The translations under genes were made by a program, and so were the position numbers. A stretch of 64,000 nucleotides of DNA from Salipiger bermudensis HTCC2601. Its GTDB lineage: Bacteria > Pseudomonadota > Alphaproteobacteria > Rhodobacterales > Rhodobacteraceae. The notes below the pieces were generated by a model. It worked only from the letters and a program-made list of their open reading frames with translations. It did no database searches and was not told where the DNA came from. This document shows, piece after piece, positions 1 through 64,000 of this stretch (position 1 is the first letter of the stretch; each line of letters starts with the position of its first letter). The stretch covers positions 3,952,629-4,016,628 of the forward strand of contig NZ_DS022276.1 in the NCBI RefSeq assembly GCF_000153725.1, written 5' to 3'.

Positions 1-174
1 GGCCTGGATTGCGGCGTCGCTATAGGTTTGCTGGCGACCGCGCCGCCCGGACGGCGCCGCTTTCCATTGCATCAAGGGATCGAACCAGACGGTCAGCGAT
101 CCGCGCCGCCTCAGCGCCTGATTGTAGCTGCGCCAGTTGGTGGTCTTGTAGGTCGGCTTCGGAGGTCTGCTCAT
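1..174 (-). CDS. IS5-family transposase, N-terminal part (cut by window edge)
   Basis: This is the first 58 codons of the same DDE transposase encoded in full at 6998-7930, starting MSRPPKPTYKTTNWRSYNQ. The start codon is 60 bp inside the terminal inverted repeat, exactly as in the complete copy. The visible part is the N-terminal DNA-binding region, and the catalytic residues would be outside the window. Whether this copy is intact cannot be seen. Confidence 0.9.
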   Translation of the reverse strand, partial: MSRPPKPTYKTTNWRSYNQALRRRGSLTVWFDPLMQWKAAPSGRRGRQQTYSDAAIQA

Positions 175-234
175 GCTGCCCGGCTAGCATGCTGGATTCA
201 CGAGATGAATCCCCTAGATTTGCGCAACAACGCC
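1..234 (-). mobile_element. Partial IS5-family (IS903-type) element, copy A
   Basis: These bases are the reverse complement of 6938-7171, the left end of the complete IS at 6938-7984, and I see no difference between them by eye. The terminal inverted repeat lies at the inner edge, ending at 234 (rc GGCGTTGTTGCGCAAATC). The rest of the element lies left of the window. Orientation is inverted relative to copy B. The apparent identity suggests recent transposition. The 9 bases just inside (GGTTCGCGG, 235-243) would be the target duplication to look for on its other side. Confidence 0.93.
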
Positions 235-850
235 GGTTCGCGGTCTCAGTTATTGAATATGCCGAAGCAAACAGTATCCCCTTGGCGCGACCGTTGGTCA
301 ACTTAGACTTCAGTGACTTTTAGGTCCACCGAAATTATAGCCGACTGGACGCGATCAACATTTTTCATGATAGTTTTGGCCCGACACTTCACACCGCTAG
401 GAATCTGCCATTTGCTGCGATGCAGAAAATCTGCAAGAAGGGCTCCAAGCGGCCATGCGGCAGCGCGGCAGGCTCCTCGCTCAGGTGAGCCTGCCGCAGG
501 GCGTGGACGGCCCAGAGCTGACCTTGGCCCACTGCCAAGACGCCCCACCGCAGTGTCACAGAAGCGGCCATTCCTCCTGGCCGCAGCATTTTGAACGATC
601 GAAGGTCGGGAGAGCGCAGGCAGCGGACGCACCCTGTCGAGCAAGGGCGCCTCACTTCACAGGCGCGCTCGGCCAAATGGGAAACGCGGGGAAGGACGGT
701 TTTGAGAAACTGTTTTATGTTCCTTCGGTGCGATTTAATGTTCGGAACAAAAACTCCGGACACCATAGGTATTGATTTTGCTGTCCTACGCTTGAACTGA
801 GTAGAACCAAACCAGAGAACGTTTGACGTACACCCTCAACTGACGTCATT
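235..850. other. Gene-poor stretch between IS copy A and the reverse transcriptase gene
   Basis: No frame here has convincing coding features; the short open frames overlap each other and match nothing I recognise. A 9-bp stem hairpin (GGCAGGCTC 467-475 with GAGCCTGCC 487-495) is present but lacks a T-run on the minus strand, so it is not an obvious terminator for the gene ending at 851. The central part (about 430-680) is more GC-rich than the flanks and may be a decayed remnant. Confidence 0.5.
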
Positions 851-3800
851 CTAGTAATCCGTCCACTTCTTTTGCGGCATAACTGAGTGGGCGGGAGGGG
901 ATTTGAAAGGCTTCGAAGTGCTCTTCGGAACAGTTTTTTGGTCGTCGCCACCGTCTTGGGAATCCTGAATATGCCGGCTCTTGAAATCCGCGATGCGATC
1001 AATCTCGAGAAATGCAATCGACGCTTGAGGTTGGCCATGCATGTGGAAAATTTGTCGCTTGTAAGGCTTCGTAAACGGAGCATATGCGTTGCTTCCTCCG
1101 TACAACCCATTGTTTGCAACAAGGACCATCTGAAACATATGGTAATGAAGCGCCTGCGCCATTTGATCGAATGTACCCACGTCCTTGTTCAGCGCAGGTA
1201 TCAAGTAGACGTCAGAATGATCTCTCAAATCAGCTGCCAGACTCAGATCGGTAGCGTCGTAGCAGATCGACGCGGTTAGCCACAGGGGATCATGCCCAGG
1301 TTCATTGGTCCATTGGTAGCCGACTAGCCACTGACATGGCCGGAATGGGCGTATCAAAGTAACTGGACTATTAAGCTTGCTCTCTTCAGGTGCCAGATTT
1401 CCTTTACCCTGCCGTCTGATTTGAACGCGAAATCCACCGGTGGCGTCTTGCATCGGAAGAATCCAAAGTGCGCTATTAACAAGAGGTTTGCCCTTCTCGA
1501 CTTCATCATATGTCAAACCTGTAACCACCGTAGTGCGATACTTACGCATGAAGGGGACAATATGAGTACCAACGTCTGCAGGGTGAACCGCTAGCTCCGG
1601 TAGGATAAGGAGATCCAATCGACCATTCTGGTCCTTGTGCGTTTCTCGCAATTCCAAAGACTTAATGACTGCCGATAGAGCTGCCGAGAGATGTCTTCGA
1701 TGGCGAACGCGTATGCTCTTATCAGACATTGTGAGATCAGATTTCTGAAAATCTTCTTTTTCTCCGGGGATCACTGTTTGCACAACACAAGCACGAATTG
1801 GCTGCGTGGAATTCCCGGAATATGAACGTGGAAGATTAATAGGCAGAACATCGACACTTTTACCGTGAAAGCCTTCAAGTAGGGCCGACCTTTCCCTAAG
1901 CGATCGAAGCAGGTGGTCAGATGAGTTACTAAGATCGAATCTTCCTTCTACTTCCGGGCAGCCGGGCCACTTTAGTAGTTCAAACAGCAAGTTCTCCGTC
2001 CAATCAGAAATAGGCAACCAATCGTCACCAAAGGCGGAGTGTCCGCTGTAGAGGCCGTAGAACCTTTGGTACCAATGACTCGTAGCGGGGCGGTAGATGG
2101 TATCGGATTCTTTCCAGTATGAAGTCTTGACAGGCTTAGTGAAATCCCGGCGCGCCGTTAAAATAAACCTTAGCAGGTAGCCTAGCTGAAAACGCCATTT
2201 CTCGTCGTCGTGGCACCAGTCCGGGGGTGAATACAAAGACCCAGAGCCTTTCCCGGAACTCTCTATTCGCACCGAATCCACCGTATGCCTTCTCGTATCG
2301 CTTTCAGACAACGAAACGTACACATCCGATGGTGAAATATAGTCGTGAACTTTGCATTCTGAAAGTTCCACGAGAAAAGCAGAGGCAAAACTGATCAAAG
2401 AGTATTCGTTTCGGAGTATCTCCCTAGTTTCCTTAGATAGGACCAGGTCGGCCAGCTGTAGTTCACGCTTCCGGCCTCTAGATTTCTTATAGCTCAAGCT
2501 GGATTTTGAAGCGCCATAGAACATTTCAAGCATCGAGGGATCAAATTCCGCCATCTCCGCACCGAAGTCGGGATCCAATCTGGCGATTTTATTCGCCCTT
2601 GCCGCAGTAATGTTTGTTGATACTATCGATCGTGTCTGTTCGATGCTCCGAAACGATCTTCTGGTCAGAACAGAGTATGTGGCGAATTCTTCATCTGTAA
2701 GGTTTTCAAAATTTCCCGAAAGAAAATTCTGAAGTTTGCCGTAATGTCTGCCGACGACAGCTGGCTCTGCGAGTACTATCGGGTCTCCACTTGTGGCCAA
2801 GAGAAGGTGCGCTTGCTGCACTAGGTACCAGGGTAGCGCAATTGAACTGCCTTGAAGCAAGGCGCTGGCTCGCCCGTACAGTTCGCTTCTGAATTTATTG
2901 ATATCAAGCCGCGATGGAAGCTTCTCATCATCATCGACAAAAGCTGTCTCAACAGCTCCTGCGCGGAAGACTTCCGCTAGGCAGTACGAAGAAACAAGCA
3001 CCTCCAGAGAGTTAGGCTCGTGATCATTGATCGCCCCCATTAGCAGGTCGAGAATTCGCCTCAGCAGATGGAATTCGGGCCAAACATCTAACCCAATTCG
3101 TAGCAACCGCACATTAGATGGATCTTGGATCCACTTTGAAACCATTTCATACGCAAAGGCTCTTGCTTCTTCATCCAGCTCTTGCCTCGTCAAGTCGGAG
3201 CCGAACCGCGAAGTTGCCAAATCCACATCGTCTTGGTTGCTCTCAAAGTAAAGCAACGGACGCAAAGAGCGGTATGTGCTTCGAAACCTCGCGGCGGCGA
3301 AGCGATCGACCGTTTCGTCCTTCACGTCAGGGACGGGCAAGAACTCTAGGCTGGAAGTCGCAGATTCCCTAGCACCGAGTCTTTTCTGAGCACCGATTAG
3401 TCCAAGTATTGATGATAGTATTTCGCTACCTCCTGTGGCATCAAAACCTCCAGAGACAGCGGACTGAATTCTGCGCATCTTTTGGCTCTGCCTAACGACA
3501 GGCCGTTCTTCGCCACGGAATACCGCGGCAACAGTTTTCTCCCTTGAGGTTGTAAGGCCGGGCGCTGCGTCGTTCAAGAGATCATTTAACCATCTGGAAA
3601 GCTCCCCCTCTACTTTATCGATGCCCGTTTCGTTTTCGACAATTAGAACTAGGCGTATGTCATCAACATACCTAGCGCAGTCCATCAATTTTACTCCAGG
3701 CATTATGTAGGTATTTATCGACCCCACCATTGCTTCATCGAAACTGAGAAGTACGGTATTTGCCAAAAATCCCGACGCCACAAGGCCCTGCGGAAGGCAC

Positions 3801-4606
3801 ACTCTATCAAAACTATCGAGAGAAGCCTGTCTTTTGTATTCACTTACTAGATCATTATCATCTTTATGCCAGCGCCAATCTAGATAACCACAAGCGAAAT
3901 CAAAGAACTCCATCTCAGATATGTTTTTCTGAAATTTTCTAAGCGAGCTATGGAGCAGCTCTGGAGCCACTCGATCATAGAACTGTCTGAGATCTGACTG
4001 CAGAATGACAACTTTCGAGTCGGATTGAGGAAGGGCTTCAGCTATGGCGTCAGGACGTTCTAGAAATGATCGATAATCCTGGAAGTAACCTCTATATAAC
4101 TTTGCAGATCCCCAGCGATGCCTTAGCTCGCTACCCTCTCTGTCACAAAATAGCCGATTCCCGTATGAAACCACTCGATCGACCGGTAAATCCGTGATGG
4201 GGTTTCTTGGATCACCCTGTGCAGTCTCCACGCGATCCGCCAGCAGTAGCATCAATGCCGTCGTTACCACCTGATCTTCGATCGAAACGTGGGCTAATGG
4301 CCGCAAGCGAGCGGATGCCCCTGATGCCTCCATCGGGGCCCATTTCCCATTTCCAAAGACGCCCCACTCTTGGCTCTTTGGAGCTGGCACCATCCTCAAG
4401 GGATCACTGGATGATGCGTTTCCCGATCGGATTTTCATTGAAAGGTTTGAGATGAAAGTCTGGAGATTTACTGCCGTCAAGTCTAATTCGAGTGTATCAG
4501 AGAACCAATTGTGATATCGGATATGTGCGGAAGCTTTCTTCCATGCTTGCACTAGGACTTCTTCACGCGCCAATTCGTCAAGACTCAATGCGAGTTTTTC
4601 GATCAA
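851..4606 (-). CDS. Reverse transcriptase-nitrilase fusion, class 1 UG/DRT1-like defence protein
   Basis: The 1251-residue protein has an N-terminal reverse transcriptase. Motif A is LQSDLRQFYD (Asp205), motif B is LPQG (271-274), the catalytic box is YVDD (313-316), and the following motif is TSREK (353-357). A long middle region (about 420-930) has no family I can name. The C-terminus (about 937-1205) is a carbon-nitrogen hydrolase (nitrilase) domain with the full triad Glu1004 (ILPEL), Lys1068 (QGKGN) and Cys1115 (SICYD). This order and length match the class 1 'unknown group' reverse transcriptases (UG1/UG5/UG6), of which UG1 is the DRT1 anti-phage system. The start is a TTG with AGGTG five bases upstream; no in-frame ATG is better placed. 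It has its own promoter and lies outside the HNH operon. An anti-phage role is inferred from the family; the exact UG group needs a phylogeny. Confidence 0.9.
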   Translation of the reverse strand: MIEKLALSLDELAREEVLVQAWKKASAHIRYHNWFSDTLELDLTAVNLQTFISNLSMKIRSGNASSSDPLRMVPAPKSQEWGVFGNGKWAPMEASGASARLRPLAHVSIEDQVVTTALMLLLADRVETAQGDPRNPITDLPVDRVVSYGNRLFCDREGSELRHRWGSAKLYRGYFQDYRSFLERPDAIAEALPQSDSKVVILQSDLRQFYDRVAPELLHSSLRKFQKNISEMEFFDFACGYLDWRWHKDDNDLVSEYKRQASLDSFDRVCLPQGLVASGFLANTVLLSFDEAMVGSINTYIMPGVKLMDCARYVDDIRLVLIVENETGIDKVEGELSRWLNDLLNDAAPGLTTSREKTVAAVFRGEERPVVRQSQKMRRIQSAVSGGFDATGGSEILSSILGLIGAQKRLGARESATSSLEFLPVPDVKDETVDRFAAARFRSTYRSLRPLLYFESNQDDVDLATSRFGSDLTRQELDEEARAFAYEMVSKWIQDPSNVRLLRIGLDVWPEFHLLRRILDLLMGAINDHEPNSLEVLVSSYCLAEVFRAGAVETAFVDDDEKLPSRLDINKFRSELYGRASALLQGSSIALPWYLVQQAHLLLATSGDPIVLAEPAVVGRHYGKLQNFLSGNFENLTDEEFATYSVLTRRSFRSIEQTRSIVSTNITAARANKIARLDPDFGAEMAEFDPSMLEMFYGASKSSLSYKKSRGRKRELQLADLVLSKETREILRNEYSLISFASAFLVELSECKVHDYISPSDVYVSLSESDTRRHTVDSVRIESSGKGSGSLYSPPDWCHDDEKWRFQLGYLLRFILTARRDFTKPVKTSYWKESDTIYRPATSHWYQRFYGLYSGHSAFGDDWLPISDWTENLLFELLKWPGCPEVEGRFDLSNSSDHLLRSLRERSALLEGFHGKSVDVLPINLPRSYSGNSTQPIRACVVQTVIPGEKEDFQKSDLTMSDKSIRVRHRRHLSAALSAVIKSLELRETHKDQNGRLDLLILPELAVHPADVGTHIVPFMRKYRTTVVTGLTYDEVEKGKPLVNSALWILPMQDATGGFRVQIRRQGKGNLAPEESKLNSPVTLIRPFRPCQWLVGYQWTNEPGHDPLWLTASICYDATDLSLAADLRDHSDVYLIPALNKDVGTFDQMAQALHYHMFQMVLVANNGLYGGSNAYAPFTKPYKRQIFHMHGQPQASIAFLEIDRIADFKSRHIQDSQDGGDDQKTVPKSTSKPFKSPPAHSVMPQKKWTDY

Positions 4607-4643
4607 TTTTACACCTGTTTTCGCATGGAAGTATTAGCAAAAT

Positions 4644-4672
4644 AGAATATCGTGTGCTTTACAGGTTGGCAA
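4644..4672 (-). promoter_or_regulatory. Sigma-70-type promoter of the reverse transcriptase gene
   Basis: On the minus strand, -35 TTGCCA (4672-4667) is followed by a 17-bp spacer and -10 TATTCT (4649-4644). A start about 7 bp downstream would give a leader of roughly 30 nt before the TTG at 4606. The region is AT-rich relative to the genome. Confidence 0.65.
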
Positions 4673-5120
4673 CGCGCCCGAATCTAGGAGCTGCCTAGTG
4701 TTGCCAGTTTATTGCGCCAAGCTGTCGATGTGGCGTTTCTGCTTGGCTGGCCGCTGCTGCGGCAATGCGCTTATGTTCAGTGATGCCTTCTAGTGCAGTA
4801 CATTCACATTCTCTAAAGCAGACATCGCGCTCGGCAGGTCGGATGGCAGCATTGTCCAAGTCACGTCATGAAGGGCGACCACTGGTCGTACCTTCGCTAT
4901 GTCGGCTACCTGTGCTTCGCTGCTGTTCATCCTGGACGCAGCGAACGGCGTCTCTCCGCCCGTCGCGCAACTCTGGGTCGCATTTTTAGATGGCACGCGC
5001 CAGGAAAAGATTAATGCTTGCTATCCTGAGAACGGCCACACAATCTGGAAATTGAGTGCCACCCACCTTCCCGCCGCTTCGTAGTGCGCGTTTTAATACA
5101 TAGAAAACAAACAGATACCG
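4673..5120. other. Non-coding stretch upstream of the reverse transcriptase promoter
   Basis: About 450 bp with no supported gene. The longest frames are 60-70 codons, lack a convincing ribosome site and do not resemble known proteins. Short inverted repeats occur (CCAAGC/GCTTGG; GCCGC/GCGGC; CGACC/GGTCG), which would be compatible with a structured RNA, but I see no retron-like msr/msd layout. Confidence 0.45.
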
Positions 5121-5149
5121 AAAACAAGGGCGAGGCTTAGGCCCCGCCC
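5121..5149 (-). terminator. Terminator of the helicase-HNH operon
   Basis: On the minus strand a 9-bp GC-rich stem (5149-5141 with 5136-5128, one mismatch) is followed by TTGTTTT. The HNH stop codon TAA (5139-5137) lies in the hairpin loop, so the terminator overlaps the gene end and separates this operon from the reverse transcriptase gene. Confidence 0.7.
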
Positions 5150-5616
5150 TTCATCTGGTTATCCCGCTTCCACAAGGGCTGCAGATTCGTGTAGTGACAA
5201 AGCTTCGCCAAGTCTTCGACGGTGCTCGCTGCCGACAACGGTATGACATGATCGATTTCCCATTGACCGTATCTCGGCCAGGCCATCCCCTCGCTAAATT
5301 GAGCAGTGATGTATTGCTTCAATCTTCTACGATCGCAACCCAGCGCTTCGACAGGACTTACCCTCCCACGCAACACCTGCCCCGACCTTCGCTGCACGGA
5401 TCGATACATTCTGAATGATGGATCAGCCGCGGACCTCCGCCGCTCCCGTTCCCGTGCCTTCTCTGCATTGCATTGAATGCACTGCCCGTTACTGACATAG
5501 CGCTCCGCAAAATGCCCAGACTTGCAGGGCTTTCCCGTATTGAAACGCGAAAGGCCGCACTGGGCGGCCTCTTCACGGGTAATAGATTTTGATTTTGTGC
5601 TCAGAGGATCACACAT
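5137..5616 (-). CDS. HNH endonuclease
   Basis: This 159-residue protein has a zinc-binding CxxxH...CxxC set (Cys31, His35, Cys46, Cys49), a basic linker rich in Arg, and a C-terminal HNH core (EIDHVIPLS with Asp122-His123, then TNLQPLWKRDNQMKG). This is the pattern of phage and mobile-element HNH nucleases, which cut DNA with one metal ion. Its start overlaps the end of the upstream helicase-like gene by 16 bp in another frame, suggesting translational coupling and a shared role. A terminator follows at once. Since the upstream gene is disrupted by an IS, expression of this gene from the native promoter may be lost. Confidence 0.85.
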   Translation of the reverse strand: MCDPLSTKSKSITREEAAQCGLSRFNTGKPCKSGHFAERYVSNGQCIQCNAEKARERERRRSAADPSFRMYRSVQRRSGQVLRGRVSPVEALGCDRRRLKQYITAQFSEGMAWPRYGQWEIDHVIPLSAASTVEDLAKLCHYTNLQPLWKRDNQMKGGA

Positions 5617-6928
5617 CTGAATCCCTTCACATCAGCCGTAACAGGTTCATAGCGGAGCACAGGTTTGGCCGTACGCCCGCAGCCAGGAACAAAGCGCCAC
5701 CCTCGTGTATGAAGCGGCTTGCACTGTTTCGACCCGAATACACGCTTCAAGTCTTTGCTCGCAATTTCGGTTTCGCTCTCAACATCCGACGCATTTAACG
5801 TTATCGGCCGCTTTCCAGCCATAGCTGAAGCCAACAGGCCAAAGAGTCTTTTACCCTTGGTATTCTGAGAACTTGAATGGTCGTCGATGTATGAAGGAGC
5901 AGCTGCTCCGGGAAATATTGAGTCGTAACTTTCCGTAAAAAGCCCTCGATCCATCGTGGTATAAAGACGCATTGAATTCGCAAATCCACGTTCATCGATC
6001 AGGCGTACGCTTCCACGGCTGGCCATCTGCTTAAAATGCCGCAATCTATGTGCTTTGGACACATCAGAAACCGCGCCTGTGCAATGACTTCCATTTGCTT
6101 GGGACAATTCGTCATGAGACACTGTAAGCCCTCGTGCTGCAAGGCTCCGAGCGAGGTAGATATGCCGAGGCTGGTGAAATTCTGCGAACAAGAAAATGAC
6201 GCTACAGCCTCGGTATTCGTTTGAACCTACACCCATACCCCAATTCGCCACTTTGACCTTTCGGCCCGGTATCGGATTCATCGCATCCAAATAGTCACGG
6301 ACCCTCTTTGGCACCACAATCAAAACACTTTCATCTATTGTTGACTCCGCTCTGACGGTGCGCTTTACCCAAGAAGCATACCCTCGTATGGTATCGGAAG
6401 ATGCCGACCGGCTGGACGCAAGTTTAAATTCAGGCGGCTGATTGATATGGAAAGGATCCAGATTCCGATATGAAACTGTCCCGCCGCTATATCGTTGAAA
6501 TGGCTTCCCCGCTTGAACCAAAGGTGAATATCCGGCCGTTGCATCTAGGATGACGAGACCAGGGTGACTTTGAAACCGATTATGAAAGGTCACTAAGTTT
6601 TTCTGGCCATTCGCTTCTCCCGAACGGCGTGCTTTGGCGCGTGAAAGAAACGCCCCTCCATTTGCGCTAGAAATGACACCATTCATTGTATTTTCCAAAT
6701 TATGCAGATTATCGACGTCGTTCAGACGAGTTAGATCGACAGCCTTCAGAAGGGATAAATCTCCCGGAGCGACTAAATCTGGAACTGAAAAGCTTGAGCG
6801 TTTCGCACCGCACTGCGCTCTAAATGCTCTAGCCGCCTCACGGATCACTTTCGATGCAGTCTGATAATTGGGAAAGCGCTCAAGCTGATCGGCGAGTTCG
6901 TCGACATCCGACGGTGAAATCTCTGATA

Positions 6929-6937
6929 TATGCAATG
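6929..6937. repeat. 9-bp target-site duplication, left copy
   Basis: TATGCAATG immediately left of the IS, identical to 7985-7993. Nine base pairs is the duplication length of the IS903 group of IS5. Confidence 0.95.
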
Positions 6938-7984
6938 GGCGTTGTTGCGCAAATCTAGGGGATTCATCTCGTGAATCCAGCATGCTAGCCGGGCAGCATG
7001 AGCAGACCTCCGAAGCCGACCTACAAGACCACCAACTGGCGCAGCTACAATCAGGCGCTGAGGCGGCGCGGATCGCTGACCGTCTGGTTCGATCCCTTGA
7101 TGCAATGGAAAGCGGCGCCGTCCGGGCGGCGCGGTCGCCAGCAAACCTATAGCGACGCCGCAATCCAGGCCTGTCTCACCCTCAAGGTCCTCCTCGGGCT
7201 GCCGCTCCGCCAGACGACGGGGTTCGTGGCGAGCCTGCTGGAACTGTCCGGGCTGGGGTGGTCCGTTCCTGACTTCAGCACGCTGTTACGTCGTCAGAAG
7301 ACCTTGGACGTCAGCATCCCGTATCGCGGCTCCAAGGGGGCGCTTCACCTGCTAGTAGACAGCACCGGCATCAAGGTGGAGGGCGAAGGCGAGTGGCACA
7401 CGCGCAAGCATGGCGGCTCGAAACGGCGTGTGTGGCGCAAGATCCACCTCGGGATCGACGAGCAAACATTGGAGATCCGGGCCATCGAGGTCACGTCCAG
7501 CAATGTCGGCGATGCGCCGATGCTGCCAGATCTGCTCGCCCAGATTCCGGCGGAGGAGGAGATCGCCACGGTGACGGCCGACGGCGCCTACGACACGCGC
7601 GCCTGCCACGATGCCATCGCCGCCCGTGACGCGGCAGCGGTCATTCCGCCGAGGCGGACCGCGAGGCCATGGGAGCCGGACACTGCCGGAGCCCGGGCGC
7701 GCAACGAAATCCTGCGGGCGTCAAAGCACCTGGGCAGGGCGCTCTGGCGGAATTGGAGCGGGTACCACCGCCGCAGCCGGGTCGAAACGAAAATGAACTG
7801 CGTGAAGCAGCTCGGCCAGCGGCTGATGTCACGGGACTTCGACCGCCAAGTGGCAGAGGTCCAGATCCGCGCGGCGGTCATGAACCGCTTCACGGCTCTC
7901 GGCATCCCGATGACCGTGGCCGCAGGATAGGTGTGTCTGGGGAAAGGGGGACTGCGGTCACCAGCTGATTTGTCCAACAACGCC
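6938..7984 (+). mobile_element. Complete IS5-family (IS903-type) insertion sequence, copy B
   Basis: The element is 1047 bp with imperfect terminal inverted repeats: GGCGTTGTTGCGCAAATC on the left, and GGCGTTGTTGGACAAATC when the right end is read inwards. Perfect 9-bp duplications flank it. It holds one transposase gene. GC content is higher than the island around it. It interrupts the helicase-like gene on the opposite strand. The left 234 bp recur inverted at the start of the window. Confidence 0.96.
6998..7930 (+). CDS. IS5-family DDE transposase
   Basis: This 310-residue transposase catalyses cut-and-paste movement of its element. The DDE residues are visible: Asp121 in LVDSTGIK, Asp195 in TADGAYDT, and Glu263 in RSRVETKMN with the following Lys. 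The length fits the IS903 group (about 300 residues). The start is 60 bp from the terminal repeat and the stop is 54 bp from the other end. The reading frame is intact, so the element is probably active. Confidence 0.95.
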   Translation: MSRPPKPTYKTTNWRSYNQALRRRGSLTVWFDPLMQWKAAPSGRRGRQQTYSDAAIQACLTLKVLLGLPLRQTTGFVASLLELSGLGWSVPDFSTLLRRQKTLDVSIPYRGSKGALHLLVDSTGIKVEGEGEWHTRKHGGSKRRVWRKIHLGIDEQTLEIRAIEVTSSNVGDAPMLPDLLAQIPAEEEIATVTADGAYDTRACHDAIAARDAAAVIPPRRTARPWEPDTAGARARNEILRASKHLGRALWRNWSGYHRRSRVETKMNCVKQLGQRLMSRDFDRQVAEVQIRAAVMNRFTALGIPMTVAAG

Positions 7985-7993
7985 TATGCAATG
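7985..7993. repeat. 9-bp target-site duplication, right copy
   Basis: TATGCAATG immediately right of the IS, identical to 6929-6937. Deleting the IS plus one copy restores the helicase-like reading frame. Confidence 0.95.
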
Positions 7994-8507
7994 TGTCCGG
8001 GAACTCATCTAGAAACACATGAGTACGCGGCGAACCATCATATTTTCGAATTCCATAATCACATTCTGTATCAGCTTCACTAAAGTAAAGTTCATGTGTG
8101 CAGATAACGACCCTACACTTCCTTAGAGCTGCCTTCTGGCTTGGACCGTTGGTGTTCACATGTTCCTCCACTCTGTCTCCAATCCTTTGCGCGGCCTCTA
8201 TGCTAGCATGAGCCGAAGTATAGATTGAAAGCTCGCCGTCCGGGAGCAAAGGCGAAATAAGATCATATACCTTTTGCGCTTCATTTATAGTGGCGACGAC
8301 ATAGGCCGCTGAGTAATTCTTCGCGTAGATGGTCCAAGTAGCGATAAGCGCAGTGCAGAAGGTTGTCTTTCCACTCCCAGTCTCAGAACAAACCAGCTTC
8401 GGGACAGAGTTTTTACGATCCGAATCTGCTTGTTTCACAGTGCTCAAGGCAGCATCGAAGAGTGCTCGATTGGACTTCATGCCAAAGGGGGTTGGCTTTC
8501 CGCAAAC

Positions 8508-8514
8508 TGCGCTC
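8508..8514. repeat. 7-bp direct repeat at the left end of the IS256 element
   Basis: TGCGCTC here and at 9879-9885 bracket the IS256 element. IS256 elements normally make 8-bp duplications, so this is either a slightly degraded duplication (7 of 8 matching) or chance. Confidence 0.45.
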
Positions 8515-8517
8515 GAT

Positions 8518-9874
8518 GATGTCCCGGGAAGTGGTGTAGCTCCTCATGGGCCTCGCGCTTTCGAGCGGGCCGAGCTGGTCAGTCGCTCTGCGCTGCAGGC
8601 AGACTGACACCGAGATCATCGCAGACGGGCGCGAGCGTTTCCAGCGTCATGTATCTGGCGCGCTGGACTGTCCATTCCTCGGTCTGCTCCATGAGGATCG
8701 CGCCGACGAGGCGCCGGATCGAAGCCTCGTTCGGAAAGATGCCGACGACGTCCGTGCGTCGCTTGATCTCGCCGTTCAGCCGCTCGATCGGATTGGTGCT
8801 GTGCAGCTTGGTGCGATGCTGGGCCGGGAAGGTCATATAGGCCAGGACGTCCTCCTCGGCCGTGTCCATGAGCGTGGCCAGCTTGGGGAGCTTGCCGCGC
8901 ATCTGGTCCGCCACGAGACGCCACTGGGCCTTCGCCGCCGCGTGGTCGGGCTGGGCAAAGGCCGTGGCGATGAATGCCGAGACCACCCGGCGGCTGTTCT
9001 TGCCGGCATGGGCGAGCGCATTGCGCTGGAAGTGGACGCGGCAGCGCTGCCAGGTCGTGGACAGGACCCGGGCGGTGGCGGCCTTGATGCCCTCATGCGC
9101 ATCGCTGATCACAAGCTTCACGCCGCTGAGGCCACGGCGGACGAGATCACGCAGGAACTCGGTCCAAAAGGGTTCGGCCTCGGAGGCCCCGATCGCCATG
9201 CCCAGCACTTCGCGCCTGCCGTCGGTGTTGACGCCCACCGCGAGCGTGACCGCAACCGATACGATCCGGCCGCCCTGGCGCACCTTGAGATAGGTGGCAT
9301 CGATCCAGAGGTAGGGCCATTCGCCCTCGATCGGCCGTGTCAGAAAGGCATCCACGCGCTCGTCGATCTCCTCGCACAGTCGGCTGACCTGGCTCTTCGA
9401 CACCCCGGTGCCACCCATGGCCTGCACCAGGTCGTCCATCGATCGCGTTGAGACGCCGTGGACATAGGCCTCCTGGATCACGGCCGTCAGGGCCTTCTCA
9501 ACAGAGCGCCGCGGCTCGAGGAACGAGGGGAAATAGGAGCCGGTGCGCAGGCGCGGGATGCGCAGTTCGACGCTGCCGGCCCGGGTCTGCCAGTCCCGAT
9601 CGCGATACCCGTTGCGCTGCGCCAGGCGCTCGCTGGTCTTCTCACCATAGTCAGCACCGGTCTTGGCGCCGACCTCCAACTCCATCAGCCGTTCGGCAGC
9701 AAAGCCGATCATCTCGCGAAGCAGGTCGGCATCGGCGCTCTTCTCTACCAGCGCACGCAGGTCCATCATGGGTTTGGTCATCGGGGGCATCCCTCGGTTC
9801 AGGTTGGTGTCAGCAACCCGACCCTACCGAGAAACCCGATGGCCACCGAAAGCTACACCACGACCTGGGACCTC
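8518..9874 (-). mobile_element. IS256-family insertion sequence
   Basis: A transposase gene is bounded by inverted repeats of about 24 bp: GATGTCCCGGGAAGTGGTGT at 8518 and, reading inwards from 9874, GAGGTCCCAGGTCGTGGTGT, both continuing AGCT. Outer limits are uncertain by a few bases because no perfect 8-bp duplication is seen; a 7-bp direct repeat lies just outside. It sits at the 5' end of the broken helicase-like gene. Confidence 0.85.
8579..9781 (-). CDS. IS256-family mutator-type transposase
   Basis: About 400 residues of a DDE transposase of the IS256/mutator family. The signature blocks are present: [10 protein letters not shown] (first Asp), [10 protein letters not shown] (second Asp) and the C-terminal [15 protein letters not shown] (Glu), plus CRVHFQRN in the family zinc-like motif. 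I chose the ATG at 9781 because GAGGG lies 9 bases upstream; an in-frame ATG at 9790 abuts that ribosome site. The gene is intact and much more GC-rich than its surroundings, in line with a newcomer to the island. Confidence 0.93.
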
Positions 9875-10249
9875 ACCATGCGCTCTGAGTTTGGCAGGCC
9901 GCATGGAATATCTGTTCATAGTTCAAGTTTCTCTCCACAAAAGAAAACCCGCCGTGAGGCGGGTCAGGTGATTTCAAATGTAAAACGGCGTATTTTTCTA
10001 TGGGTATCTTTTAGGAAATTGCGCCGATGACTTCAGGTGTGCCATTTCGTGGCGCTCCGTTCTTGTCTATATGTGAGCAGTTCGTCAGGAGGATGGAAGG
10101 AGTTTCCAGCATCCATTTGTTTTTAAATAGAAATTTAGAAGCACACTTCCCGTTCCGGAAGTACCTTTTGACGGACTGTGATCAGGCAAAACACAGAGTG
10201 AGCACCGATAACTGAACCCTAAGCCACAGATACTTACTTAGAAGGATGC
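9875..10249. other. Intergenic stretch between the IS256 element and the secreted-protein gene
   Basis: No supported gene, apart from a possible short leader frame starting on the minus strand at ATG 9919 (preceded by GGAGAG) that runs into the IS256 element. It holds one terminator (9943-9964) and the right copy of the 7-bp repeat (9879-9885). A 62-codon plus-strand frame near 10027 has no coding signs. Confidence 0.45.
9943..9964 (-). terminator. Rho-independent terminator
   Basis: On the minus strand, ACCCGCC-TCAC-GGCGGGT is followed by TTTCTTTT. It is the first terminator downstream of the integrase-secreted protein pair and would end that transcript. Confidence 0.75.
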
Positions 10250-10732
10250 TTACTCAACTCTATCCTCGCTGCTGTCCTTCTCGGTTTTCCGAAAGCACTT
10301 TCCACTGATCACTGCTGCTTCATACGTCTCCGTACCACGCGGCACAAAATATGGACCTGAAGAGTAGTAGCGCTGATGTGTAACCATCGACGCAACTCCG
10401 GTTTCAAGGTGGATAGTGAAGATCGACATATGGTCCAGAAGTGGAACCTTCGGTGTGTGAGAAAAGACCATAAATCCGTCTGGCTCTACTAAGAAGTATG
10501 GACCGACGGACATCGCCCACTCGCCGTTCGCAGTACGCATTTGGACTTCATAACTCCCGTCAACCCGAATAACACGCCACGAATGCCCGTTAGATTCCTT
10601 ACTGGAGAGACGATCCAATCCTGCGCCAGAATAAGCCTTGTGCATCTCGCAAGTTAATTCGATGTGCTGAGCGCGTGCCATTCTGGGCTGCAAAGAAGCC
10701 AAAACCGCCACAGCAAACAATAGACCTTTCAT
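10250..10732 (-). CDS. Small secreted protein of unknown function
   Basis: This 160-residue protein has a clear signal peptide ([14 protein letters not shown], probable cleavage after ARA near residue 21). The mature part has two Cys (one near the start, one in SGKCFRK) that could form a disulfide, and no transmembrane segment. I recognise no domain. Its ATG overlaps the integrase stop codon (ATGA), so it is translated together with the integrase, an odd partner for a periplasmic protein. It could be cargo of the island or a conserved satellite of this integrase type. Confidence 0.7.
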   Translation of the reverse strand: MKGLLFAVAVLASLQPRMARAQHIELTCEMHKAYSGAGLDRLSSKESNGHSWRVIRVDGSYEVQMRTANGEWAMSVGPYFLVEPDGFMVFSHTPKVPLLDHMSIFTIHLETGVASMVTHQRYYSSGPYFVPRGTETYEAAVISGKCFRKTEKDSSEDRVE

Positions 10733-11754
10733 GCCGCAGAGCCTGCCTTATTGAACTTCAAAACAATATTTTCTGCACGTAGGTGAGTATATCGGAACAG
10801 CATTCTCGGGTCTCGGTGCCCACTTATAAGTGCAACTTCGGGGACCGACAAACCCATCTCAAAGAAGCGGCTGACTGCTTCATGCCGAAGATCATGAAAA
10901 CGTAGGCTCTCAATTTGCTTATAGTCTTCGGCTACTTTGCCCTTACAGCGCTGCCAGCATTGCCTAAATGCGTTCGCTGAAACAGGGAATATTCTAACCG
11001 AACTGTCATCACAGACTTCCAACATATCTCGCAACACATCAACTGCAACGGCGGTCAGTGGGATACGCCTAGCATGGCCGTTCTTTGTCTCTCGGATCGT
11101 CAAAGTGGATGTATCCATTGAAACATCACACCACCTTATCGAAAGTATTTCCCCTCGGCGCATCCCCGTTTCGATTGCGAGCACGATCCCGGCACGAAGC
11201 CAGTCGTTTCTATAGGACTGACAGGCTGTCAGCAGAAGATCAAGCTCGCCGGGGCGTAGGCGCCGCTCCCTCGGATCAGGCGCTTTTGGTTTGCGCACGT
11301 TCGCAAGCGGATTATTCTGCAGCGGCACATCCCACTCTAGCCGCGCAACCTCAAAGATCGATCTGAGCAATCCCAAGTCGCGAATAACGGTACCCGGCCT
11401 TACAGTGCGGAGGCGTTCGTCTCTGTAGCGACTGAAGACCTGTGGCGTCACCTTCGAGAGAGTTCGGTCAACCCATGTCTGCCGAAGAAAACCATCGATC
11501 CGCTTGCTCTCAGATGCAGCGCCACGTTTGGTAGCTGTTACTTCTCTTCGGTAGCGCTCCAAGAGGTCGCGTACGGTGACCCGGTCCAGAACACGTATGT
11601 CAATCCTTAGTGCCGAGGCCTGAAGTTCTGCTTCTGTCTGCTTGGCCCAGCGTTCGGCATCGCGCTTGGTCGTAAAGGACTTGGTTTGCGATGCATGCCC
11701 CTTGATACGGACCTGCGCATGCCACTTACCATTGCGATTTCTGATGGCAGCCAT
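10729..11754 (-). CDS. Tyrosine recombinase/integrase of the island
   Basis: This 341-residue site-specific recombinase has an N-terminal Arm-binding domain, a SAM-like core-binding domain (about 55-155) and the catalytic domain. The catalytic set is complete: Arg199 (TGMRRGE), Lys224 (TKNG), His287-x-x-Arg290 (FHDLRHEA), His313 (SGHRD) and the nucleophile Tyr322 (RYTHL). It starts 107 bp from the 3' end of tRNA-Arg(CCG), the expected attachment site, and points away from it. The 3' neighbour is coupled by ATGA. It should integrate and excise the island, with an excisionase not recognised here. Confidence 0.95.
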
Positions 11755-11860
11755 GTCTTAGCTCCTCTTGGTGTGCCCAGAGTGTGCCAAGTTGCTTTTC
11801 AGTGGTTTTTCGCCGCGTTCCTCTCTAAGCGCAAACCGCTTGCAAATAGAGGAATAAGTA

Positions 11861-11937
<77 letters not shown>

Positions 11938-11947
11938 CTGCGCCGGG

Positions 11948-11976
11948 GTGATAGTGCAAAGCAAAGCGGCCCGCAA
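11948..11976 (-). promoter_or_regulatory. Probable promoter of tRNA-Arg
   Basis: On the minus strand, TTGCGG (11976-11971) is followed by a 17-bp spacer and TATCAC (11953-11948), placing the start a few bases before the tRNA 5' end at 11937. Confidence 0.5.
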
Positions 11977-12010
11977 TCGGGAATTCCCGTTCCGCGCCGC
12001 TTTCCTGCAC

Positions 12011-13024
12011 TCACTCCGGTCGGCGCGCTTCGGCCAGCATCGTCATCTGCGGGATCATCTCGGAGACCGTCACCTCGGCAAAGCCCGCCGCCCACAGATC
12101 CCTCGCCAGCCCTTCGGCATCGACCGAGCGCGCCTCGGGCGTGAAGGCGGTGTGCTGGAGCTGCCAGAGCGCCGCCAGCGGCGGGCCGCTGCGGTCGGCA
12201 TGGACCACGAAATCGTGGATCAACAGCCGTCCGCCCGGCATCAGCCGATCATGGGCGGCGCGGAGCAGCCCCTCATGCGCCGATCCAGGCACGCCGGAGA
12301 ACAGGTAGGACATCAGCACCACGTCCTGCCCGCCCGGCCAGTCGGTTTCGAGCGCGTTCCCCTCGACATACGCGATCCGGTCCGACAAACCTGCCTCGGC
12401 GACATGGCGGCGGCCGAGCGCCGCGACATTGGGGAAATCGACGATGGTGGCCGAGAGCTCCGGGAAGGCCTTGCACAGCGTGATCGCGAAGGCGCCAGTT
12501 CCGCCGCCCACGTCGAGCAGCTGGCGCGCCCCCGACAGGTCGATGCGCTTGGCGAGCTGGCGCGCCGGGCCGAGCGAGCCCGCATGCTGGCTCTCGGAAT
12601 AGAGCCGCGCCTGCTCTGGGTCGGAGAACCATTGCTCGTAGGAGGCCGTGGCCCCCTCACCCAGCGCCCCCGAGACTGCGTCACCGAGCTGGCCCATGAG
12701 CCCGTACATCTGCTTGCCGACCTGAAGCCGCAGGTAATCGCCGAAATCGTATTTCGCGCCCTTCACCAGAAAGGCCTCGGCGGCCGGTGAATTCGCAAAG
12801 CGCCCGTCCGAGACCGTCACCAGCCCCAGCCCTGCCAGCGCGGTCAGCAGCGTCTCGGCGCGATCGCGATGCAGGCCGGTGCGGTCTGCCAGCGCCTCTG
12901 CATCAAGCGCGCCCTCGGCGAGCACGGTAAAGAGGCCATGATCCAGCGCAGTGAACAGCGCCTGTGACCCCATGAACCCGAAGGCAATTCGCGAAATCTC
13001 GTCGGCGTCCGTGACCGGCCCCAT
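12011..13024 (-). CDS. SAM-dependent O-methyltransferase (methyltransf_2 type)
   Basis: This 337-residue protein has an N-terminal winged-helix dimerisation domain (about 10-100) and a C-terminal Rossmann methyltransferase domain with motif [13 protein letters not shown], post-I Asp in IVDFPNVA, and the LLIHDFV strand. This is the layout of plant-type O-methyltransferases and of bacterial CrtF- and acetylserotonin-like enzymes. The substrate is unknown. It lies downstream of sufS on the same strand, separated by a hairpin, and is the last core gene before the tRNA and the island. Confidence 0.85.
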
Positions 13025-13092
13025 GCATCTCTCCCGCTTGTCGATGGTGCGGCGAGGCTATCAGGGGGGCGCGGCGTGTCCAGAAGGATTGC

Positions 13093-13121
13093 CCGAAACC
13101 GACATATCACGTCGGTTTCGG
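13093..13121. terminator. Hairpin after sufS (possible terminator)
   Basis: An 11-bp perfect stem, CCGAAACCGAC with GTCGGTTTCGG, and a 7-base loop lie 18 bp beyond the sufS stop. There is no T-run on the minus strand, so it may attenuate or protect RNA ends rather than terminate fully. Confidence 0.45.
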
Positions 13122-13138
13122 ACCGGAAACGTCACGTC

Positions 13139-14359
13139 TCAGGCAAAAAGCTCGTGCGCCAGTTCCAGCGCGTCGATCAGCGTGTCGACCTCGGCCTCGG
13201 TGTTGTAGAGCGCAAACGAGGCGCGGCAGGTGGCCGAGACGCCAAGGTGATCCATCAGCGGACCGGCGCAGTGATGGCCGGCGCGCACCGCGACGCCCTT
13301 CTTGTCGAGAATGGTCGAGATGTCATGCGCGTGCGCCGCACCGTCGAGCGTGAACGAGAAGATGGCCGCCTTCCCGGGCGCGTGACCCTGCACCTGCAGC
13401 CAGTTGAGACCGGCGAGCCGCTCCATCGCATAAGCCGCGATGCGCGCCTCGTGGGCCGCGACGTTCTCCATCCCGAGGTCCATCATGTACTCGAGCGCGA
13501 CGCCAAGGCCGATCTGCTGCACGATGCCGGGCGTGCCGGCCTCAAACTTCATCGGCGGGTCGGCATAGGTCACGACGTCCTTGTGGACTTCCCGGATCAT
13601 GTCGCCGCCCCCCATGAACGGCTGCATCTCGGCCATCCGCTCCTTGCGGATCCAGATCGCGCCCGAGCCCGAGGGACCGTAGAGCTTATGGCCGGTGATG
13701 GCGTAGAAGTCGCAGCCGAGCTCTTCGACATTCACCGGCATGTGCACGGCGCCCTGCGAGCCGTCGACCAGCACCGCTACACCCCGCTCGCGGGCCGCGG
13801 AACAGATCGTCTTCACGTCGACCACGGTGCCCAGCACGTTCGACAGCTGGGTGATCGCAACGAGCTTGGTCTTCGGGCCGATGGCGTCGATCACCTTCTG
13901 CGGATCGAGCGCGCCGGTCTCGTCGACATCGACCCACTTGATCACCACGCCCTGCCGCTCGCGCAGGAAGTGCCACGGCACGATATTGGCGTGGTGCTCC
14001 ATCACCGACAGCACGATCTCGTCGCCGGGCTCAAAGCGCGGCATGGCCCAGCCATAGGCCACGAGGTTGATGCCCTCGGTGGTGCCGGAGGTGAACACCA
14101 CCTCCTCCTCGTCCTTGGCGCCGAGGAAGCGGGCGATGATGCCGCGCGTGCCCTCGTATTTCTCGGTGGCGAGGTTCGACAGGTAGTGCAGGCCGCGATG
14201 GACGTTGGCGTATTCCTCGGCATAGCCGCGGGTCACCGCGTCGATCACCACCTGCGGCTTCTGCGCCGAGGCGCCGTTGTCGAGATAGACCAGCGGCTTG
14301 CCGTTCACCTCCCGGGAGAGGATCGGGAAGTCTTTGCGGATTTCGGTCACGTCATACAT
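13139..14359 (-). CDS. sufS: Cysteine desulfurase SufS
   Basis: This 406-residue PLP enzyme removes sulfur from cysteine for Fe-S cluster assembly. It has the PLP lysine in ITGHKLYGPSG, the active-site cysteine in AGHHCAGPL near the C-terminus, and the group II features RGLHYLSN and PWHFL. The length equals that of E. coli SufS. The ATG at 14359 overlaps the stop of the preceding membrane protein gene (TGATG); the open frame extends much further upstream but only as an overlap of that gene. It is last of the suf genes. No sufE, sufU or sufA lies beside it. Confidence 0.96.
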   Translation of the reverse strand: MYDVTEIRKDFPILSREVNGKPLVYLDNGASAQKPQVVIDAVTRGYAEEYANVHRGLHYLSNLATEKYEGTRGIIARFLGAKDEEEVVFTSGTTEGINLVAYGWAMPRFEPGDEIVLSVMEHHANIVPWHFLRERQGVVIKWVDVDETGALDPQKVIDAIGPKTKLVAITQLSNVLGTVVDVKTICSAARERGVAVLVDGSQGAVHMPVNVEELGCDFYAITGHKLYGPSGSGAIWIRKERMAEMQPFMGGGDMIREVHKDVVTYADPPMKFEAGTPGIVQQIGLGVALEYMMDLGMENVAAHEARIAAYAMERLAGLNWLQVQGHAPGKAAIFSFTLDGAAHAHDISTILDKKGVAVRAGHHCAGPLMDHLGVSATCRASFALYNTEAEVDTLIDALELAHELFA

Positions 14360-14937
14360 CAGATCGCCATCGCGTTGGGGCTTATGCCCATCAGGGATAC
14401 GAGCAGGCTCATCGCCATGACAAGGACAAGCCCGCCGATCACGAGCACGGCGAGCGCCCGCAGCAGGTTTCCGAAGCCATGAGCCACGTCGAGAAAATTC
14501 AGGAAAATGTAGATGCCGGCGAGGAAGCCAAGCACCGCGAGGATCGAGGCCAGCGCCGGGGTCAGAAGCGCCGCGACGGCGACGATGACCTGCCAGAGAA
14601 TGCGCACCGCCTGCAGCCAGGCCAGCAGAACGGCCAGATCCTCGGCCCGGGCGGTCCCGCCCAGCATCCGACCGACGCCGGTCAGCACCATGACCGACAC
14701 CACCAGCATCGCCGCGAGCAGCGCGCCGAAGAGCACCGGGCTCATCACGAAGGGCAGCGCGCCGGCGCCCATCGAGACCTGCAGGATGCCCATGACCAGC
14801 GCGTTGAGTGCCACGACCAGCGCCATTGCGGTCAGGATGGCCTCGTGGCTGAGCCTTGCTGCGATGAGCAGCTGCGCCACCTCGCGCGGGGCGGTGACGG
14901 TCTGCCACGCCAGTCGGACAAACGCGACCGGGCTCAT
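14359..14937 (-). CDS. Yip1-domain-like integral membrane protein
   Basis: This 192-residue protein has about five hydrophobic segments and a cytoplasmic N-terminus (MSPVAFVRLAWQTVTAPREV) typical of bacterial Yip1/YckC-like proteins. Start and stop overlap both neighbours (ATGA at 14934-14937, TGATG at 14359), so it is firmly inside the suf operon. The function is unknown. Yip1-like genes between sufD and sufS may help membrane or metal handling, but that is conjecture. Confidence 0.75.
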   Translation of the reverse strand: MSPVAFVRLAWQTVTAPREVAQLLIAARLSHEAILTAMALVVALNALVMGILQVSMGAGALPFVMSPVLFGALLAAMLVVSVMVLTGVGRMLGGTARAEDLAVLLAWLQAVRILWQVIVAVAALLTPALASILAVLGFLAGIYIFLNFLDVAHGFGNLLRALAVLVIGGLVLVMAMSLLVSLMGISPNAMAI

Positions 14938-15422
14938 GCGGGCGCCGCCTTCTGCGCCGCGGCGAGGCCCGAGAGCCAGAACCACAGGAACACCGCGAAC
15001 CAGACCAGCCCCACCAGCGTGAGCTCGAGCCCCGGCCCCATCAGCCCGGCCACGAGCCCGTTCAGAAGCACCAGTGGCGTCGCCGCCAGAAGCGCCCAGA
15101 ACAGCGCCAGCCGCGCACCATAGGCGCTGCCCTTGCCGCCGAACAGCTTGGCGACGAGGTGGCTCAGGAAGGCGACGAGGTAGAACAGCAGCGGCGCCAG
15201 CACGAGCCACGCAAGAAGCGCTCCACCCAAAAGCGGATTCAGCTCCGTTTCTTCCAAATGCGCCTGCCGCGACAGGGCCGGCATCTGCGCGATGAAGAAC
15301 AACGCGCAGGCCGCCATGACGAGCATCAGCGCACGGTCTTCGCGCGGCCCCTGCGAGAGGAGCCGCGCGACAACCTTGCCCGGCCCCCGGTAGGTGGCCA
15401 GGATTTCGCGCGAGAGCGACAT
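14934..15422 (-). CDS. Yip1-like integral membrane protein
   Basis: A 162-residue membrane protein with four to five hydrophobic segments. The N-terminal MSLSREILATYRGPGKVVARLL resembles the start of the next gene, suggesting that the two are paralogues acting as a pair. Its ATG overlaps the sufD stop (ATGA) and its stop overlaps the next start, a sign of strict co-translation. I cannot assign a function. Confidence 0.72.
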   Translation of the reverse strand: MSLSREILATYRGPGKVVARLLSQGPREDRALMLVMAACALFFIAQMPALSRQAHLEETELNPLLGGALLAWLVLAPLLFYLVAFLSHLVAKLFGGKGSAYGARLALFWALLAATPLVLLNGLVAGLMGPGLELTLVGLVWFAVFLWFWLSGLAAAQKAAPA

Positions 15423-16699
15423 CAGCCGCGGCGCCGCAGCAGCCAGGCTTCGACGCGCTCGACGATCTCTTCCTGCAGGCCCTCGTCCTCGACCTCCTGC
15501 ACCGCTTCCGCGATGAAGGCGATGGTCAGCAGATCCTCGGCGATGCCGCGCGGCAGGCCGCGGGCGCGCAGGTAGAACAGGCCGTCCTCGTCGATCGCAC
15601 CGGAGGTGGAGCCGTGCGAGCAGGCCACGTCGTCGGCGTAGATCTCGAGCTCGGGCTTGGCGAGGAACTGGCTGTCATCGTCGAGCAGGAGCGACTGCGA
15701 GATCTGGTAGCCGTCGGTCTTCTGGGCGTCCGGCTTGACGAGGATCTTGCCCTGGAACACGCCGGTGGCGCCGTTGCGCAGCACCTTCTTGAACACCTGG
15801 CGGCTTTCACAGTTCACCGCGTCATGGGTGATAAACACCGTGTCGTCGTGATGGAAATCGCCATCGCCCATGCAGGCGCCCGCGACATGAGCCACGGCAT
15901 CGTCGCCGTTGAGCTCGAGCACGCACTCGTTGCGGGTCATCACGCCGTTCACCGTGAGGGTGAAGGTTTTGAAGGTGCTCTCGGTGCCCAGACGGCCGAA
16001 GATGTACGTCGCCGCGCGGCGCTCGTCATCCCGGCCCTGCGTGCGCACGTGGTGGAAGCCCGACCGGTCCGCCACGTCCACTTCCATCACCTTGTTGAAC
16101 CGTGCCGCCGCCGGGCCGTTCTCGAGGATGGTGACGTCGCCGCCCTGCTCGACCTTGACCACGTGGTGCAGGATCGCATCGGAGCTGTCCGACTTGTGGT
16201 GATAGATCAGGTTGATCGGCTTCGACACCTTGCCAGTGACGCGCATCAGGATGCCGTCGGTGGCGAAGGCGGTGTTGAGCGCCGCCAGCGGGCGCTCCAC
16301 CGGGGTCTGGCCGTTGGCTTCCAGCGTGCCGTAGAGATCCTTGGCCCAGTGGATGTCGGTCGCATCCGCAAGACGGGCGATCTCGACCCCCTCGAGCGCC
16401 AGCTCGTCCGAGGCCTCGGCATCGAACACGCCGTCCACGAAGACGATCTTCAGACGGTCGCGCTCACCGAAGATCGGCGCCTCATCGGCCTCGAACACGG
16501 AGGCCTTGGGCGCCTCGGCGCTGACCAGCGTCTCGGGACGGGTGTATTTCCAGTACTCGTCACGCGCGTGGGGCAGACCCATCGCGCGCAGACGGGCCAG
16601 CGCGTCCTTGCGCGCCGGGGCCGACCAGCCGCCCTCGGGCAGCTCGAGCGCGGCGATGCGCGCCTCGGTCGCGTCCAGTTTCGGTTGCGGAAGAGCCAT
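15422..16699 (-). CDS. sufD: Fe-S cluster assembly protein SufD
   Basis: This 425-residue SufD is the scaffold partner of SufB in the SufBC2D complex. The N-terminal helical region includes RDEYWKYTRPE. The beta-helix core is followed by the C-terminal LEIYADDVACSHGSTSG...FYLRARGLP signature, which carries the conserved His used at the SufB-SufD interface. The gene abuts sufC without a gap. Confidence 0.95.
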   Translation of the reverse strand: MALPQPKLDATEARIAALELPEGGWSAPARKDALARLRAMGLPHARDEYWKYTRPETLVSAEAPKASVFEADEAPIFGERDRLKIVFVDGVFDAEASDELALEGVEIARLADATDIHWAKDLYGTLEANGQTPVERPLAALNTAFATDGILMRVTGKVSKPINLIYHHKSDSSDAILHHVVKVEQGGDVTILENGPAAARFNKVMEVDVADRSGFHHVRTQGRDDERRAATYIFGRLGTESTFKTFTLTVNGVMTRNECVLELNGDDAVAHVAGACMGDGDFHHDDTVFITHDAVNCESRQVFKKVLRNGATGVFQGKILVKPDAQKTDGYQISQSLLLDDDSQFLAKPELEIYADDVACSHGSTSGAIDEDGLFYLRARGLPRGIAEDLLTIAFIAEAVQEVEDEGLQEEIVERVEAWLLRRRG

Positions 16700-17455
<756 letters not shown>

Positions 17456-17499
17456 GTTTTTCTCCTGTCGGCCGCGGGCCGATCTTCCTCTTTCCGGCC

Positions 17500-18102
17500 T
17501 CAGGGCCGCATCGTCAATTGCATGATCCGCAGCAGGCGCTTCGCCGGGACCGGCTGCGGGGTGATCTCGAACCGGGCCATGCGGCCGGTCATTTCGGGGT
17601 GGCCGAGGAACTCCTCGACCTTGTGGTATTGCTTGCGCTGCGCGTAATCGTCGAAGAGCAGCGTCAGCGGTTTCTCGGCAAGGAAGGCCGCCGCCAGCGC
17701 GCAGCCCTCGCGAAAGCGCCCGTCCACCAGCACCACGTCGGGCTGACGGAACTCGGGCAACTCCCAGACCTCGAGCGGATAGCGTGACCAGCGCCGCCAC
17801 TCGCCGTCGTCGACCGGATGGCCCCACTCTTTGGTGGCACCGATATCGGACCAGATCACGTCGACCTGGGTGCCCTCGGCTGGCGGGTTCTGATCGAACC
17901 AGCCGCGCATCATCTGCGCCCAGTCCCGGTCACTCTCGACCGCGAAGACGGTGCGCCCCGGCAGTTCTGAGGCCACCACGGTCGAGCCGCCGGTGCCGTA
18001 TTCGAGGACCACCCCGGCCCGGCCATAGGTCTCGCGCAGCAGCGCGGACTCGGCCTCGGGCATCGTGAGCTCCGGGCGCGTTATGGGCGCGGCTCCGGTC
18101 AC
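17500..18102 (-). CDS. Predicted SAM-dependent methyltransferase-like protein
   Basis: About 200 residues with a Rossmann-type core: VVLEYGTGGSTVVASE (motif I-like), FAVESDRDW (acidic end of strand 2), and PDVVLVDGRFREGCALAAAFL. This matches a family of unassigned methyltransferase-fold proteins. I chose the GTG start at 18102 because it overlaps the stop of the preceding small gene (GTGA) and keeps ITRPELTMPEAE; an ATG at 18063 would give 187 residues. It lies between sufB and sufC, and its role there is unknown. Confidence 0.72.
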   Translation of the reverse strand: MTGAAPITRPELTMPEAESALLRETYGRAGVVLEYGTGGSTVVASELPGRTVFAVESDRDWAQMMRGWFDQNPPAEGTQVDVIWSDIGATKEWGHPVDDGEWRRWSRYPLEVWELPEFRQPDVVLVDGRFREGCALAAAFLAEKPLTLLFDDYAQRKQYHKVEEFLGHPEMTGRMARFEITPQPVPAKRLLRIMQLTMRP

Positions 18103-18218
18103 CCGATCAGCACCGCCGCGCCAGAGGCCGAGACCATGAGCATCGAGTTGCCGACCACCACGCCCCTTAAGGCGGTGATGCGATGGCCCTCGATGCTGTT
18201 GGTCGTGGTCACGATCAT
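18099..18218 (-). CDS. 39-residue YbjQ-like N-terminal fragment
   Basis: The short frame starts MIVTTTNSIEGHRITALRGV, which closely resembles the N-terminus of YbjQ/UPF0145 heavy-metal-binding-domain proteins (usually about 105 residues), but it stops after 39 codons with a divergent tail. GGAGAG lies 5 bases before the ATG. Its stop overlaps the GTG of the next gene. It is either a truncated remnant kept as a coupling leader, or a frameshifted gene. Confidence 0.55.
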   Translation of the reverse strand: MIVTTTNSIEGHRITALRGVVVGNSMLMVSASGAAVLIG

Positions 18219-18249
18219 CGTTTCTCTCCAACCCCTTACGGGACGAACC

Positions 18250-18447
18250 TCAGACGGCGGTAAAGTACTTCATCGTCATCATGACAAGCATGGCGAGCCC
18301 CGCCGCCGCACTTGCGGTGAGCAGGACCGAGCCGCCAAGCAGCCCCTCTGTCTTGCCCTTGCGCTTGCGGATGCCAAGCCCGATCAGCACGCCGAGGAAG
18401 ACGCCAATGCCGGTGCCGAGCGACTGGATGGCAAGTTGTTGGATCAT
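18250..18447 (-). CDS. Small two-segment membrane protein in the suf operon
   Basis: This 65-residue protein has two hydrophobic helices (LGTGIGVFLGVLIGLGI and an Ala/Met-rich C-terminal helix) joined by a basic loop, RKRKGKTEG. The ATG at 18447 is preceded by GAGAGA. It sits 49 bp after sufB on the same strand, so it should be co-transcribed. No known family. Confidence 0.65.
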   Translation of the reverse strand: MIQQLAIQSLGTGIGVFLGVLIGLGIRKRKGKTEGLLGGSVLLTASAAAGLAMLVMMTMKYFTAV

Positions 18448-18496
18448 GTCCGGTCTCTCCCGAGGGGGCGGGCTTGCCGCCCACCCGTGCCGTGCG

Positions 18497-20029
<1,533 letters not shown>

Positions 20030-20118
20030 GCGTTCTCTCCTGTCATCGCGCGACATGCGCGCGTCTCGTGCTTCCACCGGCGCTGCGGGCGCCGCCTGTT
20101 CTCGTCTCGCGCCCGAGG

Positions 20119-20164
20119 GCGCGGTTAAATCCCTACGCCCCGCGGCGCGGTCTAATCCCTGCGC
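20119..20164. repeat. Two imperfect 20-bp direct repeats upstream of sufB
   Basis: GCGCGGTTAAATCCCTACGC (20119-20138) and GCGCGGTCTAATCCCTGCGC (20145-20164) lie in the 221-bp gap between the cysteine desulfurase gene and sufB. They could be a tandem operator or a small local duplication. Confidence 0.45.
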
Positions 20165-20250
20165 GTCTCAGCGCGGCCTCCTCCGGCACTTGCGGCACAT
20201 ATAGGGACCCTCGCCCCCTCCTGCAGCCCGGAGCGCCACTTTCGCGGCGC

Positions 20251-21285
20251 TCAGCCGGTCCGCCGCCGGTATTGTTTCAGCCAGGCCTCGGCAAAGCCCA
20301 GCACCTCTTCCTCGGTCGACTGCGGCCCGAGGCTGACGCGGATGGCGCAGCGCGCCGCCTCCTCGTCATGACCCATGGCCTGCAGCACGTGGCTCGGACG
20401 CAGCTTGCCGCTGGAACAGGCCGAACCGGCACTGACCGCGTAGCCCGCAAGGTCCATCTGCATCACCTGCGTCTCCCCCTTCCAGCCCGGCATCGCGAAG
20501 CAGGATGTATTGGGCAGACGCGGAGCGTCATTTCCGACAAAAATAGTCTCTTCCGCGCTATCTGCAATCACATTCTCTAGAATGTTTCTAAGTTTCTCGA
20601 CCCGCGCCCAGACGCCCTGCTCGAGATCCCGCGCTGCGGCCTCGGCAGCGGCCCCGAAGCCCGCCACGCCGAGCAGGTTCTCGGTGCCCGCGCGCCGGCC
20701 CATCTCCTGCCCACCGCCCCTGAGCTGCGCCTCCAGATCGGTGCCACGCCGTAGCACCAGCGCGCCGATGCCCTTCGGTCCGCCCAGCTTGTGGGCCGAA
20801 ACCAGCGCGGCGGTACAGCCGGCCCAGTTGAAGGCAAAGGGGATCTTGCCGAAGACCTGCGTGGCGTCCACCACCGCGAGCCCCTGCGGCAGCTCCTGCA
20901 CCACTCCGGTCTCGGAATTCGCCGCCTGCAGCGCGGTGCGCCCGGGCGCGTCCACCTGCACCTGCCCGCGCCCATCGACCGTCAGCACCGGATCGATCCA
21001 CGCCGCCACCGCGTCATGCTCCACCGGCGCGCCCACGAGGCCCCGCCCGGCGCAGGCCAGCGCCGCGGCCTCGGTGGCGCCGGAGACAAAGATCACCTCC
21101 GCCCCGTCGGCCCCGAAGGCCGCCGCCACCTGCCCGCGGGCCCGCTCGAGGAGCCCCTTGGCCGCGCGGCCCTCCGCATGGACAGACGAAGGGTTGCCCA
21201 TCACGTCCATGGCGGCGATCATCGCCGCGCGAGCCTCCGCCCGCAGCGGCGCAGTGGCGTTCCAATCGAGATAGGCGCGCGTCAC
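20251..21285 (-). CDS. Cysteine desulfurase (NifS/IscS type)
   Basis: This 344-residue class V PLP enzyme is shorter than IscS (about 404). The N-terminal YLDWNATAPLR, NPSSVHAEGR, the PLP lysine in SAHKLGGPKG, the RAGTENL motif and the active-site cysteine in SAGSACSSGKL are all present. The start is GTG at 21285 with AGGAG 6 bases upstream. It lies between iscR and sufB, the usual place in Rhodobacteraceae, and supplies sulfur in addition to SufS. Which of the two is the main donor cannot be told from sequence. Confidence 0.92.
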   Translation of the reverse strand: MTRAYLDWNATAPLRAEARAAMIAAMDVMGNPSSVHAEGRAAKGLLERARGQVAAAFGADGAEVIFVSGATEAAALACAGRGLVGAPVEHDAVAAWIDPVLTVDGRGQVQVDAPGRTALQAANSETGVVQELPQGLAVVDATQVFGKIPFAFNWAGCTAALVSAHKLGGPKGIGALVLRRGTDLEAQLRGGGQEMGRRAGTENLLGVAGFGAAAEAAARDLEQGVWARVEKLRNILENVIADSAEETIFVGNDAPRLPNTSCFAMPGWKGETQVMQMDLAGYAVSAGSACSSGKLRPSHVLQAMGHDEEAARCAIRVSLGPQSTEEEVLGFAEAWLKQYRRRTG

Positions 21286-21330
21286 GTCAAGCTCCTTGCC
21301 GGGCCGCTTGTCCGGCCCATTGTCTTCTCT

Positions 21331-21385
21331 GGGTCAAAAATACCTCGGGGGAGTCCGCGCTCGCGCGGACGGGGGCAGCGCCCCC
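21331..21385. repeat. Rhodobacteraceae-type intergenic palindromic element
   Basis: GGGTCAAAAATACCTCGGGG is followed by GTCCGCGC-TC-GCGCGGAC (21353-21370) and GGGGGC-AGC-GCCCCC (21371-21385). I know this composition as a recurrent intergenic repeat in this family. It lies between iscR and the desulfurase gene, where it could act on mRNA stability or read-through. Confidence 0.6.
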
Positions 21386-21408
21386 TCACCTCCCCGGACG
21401 CGACAGGA

Positions 21409-21870
21409 TCAGGCCTCGTCGACCACCGCAAACAGCGAGGGCACCGCCGGGCATGGCGCCAGCGAGTTGCCGACCACGTCCGACAGCCGGGTCTGGTGCA
21501 GAAAGACGTAGACATGCGCCGAGAGGCTTTGCCACAGCCGGTTGTTCAGCGATTGCGCGCGGCTGCCCGAGGTCGCGCCCGACGCTCCCGCCCCCTTGTG
21601 CATGGCGTCCACCGTCTCGTCCACGGCGCCGAGGATATCGACCACGCGGATTTCCGAGGCCGGGCGCGCCAGGCGGTAGCCGCCACCCGGGCCGCGCACC
21701 GACTCGACCAGCCCCGCCCGGCGCAGCTTGACGAAGAGCTGCTCGAGATAGGGCAGCGACACGTCCTGCCGCTTTGAGATATCGCCCAGCGTCACCAGAA
21801 CGCCGTCCGGCTGCATCGCGATGTCGGTCAGCGCGACCATCGCGTAGCGCCCCTTGGTACTCAGCTTCAC
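21409..21870 (-). CDS. iscR: Rrf2-family Fe-S regulator IscR, single-cysteine type
   Basis: This 153-residue winged-helix regulator starts MKLSTKGRYAMVALTDIA and has the recognition helix in VSLPYLEQLFVKLRRAGLV and the wing in GPGGGYRLA. The three clustered cysteines that hold the [2Fe-2S] cluster in E. coli IscR are absent; the only Cys is near the C-terminus (LAPCPAV). This matches the unusual IscR described from Rhodobacter sphaeroides. It heads the suf cluster and probably represses it when clusters are sufficient. The divergent 198-bp gap to the hydrolase gene should hold its operator. Confidence 0.93.
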   Translation of the reverse strand: MKLSTKGRYAMVALTDIAMQPDGVLVTLGDISKRQDVSLPYLEQLFVKLRRAGLVESVRGPGGGYRLARPASEIRVVDILGAVDETVDAMHKGAGASGATSGSRAQSLNNRLWQSLSAHVYVFLHQTRLSDVVGNSLAPCPAVPSLFAVVDEA

Positions 21871-22068
21871 GCCACCGCCTCCCTATCGTCTGTCTCGCGC
21901 ATCCTGCGCCAACCCCGCATCACACTGGCAAAGATTGACCTTGCCAGACCAATTGCATATCTGCAAACGAAGACAACCCGGAGCGCACTCCGGAGTTAGA
22001 ACCGTTCTAAGGTGCCTGAGCAGTTTCGTCAAGAAAGCCGGGTGCGTGTTGAGGAGCAGATTGCACCT

Positions 22069-22722
22069 ATGCCCGAGGTGATTTTTCCCGGACCCGAAGG
22101 CCGTCTTGAAGGCCGCTACCACCCGCAGAAGGAAAGCGACGCGCCGATTGCCATCGTGCTGCATCCGCATCCGCAATTCGGCGGGACGATGAACAACAAG
22201 GTCGTCTACAACCTGCACTACGCCTTCTACAATATGGGCTTCACGGTGCTGCGCTTCAACTTCCGCGGCGTCGGCCGCAGCCAGGGCGAGTACGACCAGG
22301 GCGTGGGCGAGCTGTCGGATGCCGCCTCGGCGCTCGACTACCTGCAGTCGATGAACAACAACTCCAAGCACTGCTGGGTTGCAGGCTTCTCCTTCGGCGC
22401 CTGGATCGGCATGCAGCTGCTGATGCGCCGCCCCGAGATCACCGGCTTCGTCTCGGTCTCGCCGCCGGCCAACATGTACGATTTCTCGTTCCTCGCGCCC
22501 TGCCCGGCCTCGGGCCTGATCATCAACGGCACCGCCGATCGCGTGGCACCGCCCGCTGACACCACGTCGCTGGTGAGCAAGCTCAAGGAGCAGAAGGGCA
22601 TCACCATCACCCACGAGGAGATCGAGGGCTCCGGGCACTTCTTTGAAGAGCCGCACATGGAGACCATGATCGACGGTGTGACTGGCTACGTGAAGCGCCG
22701 CCTGACCGAAAGCACCCGCTGA
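22069..22722 (+). CDS. Alpha/beta hydrolase (COG2945 type)
   Basis: This 217-residue alpha/beta hydrolase has LHPHPQFGGTMNNKVV near the oxyanion side, FNFRGVGRSQGEYD, the nucleophile elbow GFSFGAW (Ser), a late Asp in NGTADRVAPP and a catalytic His in GSGHFF. The family is conserved in proteobacteria with no firm substrate. I start it at ATG 22069; a GTG at 22012 would add 19 residues. It diverges from iscR and may share its control region. Confidence 0.85.
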   Translation: MPEVIFPGPEGRLEGRYHPQKESDAPIAIVLHPHPQFGGTMNNKVVYNLHYAFYNMGFTVLRFNFRGVGRSQGEYDQGVGELSDAASALDYLQSMNNNSKHCWVAGFSFGAWIGMQLLMRRPEITGFVSVSPPANMYDFSFLAPCPASGLIINGTADRVAPPADTTSLVSKLKEQKGITITHEEIEGSGHFFEEPHMETMIDGVTGYVKRRLTESTR

Positions 22723-22735
22723 GGAGGCTCTGCCG

Positions 22736-22966
22736 ATGTCCCTGACCCAGGAGCTTGCCGACAAGCTGGCCGAAGACACCTTCAAGGTGATGAAGGCCAC
22801 TGGAGACGAGCGCTTCTACATGGAAGTGGCCAAGGTCATCGGCGCCTCCTCGACGACGCTCGAGGAGGCCTTCCTCACCTCTGTGCGCGTACGCCTCGCC
22901 GAGCAGCGCGCTCGGCGCTTCATCACCGACCGGCTCTCCGAGATCGCCCGCGACAAGGGCGCCTGA
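22736..22966 (+). CDS. Conserved small protein, unknown function
   Basis: A 76-residue, mostly helical, charged protein (MSLTQELADKLAEDTFKVMKATGDERFYMEVAKVIG shortened here to its start MSLTQELADKLAEDTFKVMK). It follows the hydrolase gene by 13 bp with GAGGAGG before its ATG, so the two are one operon. No signal peptide, membrane helix or known domain is visible. Confidence 0.75.
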   Translation: MSLTQELADKLAEDTFKVMKATGDERFYMEVAKVIGASSTTLEEAFLTSVRVRLAEQRARRFITDRLSEIARDKGA

Positions 22967-23012
22967 ACGGGCCCGCCGGTCGATCCCACCATGACCGACG
23001 GAGACCGGCCTG

Positions 23013-23606
23013 ATGACTCCATCCCAGAGCGAATCCGCCCGCCTCGACGCCCAGATGGCCTTCCTGATGGAGGCCGACCGGCTCAAGGCGATCACCCGCG
23101 CCACCCGCAACCATGACGGCCGGTTCGAGAACTCGGCCGAGCACAGCTGGCACCTCGCACTCTTCGCCTTGGTGCTGGGCGAACACGCGCCCGAAGGCAT
23201 CTCGGTCGAGCGGGTGATCCGCATGCTTCTGATCCACGACCTGGTCGAGATCGACGCCGGCGACGTGCCATTCTTCGGCGAGGTCGATGAAGCGGCGAAA
23301 ACCGCCGAGGAAACCGCAGCGGCGGAACGGCTCTTCGGGATGCTGCCGCAAGCGCAGGGCGCGGATCTTCTGGCACTCTGGCACGAGTTCGAGGCCAACG
23401 AGACGCCGGACGCCCGCTTCGCCAAGTCGCTCGACCGTTTCCAGCCGCCCAACCTCAACCTCGCGTCCGGTGGCGGCAGCTGGGACGATTACAACGTCAC
23501 CCATGACGTGTTCGAGGCCCGCATGGGACCGAAGATCCGCCACGGCGCCCCGGCGCTCTGGGACTGGCTGGCGCCGCGCGTCAAAGCCTTCTTTTCCAGA
23601 CGCTGA
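23013..23606 (+). CDS. HD-domain phosphohydrolase (YfbR/HDDC2-like)
   Basis: This 197-residue HD-superfamily protein has the metal ligands in ENSAEHSWH, the HD dyad in LLIHDLVEIDAGD and the late Asp in AKSLDRFQ. The nearest known relatives are 5'-deoxynucleotidases that remove phosphate from dNMPs, though substrate use may differ. It is the third gene after the hydrolase and converges on lpd across two palindromes. Confidence 0.85.
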   Translation: MTPSQSESARLDAQMAFLMEADRLKAITRATRNHDGRFENSAEHSWHLALFALVLGEHAPEGISVERVIRMLLIHDLVEIDAGDVPFFGEVDEAAKTAEETAAAERLFGMLPQAQGADLLALWHEFEANETPDARFAKSLDRFQPPNLNLASGGGSWDDYNVTHDVFEARMGPKIRHGAPALWDWLAPRVKAFFSRR

Positions 23607-23620
23607 CACAGCACGAAAAA

Positions 23621-23652
23621 GGCCAAGACTTTTCGTCCGAAAAGTCTTGGCC
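23621..23652. terminator. Bidirectional hairpin between convergent genes (first palindrome)
   Basis: GGCCAAGACTTTTCG-TC-CGAAAAGTCTTGGCC is a perfect 15-bp stem with a 2-base loop. It lies 15 bp after the HD gene and upstream of a second palindrome. Being symmetric, it can serve both converging transcripts. Confidence 0.6.
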
Positions 23653-23672
23653 GGTGGTGTCCTGCGATGCGC

Positions 23673-23698
23673 GAAGATTTTTCGTACGAAAAATCTTC
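23673..23698. terminator. Bidirectional hairpin between convergent genes (second palindrome)
   Basis: GAAGATTTTTCG-TA-CGAAAAATCTTC is a perfect 26-bp palindrome, 11 bp beyond the stop of lpd. It shares the core TTTTCGTNCGAAAA with the first palindrome. Confidence 0.6.
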
Positions 23699-23708
23699 AG
23701 CCGCGTCA

Positions 23709-25103
23709 TCAGTAGTGGATCGCCCGTCCCCAGGCGTCGAGCACGCTCTCGTGCATCATCTCCGATAGGGTCGGGTGCGGGAAGACCGTGTTCATCAGGT
23801 CTTCTTCGGTGGTCTCGAGCTGGCGGCCCACCACGTAACCCTGGATCAGCTCGGTGACTTCCGCGCCGACCATGTGAGCGCCCAGCAGCGCGCCGGTCTT
23901 CTCGTCGAACACGGTCTTGACCATGCCCTCGGGCTCGCCGAGCGCGATCGCCTTGCCGTTGCCGATGAACGGGAAGCGGCCCACCTTGATCTTGTAGCCG
24001 GCCTCCTTGGCCTGCGCCTCGGTGAGGCCCACGCTTGCCACCTGCGGGTGGCAATAGGTGCAGCCCGCGATGCTGTCGGGATCGACCGCGTGCGGATGAC
24101 CTCCGGCGATCAACTCCGCCACCATGACACCCTCGTGGCTTGCCTTATGCGCCAGCCACGGCGCGCCGGCCACGTCGCCGATGGCATAGACGCCCTCGAT
24201 GCCGGTGCGGCAGTGCTTGTCGGTCACCACGTGGGTGCGCTCGACCTTCACGCCCAGCTCTTCGAGCCCCAGCCCCTCGACGTTGCCGACGATGCCCACG
24301 GCGGAGATCACCGTGTCGAACTCCTCGGTCGTGGTCTTGCCGTTCTGCTCGATATGCGCGGTGACCTTGCCCTGGCCACGGTCGAGCTTCTTGACCATGG
24401 TCTTCTCGCGGATCTTGAGGCCCTGCTTCTCGAACTGCTTCTTGGCGAATTTCGAGATTTCCTCGTCCTCCACCGGCAGGATTCGGTCCATCACCTCGAC
24501 CACCGTCGTGTCGGCGCCGAGCGTGTGGTAGAAGCTGGCGAACTCGATGCCGATGGCGCCCGAGCCGATCACCAGCAGCTTCTTCGGCATGCGCTTGGGC
24601 TGCAGCGCCGCCTTGTAGGTCCAGACCAGATCGCCATCCGCCTCGAGGCCGGGCAGCTCGCGCGCTCGCGCGCCGGTGGCCACGACGATGTTCTTGGCGG
24701 TAAGTTCCTCGGTGCCCTTCTCGGTCTTGACCGAGACCTTGCCCTTGGCGGTAATCGTGGCGTCGCCCATGATCGAGGTCACCTTGTTCTTCTTCAGAAG
24801 ATGGGTGACGCCCGAGTTGAGCTGCTTGGCCACGCCGCGCGAGCGCTTGACCACCGCGTCGAGATCGAAGCCGATCTTCTCGGCCGAAAGGCCGTATTCC
24901 TTGGCGCGGTGCATGTAGTGGAAGATCTCGGAAGACCGCAGCAGCGCCTTCGTCGGGATGCAGCCCCAGTTGAGGCAGATGCCCCCCATATGCTCGCGCT
25001 CCACGCAGGCCACCTTGAGCCCGAGCTGGGCGCCGCGGATCGCGGCGACATAGCCGCCCGGTCCCGCGCCAATCACGATCATGTCGAAGCTTTGCGAAGC
25101 CAT
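23709..25103 (-). CDS. lpd: Dihydrolipoyl dehydrogenase
   Basis: This 464-residue flavoprotein oxidises dihydrolipoamide in 2-oxoacid dehydrogenase complexes or the glycine cleavage system. It has the FAD site VIGAGPGGYVAA, the redox disulfide GGICLNWGCIPTK, the NAD site VIGSGAIGIEFAS, a second FAD contact YAIGDVAGAPWLAHKA, and the C-terminal HPTLSE with the catalytic His-Glu pair. The ATG at 25103 has GGAGAG 5 bases upstream. No E1/E2 genes are adjacent in the window, so the partner complex is unknown. Confidence 0.95.
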   Translation of the reverse strand: MASQSFDMIVIGAGPGGYVAAIRGAQLGLKVACVEREHMGGICLNWGCIPTKALLRSSEIFHYMHRAKEYGLSAEKIGFDLDAVVKRSRGVAKQLNSGVTHLLKKNKVTSIMGDATITAKGKVSVKTEKGTEELTAKNIVVATGARARELPGLEADGDLVWTYKAALQPKRMPKKLLVIGSGAIGIEFASFYHTLGADTTVVEVMDRILPVEDEEISKFAKKQFEKQGLKIREKTMVKKLDRGQGKVTAHIEQNGKTTTEEFDTVISAVGIVGNVEGLGLEELGVKVERTHVVTDKHCRTGIEGVYAIGDVAGAPWLAHKASHEGVMVAELIAGGHPHAVDPDSIAGCTYCHPQVASVGLTEAQAKEAGYKIKVGRFPFIGNGKAIALGEPEGMVKTVFDEKTGALLGAHMVGAEVTELIQGYVVGRQLETTEEDLMNTVFPHPTLSEMMHESVLDAWGRAIHY

Positions 25104-25232
25104 GGCTCTCTCCGTCCGTGTCAAATTAGTTTGGCATTAAACCATTTCCCGGAATGCTTCAACGCAAAGCAATCTCGGGCGGCGGGTTTCCTCTCCCTCG
25201 CCCCGACTTTGCCCCGGAAAGGGCAAAGCGAA

Positions 25233-25264
25233 AGGGCCCGTGCGATCACCTTCGCACGGGCCCT
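25233..25264 (-). terminator. Terminator of the DUF924 gene
   Basis: A perfect 13-bp stem, AGGGCCCGTGCGA with TCGCACGGGCCCT, has a 6-base loop and is followed on the minus strand by TTTCGCTTT. Confidence 0.75.
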
Positions 25265-25310
25265 GCCGAAATGAAAAGCCTTGATTGTCGGCCGCTAACG
25301 GCGCAGTGGA

Positions 25311-25892
25311 TCAGGCCGCCTCCGCCTGCAGCTTACGGATGGTCGTACCGTAGCCGCCCGCCTCGACATAGGCCTTCTCTGCCGCGGTCGAGGCGCGCTC
25401 GAGCGCCGCATTGCGGGTCGGGAAGCGGCCGAAATCGCGGATCACCTCGCGATGGGCACGGGCGTGAAGCAGGTTCGAGGCCCCGGTCTCGGGCATGCGC
25501 TCCTTCATCAGGCGGATGCAGCGGTCCTGATCGCACAGGTTCTCGGAATGCATCAGCGGCAGGTAGAAGAACTGCCGCGCCGGCTCGTCGATCTTGAGAT
25601 CCCAGCCGCGCCAGATCGCCTGCTTCGCCGCCGCCATCGCGATCTCGTCGGAGGCGAAGGCGCGTCCGTCGCCCCGGAACATGTTGCGCGGGAACTGGTC
25701 GAGCAGCACGATATAGGCCAGTGCCCCGCTCGGGTAGGTCAGCCACAGGCCGAACCGGCCCTCCATCGCCGCCTCCCAGGTCTCTTCGAACTGGTCGCGC
25801 ACGCGGGCGTCAAGTGCCTCGTCCTGCGCATACCAGCGCTCTTCTCCGACCTCGTCGAGCCAGAATGTCAGTATCTCCTCGGGCCCCTTCAT
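25311..25892 (-). CDS. DUF924 family protein
   Basis: This 193-residue alpha-helical protein of the DUF924 (TPR-like) family has the typical ILTFWLDEVGEERWYAQDE start, LLDQFPRNMFRGDGRAFA, and FYLPLMHSEN blocks. The family is widespread and has no established function. The ATG at 25892 has AGGAG 9 bases upstream. It appears to be a single-gene transcript with its own terminator. Confidence 0.88.
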   Translation of the reverse strand: MKGPEEILTFWLDEVGEERWYAQDEALDARVRDQFEETWEAAMEGRFGLWLTYPSGALAYIVLLDQFPRNMFRGDGRAFASDEIAMAAAKQAIWRGWDLKIDEPARQFFYLPLMHSENLCDQDRCIRLMKERMPETGASNLLHARAHREVIRDFGRFPTRNAALERASTAAEKAYVEAGGYGTTIRKLQAEAA

Positions 25893-26013
25893 GGCCACAT
25901 GCTCCTTCTCGCCTCGCCCCTGTTCGAGCGTCATGTAGAGGTTACATTCCACTTCGAACGGAGCAAAAGTAAAATATTCTGTCAATTACGACATTCCGGC
26001 AGTGCGAGGACCC

Positions 26014-27294
26014 TCAGGAGGCCTCGCGCAGAGCCTCGGCTTCGGCTTCAGCCTCGGCCTCGGCGGTCTCGATCGCCAGTTCCTGCGCCACCGCGACGGC
26101 CACCGGAGACGAGCTTGGCGACACTGCGGTGTAGGCGCTGGTGTCGTCCACCGAGGGTGCCGCACGCACGGTCATGCGGAAGAAGGCATAGGCGGTGAGG
26201 CTCAACAGCAGCACCGCGATCAGGGCAAAGTAAGCCCCGGGCCCAAAGACCTGCATGGCGTAACCGGTGATGATCGGGCCGGCGATGGCGCCCACCCCGT
26301 TGACGAAGAGAAGGCCGGCCGAGGCCGCCGCCATGTCGTCATGGTCGAGATAGTCGTTGGTGTAGGCAATCAGCAGCGAATAGAGCGGGTTGGACGCCCC
26401 GCCGATCACGAATGCCGCGCCCAGAAGCACCATGAACTGGCCGGTCATTGCGGTCGCGAACACCGCGGCGACACCGCCCAGCAACGCCACGATGGCGACC
26501 AGACGGCGGCGGTCCATCCGGTCCGAGAGCCAGCCCAGCGGATATTGCGTGACCAGCGCCCCGACATAGAACGAGGCCACGAACATCGAGATCTGGCTCA
26601 GCCGCAGCCCGGCCTCGGCGGCGAACACCGCCGCCATGCCGAACTGCGCGGCAAACACGCCGCCCAGCAGGAAGATGCCGACAAAGCCCAGCGGAGACAC
26701 GCCGTAGAGCTCACGAAGGCTCATCCGCTTGGTGGTCGCGAAGGCAGGGGTCGGGCTGACCGAGAGCAGAATCGGCGCAAACGCGATGGAAACCAGCACC
26801 GAGGGAATGACGAAGAGCAGGAAGCCCGAGGGGTCCGGCACCAGCAGCATCGCCTGCGCCGCGATGATGCCCAGCATCTGCACCATCATGTAGGCCGAGA
26901 GCGCCTGCCCGCGGCTTTCATTCGAGGTCGAGTTGTTGAGCCAGCTTTCGGCGGTGACGTAGACGCCGCAATAGCAGAACCCGATGATCATGCGCTCGAT
27001 GGTCCAAGCCGCGGGATGCGGGAAGGACGGGTAGAGGATCAGCACCGCCGAGATGAACGAGCCCAGCGCGGCGAAGACCCGCACGTGCCCGACGCGGCGG
27101 ATCATCCCCGGCGTCACCATCGACGCGATCAGGAAGCCGGCGAAATAGGCCGACATGACCACCGACATCGAGAAGGCCGAGAAGCCCTCGCCGCTGCCGC
27201 GCACACCAAGAAGCGAGCCCTGCAGGCCGTTGCCCAGCATCAGCAGCAACATCCCCAGAAGCAGGGCCCAGGAATGTTTGAACACGTCGAGCAT
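26014..27294 (-). CDS. Major facilitator superfamily transporter
   Basis: This 426-residue protein has 12 predicted membrane segments. A basic loop after the second helix (GMIRRVGHVRVFAALG) and LSDRMDRRRL between helices 6-7 fit the MFS A-motif. It resembles YcaD-type family members. The C-terminus is a soluble, Glu/Ala-rich tail (EAEAEAEAEALREAS). The ATG at 27294 has AGGAG 7 bases before it. The substrate is unknown. It lies just downstream of queA on the same strand. Confidence 0.85.
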   Translation of the reverse strand: MLDVFKHSWALLLGMLLLMLGNGLQGSLLGVRGSGEGFSAFSMSVVMSAYFAGFLIASMVTPGMIRRVGHVRVFAALGSFISAVLILYPSFPHPAAWTIERMIIGFCYCGVYVTAESWLNNSTSNESRGQALSAYMMVQMLGIIAAQAMLLVPDPSGFLLFVIPSVLVSIAFAPILLSVSPTPAFATTKRMSLRELYGVSPLGFVGIFLLGGVFAAQFGMAAVFAAEAGLRLSQISMFVASFYVGALVTQYPLGWLSDRMDRRRLVAIVALLGGVAAVFATAMTGQFMVLLGAAFVIGGASNPLYSLLIAYTNDYLDHDDMAAASAGLLFVNGVGAIAGPIITGYAMQVFGPGAYFALIAVLLLSLTAYAFFRMTVRAAPSVDDTSAYTAVSPSSSPVAVAVAQELAIETAEAEAEAEAEALREAS

Positions 27295-27403
27295 GGCGGC
27301 TCTCCTTGGTGCGTCGTCTTGCGTCTTGCCCACGCAGTGCGGCGGCGATTCCGTTTCGCCAGAGCCGTGGCATCAGGCACTGCCAAACGCAAGCACAGAG
27401 CGC

Positions 27404-28453
27404 CTAAGGAATCAGCAAAGATGAATCGCCGTAGGAGAAGAAACGATAGCGCTCCGAGATGGCATGTTCGTAAATGCCCATCATCCGCTCGCGCCCCATC
27501 AGCGCCGAGACCAGCATCATCAGCGTCGATTTGGGGAGGTGGAAGTTGGTCATCAGCGCATCGGTGACGCGGAACGCGAAGCCCGGATAGATGAAGATAT
27601 CGGTCACACCCTGCCACGCCGCGATGGCGCCGCTGTCGCGCGCCGCCGTCTCCAGCAGCCGCAGCGCCGTGGTGCCCACCGGGATCACCCGCCCGCCCGC
27701 CGCCTTGGTGGCGGCGATCTCGGCGGCGGCGCTCTCGCTCACCTCGCCCCACTCTCCGTGCATCTTGTGGGTGGTCACGTCGTCGACCTTGACCGGCAGG
27801 AAGGTGCCCGCCCCCACATGCAGCGTCACCTTGGTGAAAGCGACGCCATGCGCCTCGAGCGCGGCCAGCAGGCCTGCGTCGAAATGCAGGCTGGCGGTGG
27901 GCGCGGCCACCGCGCCCGTGCGCTCGGCCCAGACGGTCTGGTAGTCGGTCTTGTCCTGCGCGTCGGCGGCGCGCTTGGCGGCGATGTAGGGCGGCAGCGG
28001 CATGGCGCCCGCCTCGGCCAGTGCCGCGTCGAAATCCTCGCCCTCGAGATTGAAGCGCAAGAGCCCCTGCCCGTCCTCGCGCGCCTCGAGCGTGGCCGAC
28101 AGCGCCTCGGAGAACACCACCGTCTCGCCTTCGCGCAGCTTCTTCAGCGGCTTGACCAGCGCCGCCCAAAGCCCGCCCGGGCGCGGCTCGAGCAGCGTGA
28201 TCTCGATCTGCGCCTGCGTCACGCCCTGCGCGCTCTCGCGCGTGCGCGCCCCCGAAAGCCGCGCCGGGATCACCTTGGTGTCGTTCAGCACCAGCCGGTC
28301 GCCGGGCCGCAGCCATTGCGTCAGGTCGCGCACCACCGCGTCGGTGATCGTGTCACCCTCGGCCACCAGCAGCCGCGCCGACGAGCGTGGGTTGGCGGGG
28401 CGGGTCGCGATCAGCTCATCGGGCAGATCGAAATCGAAATCGCTCAGGTGCAT
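27404..28453 (-). CDS. queA: S-adenosylmethionine:tRNA ribosyltransferase-isomerase QueA
   Basis: This 349-residue enzyme moves the ribosyl part of SAM onto the 7-deazaguanine base in tRNA, giving epoxyqueuosine at position 34. Diagnostic blocks are [41 protein letters not shown] and [17 protein letters not shown]. The length fits the family (about 350). The ATG at 28453 is 25 bp from the end of the AsmA-like gene, so both are likely co-transcribed. tgt, the earlier step of the same pathway, is 12 kb away. Confidence 0.96.
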
Positions 28454-28478
28454 GGGGCCTCTCGGGTCGGGGGTGGTC

Positions 28479-31400
28479 TTACTGGCTGACGCTGGGGGGC
28501 GGGCGGCGGAAGATGTCACGGAAGATGCCCGGGGTGAAGGCCGAAAGCGGGTTCACCGAGACCTGCGGATCGCTGGCCGCGCCGCGCAGGTTGAAGTTGA
28601 AGCCGATCAGGCCCTCGCCCTTGCGGGCAAAGAGCTGGCCGATGCCGTTGAGGATATAGATCGGCGACAGCACGCCCTGCATGTCCATCCGCTTGTCGGC
28701 GAGGCTGTAGAACCCGTCCATCGAGATCCCCATCGAGGGGCCGATGGCGCTCGACCGGGTCAGCACCACCTGCCGCGGGCTCAGGCGGAAGCGCGCCTCG
28801 ACCTCGGTGAAATAGATCCCCGATCCGTTCAGCTCGTCGAGCAGCCCCACCACCGAGATCGCGTCAAGCAGCCCGGTGATGGCGGGCGCGTCCTGCAGCC
28901 GGGTCTCGCGGATCACGAGATTGCCGTCATAGGTGCCGTCCTGCCCGCGCACTGGCACCAGCGTGAGATCGAAGGTGCCGTCCTTGACGTTGTTGAACAC
29001 CCCGGCGCCGGCCAGCACGTCGCCGGCATCGCGGGCGCGGATGCGGATGGCGCTGCCGCCGTTCTGCGGCACCAACGCCCCGTTGATCTCGGCCCGGCCG
29101 AGATCGGCGGTGAAATCCCCGGTCAGCCCGCCGGCATCGCGGAATCGTCCCTCGAAGCCGGTGACCGCGATGCTGTCCGAGACCTGAAGCCGGTCGAGGC
29201 TGATCTGCATCGGCCCCGTCGCCGCGCCCCCGCTTCCGCCACCCTGCCCGAACGGCGCGCTGCGCATGTCGACCCGACCGCCGTTCAGGGTGATCGCCGG
29301 CGGCGCCCCGCGCCCCTGCGCCGTCAGCACCACGGAACTGTCGAGCCAGCCCCCGACCCGCAGCCGCGGCAATTCCAGCCGTCCGAAGCTGCCATCGGGG
29401 TTGAGCCGCACCCGCCCCTCCGCCTCGAGCCCCGCGCCCGACAGCGCCAGCCGCTCGATCTGCACCGGTTGCCCAAGCGCCCCGGTCACCTCGAGCGCGC
29501 CGGTCTGCTGCTGCGAGAGTCGCCAGCCGAGCTGCGGCAGCGACAGGCCCACCCCGGCCAGCGACGAGTTCAGCGCAAAGCGCGGCGTCTCGCCCGGCGC
29601 GAGATCGATGCTCAGCGCCGCGCGTCCCTGCCCCGAGATCGTCCCCGGCGCCAGCGTCAGCCCCAGCGCCTGCGCCACCGGCTCGGACAGCACGATCCCG
29701 CCCTCGACCGAGCTGCCGGCACCGGGCTCGAGCGATTGCGACCAGCCGCCCTCGAAGGGCACGCCGTCGAAATCCACCGCGCCCGAGATCGTCACCCGGT
29801 CATCATCGACCGCCAGCGCCAGCCGCTCGGCAGCCAGCGTCTTGCCCGCCACCACCTGGTCGCTCGAGACGTCGCTCAGCGTGCCGGTGATGTCGATCGT
29901 CATGTCCTCGCGCTTCACGCCCTTCATCAAGGGCATCAAGATGGTGCCGCCGATCTCGACATCGCCATCTCCCAACGCCACCGGCCTGCGGGCCTTCTGC
30001 ATGATCTCGAGCTTGGGGCTGTCGATGTACGAGAGCGCCGCCACCAGAGGACCACGCGCCGAAAGCGTCAACTCGCCGGTGGCGGGCTTCTCGCGCATGT
30101 CGCGGATCACGAAGCGGCTTCCCGCCCCTTCAATCTCTCCGCCCTCGGGCGGGATCACCTTGCCGGCCTCGACGGTGACTGCGAGCCGGTGGTCGTAGAT
30201 CGTGAGCTGCCCCTCGGCCCCGGTGAGCCGCGGCAGGTTGCGCGCGTAGGTCAGCTCGCCCCCGGTGATGCGCGCGTCGATATAGGTTTCCGGCTTCTCT
30301 CCCGGCGCCTTGCGCACCGAGAAGATGCCATCCTCGATGCCGCCGGCATGGACGTTGTCGGCCACCCATTTGCGCGGCTTGTCCTGGATCCGTTCCGGCC
30401 AGTAGGACAGCAGCGTCTCGTGATCCATCTGCGCGATCTGTCCGTCGAGCGCCAGCCGCCAGCCCTCGCTCTCGGCGCTCAGCTCGCCGGAAAGCCGCAG
30501 TGGCAGGGCCGGGTCGCTGCTGCGGAAGCGACCAAGCTCGAAGCGGAACGGCGCAAAGCCCAGCCGCCAGTCAAGCTCGGCCCCGTCGAGCGTGAAGGGC
30601 GTGTCGAAGATGCCCTCCGCATCGGCCTCGAAGCGGCTTACCCGGAACTGGCCGGTCATGCCGTCGGGCCAGCCGGTCTCGGCGCCGTGCAGCACCGCAC
30701 GCCCGTCCGAGATCACCGTGCCGACGGCGCTCTGGACGGTGATCTCGTCGAAGCTCAGCGCCTGACTGGCCGGATCATAGGAGAAATAGGTGCGCGCCAG
30801 CCCGAACGGGATCGGCTGGGTGCGGGGGTTGGGCTGCAGAACGCCTGCGCCGATCTGCAGCGTCGCGTTCAGCGCGCCAAGCTCGCCGGTCTCGGTCATG
30901 GTGCCGCGCAGCGCCCCCGAGATCGGTGCCCTGAGGCCGCTTAGCCAGACCAGCGCCGGGCTCTGGGTCGCGATGTCCTGCGCCGGCAGCGCGCTGAGGT
31001 TCATGCCGAACTGCGCCGATTGCTCACCGATCACGCTCTCCGCGTTGAGCGCCAGCGTCGCCGCGACATCGCCGGCCCCAAGCAACGCCACATCCCCCGC
31101 GAGCCGCAGCGTGCCGTCCTCGCGTGTCAGGCTCAGCCGGCCGCCATCCGCGGTCCAGCCGCGCCCCGCGCGGGCGTCCTCGTAGCGAATGGTCAGCGCC
31201 TCGGCCTCGATGCGGCGCAGGCTGTCGAACCGCGGATCCGACAGCGCCGCGTCGATCTGCGCGATAATCGTCGGGATGTCCGGGGCCTTGGTGTCGGAGG
31301 AGAACGCATCGCCAAGCGCCAGCCCGACCCTGCCCTCCCGGTCGCGGCGCAGGCTCATGCTGGCCCCGGCAAGGCTCACCCGGCCGAGCTGCAGCTCGCC

Positions 31401-31772
31401 ACGCAGCAGCGGCAGCGGATCGAGCCCGGCGCGCAGATCCGCCAGCGTTGCCACCGGCACGCCGTCGCTGGTCTGCAGGTCCACATCCGAAAGCACCACC
31501 CGGGCCAGACCGTCCCGCTCGACCAGAACCGACACGTCGCCGAAATCGATGGTCAGGCCCGGTAGCGCCTCGTCGAGTCGCGCTTCGATGCTCTCTCGCA
31601 GCCAGTCCGGGGCCGAAAGGGGCCGGCCCACCAGCACCAGCGCCGCGCCCCCCGCGATCAGCGCCAGCACCATGACGACCAGGAGCCCCCCGGCCAGCAG
31701 GCGCAGGCCGCGACGCCGCTTGCGCGCCGGCGGCGCGGCAGGTTCCGGCGTCTCGTGGTCCTCTGTGGTCAC
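28479..31772 (-). CDS. AsmA-like/DUF3971 envelope protein
   Basis: This 1097-residue protein has a basic N-terminus, one membrane helix (about 22-45, [23 protein letters not shown] in part) and a very long periplasmic region rich in beta-strand repeats. The C-terminus ([33 protein letters not shown]) is the AsmA_2-like end. Such proteins (YhdP, TamB, AsmA) are thought to bridge the membranes and move phospholipids. The start is taken as GTG at 31772; the open frame upstream runs through the divergent peroxiredoxin gene and is not coding. Confidence 0.82.
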
Positions 31773-31862
31773 TGGTGATGCGGCCCGTTGCTTTGCTTTG
31801 TGTTCACGGCGTTCTACACCGAAGGTCAGGAATTGAGAAACAGCAAGACCGGAGCCTTCGAC

Positions 31863-32315
31863 ATGAGCGACATCGCCCCCGACTTCACCCTGCCCTCGAC
31901 CGAGGGCGCCGACGTCACCCTTTCGGCCCTGCGCCCCGCCCCCGTGGTGCTGTTCTTCTACCCGCGCGACGACACCTCGGGCTGCACCAAGGAGAACGAG
32001 GAGTTCAGCGCCCTGCTGCCGGAGTTCGAGGCCGCGGGGATCAAGGTCTTCGGCCTGTCGAAGGACAGCCTCGCCAGCCACGAGAAATTCATGAAGAAGA
32101 AGGCGCTGACCGTGCCGCTGCTCTCCGACGAAGGCTCCGAGGTCTGCGAGGCCTACGACGTCTGGAAGGAGAAAAAGATGTACGGCAAGACCTTCATGGG
32201 GATCGAGCGCAGCACCTTCGTAATCGACGCCGAGGGCAAGATCGCCAAGGAATGGCGCAAGGTGAAGGTGCCGGGCCATGCCGCCGAGGTGCTCGAGGCC
32301 GCCAAGGCGCTCTGA
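31863..32315 (+). CDS. bcp: Thiol peroxidase of the Bcp/PrxQ family
   Basis: This 150-residue peroxiredoxin reduces peroxides with thioredoxin. The peroxidatic cysteine is in YPRDDTSGCTKENEEF. The resolving cysteine five residues later, found in E. coli Bcp, is replaced (NEEF), so this is a 1-Cys or atypical form; another Cys occurs in EVCEAYD. The ATG at 31863 begins MSDIAPDFTLPSTEG. It is divergent from the AsmA-like gene and 34 bp ahead of the ferritin-like gene. Confidence 0.92.
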   Translation: MSDIAPDFTLPSTEGADVTLSALRPAPVVLFFYPRDDTSGCTKENEEFSALLPEFEAAGIKVFGLSKDSLASHEKFMKKKALTVPLLSDEGSEVCEAYDVWKEKKMYGKTFMGIERSTFVIDAEGKIAKEWRKVKVPGHAAEVLEAAKAL

Positions 32316-32349
32316 GAGACGGATGGCGGACGCGAAAGGACAGGCCGGC

Positions 32350-33159
32350 ATGACCAAGACCCTGAGCGAGATGGCGGTGGAGGTGCTCACCACCGCCGAC
32401 GGGCGCGCCAAGACAGCGTTGAGCCATGCACATGCGAACGCATGGCGCGCCGCGCGCGAGGCCGGCACGCCGATCCCGTTGGGAAAGGCCGCGCCGCCGC
32501 TGCGCCCGTCACGCCCCGAAAAGCCCGAGCTTCTCGATCCGCGCGACGTGCCCAAGCGCAAGCCCGGCTCGGAAAAGGGCCGCATCGCGCTGCTGCACGC
32601 GGTGGCGCATATCGAGCTCAACGCCGTCGACCTGCACTGGGACATCATCGCCCGCTTCACCGACACGCGCTTCCCGCTCGGCTTCTACGACGACTGGGTG
32701 CGCGCGGCGGACGAGGAGTCCAAGCATTTTAACCTGATGTGCGACTGTCTCGAGGCGCAGGGCAGCTTCTACGGTGCCCTGCCCGCCCATGCCGGCATGT
32801 GGCGCGCCGCCGAAGACACCGCCGAGGACCTGCTGGGCCGCCTTGCCGTGGTTCCAATGGTACTCGAGGCGCGCGGGCTCGACGTGACGCCCGGCATGAT
32901 AGACCTGTTCCGCCGCGCAGGCGCCGACGATGCCGTGGCCGCGCTCGAGACCATCTACGCCGAAGAGGTCGGCCACGTGGCCTATGGCTCAAAGTGGTTC
33001 CACTTCCTCTGCGGCCGCCACGAGCTCGACCCCAAGGACGTGTTCCACGATCTCGTGCGGCGCTATTTCCACAGCACGCTGAAGCCGCCCTTCAACGACG
33101 AGAAGCGCGCCGAAGCGGGTCTGCCGCTGGATTTCTACTGGCCTCTGGCCGAGGAATAA
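32350..33159 (+). CDS. Ferritin-like DUF455 protein
   Basis: This 269-residue protein of the DUF455 ferritin-like group has di-iron ligands plausible in AHIELNAVDLHWD (Glu, His), ADEESKHFNL (Glu-x-x-His) and YAEEVGHVAYG (Glu-x-x-His). The family contains MiaE-like four-helix bundles, but its reaction is not known. An in-frame ATG at 32323 would add nine residues. It is probably co-transcribed with bcp, which hints at an oxidative-stress link. Confidence 0.88.
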   Translation: MTKTLSEMAVEVLTTADGRAKTALSHAHANAWRAAREAGTPIPLGKAAPPLRPSRPEKPELLDPRDVPKRKPGSEKGRIALLHAVAHIELNAVDLHWDIIARFTDTRFPLGFYDDWVRAADEESKHFNLMCDCLEAQGSFYGALPAHAGMWRAAEDTAEDLLGRLAVVPMVLEARGLDVTPGMIDLFRRAGADDAVAALETIYAEEVGHVAYGSKWFHFLCGRHELDPKDVFHDLVRRYFHSTLKPPFNDEKRAEAGLPLDFYWPLAEE

Positions 33160-33381
33160 TCGCTTGCAGGCGAACGTCCCGGGCAACAATGACGAAATAT
33201 TGAGCGCCCGGAACCCCTTGGTGTCGGCGGTTTTTCGCCACCCAAGCGCGATTCCGCCGCGGCAAAACCACGGCAAGCCCAAAATTGTTGCGATTTTGTC
33301 GCTGCCTCTTTACCCCCTTGCCAAGACGTCGGGTGGGGAACCGGCGCATTGGAACTTGGACGGGAACAGGGGACAAATACG

Positions 33382-34692
33382 GTGAGAACGCGTTTCGCGA
33401 TCAGAACCCATGCGCTGCTAGAGCGCGTTTTTCCAGAACGTCGGGTGTTTCTGAAATCGGACACCGACACACGCTTCATCCGGCTGCGCTCGGAGACGCA
33501 GGCCGTGGCCGCTCTCGGAGCGGGCCTGGTGGTCGCCTGGACCATCGTCGCCACTGCGATCCTGCTGATGGACAGCATCAGCGCCGGGAACTTCCGGGAA
33601 CAGGCCAAGCGCGACCAGATCACCTACCAGCGCCGGCTCAACGAGCTCTCGCAAGAGCGTGACACCCGCACGGCGGAATCGCTCGCCGCGCAGGAACGCT
33701 TCAGCACAGCGCTCGAGCAGGTTTCGGCGATGCAGGGCAAGCTGCTCGACAGCGAGGCCCGCCGGCGCGAGCTCGAGACCGGCATCGATGTGATCCAGGC
33801 CACGCTGCGCGAGACCATGAAAGAGCGCGAGGATGTCAATGACCGCCTCGCCGCACTCGAGACCCAGATCGAGGGGGGCGACGTGGCCGTCGCTGGCGGC
33901 AACGAGGCGGATGGCACGCTCGACCTGCTGGCCGAGGCACTGGCCCGGACCGCCGAGGAGCGCGACCAGGTGGTCGCCGATGCGCAGGACGCGCTGGTGC
34001 GCGCCGACGAGATCGCCACCGAGCTGCGCCTGATGGAAGAGAAGAACGACCGCATCTTCCGCCAGCTCGAAGAGGCGATGACCGTCTCGGTCAAGCCGCT
34101 CGACAAGATGTTCTCCGATGCCGGGATGGACCCCGACCGCATCATCAGCCAGGTTCGCCGCGGCTATTCCGGCCAGGGAGGCCCTCTGACCCCGCTGACC
34201 TTCTCGACCCGCGGCGAGGAACCCTCCGCCGACATGGAGCGTGCCAACCGCATCCTCGGCGAGATGGACAAGCTCAACCTCTACCGCATCGCCGCCGAGA
34301 AGGCGCCCTTCGCCACGCCGCTGAAGGATCCCTTCCGCTTCACCTCGGGCTTCGGCCGCCGCTGGGGCCGCCTGCACGCGGGCACCGATTTCGCCGCGCC
34401 GCATGGCACGCCGATCTACTCGACCGCCGATGGCGTCGTGACCCATGCGGGCTGGATGTCGGGCTATGGCCGGCTGGTAAAGATCAAGCACGAGTTCGGA
34501 ATCGAGACCCGCTACGCGCACATGTCCAAAATCCGCGTGAAGGTCGGCCAAAGGGTCTCGCGCGGGGACCGTGTTGGTGATATGGGAAATACCGGACGGT
34601 CGACCGGGACGCATCTTCATTACGAGGTCCGCGTCGGAGGCGAACCTGTGAACCCCATGATCTACATCAAGGCTGCAAACGATGTTTTCTAA
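33382..34692 (+). CDS. M23-family peptidoglycan endopeptidase, membrane-anchored
   Basis: About 436 residues: one N-terminal membrane helix (near residue 40-60), a long coiled-coil region (about 75-220) and a C-terminal LytM/M23 domain with zinc ligands in HAGTDFAAP and GTHLHYEVR. It should cleave peptide cross-links in the cell wall, or regulate cleavage. I chose GTG 33382 (AGGGGA upstream); a TTG at 33349 would add 11 residues. It overlaps the bactofilin gene by 11 bp, the layout seen where bactofilins localise a wall hydrolase to shape the cell. Confidence 0.9.
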   Translation: MRTRFAIRTHALLERVFPERRVFLKSDTDTRFIRLRSETQAVAALGAGLVVAWTIVATAILLMDSISAGNFREQAKRDQITYQRRLNELSQERDTRTAESLAAQERFSTALEQVSAMQGKLLDSEARRRELETGIDVIQATLRETMKEREDVNDRLAALETQIEGGDVAVAGGNEADGTLDLLAEALARTAEERDQVVADAQDALVRADEIATELRLMEEKNDRIFRQLEEAMTVSVKPLDKMFSDAGMDPDRIISQVRRGYSGQGGPLTPLTFSTRGEEPSADMERANRILGEMDKLNLYRIAAEKAPFATPLKDPFRFTSGFGRRWGRLHAGTDFAAPHGTPIYSTADGVVTHAGWMSGYGRLVKIKHEFGIETRYAHMSKIRVKVGQRVSRGDRVGDMGNTGRSTGTHLHYEVRVGGEPVNPMIYIKAANDVF

Positions 34693-35209
34693 GAGCAAGA
34701 TCAACGAGCCCGGCCCCAAGGCCGAGGACAACGCACCGAAGCCGGCCGCCGAAGCTCCGCGCGCGCCCAGCGGCGACTTCAAGCCGTCGACCCCGCCGAA
34801 GGCGAAGCCGCCGGCATCGGTGCTGTCGAGCGATCTTCACATCACCGGCAACCTCAAGACCACCGGCGACATCCAGGTCGAAGGCACGGTCGAGGGCGAC
34901 ATCCGCGCCCACCTGCTGACCATCGGCGAGAGCGCCACCATCAAGGGCGAAGTCGTCGCCGACGACGTCGTCATCAACGGCCGCATCGTCGGCCGCGTGC
35001 GTGGCCTCAAGGTCCGCCTCACCGCCACCGCGCGGGTCGAGGGCGACATCATCCACAAGACCATCGCGATCGAGAGCGGCGCGCATTTCGAAGGCTCCGT
35101 GCAGCGTCAGGACGACCCGCTGTCGTCCCGCGGCAAAGGCGCCCCCGCCCCGGCGGCAGCACCGGCCCAGCAGCAGGCACCGGCAGCTCCGCAGGGTCAG
35201 GGCAGCTAA
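34682..35209 (+). CDS. Bactofilin cytoskeletal protein
   Basis: This 175-residue protein has a disordered Pro/Ala/Lys-rich N-terminus (1-47), a right-handed beta-helix core of the bactofilin (DUF583) fold (about 48-148, with repeats such as GNLKTTGDIQVEGTVEGDI) and a Pro/Ala/Gln tail. Bactofilins polymerise without nucleotide on the inner membrane and position partner enzymes. Its start lies inside the M23 gene, so the two are translationally coupled. A strong terminator follows. Confidence 0.95.
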   Translation: MFSKSKINEPGPKAEDNAPKPAAEAPRAPSGDFKPSTPPKAKPPASVLSSDLHITGNLKTTGDIQVEGTVEGDIRAHLLTIGESATIKGEVVADDVVINGRIVGRVRGLKVRLTATARVEGDIIHKTIAIESGAHFEGSVQRQDDPLSSRGKGAPAPAAAPAQQQAPAAPQGQGS

Positions 35210-35234
35210 GCTCTCCCCTCCGAAGGTCATTCGA

Positions 35235-35266
35235 AACGCCGGGCCCCGCGCCCGGCGTTTTCTTTT
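35235..35266 (+). terminator. Terminator of the M23-bactofilin operon
   Basis: AACGCCGGGC-CCCGC-GCCCGGCGTT is followed by TTCTTTT, 26 bp after the bactofilin stop. Confidence 0.85.
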
Positions 35267-35320
35267 GCGCCACCGAGATGCGGCATGCTGCGCTCATCCG
35301 GACAGCCAGTCGCGAACACG

Positions 35321-35349
35321 AAAACGGCGCCGCAATCGCTTGCGGCGCC
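35321..35349 (-). terminator. Terminator of lon
   Basis: On the minus strand, GGCGCCGCAA-GCGA-TTGCGGCGCC is followed by GTTTTCG, 27 bp beyond the lon stop. Confidence 0.85.
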
Positions 35350-35375
35350 GCCTCATTTTCCGGTTGGGACCAGCC

Positions 35376-37781
35376 TCAGTGCGCGGTCGCGCCCGCGGCC
35401 GTGTCTTCGCCCTTGGCCAGGGCCGCGGCGGCCTCTTCGGCCTCCTCGTCCCACTCGATGGGCTCGGGCTTGCCGATCAGCGCAATCTCGAGCACTTCCG
35501 ACACGTGCTTGACGGGGATGATCTCGAGCCCCTCCTTCACGTTGTCGGGCAGCTCGGCCAGATCCTTCTCGTTCTCTTCGGGAATGAGAACGGTCTTGAT
35601 CCCGCCGCGCAGCGCCGCGAGCAGCTTCTCTTTCAGGCCCCCGATGGCCGAGGCGTTGCCCCGCAGCGTGACCTCGCCGGTCATGGCGATGTCCTTGCGG
35701 ACCGGCAGCCCGGTGAGCACCGAGACGATCGCCGTCACCATCGCAAGACCGGCCGAGGGGCCATCCTTGGGCGTCGCGCCATCGGGCACGTGCACGTGGA
35801 TGTCCCACTTGTCGAAGCGCGGCGGCTTGACCCCGATCTGCGGCGCGATGGAGCGCACATAGGAGGACGCGGCCTCGATGCTCTCCTTCATCACGTCGCC
35901 GAGTTTACCGGTGGTCTTCATGCGCCCCTTGCCGGGCAGCTTCAGCGCCTCGATGTGCAGCAGGTCGCCCCCCACGGAGGTGTAGGCAAGCCCCGTCACA
36001 ACGCCGATCTGGCTCTCGTCCTCGGCCAGGCCGTAGCGGTACTTCCGAACGCCGAGGAAATCGTCGAGGTTCTCCGGCGTCACCGTGACCTCTTCGGTCT
36101 CCTTCTTGACGATCTTGGTCACCGCCTTGCGGGCCAGGCGCGCGATTTCGCGCTCGAGGTTCCGCACCCCGGCCTCGCGGGTGTAGTAGCGCACAATGTC
36201 GGTCAGCGCTTCGTCGGTGAGCGTGAACTCGCCCTTCTTGAGCCCGTGGGCCTTGATCTGCTTGCTCAGCAGGTGGCGCTTGGCGATCTCGGTCTTCTCG
36301 TCCTCGGTGTAGCCCGAGAGCGGGATGATCTCCATCCGGTCAAGCAGCGGCCCCGGCATGTTGTACGAGTTCGACGTGGTGACGAACATCACGTTCGAAA
36401 GGTCGTACTCCACTTCGAGATAGTGATCGACGAAGGTGCCGTTCTGCTCGGGGTCGAGCACTTCCAGCATTGCCGAGGCCGGGTCGCCACGGAAGTCCTG
36501 CCCCATCTTGTCGATCTCGTCGAGCAGGATGAGCGGGTTCGTGGTCTTGGCCTTCTTCAGCGCCTGGATGATCTTGCCCGGCATCGAGCCGATATAGGTC
36601 CGGCGGTGACCGCGGATCTCGGACTCGTCGCGCACGCCACCCAGCGAGATGCGGATGAACTCGCGCCCGGTGGCCTTGGCCATCGACTTGCCGAGCGAGG
36701 TCTTACCGACACCCGGAGGGCCGACGAGACAGAGGATCGGGCCCTTGAGCTTCTGGCTGCGCGCCTGCACCGCGAGATACTCGACGATGCGTTCCTTGAC
36801 CTTCTCGAGGCTGTAGTGATCGTGATCGAGCACGTCCTGCGCCCGGCCCAGATCCTTCTTCACGCGCGACTTGGTGCCCCACGGGATCGACAGCATCCAG
36901 TCGAGATAGTTGCGCACCACGGTGGCCTCGGCCGACATGGGCGACATGTTGCGCAGCTTCTTGAGCTCGGCATCGGCCTTCTCGCGGGCCTCTTTCGACA
37001 GCTTCGTGGCCTCGATGCGCTCGGCCAGTTCGTTGACCTCGTTCTGGCCATCCTCGCCATCGCCGAGTTCCTTCTGAATGGCCTTCATCTGCTCATTCAG
37101 GTAGTACTCGCGCTGGGTCTTCTCCATCTGGCTCTTGACGCGGGTCTTGATCTTTTTCTCGACCTGCAGAACCGACAGCTCACCCTGCATCAGGCCATAG
37201 ACCTTCTCCAGCCGCTCGCTGATCGGCAGCGTCTCCAGAAGCTCCTGCTTCTGCTCCACCTCGATGCCGAGATGGCCCGCGACGAGGTCGGCCAGCTTCG
37301 CCGGCTCGGTGGTCTCGGAGACCGCCGAGAGCGCCTCTTCGGGGATGTTCTTCTTGACCTTCGCGTAGCGCTCGAACTCTTCACCGACGGTGCGCACAAG
37401 CGCCTGGATGGCGGCGGGATCGCCGGGCATCTCGGACACGTGCTCGGCCTTGGCCTCGAAGAACTCCTCGTTCTCGAGATACTCGGTGATCTTCACGCGG
37501 CTCTGGCCCTCGACCAGCACCTTGACGGTGCCGTCGGGCAGCTTGAGCAGCTGCAGCACGTTGGCCAGCACGCCGGCGCGGTAGATGCCGTCGCTGGTCG
37601 GGTCGTCGACCGCGGGGTCGATCTGGGCGGCAAGCAGGATCTGCTTGTCGTCGGCCATGACCTCCTCGAGTGCCTTCACCGACTTCTCGCGCCCCACGAA
37701 GAGCGGCACGATCATGTGCGGGAACACGACGATGTCGCGCAGCGGCAGCACGGGATAGGAGGAATTGAGAGGCTGTTGCAT
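35376..37781 (-). CDS. lon: ATP-dependent protease Lon
   Basis: This 801-residue AAA+ serine protease degrades misfolded and regulatory proteins. The N-terminal substrate domain begins [13 protein letters not shown]. Walker A is [11 protein letters not shown], Walker B is [12 protein letters not shown], and the protease domain has the catalytic Ser in PKDGPSAG with the Lys in the following helix ([11 protein letters not shown]). The start at 37781 has AAGGA 6 bases upstream; an ATG two codons earlier abuts it. The C-terminal tail is Glu/Ala-rich. I see no heat-shock promoter clearly enough to claim one. Confidence 0.97.
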
Positions 37782-38014
37782 TAGCATTCCTTCGTCTTGG
37801 CAGGATGGCCCGGCCCCGGTTCTCCGGCGGCTCCCGCCATCCCCTGTCTCGGAGCTTTAAGGTGGGGTCGTGCCCTTCGGAAATCAACCGCGCCACCCTC
37901 CGGTCGACGCAGCATGACGAAGCGGGCCAGCGGCTGCAAGGCGACTTTTGCGTGACGGTGGCGAAAACGCGGACCCGAACCGGCACCACGCCGCACGGCT
38001 GCACAAGGAGGAAC

Positions 38015-38040
38015 GGATGCGGCCCGTCAGGGCCGCATCC
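38015..38040 (-). terminator. Hairpin after the 57-residue gene
   Basis: A perfect 11-bp stem, GGATGCGGCCC with GGGCCGCATCC, and a 4-base loop lie 10 bp beyond the stop of the small gene. Only a weak T-content follows (GTTCCTCCTTG). Confidence 0.55.
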
Positions 38041-38050
38041 GCCGGTTCGC

Positions 38051-38224
38051 TCAGGTCTCGGGCGCGTCCTTGCCCTGCGACTGTGCGGCTTTCATCCGCG
38101 CCAGAAGCTCGGCCTTGCCTGCCTTGCCGGCAGTGGCGACCTTGCCCTTGGGCGCGTCCTTGTGGCGGTCGTAGCGCGGGGCGTTGCTGCCCGGGCGCGC
38201 GCCGCCCGATTTCGAGTAATCCAT
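38051..38224 (-). CDS. Small basic protein, 57 residues
   Basis: The frame starts MDYSKSGGARPGSNAPRYDR and continues Lys/Ala-rich (KGKVATAGKAGKAELLARMK) to end KDAPET. It has good codon use for this genome, a ribosome-site-like AAGGAG 7 bases before the ATG, and a hairpin downstream. No Cys, membrane segment or known domain. The composition suggests a nucleic-acid or ribosome-associated small protein, but that is a guess. Confidence 0.7.
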   Translation of the reverse strand: MDYSKSGGARPGSNAPRYDRHKDAPKGKVATAGKAGKAELLARMKAAQSQGKDAPET

Positions 38225-38296
38225 GTTCCGGCTCCTTGCCGCGAGTGCAGGCCCGTCTCATGCCGCAAGGCGCGGGCCCGCACAAGCATAACCGGA

Positions 38297-39391
38297 TCAG
38301 GCCGCCTCGTCTTCCAGCGTCGGATAGTCGATCAGGCCCTCGGCGCCACCACCGTAGAAGGTGCTCTGGTCACCCTCGTTGAGCGGCGCCTCCCGGCGCA
38401 GGCGGTCGACCAGATCCGGGTTCGCGATGAACGGCCGTCCGAAGGCCACCAGATCCGCCTTGCCCTCGGCCACGGCACTGACCGCCATTTCGCGATCATA
38501 GCCGTTGTTGCCCATGTAGGGTCCCTCGAAGAGCTTGCGCAGGGCGTCGATGCTCTGGCCTTCCTCGAGCTCGCGCGAGCCGCCGGTGGCGCCTTCGACC
38601 ATGTGCAGATAGGCGAGGCCATAGGCGTTGAGCTTGGGCACCACGTATTCGAAATCCGCCTGAGGATCGGCATCGTCGATGCCGTTCGCCGGCGAGAAGG
38701 GCGACAGGCGCAGGCCGGTGCGGTCGCCGCCGATCTCGTCGGTCACTGCATCGAGCACCTCGAAGAGGAAGCGGGCGCGGTTCTCGATCGCGCCGCCATA
38801 GGCGTCGTCACGCCGGTTGGCGCCGGTCTTGAGGAACTGGTCGATCAGGTAGCCATTGGCGCCGTGCACCTCGACCCCGTCGAACCCGGCCTTGATCGCC
38901 AGCGCGGCAGCCTTGCGGTAATCCTCGACCGTGGCCCTGATCTCGGCCTCGGTCAGGGCGCGCGGCTCGGACGTGTCCTCAAAGCCGTTCTGCGTGAAGG
39001 TCTGCACGCCTGCGGCAATCGCCGAGGGCGCCACCGGCGCCTGCCCGTCCGGCTGCAGCGAGGTGTGCGAGATGCGGCCCACATGCCAGAGCTGCACGAC
39101 GATCTTGCCGCCGGCCTCGTGCACCGCGTCGGTCACGCGCTTCCACGCCGCGGCCTGCGCCTCGGTGTGGATGCCCGGCGTCTGGATATAGCCCTTGCCG
39201 GCGGGCGAGATCTGCGTCGCCTCGGTGATGATCAGGCCGGCGCCGGCGCGCTGGCGGTAATACTCCACATGCAGGTCGTTGACGGTGCCGTCCTCATCGT
39301 CGGCACGGTTGCGGGTCAGCGGCGCCATCACGATGCGATTGCTCATCGCGATGCCACCGGCGGTAAACTTGCTGAACAGGGCTTCGGTCAT
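38297..39391 (-). CDS. Alkene reductase (old yellow enzyme family)
   Basis: This 364-residue FMN-dependent TIM-barrel ene-reductase resembles NemA. It shows MSNRIVMAPLTRNRAD near the N-terminus, the active-site block QLWHVGRISH, the substrate-binding GVEVHGANGYLIDQFLK and the FMN phosphate site DLVAFGRPFIANPDL. It uses NAD(P)H to reduce activated C=C bonds or nitro compounds, typically in detoxification. I start at ATG 39391, 7 bases after AAGGA; an ATG six bases earlier abuts that site. Confidence 0.93.
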   Translation of the reverse strand: MTEALFSKFTAGGIAMSNRIVMAPLTRNRADDEDGTVNDLHVEYYRQRAGAGLIITEATQISPAGKGYIQTPGIHTEAQAAAWKRVTDAVHEAGGKIVVQLWHVGRISHTSLQPDGQAPVAPSAIAAGVQTFTQNGFEDTSEPRALTEAEIRATVEDYRKAAALAIKAGFDGVEVHGANGYLIDQFLKTGANRRDDAYGGAIENRARFLFEVLDAVTDEIGGDRTGLRLSPFSPANGIDDADPQADFEYVVPKLNAYGLAYLHMVEGATGGSRELEEGQSIDALRKLFEGPYMGNNGYDREMAVSAVAEGKADLVAFGRPFIANPDLVDRLRREAPLNEGDQSTFYGGGAEGLIDYPTLEDEAA

Positions 39392-39565
39392 GGTCATGTC
39401 CTTTCGCGCTCGGGCCCGGAAGCGGGCCCCCCTTGGTTCGGAGGCAGGACATAGGTGCTTTCTGCGCCGCGACAACGCAGGGCCGCGTTGCAGCATGCAC
39501 ATGGGCTGTTCACCCGTGCAGGGGTGTTCTGAAACCGCACACCGAACCATCATCGACAGAAGAAC

Positions 39566-39588
39566 GGCGCGCCCTCGTGAGGCGCGCC
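39566..39588 (-). terminator. Hairpin after the PRC-barrel gene
   Basis: GGCGCGCC-CTCGTGA-GGCGCGCC lies 29 bp downstream of the PRC-barrel stop on the minus strand and is followed by GTTCTTCT. Moderate terminator. Confidence 0.55.
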
Positions 39589-39617
39589 GCAAACATGGTT
39601 CTCCTGGACGGAACGCG

Positions 39618-39941
39618 TCAGTCGTCCCATTCCGGAAGGTCTTCGAGCTCTTCCTCGGTCAGCAGCGTGCTGTAGTTTCCGGCGTCGAAGGTCAGGTCCT
39701 CGAGCGAGACGACGATGTCCTCGTCTCCGATATCGAGGAACCCGCCGGCCTCGACCACGGCTGCCACCGGGATGCCGGTGACATCGACGAGGATCTCCTC
39801 GATCTCGCCGATCTTGTTGCCATCGGGGCCCATCACGTCCGCGTCATCGACGCTGTAGAGGTTGGACATGTCGACGCTCTGCGCCGCGGCGGCGCCGGTC
39901 ATAAGGATCAGGGAGAGGGCGGGAAGAGTGATGTGGCGCAT
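39618..39941 (-). CDS. Secreted PRC-barrel domain protein
   Basis: This 107-residue protein has a signal peptide (MRHITLPALSLILMTGAAAA, cleavage after AAA-Q) and one PRC-barrel domain (about 28-90: DADVMGPDGNKIGEIEEILVDVTG). The C-terminus is acidic. Exported PRC-barrel proteins are common in Rhodobacterales and are linked to envelope stress or surface structure without a known reaction. It is a monocistronic gene with its own hairpin. Confidence 0.88.
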   Translation of the reverse strand: MRHITLPALSLILMTGAAAAQSVDMSNLYSVDDADVMGPDGNKIGEIEEILVDVTGIPVAAVVEAGGFLDIGDEDIVVSLEDLTFDAGNYSTLLTEEELEDLPEWDD

Positions 39942-40062
39942 GGGGCCTCCTGTAACTTGCGTGTCAGGATCTCAATGCGGAGGACCGTGCCCGGGTTCCG
40001 CTCGCGGCCCCGGCACGGCGGTTCCATGCCCCACGGCGCGCTCGGCGCCGATGGGCGCGCTC

Positions 40063-41190
40063 TCAGAGGCGCTCGATATCGCCCTCGGCACGGCCGGCGT
40101 GGAACACAGCCTCCCAGGCATCGAACCGGCCCTCGGCGATGGCCCCACGCATCCCGTCCATGATGTCCTGGAAATATTGCAGGTTGTGCCAGGTCAGCAG
40201 CATCCCCGAAATCATCTCGTGCGAGCGGAACACGTGGTGCAGGTAGGCGCGCGAATAGCCGGTGCAGGCCGGGCAGGAACAGTGTTCGTCCAGCGGCCGC
40301 GGATCATCGGCGTGGCGGGCGTTCTTGATGTTGACCACGCCGCGCCGGGTGAAGGCCTGCCCGGTGCGCCCCGAGCGGGTCGGCAGCACGCAGTCCATCA
40401 TGTCGATGCCGCGCTTGACCGCGCCGACGATGTCGTCGGGCTTGCCAACGCCCATCAGGTAGCGCGGCTTGTCCACCGGCAAGGTGTCCGGCGCGTGATC
40501 GAGACAGCCGAACATCGCCTCCTGCCCCTCGCCCACCGCGAGCCCGCCCACGGCGTAGCCGTCAAAGCCGATCTGTGTCAGCGCCTTGGCGCTCTCCTCG
40601 CGCAGGTCCGGCTCGAGCCCGCCCTGCTGGATGCCGAAGAGCATGTGCCCGGGCCGGTCGCCGAAGGCATCGCGCGAGCGCTGTGCCCAGCGCATCGACA
40701 GGCGCATGCTCTCCTCGAGCCGCTTGCGGTCGGCTGGCAGTGCCGGGCATTCGTCGAAACACATCACGATGTCCGAGCCCAGCAGGCGCTGGATCTCCAT
40801 CGAGCGCTCGGGGGTAAGCATGTGCTTGGAGCCGTCGATATGGCTGCGGAAGCTGACCCCCTCCTCGGTGAGCTTGCGCAGATCCGCGAGGCTCATCACC
40901 TGGAACCCGCCCGAGTCGGTCAGGATCGGCCGGTCCCAATTCATGAACTGGTGCAGCCCGCCCAGCCGCGCGATGCGCTCGGCGGTGGGGCGCAGCATCA
41001 GGTGATAGGTGTTGCCCAGCAGGATGTCGGCCCCGGTGGAGCGGACCTGCTCGGGCAGCATCGCCTTGACGGTGGCAGCGGTGCCCACCGGCATGAAGGC
41101 CGGGGTGCGGATCTCGCCACGCGGGGTCGAGATCACGCCGGTGCGCGCCTTGCCGTCGGTGGCGTGGAGGGTGAAGGAGGTGGTGCTCAT
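40063..41190 (-). CDS. tgt: tRNA-guanine transglycosylase
   Basis: This 375-residue enzyme swaps guanine 34 of GUN tRNAs for preQ1, the step before QueA. It has [16 protein letters not shown], the catalytic-pocket block [19 protein letters not shown], and the zinc ligands in [17 protein letters not shown]. The length equals that of the E. coli enzyme. ATG at 41190, preceded by GGAGG-like sequence. The upstream gene on the plus strand diverges. Confidence 0.97.
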
Positions 41191-41360
41191 GCCTCTGCTC
41201 TGCCCCAAAGCGCAGGCTTTGCCAAGCCCGCAGCATCGGCACAGCGCCCCTGCCGCCGCAGCGCAACGTCAGGAAACGCCGCGCATTGTAAATTTATAGG
41301 TCGCGTTTACACCTGTGCCCGATCCTGCCCTGACACCCAACGGAACGGAGTTTTCCCTGC

Positions 41361-41663
41361 ATGAACCGACCCTTCGCGCTTGCCTTCGCTGTTGCCATGA
41401 TCTCGCTCACCCCCGCGGCGCAAGCCGCCAACACCGCCTTCGGCCCCAGCCAGAAGACGCTGCGCGCCAACAACGCGAACCCCCATCCCGGCGCATCCTA
41501 CCAGGGCCAGGTCTATGTCACTCCCGGCGGCTGTTCGTATTCGCGGGCGCAGGTGCCGGGCTACAAGCCCACGTGGCACCTGATCCGCAACGGCGCGGCG
41601 GCCGGTCTCACCAACGCCCATCGCCGCTGCCCGACCATGCTGGGCGATTACGAGCGTCTCTGA
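41361..41663 (+). CDS. Small secreted protein
   Basis: This 100-residue protein has a signal peptide (MNRPFALAFAVAMISLTPAAQA, cleavage before ANTAFG). The mature part has two Cys (GGCSYSR, RRCPTM) that could form one disulfide, and several Gly/Asn/His-rich turns. No known domain. It is divergent from tgt, 85 bp before the glycosyltransferase pair on the same strand. Confidence 0.72.
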   Translation: MNRPFALAFAVAMISLTPAAQAANTAFGPSQKTLRANNANPHPGASYQGQVYVTPGGCSYSRAQVPGYKPTWHLIRNGAAAGLTNAHRRCPTMLGDYERL

Positions 41664-41748
41664 CGCCCGCGTCCCCGCTGCACCACCACGCCCGGAAAGC
41701 GCGCCGCCACGATTGCGCGGCGCGCGATCCCGCGCCACTCTCCGCGCC

Positions 41749-43530
41749 ATGAGCAGCGACGACCCCAGCGACGAGACAAGCAAGAGCAATCGGCCCACCT
41801 GGCCCGGCGGCATCGATGCGGTGCTGACCCAGATGGAGGGCCGGCGCGACGCCATCACCTATGCTAGAGGCGAGGCCCCGCCGCCCGCCGATCTCGACCT
41901 CGCCCCGCTGGCCTTGCAGATCGTCGCCGACCCCGAAGATGATCCGTCCGAGGACCGCCCCTTCCGCTCCAGCTATCATCGCAAGCGTTTCGACCTGCGC
42001 CGAGAGCTGCAGGGCCAGAGCGAGCTGGTGTTTCTCAACGGCCTGCTCATCGCCCATCTGCGCAAGCGCGACTTCCCCACGCACCTGCCCGCGCTCTTCC
42101 ATCGGCTCTGGGCCGAACAGGGCGCGCATCTGCTCGACACCCTCGATCCGCGCTGGCTGGTTTCGGCCGTCACCACCTTCGGCGATCACGGGCTGACCGC
42201 CACGCAACGCTCGGTCGGGCTGGCGCTGACCGTGCTCTTCGGCACCATGAAGCTCTACGAAACCGAGCGGCTCTATTCGGGCCAGCCCGCCGACCGACCC
42301 TTTGCGCTCGACCGCAAGGCAGGCGGCAAGCTGCCGCTGAACATGGACGCCTATTCCATCGTCAATGGCGGGCTCGACGTGAACATGATCGGGCGGCTCT
42401 GGATGGAGGCCGAGGCGGACCCGGTGATCGCCCCCCTCGCCCACCACCTGCTCGATCTGCTGATCCACGATGATCGCACGCTGTTCCGCCGGCTGATGGT
42501 CATGCGCAACCGCAAGGCCCGCCAGACGCCCGAGCCCGCCCCCGGCAAGCGCCCCGGCAACCCCGCCCCGGTGCCTGCCGAGACTGCGTCTCTCACGCCC
42601 GAGACCCTGCGCTGGGGGCTGGTCTCGACGATCCGTGCGCCTCTGCCCGTCATTGCGCGGTTCGCCGCCCATCATCTCGAGCTCGGCGCCCAGGCGCTGC
42701 ACATCTATCTCGACGCCCCCGAGGCCGAGACCGCCGCCTTTCTCGAACGCCACCCGAGGATCCACGTCACCCGCTGCGACGACGCGTGGTGGCAGGCAAC
42801 CGGCAAGCCCCGCCCCGAGGCGCACCAGCTGAGGCAGGCCCACAACGCCACCCGCTGCCTGCGCGCTGTGCACGATGAGCTCGACTGGCTCGGCCATATC
42901 GATGCCGACGAGTTCCTGCTCAGCGACCGCCCGGTGGCCGAGCTGCTCTCCGAGGTCTCGCGCGGCCACGCGCTGGCCCGCGTGGCGCCGGTGGAAGCGC
43001 TGGCAAACGACGCGGGCTGGCCGGTGCATTTCAAGCGCACCCATCACCACGCCGGGCAGAAGAAGGCGGTGCTGCAAGAGATCTACCCGACCTTCGGCAT
43101 GCATCTTTATGGCGGTTTCCTGAGCCACACCTCCGGCAAGGTCTTTGCCCGCACCGGCATCCCCGAGACCCGTCTCGGCATCCACACGCTGAAATACCGC
43201 GGCGAGGATGCCAGCAACCGCGCCAAGCTCGAAGGCATCCACCTCGTCCACCTGCACGCACCCAGCTGGCAGCACTTCCGCGACCACCTCGCCTTCCGCC
43301 GCACGCAGGGCTCCTACCGGGCGCGCTCCGAGCGGAAAGAGATGGGACAGGCCAACCTGATCGCCTTTCTTGCAGGGGAAGAGGGCGAGGACGGGCTGCG
43401 GATGCTCTTCGACGAGGTCTGCGCCGACACCCCCGAGCTGCGCGCACGCCTTGCCGCGCATGACATGCTGCTGACCCGCGCCTTCGATCCAGATGCGGCT
43501 GTGGCGCGGATCTTCGGGGCGCTGCCATGA
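41749..43530 (+). CDS. Glycosyltransferase family 2-like protein with a long N-terminal extension
   Basis: This 593-residue protein has a C-terminal GT-A-type domain (about 285-590) related to the Glyco_tranf_2_4/GT92-like group: LVSTIRAPLPVIARFAAHHL, CDDAWWQ, and the metal-binding DxD in GHIDADEFLL, then YGGFLSHTSGKVFAR. The N-terminal 280 residues are an additional domain I do not recognise. The last 4 bp overlap the start of a second glycosyltransferase (ATGA). It probably adds sugar to an envelope or exported polymer. Confidence 0.8.
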   Translation: MSSDDPSDETSKSNRPTWPGGIDAVLTQMEGRRDAITYARGEAPPPADLDLAPLALQIVADPEDDPSEDRPFRSSYHRKRFDLRRELQGQSELVFLNGLLIAHLRKRDFPTHLPALFHRLWAEQGAHLLDTLDPRWLVSAVTTFGDHGLTATQRSVGLALTVLFGTMKLYETERLYSGQPADRPFALDRKAGGKLPLNMDAYSIVNGGLDVNMIGRLWMEAEADPVIAPLAHHLLDLLIHDDRTLFRRLMVMRNRKARQTPEPAPGKRPGNPAPVPAETASLTPETLRWGLVSTIRAPLPVIARFAAHHLELGAQALHIYLDAPEAETAAFLERHPRIHVTRCDDAWWQATGKPRPEAHQLRQAHNATRCLRAVHDELDWLGHIDADEFLLSDRPVAELLSEVSRGHALARVAPVEALANDAGWPVHFKRTHHHAGQKKAVLQEIYPTFGMHLYGGFLSHTSGKVFARTGIPETRLGIHTLKYRGEDASNRAKLEGIHLVHLHAPSWQHFRDHLAFRRTQGSYRARSERKEMGQANLIAFLAGEEGEDGLRMLFDEVCADTPELRARLAAHDMLLTRAFDPDAAVARIFGALP

Positions 43531-44462
43531 TCCGCTGGGGCACCGTCACCACCACCAACGCCGCCCTGCCCGAGATCCTCGACTTCGCCGCCTGGCATCT
43601 CGAGCTCGGGGCGCACCGGCTTTACCTCTATCTCGACGATGCCATGCCAGAGGCGGAGGAGAGGCTGGCCGCCCACCCCAAGATCCGGGTCTTTCGCACC
43701 GATGATGCCTGGTGGGCCAAGCGCAACGGGCGGCCGAAAAAGCATCAGGTCCGGCAGAGCGCCAACGCCCGCCACGCCAACAATCGCAAACCCGAGGTCG
43801 ACTGGCTCGCCCATATCGACACCGACGAGTTCCTGCTGCCCTCGCGCCCCGTGGCCGAGGAGCTGGCCGCCCTGCCCGAGAGCTGCCTCTGCGCCCGCGT
43901 GCGTCCGGTCGAGGCGCTGGCGCCGCTCGAGGCGGGTGCAGAGACCGTCTTCAAGGCCTTCCCCCTCGACCAGCGCGCCCGGCAGGAGGCGGCGGAGGCC
44001 TGCTTTCCCACATGGGGGCGTCATCTGTCGGGCGGGTTCCTGAGCCACGTTGCGGGAAAGCTGTTCTTCCGCCCCGGCACCAAGGGGCTTCAGATCCGCA
44101 TCCACAATGTCGAGCTGGATGGCCAGACCAACCCCGGGCAGGTCGAACTCTCCGGCATCGAACTCGGCCATTTCCACGCCGCCGACAGGGAGCATTTCCT
44201 CCGTCTCTACCGCTTCCGGCTGGCGCAGGGGTCGTACCGGGCCGAGCTGAAGCCGCAGGCGCGCGGTGAAGGGGCTGTCAACCTTCACACCCTCTTCGAG
44301 ATGATCGAAGGCGCGGGCGGCGAAGAGGCGCTGCGGCTGTTCTACGACGAGGTCTGCACCGCACGGCCCGCGCTGCTCGACCAGCTTTCCGCGCGCGGCT
44401 TGCTGCGCCGCCGCTGCATGGATCTCACCGCCCTGCGCCAACGTCATTTCCCCGGCGCCTGA
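43527..44462 (+). CDS. Glycosyltransferase family 2-like protein, paralogue of the preceding gene
   Basis: This 311-residue protein is collinear with the C-terminal half of its neighbour: TVTTTNAALPEILDFAAWHL, TDDAWWAKRNG, the DxD block AHIDTDEFLL, SGGFLSHVAGKLFFR, and FYDEVC near the end. The two therefore arose by duplication, with the first gaining or this one losing the N-terminal domain. The ATGA overlap implies coupled translation, perhaps as a heteromeric or two-step enzyme. Confidence 0.82.
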   Translation: MIRWGTVTTTNAALPEILDFAAWHLELGAHRLYLYLDDAMPEAEERLAAHPKIRVFRTDDAWWAKRNGRPKKHQVRQSANARHANNRKPEVDWLAHIDTDEFLLPSRPVAEELAALPESCLCARVRPVEALAPLEAGAETVFKAFPLDQRARQEAAEACFPTWGRHLSGGFLSHVAGKLFFRPGTKGLQIRIHNVELDGQTNPGQVELSGIELGHFHAADREHFLRLYRFRLAQGSYRAELKPQARGEGAVNLHTLFEMIEGAGGEEALRLFYDEVCTARPALLDQLSARGLLRRRCMDLTALRQRHFPGA

Positions 44463-44716
44463 GCCGCGATCAGCGACAAAGACGCCAACGGCGACGCGAA
44501 CCTGTCGCCGTTCTCAGAACAACCCTTGCGCGACTGTCCCTTCGAGCCCACGATTTCACCCCCAAAATGCCGCGCTGATTGACGTTTCCCCGGTGATTCC
44601 GGTACAAGGCGCCACATTGGGATCGCATCAGCCATCACGTATGGGGCCAACCGGGCCCGATCCAGGACCATTCGCGCGGGCCAAGTCTCAGTGTCCGCAC
44701 CCCAAAACGGACACGC

Positions 44717-46225
44717 ATGACAAAGTTTTCTGATCTCAACCTGAACCCCAAGGTTCTCAAGGCCATCGAAGAAGCGGGCTACGAGACGCCGACGCCGATC
44801 CAGGCCGGCGCCATCCCCCACGCGCTCGAGGGCAAGGACGTGCTGGGCATCGCCCAGACCGGCACCGGCAAGACCGCCAGCTTCACGCTGCCGATGATCA
44901 CCTCGCTGGCGCGTGGCCGCGCCCGCGCCCGGATGCCGCGCAGCCTCGTGCTGTGCCCCACGCGCGAGCTGGCCGCACAGGTGGCCGAGAACTTCGACAC
45001 CTACGCGAAATACGTGAAGCTCACCAAGGCGCTGCTGATCGGCGGCGTGAGCTTCAAGGAACAGGAACAGCTCATCGACAAGGGCGTCGACGTGCTGATC
45101 GCCACCCCCGGCCGTCTGCTCGACCATTTCGAGCGCGGCAAGCTGATCCTCACCGATGTGAAGGTCATGGTGGTGGACGAGGCCGACCGGATGCTCGACA
45201 TGGGCTTCATTCCGGATATCGAGCGGATCTTCTCGCTCACGCCCTTCACCCGCCAGACGCTGTTCTTCTCGGCCACCATGGCCCCCGAGATCGAGCGCAT
45301 CACCAACACCTTCCTGTCGAACCCCGAGCGCATCGAAGTGGCCCGTCAGGCCACCGCGTCCGAAACGATCGAGCAGGGTGCCGTCTTCTTCAAGGGATCG
45401 CGGAAGGACCGCGAGGGCTCGGAGAAGCGCACGGTGCTGCGCCAGCTGATCGATCGCGAGGGCGAGAAATGCACCAACGCCATCGTCTTCTGCAACCGCA
45501 AGGTCGATGTCGACATCGTCGCCAAGTCGCTGAAGAAGTACGGCTACAACGCCGAGCCGATCCACGGTGACCTCGACCAGTCGCAGCGCACGCGCACCCT
45601 CGAAGGGTTCCGCGAAGGCTCGATCCGCCTGCTGATCGCCTCCGACGTGGCGGCCCGCGGCCTCGACGTGCCGAGCGTGAGCCACGTGTTCAACTTCGAC
45701 GTGCCGGGCCATGCCGAGGATTACGTGCACCGCATCGGCCGCACCGGCCGTGCCGGGCGCGAAGGCAAGGCCTTCACCATCGTGGTGCCGCGCGACGAGA
45801 AGAACTTCGAGGATGTGGAGAAACTCCTGCAGAAGGAGATTCCGCGCGTCGAGCTGCCCGGCGTGAAAGCGCCCGCGAAGGCGGAGGCCACCGCCGACGA
45901 AGAGAAGACCGACGCGAAGCCCAAGCGCACCCGCTCGCGGTCGCGCAAGTCCGACAAGTCCGACAAGGTCAACGCCCCTGCCGAGGCGACTGCCGCGGAA
46001 GCCCCTGCCACCGAGGCCCCCGTCGAGGCGCCCGAGGAGAGCAAGGACACCAAGGAGAGCAAGGCCCCGGCGCAGAAGAGCGGCGCCGACAAGCCGCGCT
46101 CGGATCGTGGCCGCTCCGACAAGGGCCGGGGCCGTGGGTCCAAGTCCGACAACAACGTGGTGGGGATGGGCGATCACATGCCCGAGTTCATCGCGCTGAG
46201 CTTCGACGAGCGCCGCGCCAGCTGA
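44717..46225 (+). CDS. DEAD-box RNA helicase (RhlE-like)
   Basis: This 502-residue protein has a full DEAD-box core: Q motif (YETPTPIQ), Walker A AQTGTGKT (46-53), PTRELA, the DEAD box at 154-157, SAT, and HRIGRTGRAG. A low-complexity tail (about 375-502) is rich in Ala, Glu, Lys, Arg and Ser, with SDRGRSDKGRGRG repeats expected to bind RNA. It unwinds RNA in ribosome assembly or decay. A 254-bp upstream gap could hold a long leader, common for such helicases under cold control. Confidence 0.93.
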   Translation: MTKFSDLNLNPKVLKAIEEAGYETPTPIQAGAIPHALEGKDVLGIAQTGTGKTASFTLPMITSLARGRARARMPRSLVLCPTRELAAQVAENFDTYAKYVKLTKALLIGGVSFKEQEQLIDKGVDVLIATPGRLLDHFERGKLILTDVKVMVVDEADRMLDMGFIPDIERIFSLTPFTRQTLFFSATMAPEIERITNTFLSNPERIEVARQATASETIEQGAVFFKGSRKDREGSEKRTVLRQLIDREGEKCTNAIVFCNRKVDVDIVAKSLKKYGYNAEPIHGDLDQSQRTRTLEGFREGSIRLLIASDVAARGLDVPSVSHVFNFDVPGHAEDYVHRIGRTGRAGREGKAFTIVVPRDEKNFEDVEKLLQKEIPRVELPGVKAPAKAEATADEEKTDAKPKRTRSRSRKSDKSDKVNAPAEATAAEAPATEAPVEAPEESKDTKESKAPAQKSGADKPRSDRGRSDKGRGRGSKSDNNVVGMGDHMPEFIALSFDERRAS

Positions 46226-46251
46226 ACCGGCCCTTCTCGACAGAGACACGG

Positions 46252-46279
46252 AAAAGCGGACCCTCGGGTCCGCTTTTTT
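46252..46279 (+). terminator. Terminator of the DEAD-box helicase gene
   Basis: AAGCGGACCC-TC-GGGTCCGCTT is followed by TTTT, 27 bp after the stop. Confidence 0.9.
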
Positions 46280-46566
46280 GCCTTTGTGACACTGAGTAAA
46301 CCGAGCGACCTGCCGCGCCATCGCCTGCCCGCGGGGTGGCGATCCAACCTGCGACCCTCTCGATTTATCCCGGCCAAGTCCGAAGGATCTCTCAACCTCT
46401 TGCTGCCCTCACCAGATCGCCAGCCCGGGGGGCGGGCAGGCGATGGCGCGGCGGCCTTCGGCCTTGATTCCGCGCAGGCTTCGCTCAGATGCAGCCACAA
46501 GGCTCCAAAAGAAAAAGGCGGACCACCCGGCCCGCCTCTTCCGTCTCCAGGGCATCGCCCCGTATC
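46280..46566. other. Intergenic stretch between convergent transcription units
   Basis: No gene is supported. It separates the helicase gene from the end of the ABC importer operon and holds the terminator of that operon at 46512-46537. Confidence 0.6.
46512..46537 (-). terminator. Terminator of the minus-strand amine/opine operon
   Basis: On the minus strand a stem AGGCGG...CCGCCT, with an imperfect GC-rich interior, is followed by TTTTTCTTTT, 30 bp downstream of the ABC ATPase stop. Confidence 0.7.
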
Positions 46567-47649
46567 TCAGTCCCGCAGCACGGCCATGCTGCTCTCGTCC
46601 CAGCCGATCCAGACCGGGGCCTCGCCCACGGACTGGCCGGTATCGGCATCGACATAGGCCTTGAGCGTGGCGCCATTGGCCTCCTCGACCATCAGGTCGA
46701 GCGCCATGCGGCTGCCGAGGAAGGTCTTGCCGACCACCCTGCCCTGCACCGCGTTGGCGGTGGTCGGGCGCTCGGCGTGGAAGCCCAGCCGCTCGAGGCG
46801 CACCGAGGCGGTGATCGCCTCACCGGCCTGCGGCACGCCGCCCGGCGCGTGGCCGCGCAGGGTGTTGCCGAACCAGTCCATCACAACCGCGTTGCCCTCG
46901 GTGCCGCGCAGTTCGCCGGTCAGCAGGTTGGTCTCGCCGATGAACTCGGCCACGAAGCGCGAGGCCGGGTGGAAGTAGAGCTCTTCCGGCGTGCCGTCCT
47001 GCTCCACGTGGCCCTTGTTCATGACCACGATGCGGTCCGACATGGTCAGCGCCTCTTCCTGATCGTGGGTGACGAAGAAGAAGGTCTTGTTGGTGCGGCG
47101 CTGGATCGATTTCAGCTCCTGCTGCACCTGTCCACGCAGCTTGGCGTCGAGCGCGCCCAAAGGCTCGTCGAGCAGCAGCAGCGCCGGATCGGGTGCCAGG
47201 GCGCGGGCCAGCGCCACGCGCTGCCGCTGACCGCCCGAGAGCTGCGCCGGGTAGCGGTCGCCATAAGCGGTCAGCTCGAGAAAGGACATGATCTCGTCCT
47301 GCCGCTTTGCGATCTCGGACTTGCCCATGCCCTTGAGCTCGAGCCCGAAGCCGATGTTCTGGCGCACCGTCATGTGCGGGAACAGCGCGTAGTCCTGGAA
47401 CACCATGTTGACGTTGCGCTTCTCCGGCGGGCGCTTGGTCACATCATCGCCGCGCAGCAGCACCCGGCCGCTGGTCGGCTGCTCGAAGCCGCCGAGGATG
47501 CGCAGCGTGGTCGACTTGCCGCAGCCCGACGGGCCGAGGAAGGTGACGAACTCGCCCTGCGCAATGTCGAGCGTCAGGTTGTCGAGCGCCACGGTGTCGC
47601 CGAAGCGCTTGGTCACGCCTTCGAGGCGGACGAGAGGATCAGAAGACAT
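46567..47649 (-). CDS. ABC importer ATPase, spermidine/putrescine type
   Basis: This 360-residue PotA-like ATPase energises the importer encoded by the next three genes upstream. Walker A is GPSGCGKST, the Q-loop is in MVFQDYALFPHM, the signature is LSGGQRQRVALARAL, Walker B is LLLLDEPLGALD, and there is an H-loop (FVTHDQEEAL). The C-terminal TOBE domain (about 280-355) fits. It lies 3 bp from the permease gene, last in the operon. The polyamine family is clear; the actual substrate is not. Confidence 0.93.
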   Translation of the reverse strand: MSSDPLVRLEGVTKRFGDTVALDNLTLDIAQGEFVTFLGPSGCGKSTTLRILGGFEQPTSGRVLLRGDDVTKRPPEKRNVNMVFQDYALFPHMTVRQNIGFGLELKGMGKSEIAKRQDEIMSFLELTAYGDRYPAQLSGGQRQRVALARALAPDPALLLLDEPLGALDAKLRGQVQQELKSIQRRTNKTFFFVTHDQEEALTMSDRIVVMNKGHVEQDGTPEELYFHPASRFVAEFIGETNLLTGELRGTEGNAVVMDWFGNTLRGHAPGGVPQAGEAITASVRLERLGFHAERPTTANAVQGRVVGKTFLGSRMALDLMVEEANGATLKAYVDADTGQSVGEAPVWIGWDESSMAVLRD

Positions 47650-47652
47650 GGA

Positions 47653-48438
47653 TCAGCTATCCTTGTTCATGCGGCGGGTGAAACGCTCGGCCCAGACGCC
47701 GATCACGGCGGTCAGGACCAGCGCCACGGTCGCGATGGCGTTGATCTCGGGCGACATGCCCGATTTCAGCTTGGCGAAGATCAGCACCGGCAGGGTCGGC
47801 TCGTAGCCACCCAGGAAGAACGAGCGCACGAAATCGTCGAAGCTGAGGAGAAGACAGAAGATGCTCGCGCCCATGATGGCCGGCACGAGATAGGGAAAGG
47901 TGATGCGCAGGAAGGCGATCAGCGGGTCGGCACCGAGGTCGCGGGCGGCCTCGATCTGGCTCTTCGGCAGGGTCGAGAGCCGCGCCATCACCACCAGCAC
48001 CACGAAGGGCACGTTGTGCACCGCGTGGCTCCAGACGATGGCGCCCATGCCCGGCTCGATTCCGAGATAGCGGGCGTAGATCCGGAAGGCGATGGCCGAG
48101 ATGATGCCCGGGATCAGCGCCGGCAGCACGGTCATGCCGAAGATCGCCGCGCGGCCCCAGAACTTGCGCCCCTCGAGCAGCACCGCGATCCAGGTCCCGA
48201 CGATCACCGAGAACACCGTCGAGAGCACCGCGATGGCCACCGAGTAACCGAAGGCGGCCAGCGTCTCGGTGTCGGCGAAGACGCCGGTGTACCAGTCGAG
48301 CGTCCAGGAGCGGATCGGGAAGCCGATGAAGTTGCTGTCCTTGAAACCCATCAGCACCATCAGGATCAGCGGCACGAACACATAGGCCACGAAGGCCCAG
48401 TAGACGCAGGAGAGCAGGATGCGGTTGTGACGGGTCAT
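47653..48438 (-). CDS. ABC importer permease, PotC type
   Basis: This 261-residue inner-membrane permease has six membrane segments and the EAA loop that contacts the ATPase (IEAARDLGADPLIAFLRITFP). Its ATG overlaps the stop of the other permease gene (ATGA at 48435-48438). The N-terminus MTRHNRILLSCVYWAFVAYV matches the family. It forms the channel with the PotB-type subunit. Confidence 0.92.
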   Translation of the reverse strand: MTRHNRILLSCVYWAFVAYVFVPLILMVLMGFKDSNFIGFPIRSWTLDWYTGVFADTETLAAFGYSVAIAVLSTVFSVIVGTWIAVLLEGRKFWGRAAIFGMTVLPALIPGIISAIAFRIYARYLGIEPGMGAIVWSHAVHNVPFVVLVVMARLSTLPKSQIEAARDLGADPLIAFLRITFPYLVPAIMGASIFCLLLSFDDFVRSFFLGGYEPTLPVLIFAKLKSGMSPEINAIATVALVLTAVIGVWAERFTRRMNKDS

Positions 48439-49421
48439 TTGGTGTCTCCCTTGCGCAGCGCGGTCATCAGCCGCTGGAAGGCCGCGGTGATGGCGAGCGC
48501 CGCGAGGAACATGATGACGGCAAAGGCCGCCCCCGTGGGCCATTGGTCACCGGCAACGTGGAAGAAGCCCGCGATGGTCTCGGCAAACACCGTCGTCGAC
48601 GGCCCGCCCAGCAGCACCGGCGTGGCGTAGAAACCGGTCGAGATCAGGAACACCAGCGTGCAGCCCGACGAGATCCCTTCGAGGGTCATCGGCAGGGTGA
48701 TGCGACGGAACCGGGTCCAGGCGCCCGCGCCGAGGTCGGCGGCGGCCTCGTTCATCGACTTCGGCAGCTTCTCGAGCGAGGAGTAGAGCGGCAGCAGCAT
48801 GTAGAGCGCGGTCAGGTAGACGATGCCCACCCCCATGGAAAAGCTCGTGTACATGAACGGGATCGGCCGGTCGATCAGGCCGAAGAAGCGCAGCACCATG
48901 TTCACCGCGCCGGTGTTGCCGAGCAGGATCATGATGGCATAGGTCCGCACGATCTCGCCGACCCAGAACGGGATAAGCAGCAGCAGGAGCAGCAGCATCC
49001 GGTTCTTGGGGCTCACGTGCCGGGCCAGGAAATAGGCCACCGGGTAAGTGATGATCAGCGTGCAGAAGGTGAACACCCCGGCAAAGATCAGCGTCCGGAA
49101 GAACGGCATCCAGAAGATGCTGTCTCCGAAGAAGCTCAGGTAGTTGTCGAAGGTGAAATGCTGCTCGACGCCGGGCGCGACCGGGTAGGCATCGGTCAGC
49201 GACACGCGCAGCATCTGCAGCATCGGCCCGAGATGCTGGGTCAGCACCCACAGGATCGGGAACACGGCGAGGATCAGGAACTGGCGGCGCGGCGAAGCGG
49301 TGGCGAAGGTTGCAAGCCACTGGTACGGCGCCCAGCTCGACAGGCGTCCCCAGAAGGTGCGGTCGGAGGCGCTCTCCGCGACGGCCCCGCGTTCTTCGCG
49401 CGCGGATGCGTCATAGGTCAT
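48435..49421 (-). CDS. ABC importer permease, PotB type
   Basis: A 328-residue permease with six main membrane segments after an N-terminal cytoplasmic extension of about 45 residues. The EAA loop reads MNEAAADLGAGAWTRFRRITLP. The ATG at 49421 has AAAGGAAG 6-8 bases upstream. It lies 96 bp downstream of the binding-protein gene, across an inverted repeat (GGCGGG 49448 / CCCGCC 49466) that may raise the binding protein's share of transcripts. Confidence 0.92.
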   Translation of the reverse strand: MTYDASAREERGAVAESASDRTFWGRLSSWAPYQWLATFATASPRRQFLILAVFPILWVLTQHLGPMLQMLRVSLTDAYPVAPGVEQHFTFDNYLSFFGDSIFWMPFFRTLIFAGVFTFCTLIITYPVAYFLARHVSPKNRMLLLLLLLIPFWVGEIVRTYAIMILLGNTGAVNMVLRFFGLIDRPIPFMYTSFSMGVGIVYLTALYMLLPLYSSLEKLPKSMNEAAADLGAGAWTRFRRITLPMTLEGISSGCTLVFLISTGFYATPVLLGGPSTTVFAETIAGFFHVAGDQWPTGAAFAVIMFLAALAITAAFQRLMTALRKGDTK

Positions 49422-49517
49422 TGGGTCTTCCTTTCGAGAGGAACGACGGCGGGTCGTATGAGGGGCCCGCCCACCGGCCACGGGACCGGCGGACAGGTCT
49501 TAAGGCTCCGTGCGTGC

Positions 49518-50624
49518 TTACGCGGCCTTGATCGCTTCGACGGCCGGATCGACGAGGCCGTACTTCATCTCGTTCGCTTCGGCGCGGAAGAACTGCAGGT
49601 TGGCCAGCTGCTCGTCCGGGAAGGAGGTCGACTTCTTCTCGAGATCGGTCAGGTGGTTCGACGCGTCCTTGTAGGTCGAGATGAAGCCCGAAGCCTTGGT
49701 CATCGCGGCACCGATCTCGGGCGATGCGAGGATCGCGTTGAGGAAGGTGTAGGCGTTGTCCGGGTTCGGGCAGTTCTTGGCGATGTTGTAGGTGTAGACG
49801 AAGCCGTAGGAGCCTTCCTTCGGGATCGCCATGCCAAGCGGGAAGCCGTCGTTGATCAGGGCTGCCGCCGGGCCGTTCCACGAGTGGCCGAGCAGGATGT
49901 CCTGGTTGACCATCATCTGCTGGAATTCGGCGCCGCCGTCATAGTACTTGCGCACCAGCGGCTTGTGCTCGATCAGGAAGTTCTTGGCCTCCTCGACGAT
50001 GGCCGCGGCCTTCTCCGGATCGTCCATGTAGGCGACCATGTTGCCGTCATAGCCCATCTTCAGCATGATGATCGACATCATGTCCTGGATGATATAGGCG
50101 GTCTGACCCGAGTATTTCTCGCTGAAGAGCGTGTCCCAGGTCTCGGCCTCTTCCGGCGAGACATAGTCGGTGTTGTAGGCCAGAACCTCCATGCCCGACA
50201 GGATCGGGGCGCCCCACTTCTCGCCGTTGATCGTCGACCAGTCGGACTCGGAGAAGGTCGGGTTGATGTTGCCCCAGTTGCTCAGACGGTCGGTGTCGAG
50301 CGGCGCCAGCAGGTCGCTGTCGATGAACTGCAGGAAGCGGTGGCCGGCCACGGTCATGATGTCCACGGACGGGTTCGGTGCTTCGGCGGCCAGCAGGTTG
50401 AACTGCTTGCCCTGGTCGTCGACGAGGCGGACGTTCACCTTGATGCCGGTCTCGGATTCGAACTGTTCCTTGAACGCTTCCGGAACGAAGTCGTTGTAGG
50501 TCCAGATGTTGACCTCGCCGCCCTGCGCGTGGGCACGGCGCAGATAGGCGGGGCTGGCGAGAGCGGCGCCGGTCATGGCCGCGGTGTTGAGGAACTTCCG
50601 GCGGTTGAGAATGAGTTTGGTCAT
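49518..50624 (-). CDS. Periplasmic substrate-binding protein, PotD type
   Basis: This 368-residue solute-binding protein has a Tat-like signal (NRRKFLNTAAMTGAALA, then AHAQGG cleavage). The mature protein begins EVNIWTYNDFVPEAF, typical of the PotD/PotF family, with DIMTVAGHRFLQF and later WNGPAAALINDG in the binding lobes. The two-arginine motif is imperfect (NRRKF), so Tat export is likely but not certain. It delivers substrate to the two permeases downstream. Confidence 0.92.
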   Translation of the reverse strand: MTKLILNRRKFLNTAAMTGAALASPAYLRRAHAQGGEVNIWTYNDFVPEAFKEQFESETGIKVNVRLVDDQGKQFNLLAAEAPNPSVDIMTVAGHRFLQFIDSDLLAPLDTDRLSNWGNINPTFSESDWSTINGEKWGAPILSGMEVLAYNTDYVSPEEAETWDTLFSEKYSGQTAYIIQDMMSIIMLKMGYDGNMVAYMDDPEKAAAIVEEAKNFLIEHKPLVRKYYDGGAEFQQMMVNQDILLGHSWNGPAAALINDGFPLGMAIPKEGSYGFVYTYNIAKNCPNPDNAYTFLNAILASPEIGAAMTKASGFISTYKDASNHLTDLEKKSTSFPDEQLANLQFFRAEANEMKYGLVDPAVEAIKAA

Positions 50625-50667
50625 GGGGTCGTCTCCCTGAGGGTTGGTATCCGTATCGTTTTTATCG

Positions 50668-51768
50668 TCAGGACGCCGGTTCCGGCATCTTCCGCAGCAG
50701 CCCGGTACGGGCGGCCTGCCGCAGATCGTCGAGGCTGTAGCCGTCAAGCTCCAGCGCATTCAGCAATTCGTTCTCGGCGGCAAAATCGCGGCCATACATG
50801 GCCGAGAAGATCTTGATCCCCGCCTCGTGCAGCTCGGCCGGCTTGCCGACCAGGCGGCCCAACACGGCGGTCAGCTGAAGACCGTAGGGCACATCCTCGG
50901 TGACATAGCGGCTATCGGCCGTCGCCGGCCCGGTGCCGCCATTGCCCTGCGCGTGCATCTGCTGGTTCATCTCGGAGATGGTCGAGATCGGCACGTGGAA
51001 GCTCTGGCTGAAATGCTCGAAGATGGTCTTCGTCTGCAGACCCAGCGCCGCGACGATCTCGAGCCGCTCGGCGTCCAGCGCCTCGAGCAGCGCGCCGACC
51101 TTCGGCGTCACGTTCTGGCCCTGGCTCCAGGTCTCGCCGCGCTCCATCCGGGTGATGTTGCCAAGCGCGATGCCGAGGTGGTTCTGCGGGTTGAGGTTCG
51201 ACAGCGAGATCGCCAGCAGACCGTCACGCGGCACGAAGACATCGCCGAAAAGCTTGGTGCAGACCGCGAGCGCGCAATCCGAGCGGGTCTCGGGCACGGT
51301 GCAGAGATCGACCTTCTTGCGCACGGTGTTGACCTTGACGCTGGCCCCCTCGCCGCGCCGCCCGGTCACCACGGTGGTGCCCCATGCGGTGATCGCCGCA
51401 TCGACGCCGCGCTCGGCCAGTTTCTGCATCAGGTAGACCGCGCCCAGCGAGGCGTGGCTGCTGATGATGACGTGCTGGCCGTCGCGGATATAGGGCGCCA
51501 GCGCGTCGAACACCGCCTTGTGGCCATAGCCCGGCAGCGCGATCAGGATGGCGTCGTTCTGCTCGGCCAGCTCCTGCGCCGAGGTCGCGACGCGCGGGGC
51601 GAAGACCGTCTCGACGGCGCCGGAGGCCTCGAGCGGGCCGTCCTCGAGCGCCTTGGTGGACGCCCCCGAAGGCGACCACAGCATCGGCTCGTGACCGTTC
51701 TGCTGCAGCAGCGCGGCGCTGCCGAAGGCGATGGAGCCGGCGCCGGCGATTCCGACCTTGCAGCTCAT
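50668..51768 (-). CDS. NAD(P)-dependent opine-type dehydrogenase
   Basis: This 366-residue member of the octopine/nopaline dehydrogenase family has an N-terminal Rossmann domain (KVGIAGAGSIAFGSAALL) and a C-terminal helical octopine-DH domain (about 190-340) with NLNPQNHLGIALGN and the conserved His-bearing segment. The family joins or splits an amino acid and a 2-oxo acid through a secondary amine. Its start overlaps the stop of the upstream gene (ATGA). Next to an amine importer, an oxidative (splitting) direction is plausible. Confidence 0.88.
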   Translation of the reverse strand: MSCKVGIAGAGSIAFGSAALLQQNGHEPMLWSPSGASTKALEDGPLEASGAVETVFAPRVATSAQELAEQNDAILIALPGYGHKAVFDALAPYIRDGQHVIISSHASLGAVYLMQKLAERGVDAAITAWGTTVVTGRRGEGASVKVNTVRKKVDLCTVPETRSDCALAVCTKLFGDVFVPRDGLLAISLSNLNPQNHLGIALGNITRMERGETWSQGQNVTPKVGALLEALDAERLEIVAALGLQTKTIFEHFSQSFHVPISTISEMNQQMHAQGNGGTGPATADSRYVTEDVPYGLQLTAVLGRLVGKPAELHEAGIKIFSAMYGRDFAAENELLNALELDGYSLDDLRQAARTGLLRKMPEPAS

Positions 51769-52352
51769 GCCGACACCTCCTCGCGCACCGGATCGCCCAG
51801 CACGTGCATCAGCCGGTTCGCCCAGCCGAAGAGCGAGGTCGACAGGATCAGGTCGAGGATCTCCTCGTCGTTGAGACCGGCCTCGCGCAGCTTGGCCATG
51901 TCGGCCTCATCCGCCGCCACGGGGCTTTCCGACAGCTTGCGCGCAAAGTCGAAAATCGCACGGTTGCGGGGGTTTAGATCCGCTTTCTCACCCTTTGCGA
52001 AAAGCTCGTCGGTGACCGCGGCATCCTTTTCGAGCTTGGCGTGACGGTCCGCATGGACCGCAGCGCAATAGATGCAGCGGTTGACCATGCTGGCGCCGAT
52101 GGCGCCCAGCTCGCGCTCGGCGCGGGACATGCCGCCCGGGTCGTACATGATCGCGTTGAACAGCGGCGAGCGCACCTTGAGGCTTTCCACGTCATGCGCC
52201 AGCGTCAGCACATAGGCCGAGACCTTGGTGTTCGACGGTGTCACCGAAAGCGCGTCGAGCTGCTCCTCAGTCGCCTCCTGCAGATCCACCGGCGTGACGC
52301 GCGGCTGCCATTGCGGGACGGTGCGGGTGAACTTGTGAACGATGCGGCTCAT
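51765..52352 (-). CDS. AhpD-like/carboxymuconolactone decarboxylase-family protein
   Basis: This 195-residue peroxidase-related protein has the AhpD-type CxxC and following His in NRCIYCAAVHADRH and the all-helical CMD fold (LGAIGASMVN upstream, RNRAIFDFARKL downstream). Such proteins reduce peroxides or act as isomerase/decarboxylase-like helpers. It overlaps both neighbours by 4 bp, and the next upstream gene is of the same superfamily, suggesting a paired complex. It resembles the paired 'Avi_7169/Avi_7170' families. Confidence 0.85.
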   Translation of the reverse strand: MSRIVHKFTRTVPQWQPRVTPVDLQEATEEQLDALSVTPSNTKVSAYVLTLAHDVESLKVRSPLFNAIMYDPGGMSRAERELGAIGASMVNRCIYCAAVHADRHAKLEKDAAVTDELFAKGEKADLNPRNRAIFDFARKLSESPVAADEADMAKLREAGLNDEEILDLILSTSLFGWANRLMHVLGDPVREEVSA

Positions 52353-52831
52353 GCGGCGGCTCCCTTCATCAGGCGCAGCCCGGCGACCACGCGCAGCTGG
52401 TAGGCCACGAAGGCGACCAGTTCGCAAAGCCGCACGATGTCGGCATCCCCGACGCCCGCGGCCTGCAGGGTCGAGATATCCTCGGCGAGGATCTCGCGGG
52501 TGTGGTTCGCCGCCTTGTCGGCAAAGGCCACCACATGCGCCAGCCCCTCGGTCTCGCCGTCCTGCGAGGGATCGGCCAGCCCGGCCATGTCGCCCGCGCC
52601 CGCGAGATAGCGGTCGGCAAGGTCGTTCTCGCCCGCCTCGTTGGCGATCCGCGCCGCCAGCGCCGCGCGCAGCGCGTGCGGGAACGCGCCTGCGTCCTTG
52701 GGCGTGAGGACCGCGTCCTCGGCAGCCTGCGTGGCCTCGATGATGTTGCTGCGGGTCTCTGCCGCCGCGCCCGTGGCGCTGCCCGCGGTGATGCCCGCGG
52801 CGCTCAGTGTGGTGCTGTCGAAGATGGTCAT
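52349..52831 (-). CDS. CMD-domain protein lacking the CxxC
   Basis: This 160-residue helical protein resembles the CMD family (EAGENDLADRYLAGAG, LAHVVAFADKAANHTREI, IVRLCELVAFVAYQLRV) but has no CxxC redox pair. It may be a structural or regulatory partner of the CxxC protein encoded next. ATGA overlaps on both sides. The N-terminal 45 residues are Ala/Thr-rich and low in complexity. Confidence 0.78.
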   Translation of the reverse strand: MTIFDSTTLSAAGITAGSATGAAAETRSNIIEATQAAEDAVLTPKDAGAFPHALRAALAARIANEAGENDLADRYLAGAGDMAGLADPSQDGETEGLAHVVAFADKAANHTREILAEDISTLQAAGVGDADIVRLCELVAFVAYQLRVVAGLRLMKGAAA

Positions 52832-54291
52832 GCCACCTGCCCTTCCTTTGCCGGTGTCAGCTCGCTCGGCTGCCATTCGCTGCCGTCGAGCTCCGGGGTC
52901 TCATAATCCAGCATCGCCTGCCAGTGGGTTTCCAGGTCTTCGGCGTAAAGCGTTGCCGCCATTGACTTCGCCAGCCAAGCCGCGCCTTCCGAGACGCCGG
53001 GAATGTCGCCACTCACCTTGCCGAGGCTCGCCGAGGCGCCGTAGTTGAAGCAATAGACCTTGCTGAGCCACGGCACCTCGCCCGGCACCTTCTCGCGGAA
53101 GGTGAAATCGGGGTTGAGATAGGGGAACCGGCCCAGATCGGCCTGCTCCTCGCCCTTGGGCGGAGTGTAGACGTCTTCCCAGAGCAGGATCTTGCCCGCC
53201 ACTTCGCCGAACTCGGTGCGCGCCATCGGATCGATGGTGAAACCGGTGCCGAGGATGACGAAATCCGCCACGTAGGAGGTGCCGTCGGCGAAGAACACCT
53301 CGACCGCGTCGCCGCGCTCCTCGATGCGCTGCGTGGCCTTGCCAAAGTGGAAATGCGCGTTCGGGTGGCGGCTCACCCGTAGCGTCGAGCCATGCGGCGG
53401 CGGCGTCTGGGTGGTGAAGCTGTACTGCATGAAGCGCCAGCGCCATTCGTCGGGCAGTTCGGAGAAGCCTGCGGTGAAGCCGTAGCTGCCGATGCCCATC
53501 ATCTTGTTGATCGTCGGCATTTCCGCGCGGCGGATCAGATGCCGCACTTCGCCCGCGCCGTGCTCGAGCGCTTCGGCAGCGTTGTCGACCGCCGATGCGC
53601 CGACGCCGATCACCGCCACGCGCTTGCCCTTGAGGGCATCGAAATCGATCTCGTCGGCGCTATGCGCCCAGAAGCGGCGCGGCAGGTCCTTGATGAAGCC
53701 CGGGATGTTCGGGCCGCCGGTGCCGTCACGGCCCGTGGCAAAGACCAGCTTGCGGGTCAGGATGGTGCGTTCCGTCGCGCCGGAGACGGTGAGCCGCAGC
53801 AGATCGCCCTCGGGCTCGACCTTGTCGACCGAGACGCCGTTCTCCACCGGCACGTTCAGCGCCTTGCGATACCAGCGCAGGTACTCCATCCACATCGGCC
53901 GCGGGATCTTGTCCATCTTTTCCCAGGCCTCGCGCCCGTGCTGGGCACGGTACCACGCCTGGAAGGTCAGCGCGCCGTGGCCGAAGGCCGGGCCGGTCAG
54001 CGTCTTGGGCGAGCGCAGAGTCTCCATGCGGGCATAGTTGAGCCACGGCCCCTCGAGCCCCGCCGGGTTGCGGTCGAGCACGCGGATGTTCTGCACCCCG
54101 CCGGTGGTCAGCCCGAGCCAGGCCACCATGCCGCACATGCCGCCGCCGATGATGACGACATCGCTCACGCCCTCCTGTGCCGGCACCCAGTCCTTGCCAG
54201 GGTAGCACAGGAAGTCGAGATCCTCGCGCAGACGGGCTTCCAGCACATCCAGGCCCTGAGCGTCGATCGGAGAGCGGTCGTTCGTTTGCAT
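52828..54291 (-). CDS. FAD/NAD(P)-dependent monooxygenase
   Basis: This 487-residue flavin-containing monooxygenase-like enzyme has an FAD site VVIIGGGMCGMVAWLGL, a mid-protein NADPH site VAVIGVGASAVDNAAEAL and the ATG-like VILGTGFTID near residue 360. It probably hydroxylates or N-oxidises the imported amine. I start at ATG 54291, with AGGA 8 bases upstream; an ATG three codons earlier is in frame. It overlaps the CMD gene by 4 bp. Confidence 0.88.
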   Translation of the reverse strand: MQTNDRSPIDAQGLDVLEARLREDLDFLCYPGKDWVPAQEGVSDVVIIGGGMCGMVAWLGLTTGGVQNIRVLDRNPAGLEGPWLNYARMETLRSPKTLTGPAFGHGALTFQAWYRAQHGREAWEKMDKIPRPMWMEYLRWYRKALNVPVENGVSVDKVEPEGDLLRLTVSGATERTILTRKLVFATGRDGTGGPNIPGFIKDLPRRFWAHSADEIDFDALKGKRVAVIGVGASAVDNAAEALEHGAGEVRHLIRRAEMPTINKMMGIGSYGFTAGFSELPDEWRWRFMQYSFTTQTPPPHGSTLRVSRHPNAHFHFGKATQRIEERGDAVEVFFADGTSYVADFVILGTGFTIDPMARTEFGEVAGKILLWEDVYTPPKGEEQADLGRFPYLNPDFTFREKVPGEVPWLSKVYCFNYGASASLGKVSGDIPGVSEGAAWLAKSMAATLYAEDLETHWQAMLDYETPELDGSEWQPSELTPAKEGQVA

Positions 54292-54330
54292 ACGAATCAT
54301 CCTAGTAGAAAAAGGTGTTTCGGTTCAGCA

Positions 54331-55668
54331 TCAATTCGGCGCCTTGGACCAAATCGGATGCAGATCGTCGATGTGGTAGGCATGGGCATGGCGATGCGCC
54401 AGACCATGGCCCGGATTGTCTCGCAGATGCGGGTGATCCGCGGGCAGCTCGGGGTGGCTGTGCGGCCTTTCGAGCGGGTCATGCGCCGGCCAGACGCGGG
54501 TCGCGACGAGCGCCACCACGGCCCCCGCCAGCGCCAGCACGAGCAGCGCGTGCTCGAGCCCGGCGGAACTGGCAAGCCAGCCCGCCAGCGGGTAGGCCAC
54601 CAGCCAGCCAGCGTGGCTGAGCGAGAACTGCGCGGCAAAGACCGCGGCGCGGTCCTGTCGTGCGGCAGAGCGGGTGATCACCAGCCCGCCGGGCGTCAGC
54701 ACCAGCGACGAGGCGAGGCCGAAGCCCGCCCAGATCGGCAAAAGCAGCGCCAGCGGCGGCGGCGGCACCAGCGCGAAGCCCGCTGCCAGAGACGCGAAGA
54801 CGAACACCCCCGCCAGCATGGCGCTGCGTTCCTCGATGCGGCGCAGCAGGCGCGGCACGGTGATCGCGCCGAGCGCGGCGCCAAACCCGTAGCCCGCCAT
54901 CAGCACCGGGTAGAGCCCGTCGGCATCGCCGAGCCGCGCACCGGCATAGACCACGGTGTTGACCAGCACCCACGCCATCACCAGCGACAGCGCGAAGTTC
55001 AGCAGGAACAGCCCGCGTAGCCGCGGCGTGCGGGCATAGATCGTCATGCCCCGGAAAGCGCGTTTCAGGAACGGCCCCTTGCGCGCCACTTGCCCGCGAT
55101 CCGGGAAGCGCGTGGCCAGCAGGAAGCCGACCGAGCCCACGAAGGCCAGCGCGGCGCAGAGAAACAGCGCCTCGGGGGCCACGATCTTCAGCACCACTGC
55201 CGCGATCACCGGGCTCAGCACCGATTCCAGCGTGTAGGCGATGCGCGACCAGGCCAGCGCCTTGGTGTAGTGCTCCTCCTCGGGCAGCACGTCCGGGATC
55301 ACCGACTGGAACAGCGGCGTGAACCCCGAGGCGAGAACGAAGAACAGGAAGGCCAGCGCCGCGATCTGCCAGGTCTGCGTCACGAAGACCATCGGCAGCA
55401 GCAGAAGCATGCGCCCGAAATCCAGCAGCACCATCGCCCGCTTGCGCGGCAGATGCGCCAGCACGCTCTCGGCGAAGGGCGCGAGCCCGACATAGGCCAC
55501 CATCTTCAGCGCCAGCAGCAGCCCGAGCACCTTGCCGCCCGCCGCGACACCGCCGAGGCGGTAGGCCGCCAGCGACAGCGCCACGGTCAGCAGCCCCACC
55601 GCCAGAAGCGAACAGACCTGCGCCGCAAACAGCGTGCGGAAGGATCGGTTGGCAAGTGGGCTGGTCAC
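54331..55668 (-). CDS. MFS transporter with a histidine-rich C-terminal tail
   Basis: This 445-residue protein has 12 membrane segments in the pattern of MFS drug-type exporters. After the last helix comes a cytoplasmic tail of about 55 residues with many His (PHSHPELPADHPHLR, then GHGLAHRHAHAYHIDD), a likely metal-binding or sensing region. Its ATG overlaps the stop of the aminotransferase gene (ATGA). It may export a toxic intermediate or take up a metal cofactor. Confidence 0.85.
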   Translation of the reverse strand: MTSPLANRSFRTLFAAQVCSLLAVGLLTVALSLAAYRLGGVAAGGKVLGLLLALKMVAYVGLAPFAESVLAHLPRKRAMVLLDFGRMLLLLPMVFVTQTWQIAALAFLFFVLASGFTPLFQSVIPDVLPEEEHYTKALAWSRIAYTLESVLSPVIAAVVLKIVAPEALFLCAALAFVGSVGFLLATRFPDRGQVARKGPFLKRAFRGMTIYARTPRLRGLFLLNFALSLVMAWVLVNTVVYAGARLGDADGLYPVLMAGYGFGAALGAITVPRLLRRIEERSAMLAGVFVFASLAAGFALVPPPPLALLLPIWAGFGLASSLVLTPGGLVITRSAARQDRAAVFAAQFSLSHAGWLVAYPLAGWLASSAGLEHALLVLALAGAVVALVATRVWPAHDPLERPHSHPELPADHPHLRDNPGHGLAHRHAHAYHIDDLHPIWSKAPN

Positions 55669-57125
55669 GAGGCGAGGCTCTCCGGGGTCTCAAGAACGGG
55701 CGCGAAGCGGGCGGTTGTTTCGTCCGCACGATATTGTGGCAGATATTCTGACGCTTTCCGTGCCAGAATGTCCACCGCCTCCACGATCATAGCAGCTTTG
55801 TCGTCACTCATCAGCGCCGAGAAATTCAGCCGCACCCAGCCGGGCTTGGCCATTTCCTCGCCACGGTCGATGGCGGCGAACATGGCCTCCGATTCGGCCT
55901 CGTCCAAACCAAGCAACCGGTGCGCGTAAGATCCTGCGCAGGCGCAACCACCGCGCGCCTGAATGCCGTAGACGTCGCTCAGGAGCCGGGTGAAGAACTG
56001 GTGATGGATCAACCCGCCCTGCGCGTCGCGGATGCGGAAGGAGAAGATCGGCAGCGCCGCCGGCCCCTCGAGGCCAAGGAGCTCGAGATGCGGGTTCTTG
56101 CGCCAGACCGCCTCGGCCCGCGCCCGCAGCCAGGCCTGACGCTGGTCGAGCCAGTCCTGCCCGAGTGCCTCCTTGACCATCAGCGCAAGCGCCGCGCGGA
56201 TGTCGCCCACCACGTTGGGCGTGCCACCCTCTTCGCGGCTCGAAAGGCTGCCGGAATAGCGGTGTCCCCAAGGGGACACGAAACTCACCGTGCCGCCGCC
56301 GGGCAGCGTGGGCGTCGCGCGGCGCGCCACCGCGTCGCGCAGCACCAGCACGCCCGAGCCGCCGGGCCCGCCGGGAAACTTGTGGGTCGAGAACACGATG
56401 GCGTCCTTCTCGGCATCGGAGCCTGCCTCCATGTTCATGCGCACGTAGGGCCCGCCGGCGCCGAAATCCCAGAACGCCAGCGCGCCATGCGCCTTGAGCA
56501 GGCGGGTCACCGCGTCGGTGTCGGTGAGGATGCCGGTGACGTTCGAGACCGCCGAGAAACTGCCGATGATCAGCTCGGCGCCGTGCGCCTTGCGCAGCGC
56601 AGCGGTGAGCGCGCCCATGTCGGGCCCGCCCTGCGGCGCTTCGGGGATCTCGACCACCTCGGCGCCGCTTTCGCGCCACGGCAGCAGGTTCGAGTGATGC
56701 TCATAGGGGCCGATCAGCACCACGGCGCGGCCACCCGTGGCCAGCACCGAAGGGATGTCGAGCAGCCCCACCAACCGGTTGATCCCGGCGGTGCTGCCGG
56801 AACCGGTGAAGACCACGCTCATATCGTCATCCGCGCCGGTGATGCGGGCGATCTCGGCCCGCGCCGCCTCGCGCAGCTTGGTGATGAACGCGCCGCAATA
56901 CGAGGCCTGCGTGTGGCTGTTCGCGTAATAGGGCAACACCCGGTCGCGGATGAAATCCTCGACCTGCGCCAAAGCCCGTCCGGAGGCCACGTAATCGGCA
57001 TAGATCAGCGGCTTGGGGCCATAGGGGCCGTCGATCTCCACGCCGTCGCCGATCAGGCCGTCGCGTAGCCAGCTGGCCAGGTCCGGGCGTTCGAGCGAGC
57101 GGGCGAAATCGTCGAGGGGAGACAT
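55665..57125 (-). CDS. Class V PLP aminotransferase/desulfurase-like enzyme
   Basis: This 486-residue fold-type I PLP enzyme of the aminotransferase class V group has the PLP lysine in FSTHKFPGGPGGSGVL, the phosphate-binding GSGSTAGINRLVGLL, YEHHSNLLPWRESG and a late Cys-rich turn ARGGCACAGSYAHRLLG. It is longer than SufS and differs in the active-site loop. Candidate activities are C-S or C-N lyase or transamination. It is first in the operon, 115 bp from the divergent Lrp-type gene, whose dyad overlaps its promoter region. Confidence 0.88.
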   Translation of the reverse strand: MSPLDDFARSLERPDLASWLRDGLIGDGVEIDGPYGPKPLIYADYVASGRALAQVEDFIRDRVLPYYANSHTQASYCGAFITKLREAARAEIARITGADDDMSVVFTGSGSTAGINRLVGLLDIPSVLATGGRAVVLIGPYEHHSNLLPWRESGAEVVEIPEAPQGGPDMGALTAALRKAHGAELIIGSFSAVSNVTGILTDTDAVTRLLKAHGALAFWDFGAGGPYVRMNMEAGSDAEKDAIVFSTHKFPGGPGGSGVLVLRDAVARRATPTLPGGGTVSFVSPWGHRYSGSLSSREEGGTPNVVGDIRAALALMVKEALGQDWLDQRQAWLRARAEAVWRKNPHLELLGLEGPAALPIFSFRIRDAQGGLIHHQFFTRLLSDVYGIQARGGCACAGSYAHRLLGLDEAESEAMFAAIDRGEEMAKPGWVRLNFSALMSDDKAAMIVEAVDILARKASEYLPQYRADETTARFAPVLETPESLAS

Positions 57126-57148
57126 GAGGGATCCGTATCGTATCGTGA

Positions 57149-57176
57149 CTGCGTTGATGCAAAGCATGTCACGCAG
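57149..57176. promoter_or_regulatory. 28-bp dyad, likely Lrp/AsnC operator
   Basis: CTGCGT-TG-ATGC-AAA-GCAT-GTC-ACGCAG is a nested near-palindrome centred on AAA in the 114-bp gap between the divergent operon and the Lrp-type gene. Lrp/AsnC proteins bind such long dyads, and the position allows control of both directions. Confidence 0.65.
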
Positions 57177-57239
57177 AACGGAAAATTCTTCACATATTTT
57201 CACCTTCCAAACGCTTATATTCTATCATATGAACGATGA

Positions 57240-57701
57240 ATGGAGCTTAAACTCGATCATATTGATTATCGCATCCTCGAAGAGCTGCAGCGCGACGCAT
57301 CGCAGTCGCAACGCGCGCTGAGCGAAAAGGTCGGCCTGTCGCAGAATGCGTGCTGGCGGCGGCTCAAGGCGCTCGATGCCGCCGGCATCATCCGCAACCA
57401 CACGGTGGTGCTCGACCGAAACCAGCTCGGCGCCGGGCTGGTGGTCTTCGTGATGATCAAGACGCGGCACCACTCGGCGAGCTGGCTCAAGCGCTTCCGC
57501 ACGCATGTCTCGTCGATCGCCGACGTGATCGACTTCTTCCGCATCGGCGGCGAGTATGACTACCTGCTCAAGATCATCACCCGCGACATGGCCAGCTATG
57601 ACGAGGTCTACAAGCGGCTGATCGAGGAGGTGGAACTCGAAACGGTGACCTCTTATTTCGCCATGGAGGCGATCGAGGAGCAGCGCCCGATCCCGATGTG
57701 A
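57240..57701 (+). CDS. Lrp/AsnC-family transcriptional regulator
   Basis: This 153-residue regulator has an N-terminal HTH (DYRILEELQRDASQSQRALSEKVGLSQNACWRRLKAL in two helices, about 8-50) and a C-terminal RAM ligand-binding domain (about 65-145; FFRIGGEYDYLLKI). It is transcribed away from the amine/opine operon and probably senses its substrate. The neighbouring 28-bp dyad is the candidate binding site. Confidence 0.9.
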   Translation: MELKLDHIDYRILEELQRDASQSQRALSEKVGLSQNACWRRLKALDAAGIIRNHTVVLDRNQLGAGLVVFVMIKTRHHSASWLKRFRTHVSSIADVIDFFRIGGEYDYLLKIITRDMASYDEVYKRLIEEVELETVTSYFAMEAIEEQRPIPM

Positions 57702-57888
57702 CGGGCGGGCAAAGCCGGTATTTCCCTGCAAACAGCCTAGTTGCACGGCCAGATCCGTGCCCTGCCGTCGCTGGGATATGCGTTTTTTCGTTGCGCAACC
57801 CACTGACAAAACTCGCGCTTTCCGGGTAATGTTAAAAACTTTCACATCACCCCTTGATAGCGTCGGTCACAATCCCGATCTGATGTAA

Positions 57889-57905
57889 TGTGAAAGACAT
57901 TCACA
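57889..57905. promoter_or_regulatory. TGTGAA-N5-TTCACA dyad upstream of the DUF2852 gene
   Basis: TGTGAAAGACATTCACA is a perfect 6-bp inverted repeat spaced by 5, ending 30 bp before the ATG at 57936. A matching half-site, TTTCACAT, lies at 57840-57847. Suggests a dimeric repressor site in the leader or promoter. Confidence 0.55.
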
Positions 57906-57935
57906 TACGCAAACGAGAGACAAAGGACACCGCTT

Positions 57936-58382
57936 ATGAACGCCGCAGCGCAGTATGAAGCCCGCCCCGCGAACCCCGGGTGGCTGAAACGCGCCGAGGC
58001 CTGGCTCGACGAGCGCGGCAGACCCGCCTGGATCGTGGCCATGGTACTTGGCTTCATCGTCTTCTGGCCCATCGGCCTCGCCCTTCTTGCCTACATGATC
58101 TGGAGCAAACGCATGTTCGGAAAATCCTGCCGCAGCCGCCGCAACAGCAGCGCCAACGCCTACCGTCAGAGCTTCAACGCCGCGCGGCCCTCGGGCAACG
58201 CCGCCTTCGATGCCTACAAGATGGACACGCTGCGCCGGCTCGAGGACGAACAGAAGAGCTTTGAGGAGTTCCTGCAGCGTCTGCGCGAGGCCCGCGACAA
58301 GGCCGAGTTCGACCAGTTCATGGACGAGCGTTCCCGCGCCCCCCGCGAGACGGCAGACGAAGACCGCAAAGAGGACGCGTAA
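57936..58382 (+). CDS. DUF2852 membrane protein
   Basis: This 148-residue protein of the alphaproteobacterial DUF2852 family has one to two membrane helices (about 32-58, WIVAMVLGFIVFWPIGLALL in part), then a basic and a helical charged region with DTLRRLEDEQKSFEEFLQRL typical of the family. The function is unknown. An inverted repeat operator lies just upstream, so expression may be regulated. Confidence 0.9.
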   Translation: MNAAAQYEARPANPGWLKRAEAWLDERGRPAWIVAMVLGFIVFWPIGLALLAYMIWSKRMFGKSCRSRRNSSANAYRQSFNAARPSGNAAFDAYKMDTLRRLEDEQKSFEEFLQRLREARDKAEFDQFMDERSRAPRETADEDRKEDA

Positions 58383-58498
58383 GCGCCCCTCCCCCATGGC
58401 CCCGCCCCGGGGCCATGGTCTATCATCCCCAAGAGGCCGTCCCGCATCCCGCGGCCAAGGCCTGAGATCCCAGAGAGACAGTCCCAGAGATCCTGCAA

Positions 58499-58957
58499 GT
58501 GACCCAGATGTATACCGACGCCCCCTATTCCCAGCTGCCCGATCCGGTGCGCCAGAGCGCGTTCTACGACAGCGTCGCGATCAAGCGCGGCCTGGCCTGG
58601 GTCATCGACACGATCATCGTCGCCTTCTTCGTGCTGCTCGCGCTGGTCTTCACCGCCTTTCTCGGCGCCTTCGTGTTCTTCGCGCTGTGGATGGTGGTGA
58701 GCTTCATCTACCGCGTGCTGACCATCGCCAACGGCTCGGCCACATGGGGCATGCGCCTCATGGCGATCGAATTCCGCGACTGGCGCGGCCAGCGGCTCGA
58801 TTTCATGCAGGCCTTCCTGCATACGCTGGGCTACGCCGTCTCGGTCTCCGTGGCACCGCTGCAGCTGATCTCGGTCGTTTGCATGTTCGCCACCGAGCGT
58901 GGGCAGGGCCTGACCGACATGGTTCTGGGGACCGTCGCGCTCAACAAGCGCGCATGA
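58499..58957 (+). CDS. RDD-family membrane protein
   Basis: This 152-residue protein has an RDD domain (RGLAWVIDTIIVAFFVLLAL, with the conserved Arg-Asp pair as R..D) and three membrane segments. RDD proteins are small transporters or ion-exchange-related proteins without a settled role. The start is GTG at 58499. A 14-bp direct repeat (GCGCTCAACAAGCG) at 58937 and 58963 covers the stop region, a trace of a small tandem duplication of the 3' end. Confidence 0.85.
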   Translation: MTQMYTDAPYSQLPDPVRQSAFYDSVAIKRGLAWVIDTIIVAFFVLLALVFTAFLGAFVFFALWMVVSFIYRVLTIANGSATWGMRLMAIEFRDWRGQRLDFMQAFLHTLGYAVSVSVAPLQLISVVCMFATERGQGLTDMVLGTVALNKRA

Positions 58958-58976
58958 GGAGTGCGCTCAACAAGCG
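58937..58976. repeat. 14-bp direct repeat at the 3' end of the RDD gene
   Basis: GCGCTCAACAAGCG at 58937-58950 and again at 58963-58976, just beyond the stop codon. The second copy again runs towards a stop (TAA), as if the last codons had been duplicated. Confidence 0.75.
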
Positions 58977-59034
58977 GGCCTAACGCCTGCGATCAACCGG
59001 CGCGCCTCAGACGCGCACGTGGACACAGCCCGAA

Positions 59035-59059
59035 ACGCCCGGCGATCTCTGCCGGGCGT
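59035..59059 (+). terminator. Terminator of the RDD gene
   Basis: ACGCCCGGC-GATCTCT-GCCGGGCGT is followed by CTTGCGTTTC, 78 bp after the RDD stop. Confidence 0.65.
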
Positions 59060-59218
59060 CTTGCGTTTCAGCCACAACGCCCGCAGTAACGCTCTGCACG
59101 CCCCCGCGTTAAGCCCGGACCTGCACGAGATCAAAGCCCCGCGATCCACCGTTTTCGGGGGCTTGGCGGTTGCAAATTTCGTTGCTAGGTTTTTCGAGGA
59201 TCTCCAGACAGGACCTTC

Positions 59219-60031
59219 ATGCGCCACTCCCTGCCTCTCGCGCCGCAATTCTATGTGACGGCTCCCCAGCCCTGCCCGTATCTTCCGGGCCGGATGGAGC
59301 GCAAGCTGTTCACCGCGCTGCAGGGCGACAGTGCCGAGAAGCTCAATGACAGCCTGTCGAAGCAGGGCTTCCGGCGCTCGCAGAACGTGCTCTACCGACC
59401 GTCCTGCTCGGATTGTTCGGCCTGTCTCTCGGCCCGCATCGACGTGCGCCGCTTTTCCCCATCGAAAAGCCAGCGCCGGGCGCTCAAGCGCAACGCCAAC
59501 CTCGCGCGGCGCGCCTCGAGCCCCTGGGCCACCGAGGAGCAGTTCTCGCTGTTCCGTCGCTATCTCGATACGCGCCACGCCGATGGCGGCATGGCCGATA
59601 TGGACATCTTCGAATTCGCCGCAATGATCGAGGAAACCCCGATCCGATCGCGCGTGGTCGAGTACAGCGACATCGCCAGCGGCGACCTCAAGGCGGTGTG
59701 CCTGACGGATGTGCTCGATGACGGGGTGTCGATGGTCTACTCGTTCTACGAACCCGAGTTGGCGCGCCAGAGCCTCGGGACGTGGATGATCCTCGACCAT
59801 GTCGAGATCGCCCGCGAGGCCGGCCTGCCCTATGTCTACCTTGGCTACTGGGTGCCGGGCAGCCCCAAGATGGGCTACAAGGCGCAGTTCAGTGCGCTCG
59901 AGGTCTATCGCCGCGGCCGCTGGGAGGTCATGCACGACACCCGCGATTACGACGAGGAGCGCCATCCGCTCTCCACCGATCCGATCGCCGAGCAGGTCGC
60001 CAACATCTCGCTGCCCGACAGCCGTAGCTGA
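59219..60031 (+). CDS. bpt: Aspartate/glutamate leucyltransferase (Bpt)
   Basis: This 270-residue L/F-transferase-like enzyme adds Leu from Leu-tRNA to N-terminal Asp or Glu, marking proteins for ClpAP through the N-end rule. Signature blocks are [31 protein letters not shown] (Cys-rich substrate-recognition motif), [14 protein letters not shown], and [20 protein letters not shown]. The length fits bacterial Bpt (about 245-280). Confidence 0.95.
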
Positions 60032-60058
60032 ACAGCTCCGCACTCACCGCAATGAACA

Positions 60059-60086
60059 CGGCGCCAAGGCTCTCGCCCCGGCGCCG
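60059..60086. terminator. Bidirectional hairpin between bpt and pqiC
   Basis: CGGCGCC...GGCGCCG with inner pairing GGC/GCC lies in the 80-bp gap between convergent genes. Few Ts follow on either side. Confidence 0.5.
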
Positions 60087-60111
60087 CCTGTTTGCGTGCT
60101 GAGACCGCGCC

Positions 60112-60663
60112 TCAGCGCAGGCTCTGGGTGATCTGCCCGGAAAGCTGGGTGACCGCGGCGCCGGTGGCGCGGGCGATGGCCTGCGGCCCCTCGCCCACCA
60201 TCGGCACAACGATGTCGAAGCCCTGGATGCGCTCCCGGACCACCTTGTCATAGGACGAGATCGCGTATTGCCCGGTCAGCCGCAGCGTGCCGTTGTTGCG
60301 CGCCACGAGCCGCGAGACCGTCACCTGCACCGCCGCCTGCGCGTCATCGGCCAGCGGCCACGGCTCGGGCGCCACGGTGGCCGAGGAGGCCGCGCCGATC
60401 TGCTCGGCGATGGCCAGCGTCACCGCGCGCGCCGGTTCGTCCGCCCAGAGCGCGTTGTCGACCTGCGTCAGCGCGCCGTCCTCGCCCTCGAGCAGGATCT
60501 CGGACGCCGCCGCGTAGGCCGGCAGGGAGACCTGCCGCACCTCGAGCGTCGCCACCCGCAGACGGGCGCTGCCCGCCTGCGTCGGCGTGTCGATGAGGAA
60601 TTGCGGCTCAGGCCCAGAACAGGCGGCGAGCATCAGGGCGAGGGGCAGAATGCGCAGATACAT
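60112..60663 (-). CDS. pqiC: Lipoprotein PqiC-like (ABC-type transport auxiliary)
   Basis: This 183-residue lipoprotein has the lipobox LMLAAC (Cys at about 15), followed by a PqiC/YmbA-type domain (about 20-180). In the Pqi system it sits at the outer membrane and binds the PqiB needle to pass lipids across the periplasm. It lies 2 bp after pqiB, last in the operon. Confidence 0.88.
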   Translation of the reverse strand: MYLRILPLALMLAACSGPEPQFLIDTPTQAGSARLRVATLEVRQVSLPAYAAASEILLEGEDGALTQVDNALWADEPARAVTLAIAEQIGAASSATVAPEPWPLADDAQAAVQVTVSRLVARNNGTLRLTGQYAISSYDKVVRERIQGFDIVVPMVGEGPQAIARATGAAVTQLSGQITQSLR

Positions 60664-60665
60664 GC

Positions 60666-63074
60666 TTATCGTCCAAACAGGAGGGAATTGGGATTGCGCT
60701 CGATCGAGCGCGCGAGCTTGTTGAGCGCCTCGGCGGCGGACTGGACTTCGCGCAGGGCCGACAGCGTCTCGCGGTTGAAGCGCGAGTTCTCGCCATAGCC
60801 CTGAAGCGCCAGTTCGGCCTCGCCGACCATGCTCTGGATCTGGGCCGAGAGGCTCGGCAGGCTTTCCGCCGCCTCCTCGATCGCCGCCGCCGCGTCGCGG
60901 GCCGAGGCCAGCGTGGCGTTGGTGTTCTCGACCACCCCGCCCTCGCGCAGTTCCTCGAGCGCCGAACGCGCCTCGTCCAGCATCCGCGTCAGCGCGCCGG
61001 GCAGAGCGCGGGTCTGATCGCTGTCGACCAGCCGGTCGGCGCTTGCCACGAGGTTGGTGGCCTGTTCGATGAAGGCCTCGAGCGGCAGGTCGTTGGCGGT
61101 TTCCACCAGACGGCGGAGATCGTCGACCAGCGCCGGCACCTGTTCGGTTGCCCCGGAGAGATCCATCGCCACGCCGGTCACCGAGTCGGCGGCGGCAGAG
61201 GCGCTTTCCAGCGTGCTCATCAGGCGGCCGATGGCATCGGCGGCGCGCAGATCCTCGGCCACGCCGCGCAGCTCGGCGACAGTGGCGTTGATCTCGCCCG
61301 GCAGCGCCTGCGTGGCGTCGCTGGCGATCAGCCGGTCGGCGCTGTCGGCCAGCGCCGTGGCGCGGTCGACAAAGGCCTCGAGTTGCAGCGCGTTGGCCTT
61401 CGCCACGAGATCGCGCATCTCCTCGATCAGCGCCGGCACCTCTTCGGTGGCGGCGGTGATCTCGGTGGCGACGCTGCTGACGCTGTCGGTGGCAGCGGTG
61501 GCCCCGTCGAGCGCCGCGGCGAGCTTCTCGGCGGTGCCCGCCTCGCGCAGGTCCTCGACGATCTCGCGCAGGGCGGTCACGGTGGCGTTGAGCTCGCCCG
61601 GCAGGGCCTGCGTTTCCTCGCTGCCGATCAGCCCGCGCGCCTCGTCGAGCAGGCCGCTGACCGAGCCCGGCACAGCGCGCAAGTCGGGGTCGCCGGCGAA
61701 GCTCTCGACCGAGCGCAGAGTGGCAATCGCCTGCTCCATGAGTTCCTCGACCGGCAGATCGTCGATGCGCTGGAACAGGCCCTCGGCGGTGGCGGCCACG
61801 TCGGGCACGTTCGACTCGACCGACGGCAGCACCGGCGCCTCGGTGTCGAAGATGCCAAGCGCCGCCGGCTCCGCTTCGGGGATAGTGACCAGCTCGACCA
61901 TCAGCGACTGGCTGAACAGCCCTTGCGATGCGAGCCGCGCCCGCAGACCGTCCTGCACCGACTCGGAGAGGAAGGTGATGATCTCGGCCTCGGCGGCGGT
62001 GTCATCCTCGAGACCAAGCGCCCGCGGGTCGATGGAGATGGAGGCGCGCAGCTTGACCCTCTGCTCGCCGCTCACGTCGTCGATGAAGGCGCCGAGCGCG
62101 TTGACCGCGCCGATCTTGAGACCGCGATAGGTCACCGGGGCGCCCGCCTCGAGGCCGCGGACGGACTCGTCGAACTCGACCACGAGGTCGACGGCGTTGT
62201 CGATGCTCTGGCTGAACACGCTGTCTCGCGCCGCGGTCTCGTCATCGAACAGGTCGAACACGTAGCGCGAGGGCACCGGGTTGCCGCCCGACACCACGGT
62301 GTCGAAGGCGATGCCGCCACGGATTAGCGCCGCCACCGAGCCGACCGAAAGGTCGAGGCCCTGCGGGCCGAAATTGACGTTGAACCCCGAGGTGTCCCAG
62401 AACCGCGTCGAGGTGGTGACCCGGCGGTCATGCGGCGCCTCGATGAAGGCGTCGGCAATGACGCCGTTGCCGCTCTCGAGCAGGCGCGGCGTCTCGATGC
62501 GGCCGACCTCGATGCCCTGGTGGAAAATCGGGGCGCCGGCACTGAGCATGGCGCCATCGGGGGCGCGCAGCACGATGCGGGTGCCCCGCATGCCCGGCCG
62601 GACCAGCGGCGCGGTGTCGCGCCCCTCGAAGCGGGTCGCCTCTGCGCCCTCCTGCGGCTCGAAGGCGGCCTCGATATAGACGCCAGACAGCACCGTCGAC
62701 AGGCCCGAGATGCCCGAGGCGCTGACCTCTGGGCGGACCACCCAGAATTCGGCATCCGAGGGCAGAGACTCGGCCACGATGTTGTCGATCCGGGCGCCGA
62801 TGCGCACCGAAGAGAGGTCGTTGGCGAAGGTCACGTCCTCGACCAGGCCGATATTCACGTCGCGGAAGCGCAGCGCGGTCTCGCCCGGCACGATGCCGGC
62901 GGCATTCTCGAAGGTGATCTCGATGCGGGCGCCGCGCTCGGCCCAGCTTTGCCAGGCGATCAGCAGGGTGATCGCGAGGGCGGCGATCGGGATCAGCCAG
63001 GTCAGGGACAGATTGCGCCAGATCGACCGCTTGGGGCCCTCGATCTCCATCTCGGCGGGTCGCGGGTCACTCAT
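60666..63074 (-). CDS. pqiB: MCE-domain lipid transport protein PqiB-like
   Basis: This 802-residue protein has one N-terminal membrane helix (about 20-45), three tandem MCE domains (about 47-140, 160-260 and 285-400) and a very long C-terminal helical region (about 440-800) with repeated LPGELNATV/LPGEINATV and LIEEMRDLV-type segments, as expected for a needle that spans the periplasm. It is longer than E. coli PqiB (about 546), mainly through this tail. It overlaps the PqiA gene by 8 bp. Confidence 0.9.
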   Translation of the reverse strand: MSDPRPAEMEIEGPKRSIWRNLSLTWLIPIAALAITLLIAWQSWAERGARIEITFENAAGIVPGETALRFRDVNIGLVEDVTFANDLSSVRIGARIDNIVAESLPSDAEFWVVRPEVSASGISGLSTVLSGVYIEAAFEPQEGAEATRFEGRDTAPLVRPGMRGTRIVLRAPDGAMLSAGAPIFHQGIEVGRIETPRLLESGNGVIADAFIEAPHDRRVTTSTRFWDTSGFNVNFGPQGLDLSVGSVAALIRGGIAFDTVVSGGNPVPSRYVFDLFDDETAARDSVFSQSIDNAVDLVVEFDESVRGLEAGAPVTYRGLKIGAVNALGAFIDDVSGEQRVKLRASISIDPRALGLEDDTAAEAEIITFLSESVQDGLRARLASQGLFSQSLMVELVTIPEAEPAALGIFDTEAPVLPSVESNVPDVAATAEGLFQRIDDLPVEELMEQAIATLRSVESFAGDPDLRAVPGSVSGLLDEARGLIGSEETQALPGELNATVTALREIVEDLREAGTAEKLAAALDGATAATDSVSSVATEITAATEEVPALIEEMRDLVAKANALQLEAFVDRATALADSADRLIASDATQALPGEINATVAELRGVAEDLRAADAIGRLMSTLESASAAADSVTGVAMDLSGATEQVPALVDDLRRLVETANDLPLEAFIEQATNLVASADRLVDSDQTRALPGALTRMLDEARSALEELREGGVVENTNATLASARDAAAAIEEAAESLPSLSAQIQSMVGEAELALQGYGENSRFNRETLSALREVQSAAEALNKLARSIERNPNSLLFGR

Positions 63075-63708
63075 TCTCGTTCACTCCAACGTCTACGTCC
63101 CAGATCAGCCGCGAGTCGAAGCTCAGGGCCGAAATCATTGTAAAGGCTACGGAAAGCGCAAAGCTCACCGCCGCGATCCCGGGGTTGATCGAGGCCGCGA
63201 AATCCAGCTGCACCAGTGACGACAGGATCGCCACGACGAAGACGTCGATCATCGACCAGCGCCCGATGAACTCCACCGCCTCGTAAAGCAGATGTCGCTT
63301 GTGCGCCGACATCTGCACCCGTCGCTGTACGCTCAAAGCGAGGTAGCCGATGGCGATGAACTTCGATACCGGAATCACGATCGAGGCGACGAAAACAATC
63401 GCCGCCACCCCGTAGCTGCCGTGATGCATGAGGTCGACGACGCCGCCGAAGATGGTGCTTTCGGTGGTCTTGCCGAGCAGCGTGGTGCGCAGCATCGGGT
63501 AGAGATTGGCCGGCACATAGACCACCAGCCCGGCAAACAGCCACGCCCAGACCCGCTGAAGGCTCGCGGTGTCGCGACTCGCCAGGCGCGTGCCGCAGCG
63601 GGTGCAGCGTGCCACGCCGGGGGCGTGCACGCGACCGCACTCGGTGCAGCCCACCAGCCCGGCCTGCTTGGCGGTCAGGATGCGCGGCGCCGTTCCAGCG
63701 TCTTCCAT
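63067..63708 (-). CDS. pqiA: PqiA-domain membrane protein, C-terminal-type half
   Basis: This 213-residue membrane protein has four segments and two N-terminal CxxC pairs (VGCTECGRVHAPGVARCTRCG), a zinc ribbon typical of PqiA. It also has the YPMLRTTLLGK and DFAASINPGIAAV blocks. In E. coli PqiA both halves are one chain of about 417 residues; here it is a separate gene overlapping the first half by 34 bp. Confidence 0.88.
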   Translation of the reverse strand: MEDAGTAPRILTAKQAGLVGCTECGRVHAPGVARCTRCGTRLASRDTASLQRVWAWLFAGLVVYVPANLYPMLRTTLLGKTTESTIFGGVVDLMHHGSYGVAAIVFVASIVIPVSKFIAIGYLALSVQRRVQMSAHKRHLLYEAVEFIGRWSMIDVFVVAILSSLVQLDFAASINPGIAAVSFALSVAFTMISALSFDSRLIWDVDVGVNENE

Positions 63709-64000
63709 AGCGTCAGCCTGCTCATGAAATTGTCTTTCAGCACGGTCACGATGACCAGTGCCACGAAGGCCCAGAAGGCCGGGCCGATGAAGATATGCGC
63801 CAGCCCCGCCACCTTCACCAGCGCCACCGCCACGCCGACGATGAACACCTCGGCCATGGCCCAGGGGCGCAGATGATCGGCGAGCCGGAAGAAGAACTCG
63901 GCATGGCGCGCGGGCTTGTGACCGAAGGCCATCGGCCCCAGCACGTAAATCAGCGCGAGGAAGCGGATCACCGGCAGGATCACGATCAGCGCCGCCATGG
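63675..64000 (-). CDS. pqiA: PqiA-domain membrane protein, first half (cut by window edge)
   Basis: The visible 108 C-terminal residues show two to three membrane segments (ALIYVLGPMAFG, WAMAEVFIVGVAVALVKVAG, WAFVALVIVTVLKD) and end TLERRRAS. The protein continues left of its visible part beyond the window. It overlaps the next pqiA gene by 34 bp, making a split PqiA. It probably contacts PqiB in the inner membrane. Confidence 0.82.
   Translation of the reverse strand, partial: MAALIVILPVIRFLALIYVLGPMAFGHKPARHAEFFFRLADHLRPWAMAEVFIVGVAVALVKVAGLAHIFIGPAFWAFVALVIVTVLKDNFMSRLTLWKTLERRRAS

Follow-up and report, generated by a model that had tools for sequence, protein, structure and literature searches.

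A predicted DRT1 reverse transcriptase-nitrilase on a tRNA-Arg island of Salipiger bermudensis, with a middle region resembling a protein-kinase C-lobe

The drt1 gene (UG1, Drt1a) at 851..4606 (−) of the window, the 64,000-nucleotide stretch of the Salipiger bermudensis HTCC2601 genome analyzed here, is, as judged from its sequence, an intact, full-length member of the DRT1/UG1 family. Its open frame encodes 1251 aa that comprise a reverse transcriptase (RT) domain, a helical repeat, a kinase-C-lobe-like part, and a nitrilase domain. By analogy with the protein of PDB entry 9YFD, whose mechanism was studied by biochemistry, cryo-EM, and mutants (PMC13275509), the gene very probably represents a single-gene DRT1 abortive-infection system that works as described in that study. 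DRT1 chemistry is already largely understood from this distant relative; the new element is one half of the middle region, which looks like a kinase C-lobe. The analysis also extends the published structure by naming precise residues for another DRT1 branch, with Ser385 predicted for priming, K1235/A1239 for the lid, and C1115 for killing. Chemistry, priming serine, and lid seem to be universal in DRT1, and the pseudoknot pair and drt1b seem to be local.

The frame begins with TTG, which counts against the DRT1-system explanation, and continues for 1251 codons without a stop. The bases 5' of the start are AAAACAGGTGTAAAATTG, and we read the AGGTG ahead of it as a putative ribosome-binding site. 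The PADLOC Drt1a profile matches residues 4-1227 with 1255.6 bits (profile positions 5-1173 of 1176), and this full-length match bears out the UG1/DRT1 assignment made in a previous sequence-only reading of this DNA. That reading had placed RT-nitrilase fusions in class 1, a label that has to be replaced by class 3 (PMC13275509, 2026). Compared with the single window sequence, 9YFD scored E 5.8e-116; in a profile search it was matched end to end at E 5.1e-266, and the runner-up PDB sequence reached 3e-5. Identity to 9YFD is 27.5% (313/1138 aligned residues) and drops to 17% across the priming loop plus the first half of the helical part, and the mechanism is therefore transferred via conserved sites, not via closeness. 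A predicted model of residues 1-1200 (pLDDT 78.3, pTM 0.82) recovered the RT and nitrilase folds. A retron identity was rejected (NCBIfam retron_St85, 29.8 bits against a cut-off of 235), as was a group II intron identity (NCBIfam group_II_RT_mat, 26.1 bits against a cut-off of 300). No DGR model was among the NCBIfam matches.

The RT domain (residues 1-370; 3497..4606, −) matches RVT_1 at residues 178-361, slightly under the cut-off of that model. Its catalytic residues D205, D315, and D316 are invariant in 21/21 sequences, and its modelled fold is group II/DGR/DRT2-like with Z up to 21.8. In the RT-domain tree, the window sequence falls within a clade of 12 rows, all of them DRT1 (support 96/99). 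Together with the full-length scores, this placement argues against a grouping with retron, DGR, or group II intron RTs, the outcome that would have spoken against the sequence-only reading. The split between DRT1 and other RTs is weak on this short domain (57/57), and a long-branch UG19 row stands among the DRT1 rows. The predicted DNA-priming serine, Ser385 (codon 3452..3454, −), lies in the motif RIQSAVSGGFD and aligns to S402 of 9YFD in all 21 sequences; it is the sole fully invariant Ser, Thr, or Tyr within residues 371-430 (20 rows). Two observations count against the transfer: position 374 is also Ser or Thr in 20/20 rows, and the alignment with 9YFD requires a two-residue gap in the priming loop.

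In the nitrilase domain (residues 936-1210; 977..1801, −), whose model resembles beta-ureidopropionase and formamidase folds (Z 15-16), E1004, K1068, E1075, and C1115 are kept in 21/21 sequences. Like D205, D315, D316, and Ser385, these four correspond to residues for which PMC13275509 demonstrated a catalytic or priming role in its protein. The motif positions given by the sequence-only reading (Asp205, LPQG 271-274, YVDD 313-316, Glu1004, Lys1068, Cys1115) are all correct, and its view that both active sites are intact agrees with the retention of the catalytic residues in every sequence. Its nitrilase triad E1004/K1068/C1115 has to be enlarged to a tetrad, as E1075 is equally invariant. Further downstream, the putative lid motif K-S-P-P-A (residues 1235-1239; 890..904, −) corresponds to K1219..A1223 of 9YFD. 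The K..PA pattern is present in 20/21 rows, the exception being locus L034 with a different, shorter C-terminus. In the protein of 9YFD, the substitutions K1219A and A1223F were as bad as tail deletions, and non-conserved tail residues had an effect of 10-fold at most (PMC13275509). The pseudoknot pair R1210/Y1215 of 9YFD, a domain-swapped filament contact, is absent in the window protein (S1210, S1231) and present in 3/21 sequences. Because this pair is not family-wide, DRT1 membership stands. Position 1210 lies 25 residues before the lid lysine in the window protein versus 9 in 9YFD, and with the pair not kept and the linker longer, the dormant lock may differ.

On the model of 9YFD, the RT domain would need neither template nor RNA to add short A-rich DNA onto its own Ser385 in this branch as well. 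The DNA adduct would lead to tetramerization through the nitrilase domains, and the tetramers may then stack into filaments that lie dormant. Nitrilase pockets would be covered by the C-terminal tail (K1235-A1239) of a neighboring subunit, and a dead kinase-C-lobe-like scaffold after the helical repeat would join the repeat to the nitrilase. Phage replication machinery is the presumed trigger that frees this lock. The freed nitrilase (E1004, K1068, E1075, C1115) would destroy or make a small molecule, and the cell would be stopped before phage release.

The sequence-only reading had left the middle region without an assigned role and had allowed for a sensor or a new domain there. The DRT1 paper now provides a description, an alpha-helical repeat domain located on the periphery of the filament (PMC13275509), and in the window protein the second half of this region looks kinase-C-lobe-like. 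The alpha-helical repeat (residues 430-700; 2507..3319, −) is helical in both predicted models, and its alignment with AbiA spans model residues 7-622, RT domain included (Z 17.8, 402 residues, 5.3 Å). Residues ~700-913 (1868..2509, −) resemble a catalytically dead protein-kinase C-lobe, as suggested by fold matches of the predicted model and by profile comparison. All 50 VIA matches listed for the middle model are protein kinases or pseudokinases (Z 11.3-13.2, the Z 13.2 match covering 144 residues at 3.2 Å), to be read against a best Z that is typically 14 when a mostly helical model has no clear match. The VIA fold library extends to 8 April 2026, 9YFD is not among the rows, and the likeness was thus seen on a predicted model. 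Comparison with a kinase profile by hhalign gave 142 columns at P 1.5e-4 (prob 51), with 0/200 and 0/99 in shuffle controls; split by clade, P was 0.029 for the clade of the window and 0.0016 for the other. An APH profile did not match the region (P 0.24), whereas kinase versus APH itself gave P 2.3e-10. Other searches returned less. Foldseek of the middle model found nothing in the PDB at E <= 0.001 (best 0.21, for a symplekin HEAT repeat, with kinases appearing from rank 9 onward at E 0.75), and kinases held the first three rows against BFVD (E 0.48-0.75). HMMER detected Pkinase in 1/20 rows, at E 0.1, and a search of PDB sequences with the region profile (hmmsearch, E up to 10) retrieved 9YFD alone.

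The similarity is co-linear from the hinge/alphaD to alphaH of the kinase C-lobe. As aligned, the HRDLKPxN positions hold no Asp or Lys in 20/20 rows. The N-lobe with its glycine-rich loop is missing: the preceding modelled part is helical, and the alignment begins at column 87 of 261. Residues 696-715, which form a contact in 9YFD, correspond to 695-717 of the window protein, at the edge of the kinase-like part. In eukaryotes, a non-catalytic kinase C-lobe is known as the KIND domain (Spir, PTPN13), which serves as a binding module; this likeness is one of analogy, not of membership. We consider it probable that, across the DRT1 family, a degenerate kinase C-lobe (~700-913) lacking the N-lobe and catalytic residues sits between helical repeat and nitrilase as a bacterial KIND-like scaffold, with its edge at the contact of stacked tetramers, where it may set dormancy or sense the trigger. 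If the lobe is real, a region described only as alpha-helical repeat would link phage-defense polymerases to the kinase fold and offer a concrete candidate for the trigger-sensing step of DRT1. The DRT1 paper (PMC13275509) does not use the word kinase in its main text, and the open-access literature searched contained nothing relevant on a kinase-like or pseudokinase part in defense or abortive-infection RTs.

The window protein and 9YFD share the RT-helical-nitrilase order within a single chain of ~1,230 aa, the catalytic residues, the priming serine, the lid, and presumably independence of a partner gene, but the former has 12 residues beyond the lid and belongs to a separate clade. Members of this 12-row clade come from alphaproteobacteria and, as metagenome bins, from four other phyla. 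No structure from the clade was found in the PDB copy searched, where 9YFD is the sole full-length relative. Plasmid loci of Vibrio, Pseudoalteromonas, and Photobacterium also encode a full-length Drt1a, but in these three a Drt1b of 140-168 aa with one predicted transmembrane stretch directly follows drt1. PADLOC detected no Drt1b in 10 neighboring ORFs, two from the window and eight from loci of its clade (L004, L034, L035, L036, L039, L042). When the neighbors of 19 DRT1 loci were compared by BLAST, the only families in common were those of L039/L040, those of L004/L005, and the Drt1b of L052-L054; the flanks of L004, L005, and L041-L046 measure only about 1.5 kb. The 86 frames of the island gave one match to the same neighbors, between the integrase and an ORF of L034 that is integrase-like. 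A hidden partner gene thus finds no support in the neighbor BLAST, the island frames, or the Drt1b scan. The AbiA, AbiK, and AbiP2 polymerases also have an RT followed by a helical region and, to our knowledge, no nitrilase part. Untemplated, protein-primed synthesis is a trait of class 1 UG/Abi RTs (PMC13275509).

The gene lies on an island whose target site is a tRNA-Arg (CCG; 11861..11937, −). A tyrosine integrase (10729..11754, −; Phage_integrase, E 4.2e-27) is encoded beside the tRNA gene, a 52-nt stretch of the tRNA 3' end occurs again, with 2 mismatches, to the left of the window (about -1319) as the island end repeat, and the island is missing in a congener, all in keeping with the tRNA-targeted island proposed from the sequence alone.

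Three other explanations were weighed. A UG5- or UG6-type RT-nitrilase (DRT5-like) is highly improbable. Such systems also combine RT and nitrilase domains, and PMC9122126 reports defense of E. coli by a UG5 RT-nitrilase together with a membrane protein and describes UG5 as a different RT clade. The UG5-nitrilase profile does match, with 141 bits and best over residues 993-1228, but this score is nine times lower than that of Drt1a, and UG6 reaches 19 bits; moreover, the priming serine is present here, although it is not conserved among other class 3 DRTs (PMC13275509). Rather unlikely is DRT1 chemistry without the filament lock, in which the tail would be an ordinary nitrilase lid and dormancy would reside elsewhere, perhaps in the kinase-like lobe. 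The near-universal lid next to a rarely kept pseudoknot pair, the longer linker, and the 9YFD contact mapping to the edge of the lobe would fit this idea. Against it stands the limited effect of the non-conserved tail residues, so that a filament may form without them, and the one full-length structure available for comparison lies outside the clade of the window.

A decaying, silent drt1, carried as a passenger on an island broken up by IS elements, appears improbable. An IS5-family element (6938..7984, +; NF033579, 381 bits) with a 9-bp target duplication, TATGCAATG, splits a helicase-like neighbor, which also counts against the DRT1-system explanation. The inverted end of a second IS copy (1..234, −; 234 nt, 100% complementary to 6938-7171) lies 616 bp past the drt1 stop codon, and drt1 was not found in the 4 congeners searched. 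However, the uninterrupted frame and the intact catalytic sites argue against decay, as does purifying selection in another pair, the clade mates L004/L005 (dN/dS 0.086).

Rfam at gathering scores detected tRNA alone in positions 1-12500, and no RNA component. With respect to viral carriage, tblastn against 50,697 phage records returned nothing at E 1e-5, and six peptide patterns, which reach close relatives only, found no viral copy in IMG/VR. A composite transposon formed by the two inverted IS copies is not claimed, because the right copy interrupts a gene and is flanked by a 9-bp target duplication of its own; no such duplication accompanies the left copy, whose sequence contains a run of N. 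The roseobacter host named by the sequence-only reading is plausible: the IS elements match 143 plasmid records, the best from Phaeobacter, Cereibacter, and Sulfitobacter, though 85 are from Sinorhizobium.

The gene drt1 (851-4606, minus strand) is a single open frame with a TTG start, and its product of 1251 aa is a known system, DRT1, on a branch for which the PDB copy searched contains no solved structure. The PADLOC Drt1a model PDLC03745 scored 1255.6 bits over residues 4-1227, ahead of the second Drt1a model (412), the RT-associated nitrilase (229), and the UG5-nitrilase (141), the lowest scores given being those of UG21 (48) and UG6 (19). The DRT1 structure 9YFD, solved in a paper of June 2026 (PMC13275509), was matched by the single window sequence at E 5.8e-116 and by a 15-row profile at E 5.1e-266 (profile positions 2-1236 against chain residues 6-1225), the PDB runner-up in the profile search reaching E 3e-5; identity to 9YFD is 27.5% (313 of 1138 aligned residues). 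The Drt1a score and the profile match bear out the UG1/DRT1 identity proposed in the sequence-only reading, whose named RT motifs and nitrilase residues all carry the correct numbers, but its class 1 for the RT-nitrilases has to be replaced by class 3 (PMC13275509). In Pfam, RVT_1 reached 28.9 bits, slightly under its cut-off of 29.6, and none of the nitrilase models matched the protein at E <= 0.1, so that the nitrilase would be missed by Pfam annotation. The stand-alone PADLOC model of the RT-associated nitrilase, PDLC03804 (397 positions, 229 bits), matches residues 727-1229 (851-2428). This match takes in the nitrilase and the greater part of the kinase-like section, as though the two made up a unit that occurs separately from the RT. 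The new elements are a separation of universal from local DRT1 features and a probable kinase-like lobe.

A 32-row tree of the RT domain places the window protein in a set of 12 DRT1 rows (support 96/99) from alphaproteobacteria and from metagenome bins labelled Geobacteraceae, Holophagaceae, Bacteroidetes, and Chloroflexi, and 9YFD outside this clade with gammaproteobacterial plasmid copies. Identity to the window protein is 44-50% inside the clade and 27-36% for other DRT1 rows. The RT phylogeny suggested earlier as a check thus puts the window RT among DRT1, although a long-branch UG19 row joins among the DRT1 rows and the split from other RTs is supported at only 57/57; the family claim therefore rests on the full-length scores. 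Two same-family copies (L004 and L005) show a dN/dS of 0.086. Full-length DRT1 occurs in 3 of 394 Rhodobacteraceae genomes, the window's own counted, and 37 more have partial matches only. At E <= 1e-50, and with the own genome counted, DRT1 was found in 2 of 390 Rhodobacterales, 3 of 385 Alphaproteobacteria, and 8 of 398 Pseudomonadota genomes (the last including fragments); none of the four congeners within the order-level search had it, and the phage records searched gave no DRT1 match. The ten weak Drt1a matches scanned in same-family genomes (L008, L009, L010, L012, L014, L015, L018, L021, L025, L028) were other RTs, namely Drt2 (five), Drt3a (two), and one each of Drt9, UG19, and a group II intron RT.

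Conserved sites were counted in 21 rows comprising the window protein, 19 full-length homologs, and 9YFD, whose first 14 residues and residues 938-945 (eight) were entered as X; two further alignments held the same rows minus L043, removed by a length filter. Excluded from the count were L007 and L047-L050, which are broken or partial; two Sphingopyxis records that aligned in one piece with 64% of the query; and four plasmid records that aligned with 6-17% of it. One of the broken copies, L048 in genome G838, is a Drt1a piece carrying in-frame stops. All 21 rows keep the RT residues D205, P272-Q273-G274, D315, and D316, as well as S385 and the nitrilase residues E1004, K1068, E1075, and C1115. 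Within residues 371-430 (20 rows), Ser385 is the sole fully invariant Ser/Thr/Tyr; all 20 rows also have Ser or Thr at position 374. The lid motif K..PA is present in 20 of 21 rows, the exception being L034, whose C-terminus is short and different. Only three of 21 rows (9YFD, L053, L054) have the pseudoknot pair R1210/Y1215; the window protein has S1210 and S1231 at these positions, reaches the lid lysine 25 residues after position 1210 (9 in 9YFD), and continues for 12 residues beyond the lid.

The middle region, to which the sequence-only reading had assigned no role, probably contains a kinase-like lobe. Structure models were obtained for residues 1-1200 (pLDDT 78.3, pTM 0.82) and 436-938 (pLDDT 75.4, pTM 0.70). 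The former recovers RT folds (group II, DGR, DRT2, retron, and AbiA over 7-622) and nitrilase folds (beta-ureidopropionase, formamidases). For the latter, all 50 VIA-align rows listed are protein kinase or pseudokinase entries (Z 11.3-13.2; 139-160 residues at 3.0-5.3 A, mostly model 263-478, i.e., residues 698-913 of the window protein); a few are complexes, in which the matched chain was taken as the kinase. The modeling proposed earlier for residues 420-935, run here on 436-938, thus yielded kinase rows, but Foldseek gave no significant match for the middle model. In BFVD its ranks 1-3 are kinases (E 0.48-0.75), which in our judgement are not the bulk of that library. For helical models, a Z of about 13 does not settle the matter, so the sequence was tested separately. 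A DRT1 profile (20 rows, residues 700-935 of the window protein) was aligned by hhalign with a profile of 23 bacterial kinase domains, drawn from 24 of 30 loci (L084, L094, L102, L105, L106, and L108 unused) minus L103, in which no open frame was found. The match (P 1.5e-4, probability 51) pairs residues 716-877 of the window protein with kinase positions 87-246 over 142 columns. Of 200 column-shuffled DRT1 profiles, none reached P 1.5e-4, the best giving 0.053; the best P was 0.075 for shuffled kinase columns (99 runs) and 0.041 for nine other DRT1 stretches, and the reversed profile gave 0.19. The kinase-like region cut from another alignment gave P 2.8e-4 and 4e-4, and random half-sets P <= 0.0036 in 16 of 16 in about the same register; single clades were weaker (0.029 and 0.0016). 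HMMER found Pkinase in one of 20 DRT1 rows at E 0.1, and an APH profile did not match the middle region.

As for motifs, we take ISPSDVYV to stand for LKPxNIL, YSPPDW for YxAPE, and WRFQLGYLLRFILTARRDF (in L045, outside the clade, FYALGRLLRSAITGEEDF) for DIYACGVVLYELLTGRKPY of the kinase L083; as aligned, the HRD Asp and the LKP Lys occur in no DRT1 row. Since the part before the lobe is helical in the 436-938 model, the lobe would lack an N-lobe. In 9YFD, the residues of the tetramer contact (696-715) correspond to residues 695-717 of the window protein, on the lobe's edge, and those of the unresolved loop (837-846) to residues 825-837, within the lobe. The word 'kinase' is absent from the main text of the DRT1 paper (PMC13275509).

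The tRNA-targeted island proposed earlier was recovered. An integrase (10729-11754) adjoins the 3' end of tRNA-Arg (CCG; 11861-11937), and 52 nt spanning this end are repeated with two mismatches at about -1319, left of the window. In the congener G1136, the tRNA side (89%, outward from the tRNA) and the left flank (83%) both align on one contig; the roughly 4.1 kb lying between them (L082, 3303-7440) is different sequence, in which tblastn of the integrase and DRT1 found nothing better than E 0.77. From its translations, this stretch appears to contain a transporter-like ORF and a protein with RTX-like repeats. About 1 kb immediately left of the 52-nt repeat has no counterpart in G1136. The G+C content is 49.0% in drt1, 50.3% in that part of the island which lies in the window (IS excluded), and 66.7% in the rest of the window. 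Inverted IS5-family copies (1-234 and 6938-7984) flank drt1 and neighboring genes. The left copy lacks a matching target duplication and contains, just beyond the window edge, a run of 100 N, so that the link between the window and the island's left end depends on the assembly. The genome has five full copies of the element, four with a matching 9-bp duplication and one without. The copy at 6938-7984, with a 9-bp duplication, interrupts a helicase-like gene (5601-6937 and 7985-8480; DEAD E 0.0026, below cut-off; SETGSGKT) whose frame continues for 628 codons once the IS is removed. As an IS256 transposase (8579-9790) lies upstream, this gene may also be truncated at its 5' end. An HNH-like ORF of 159 aa (5137-5616; E 0.0057, below cut-off) overlaps the end of the broken gene upstream of drt1 and had no PADLOC match.

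Drt1b lies directly downstream in three plasmid DRT1 copies, all outside the clade; PADLOC did not find it in 10 neighboring ORFs drawn from the window locus and from six further loci of the clade. Near clade DRT1 genes, L034 has an ORF (7999-9255) resembling the window's integrase (30% over 293 aa) and L039 a type I methyltransferase (9660-11708), which fit mobile or defense-rich surroundings.
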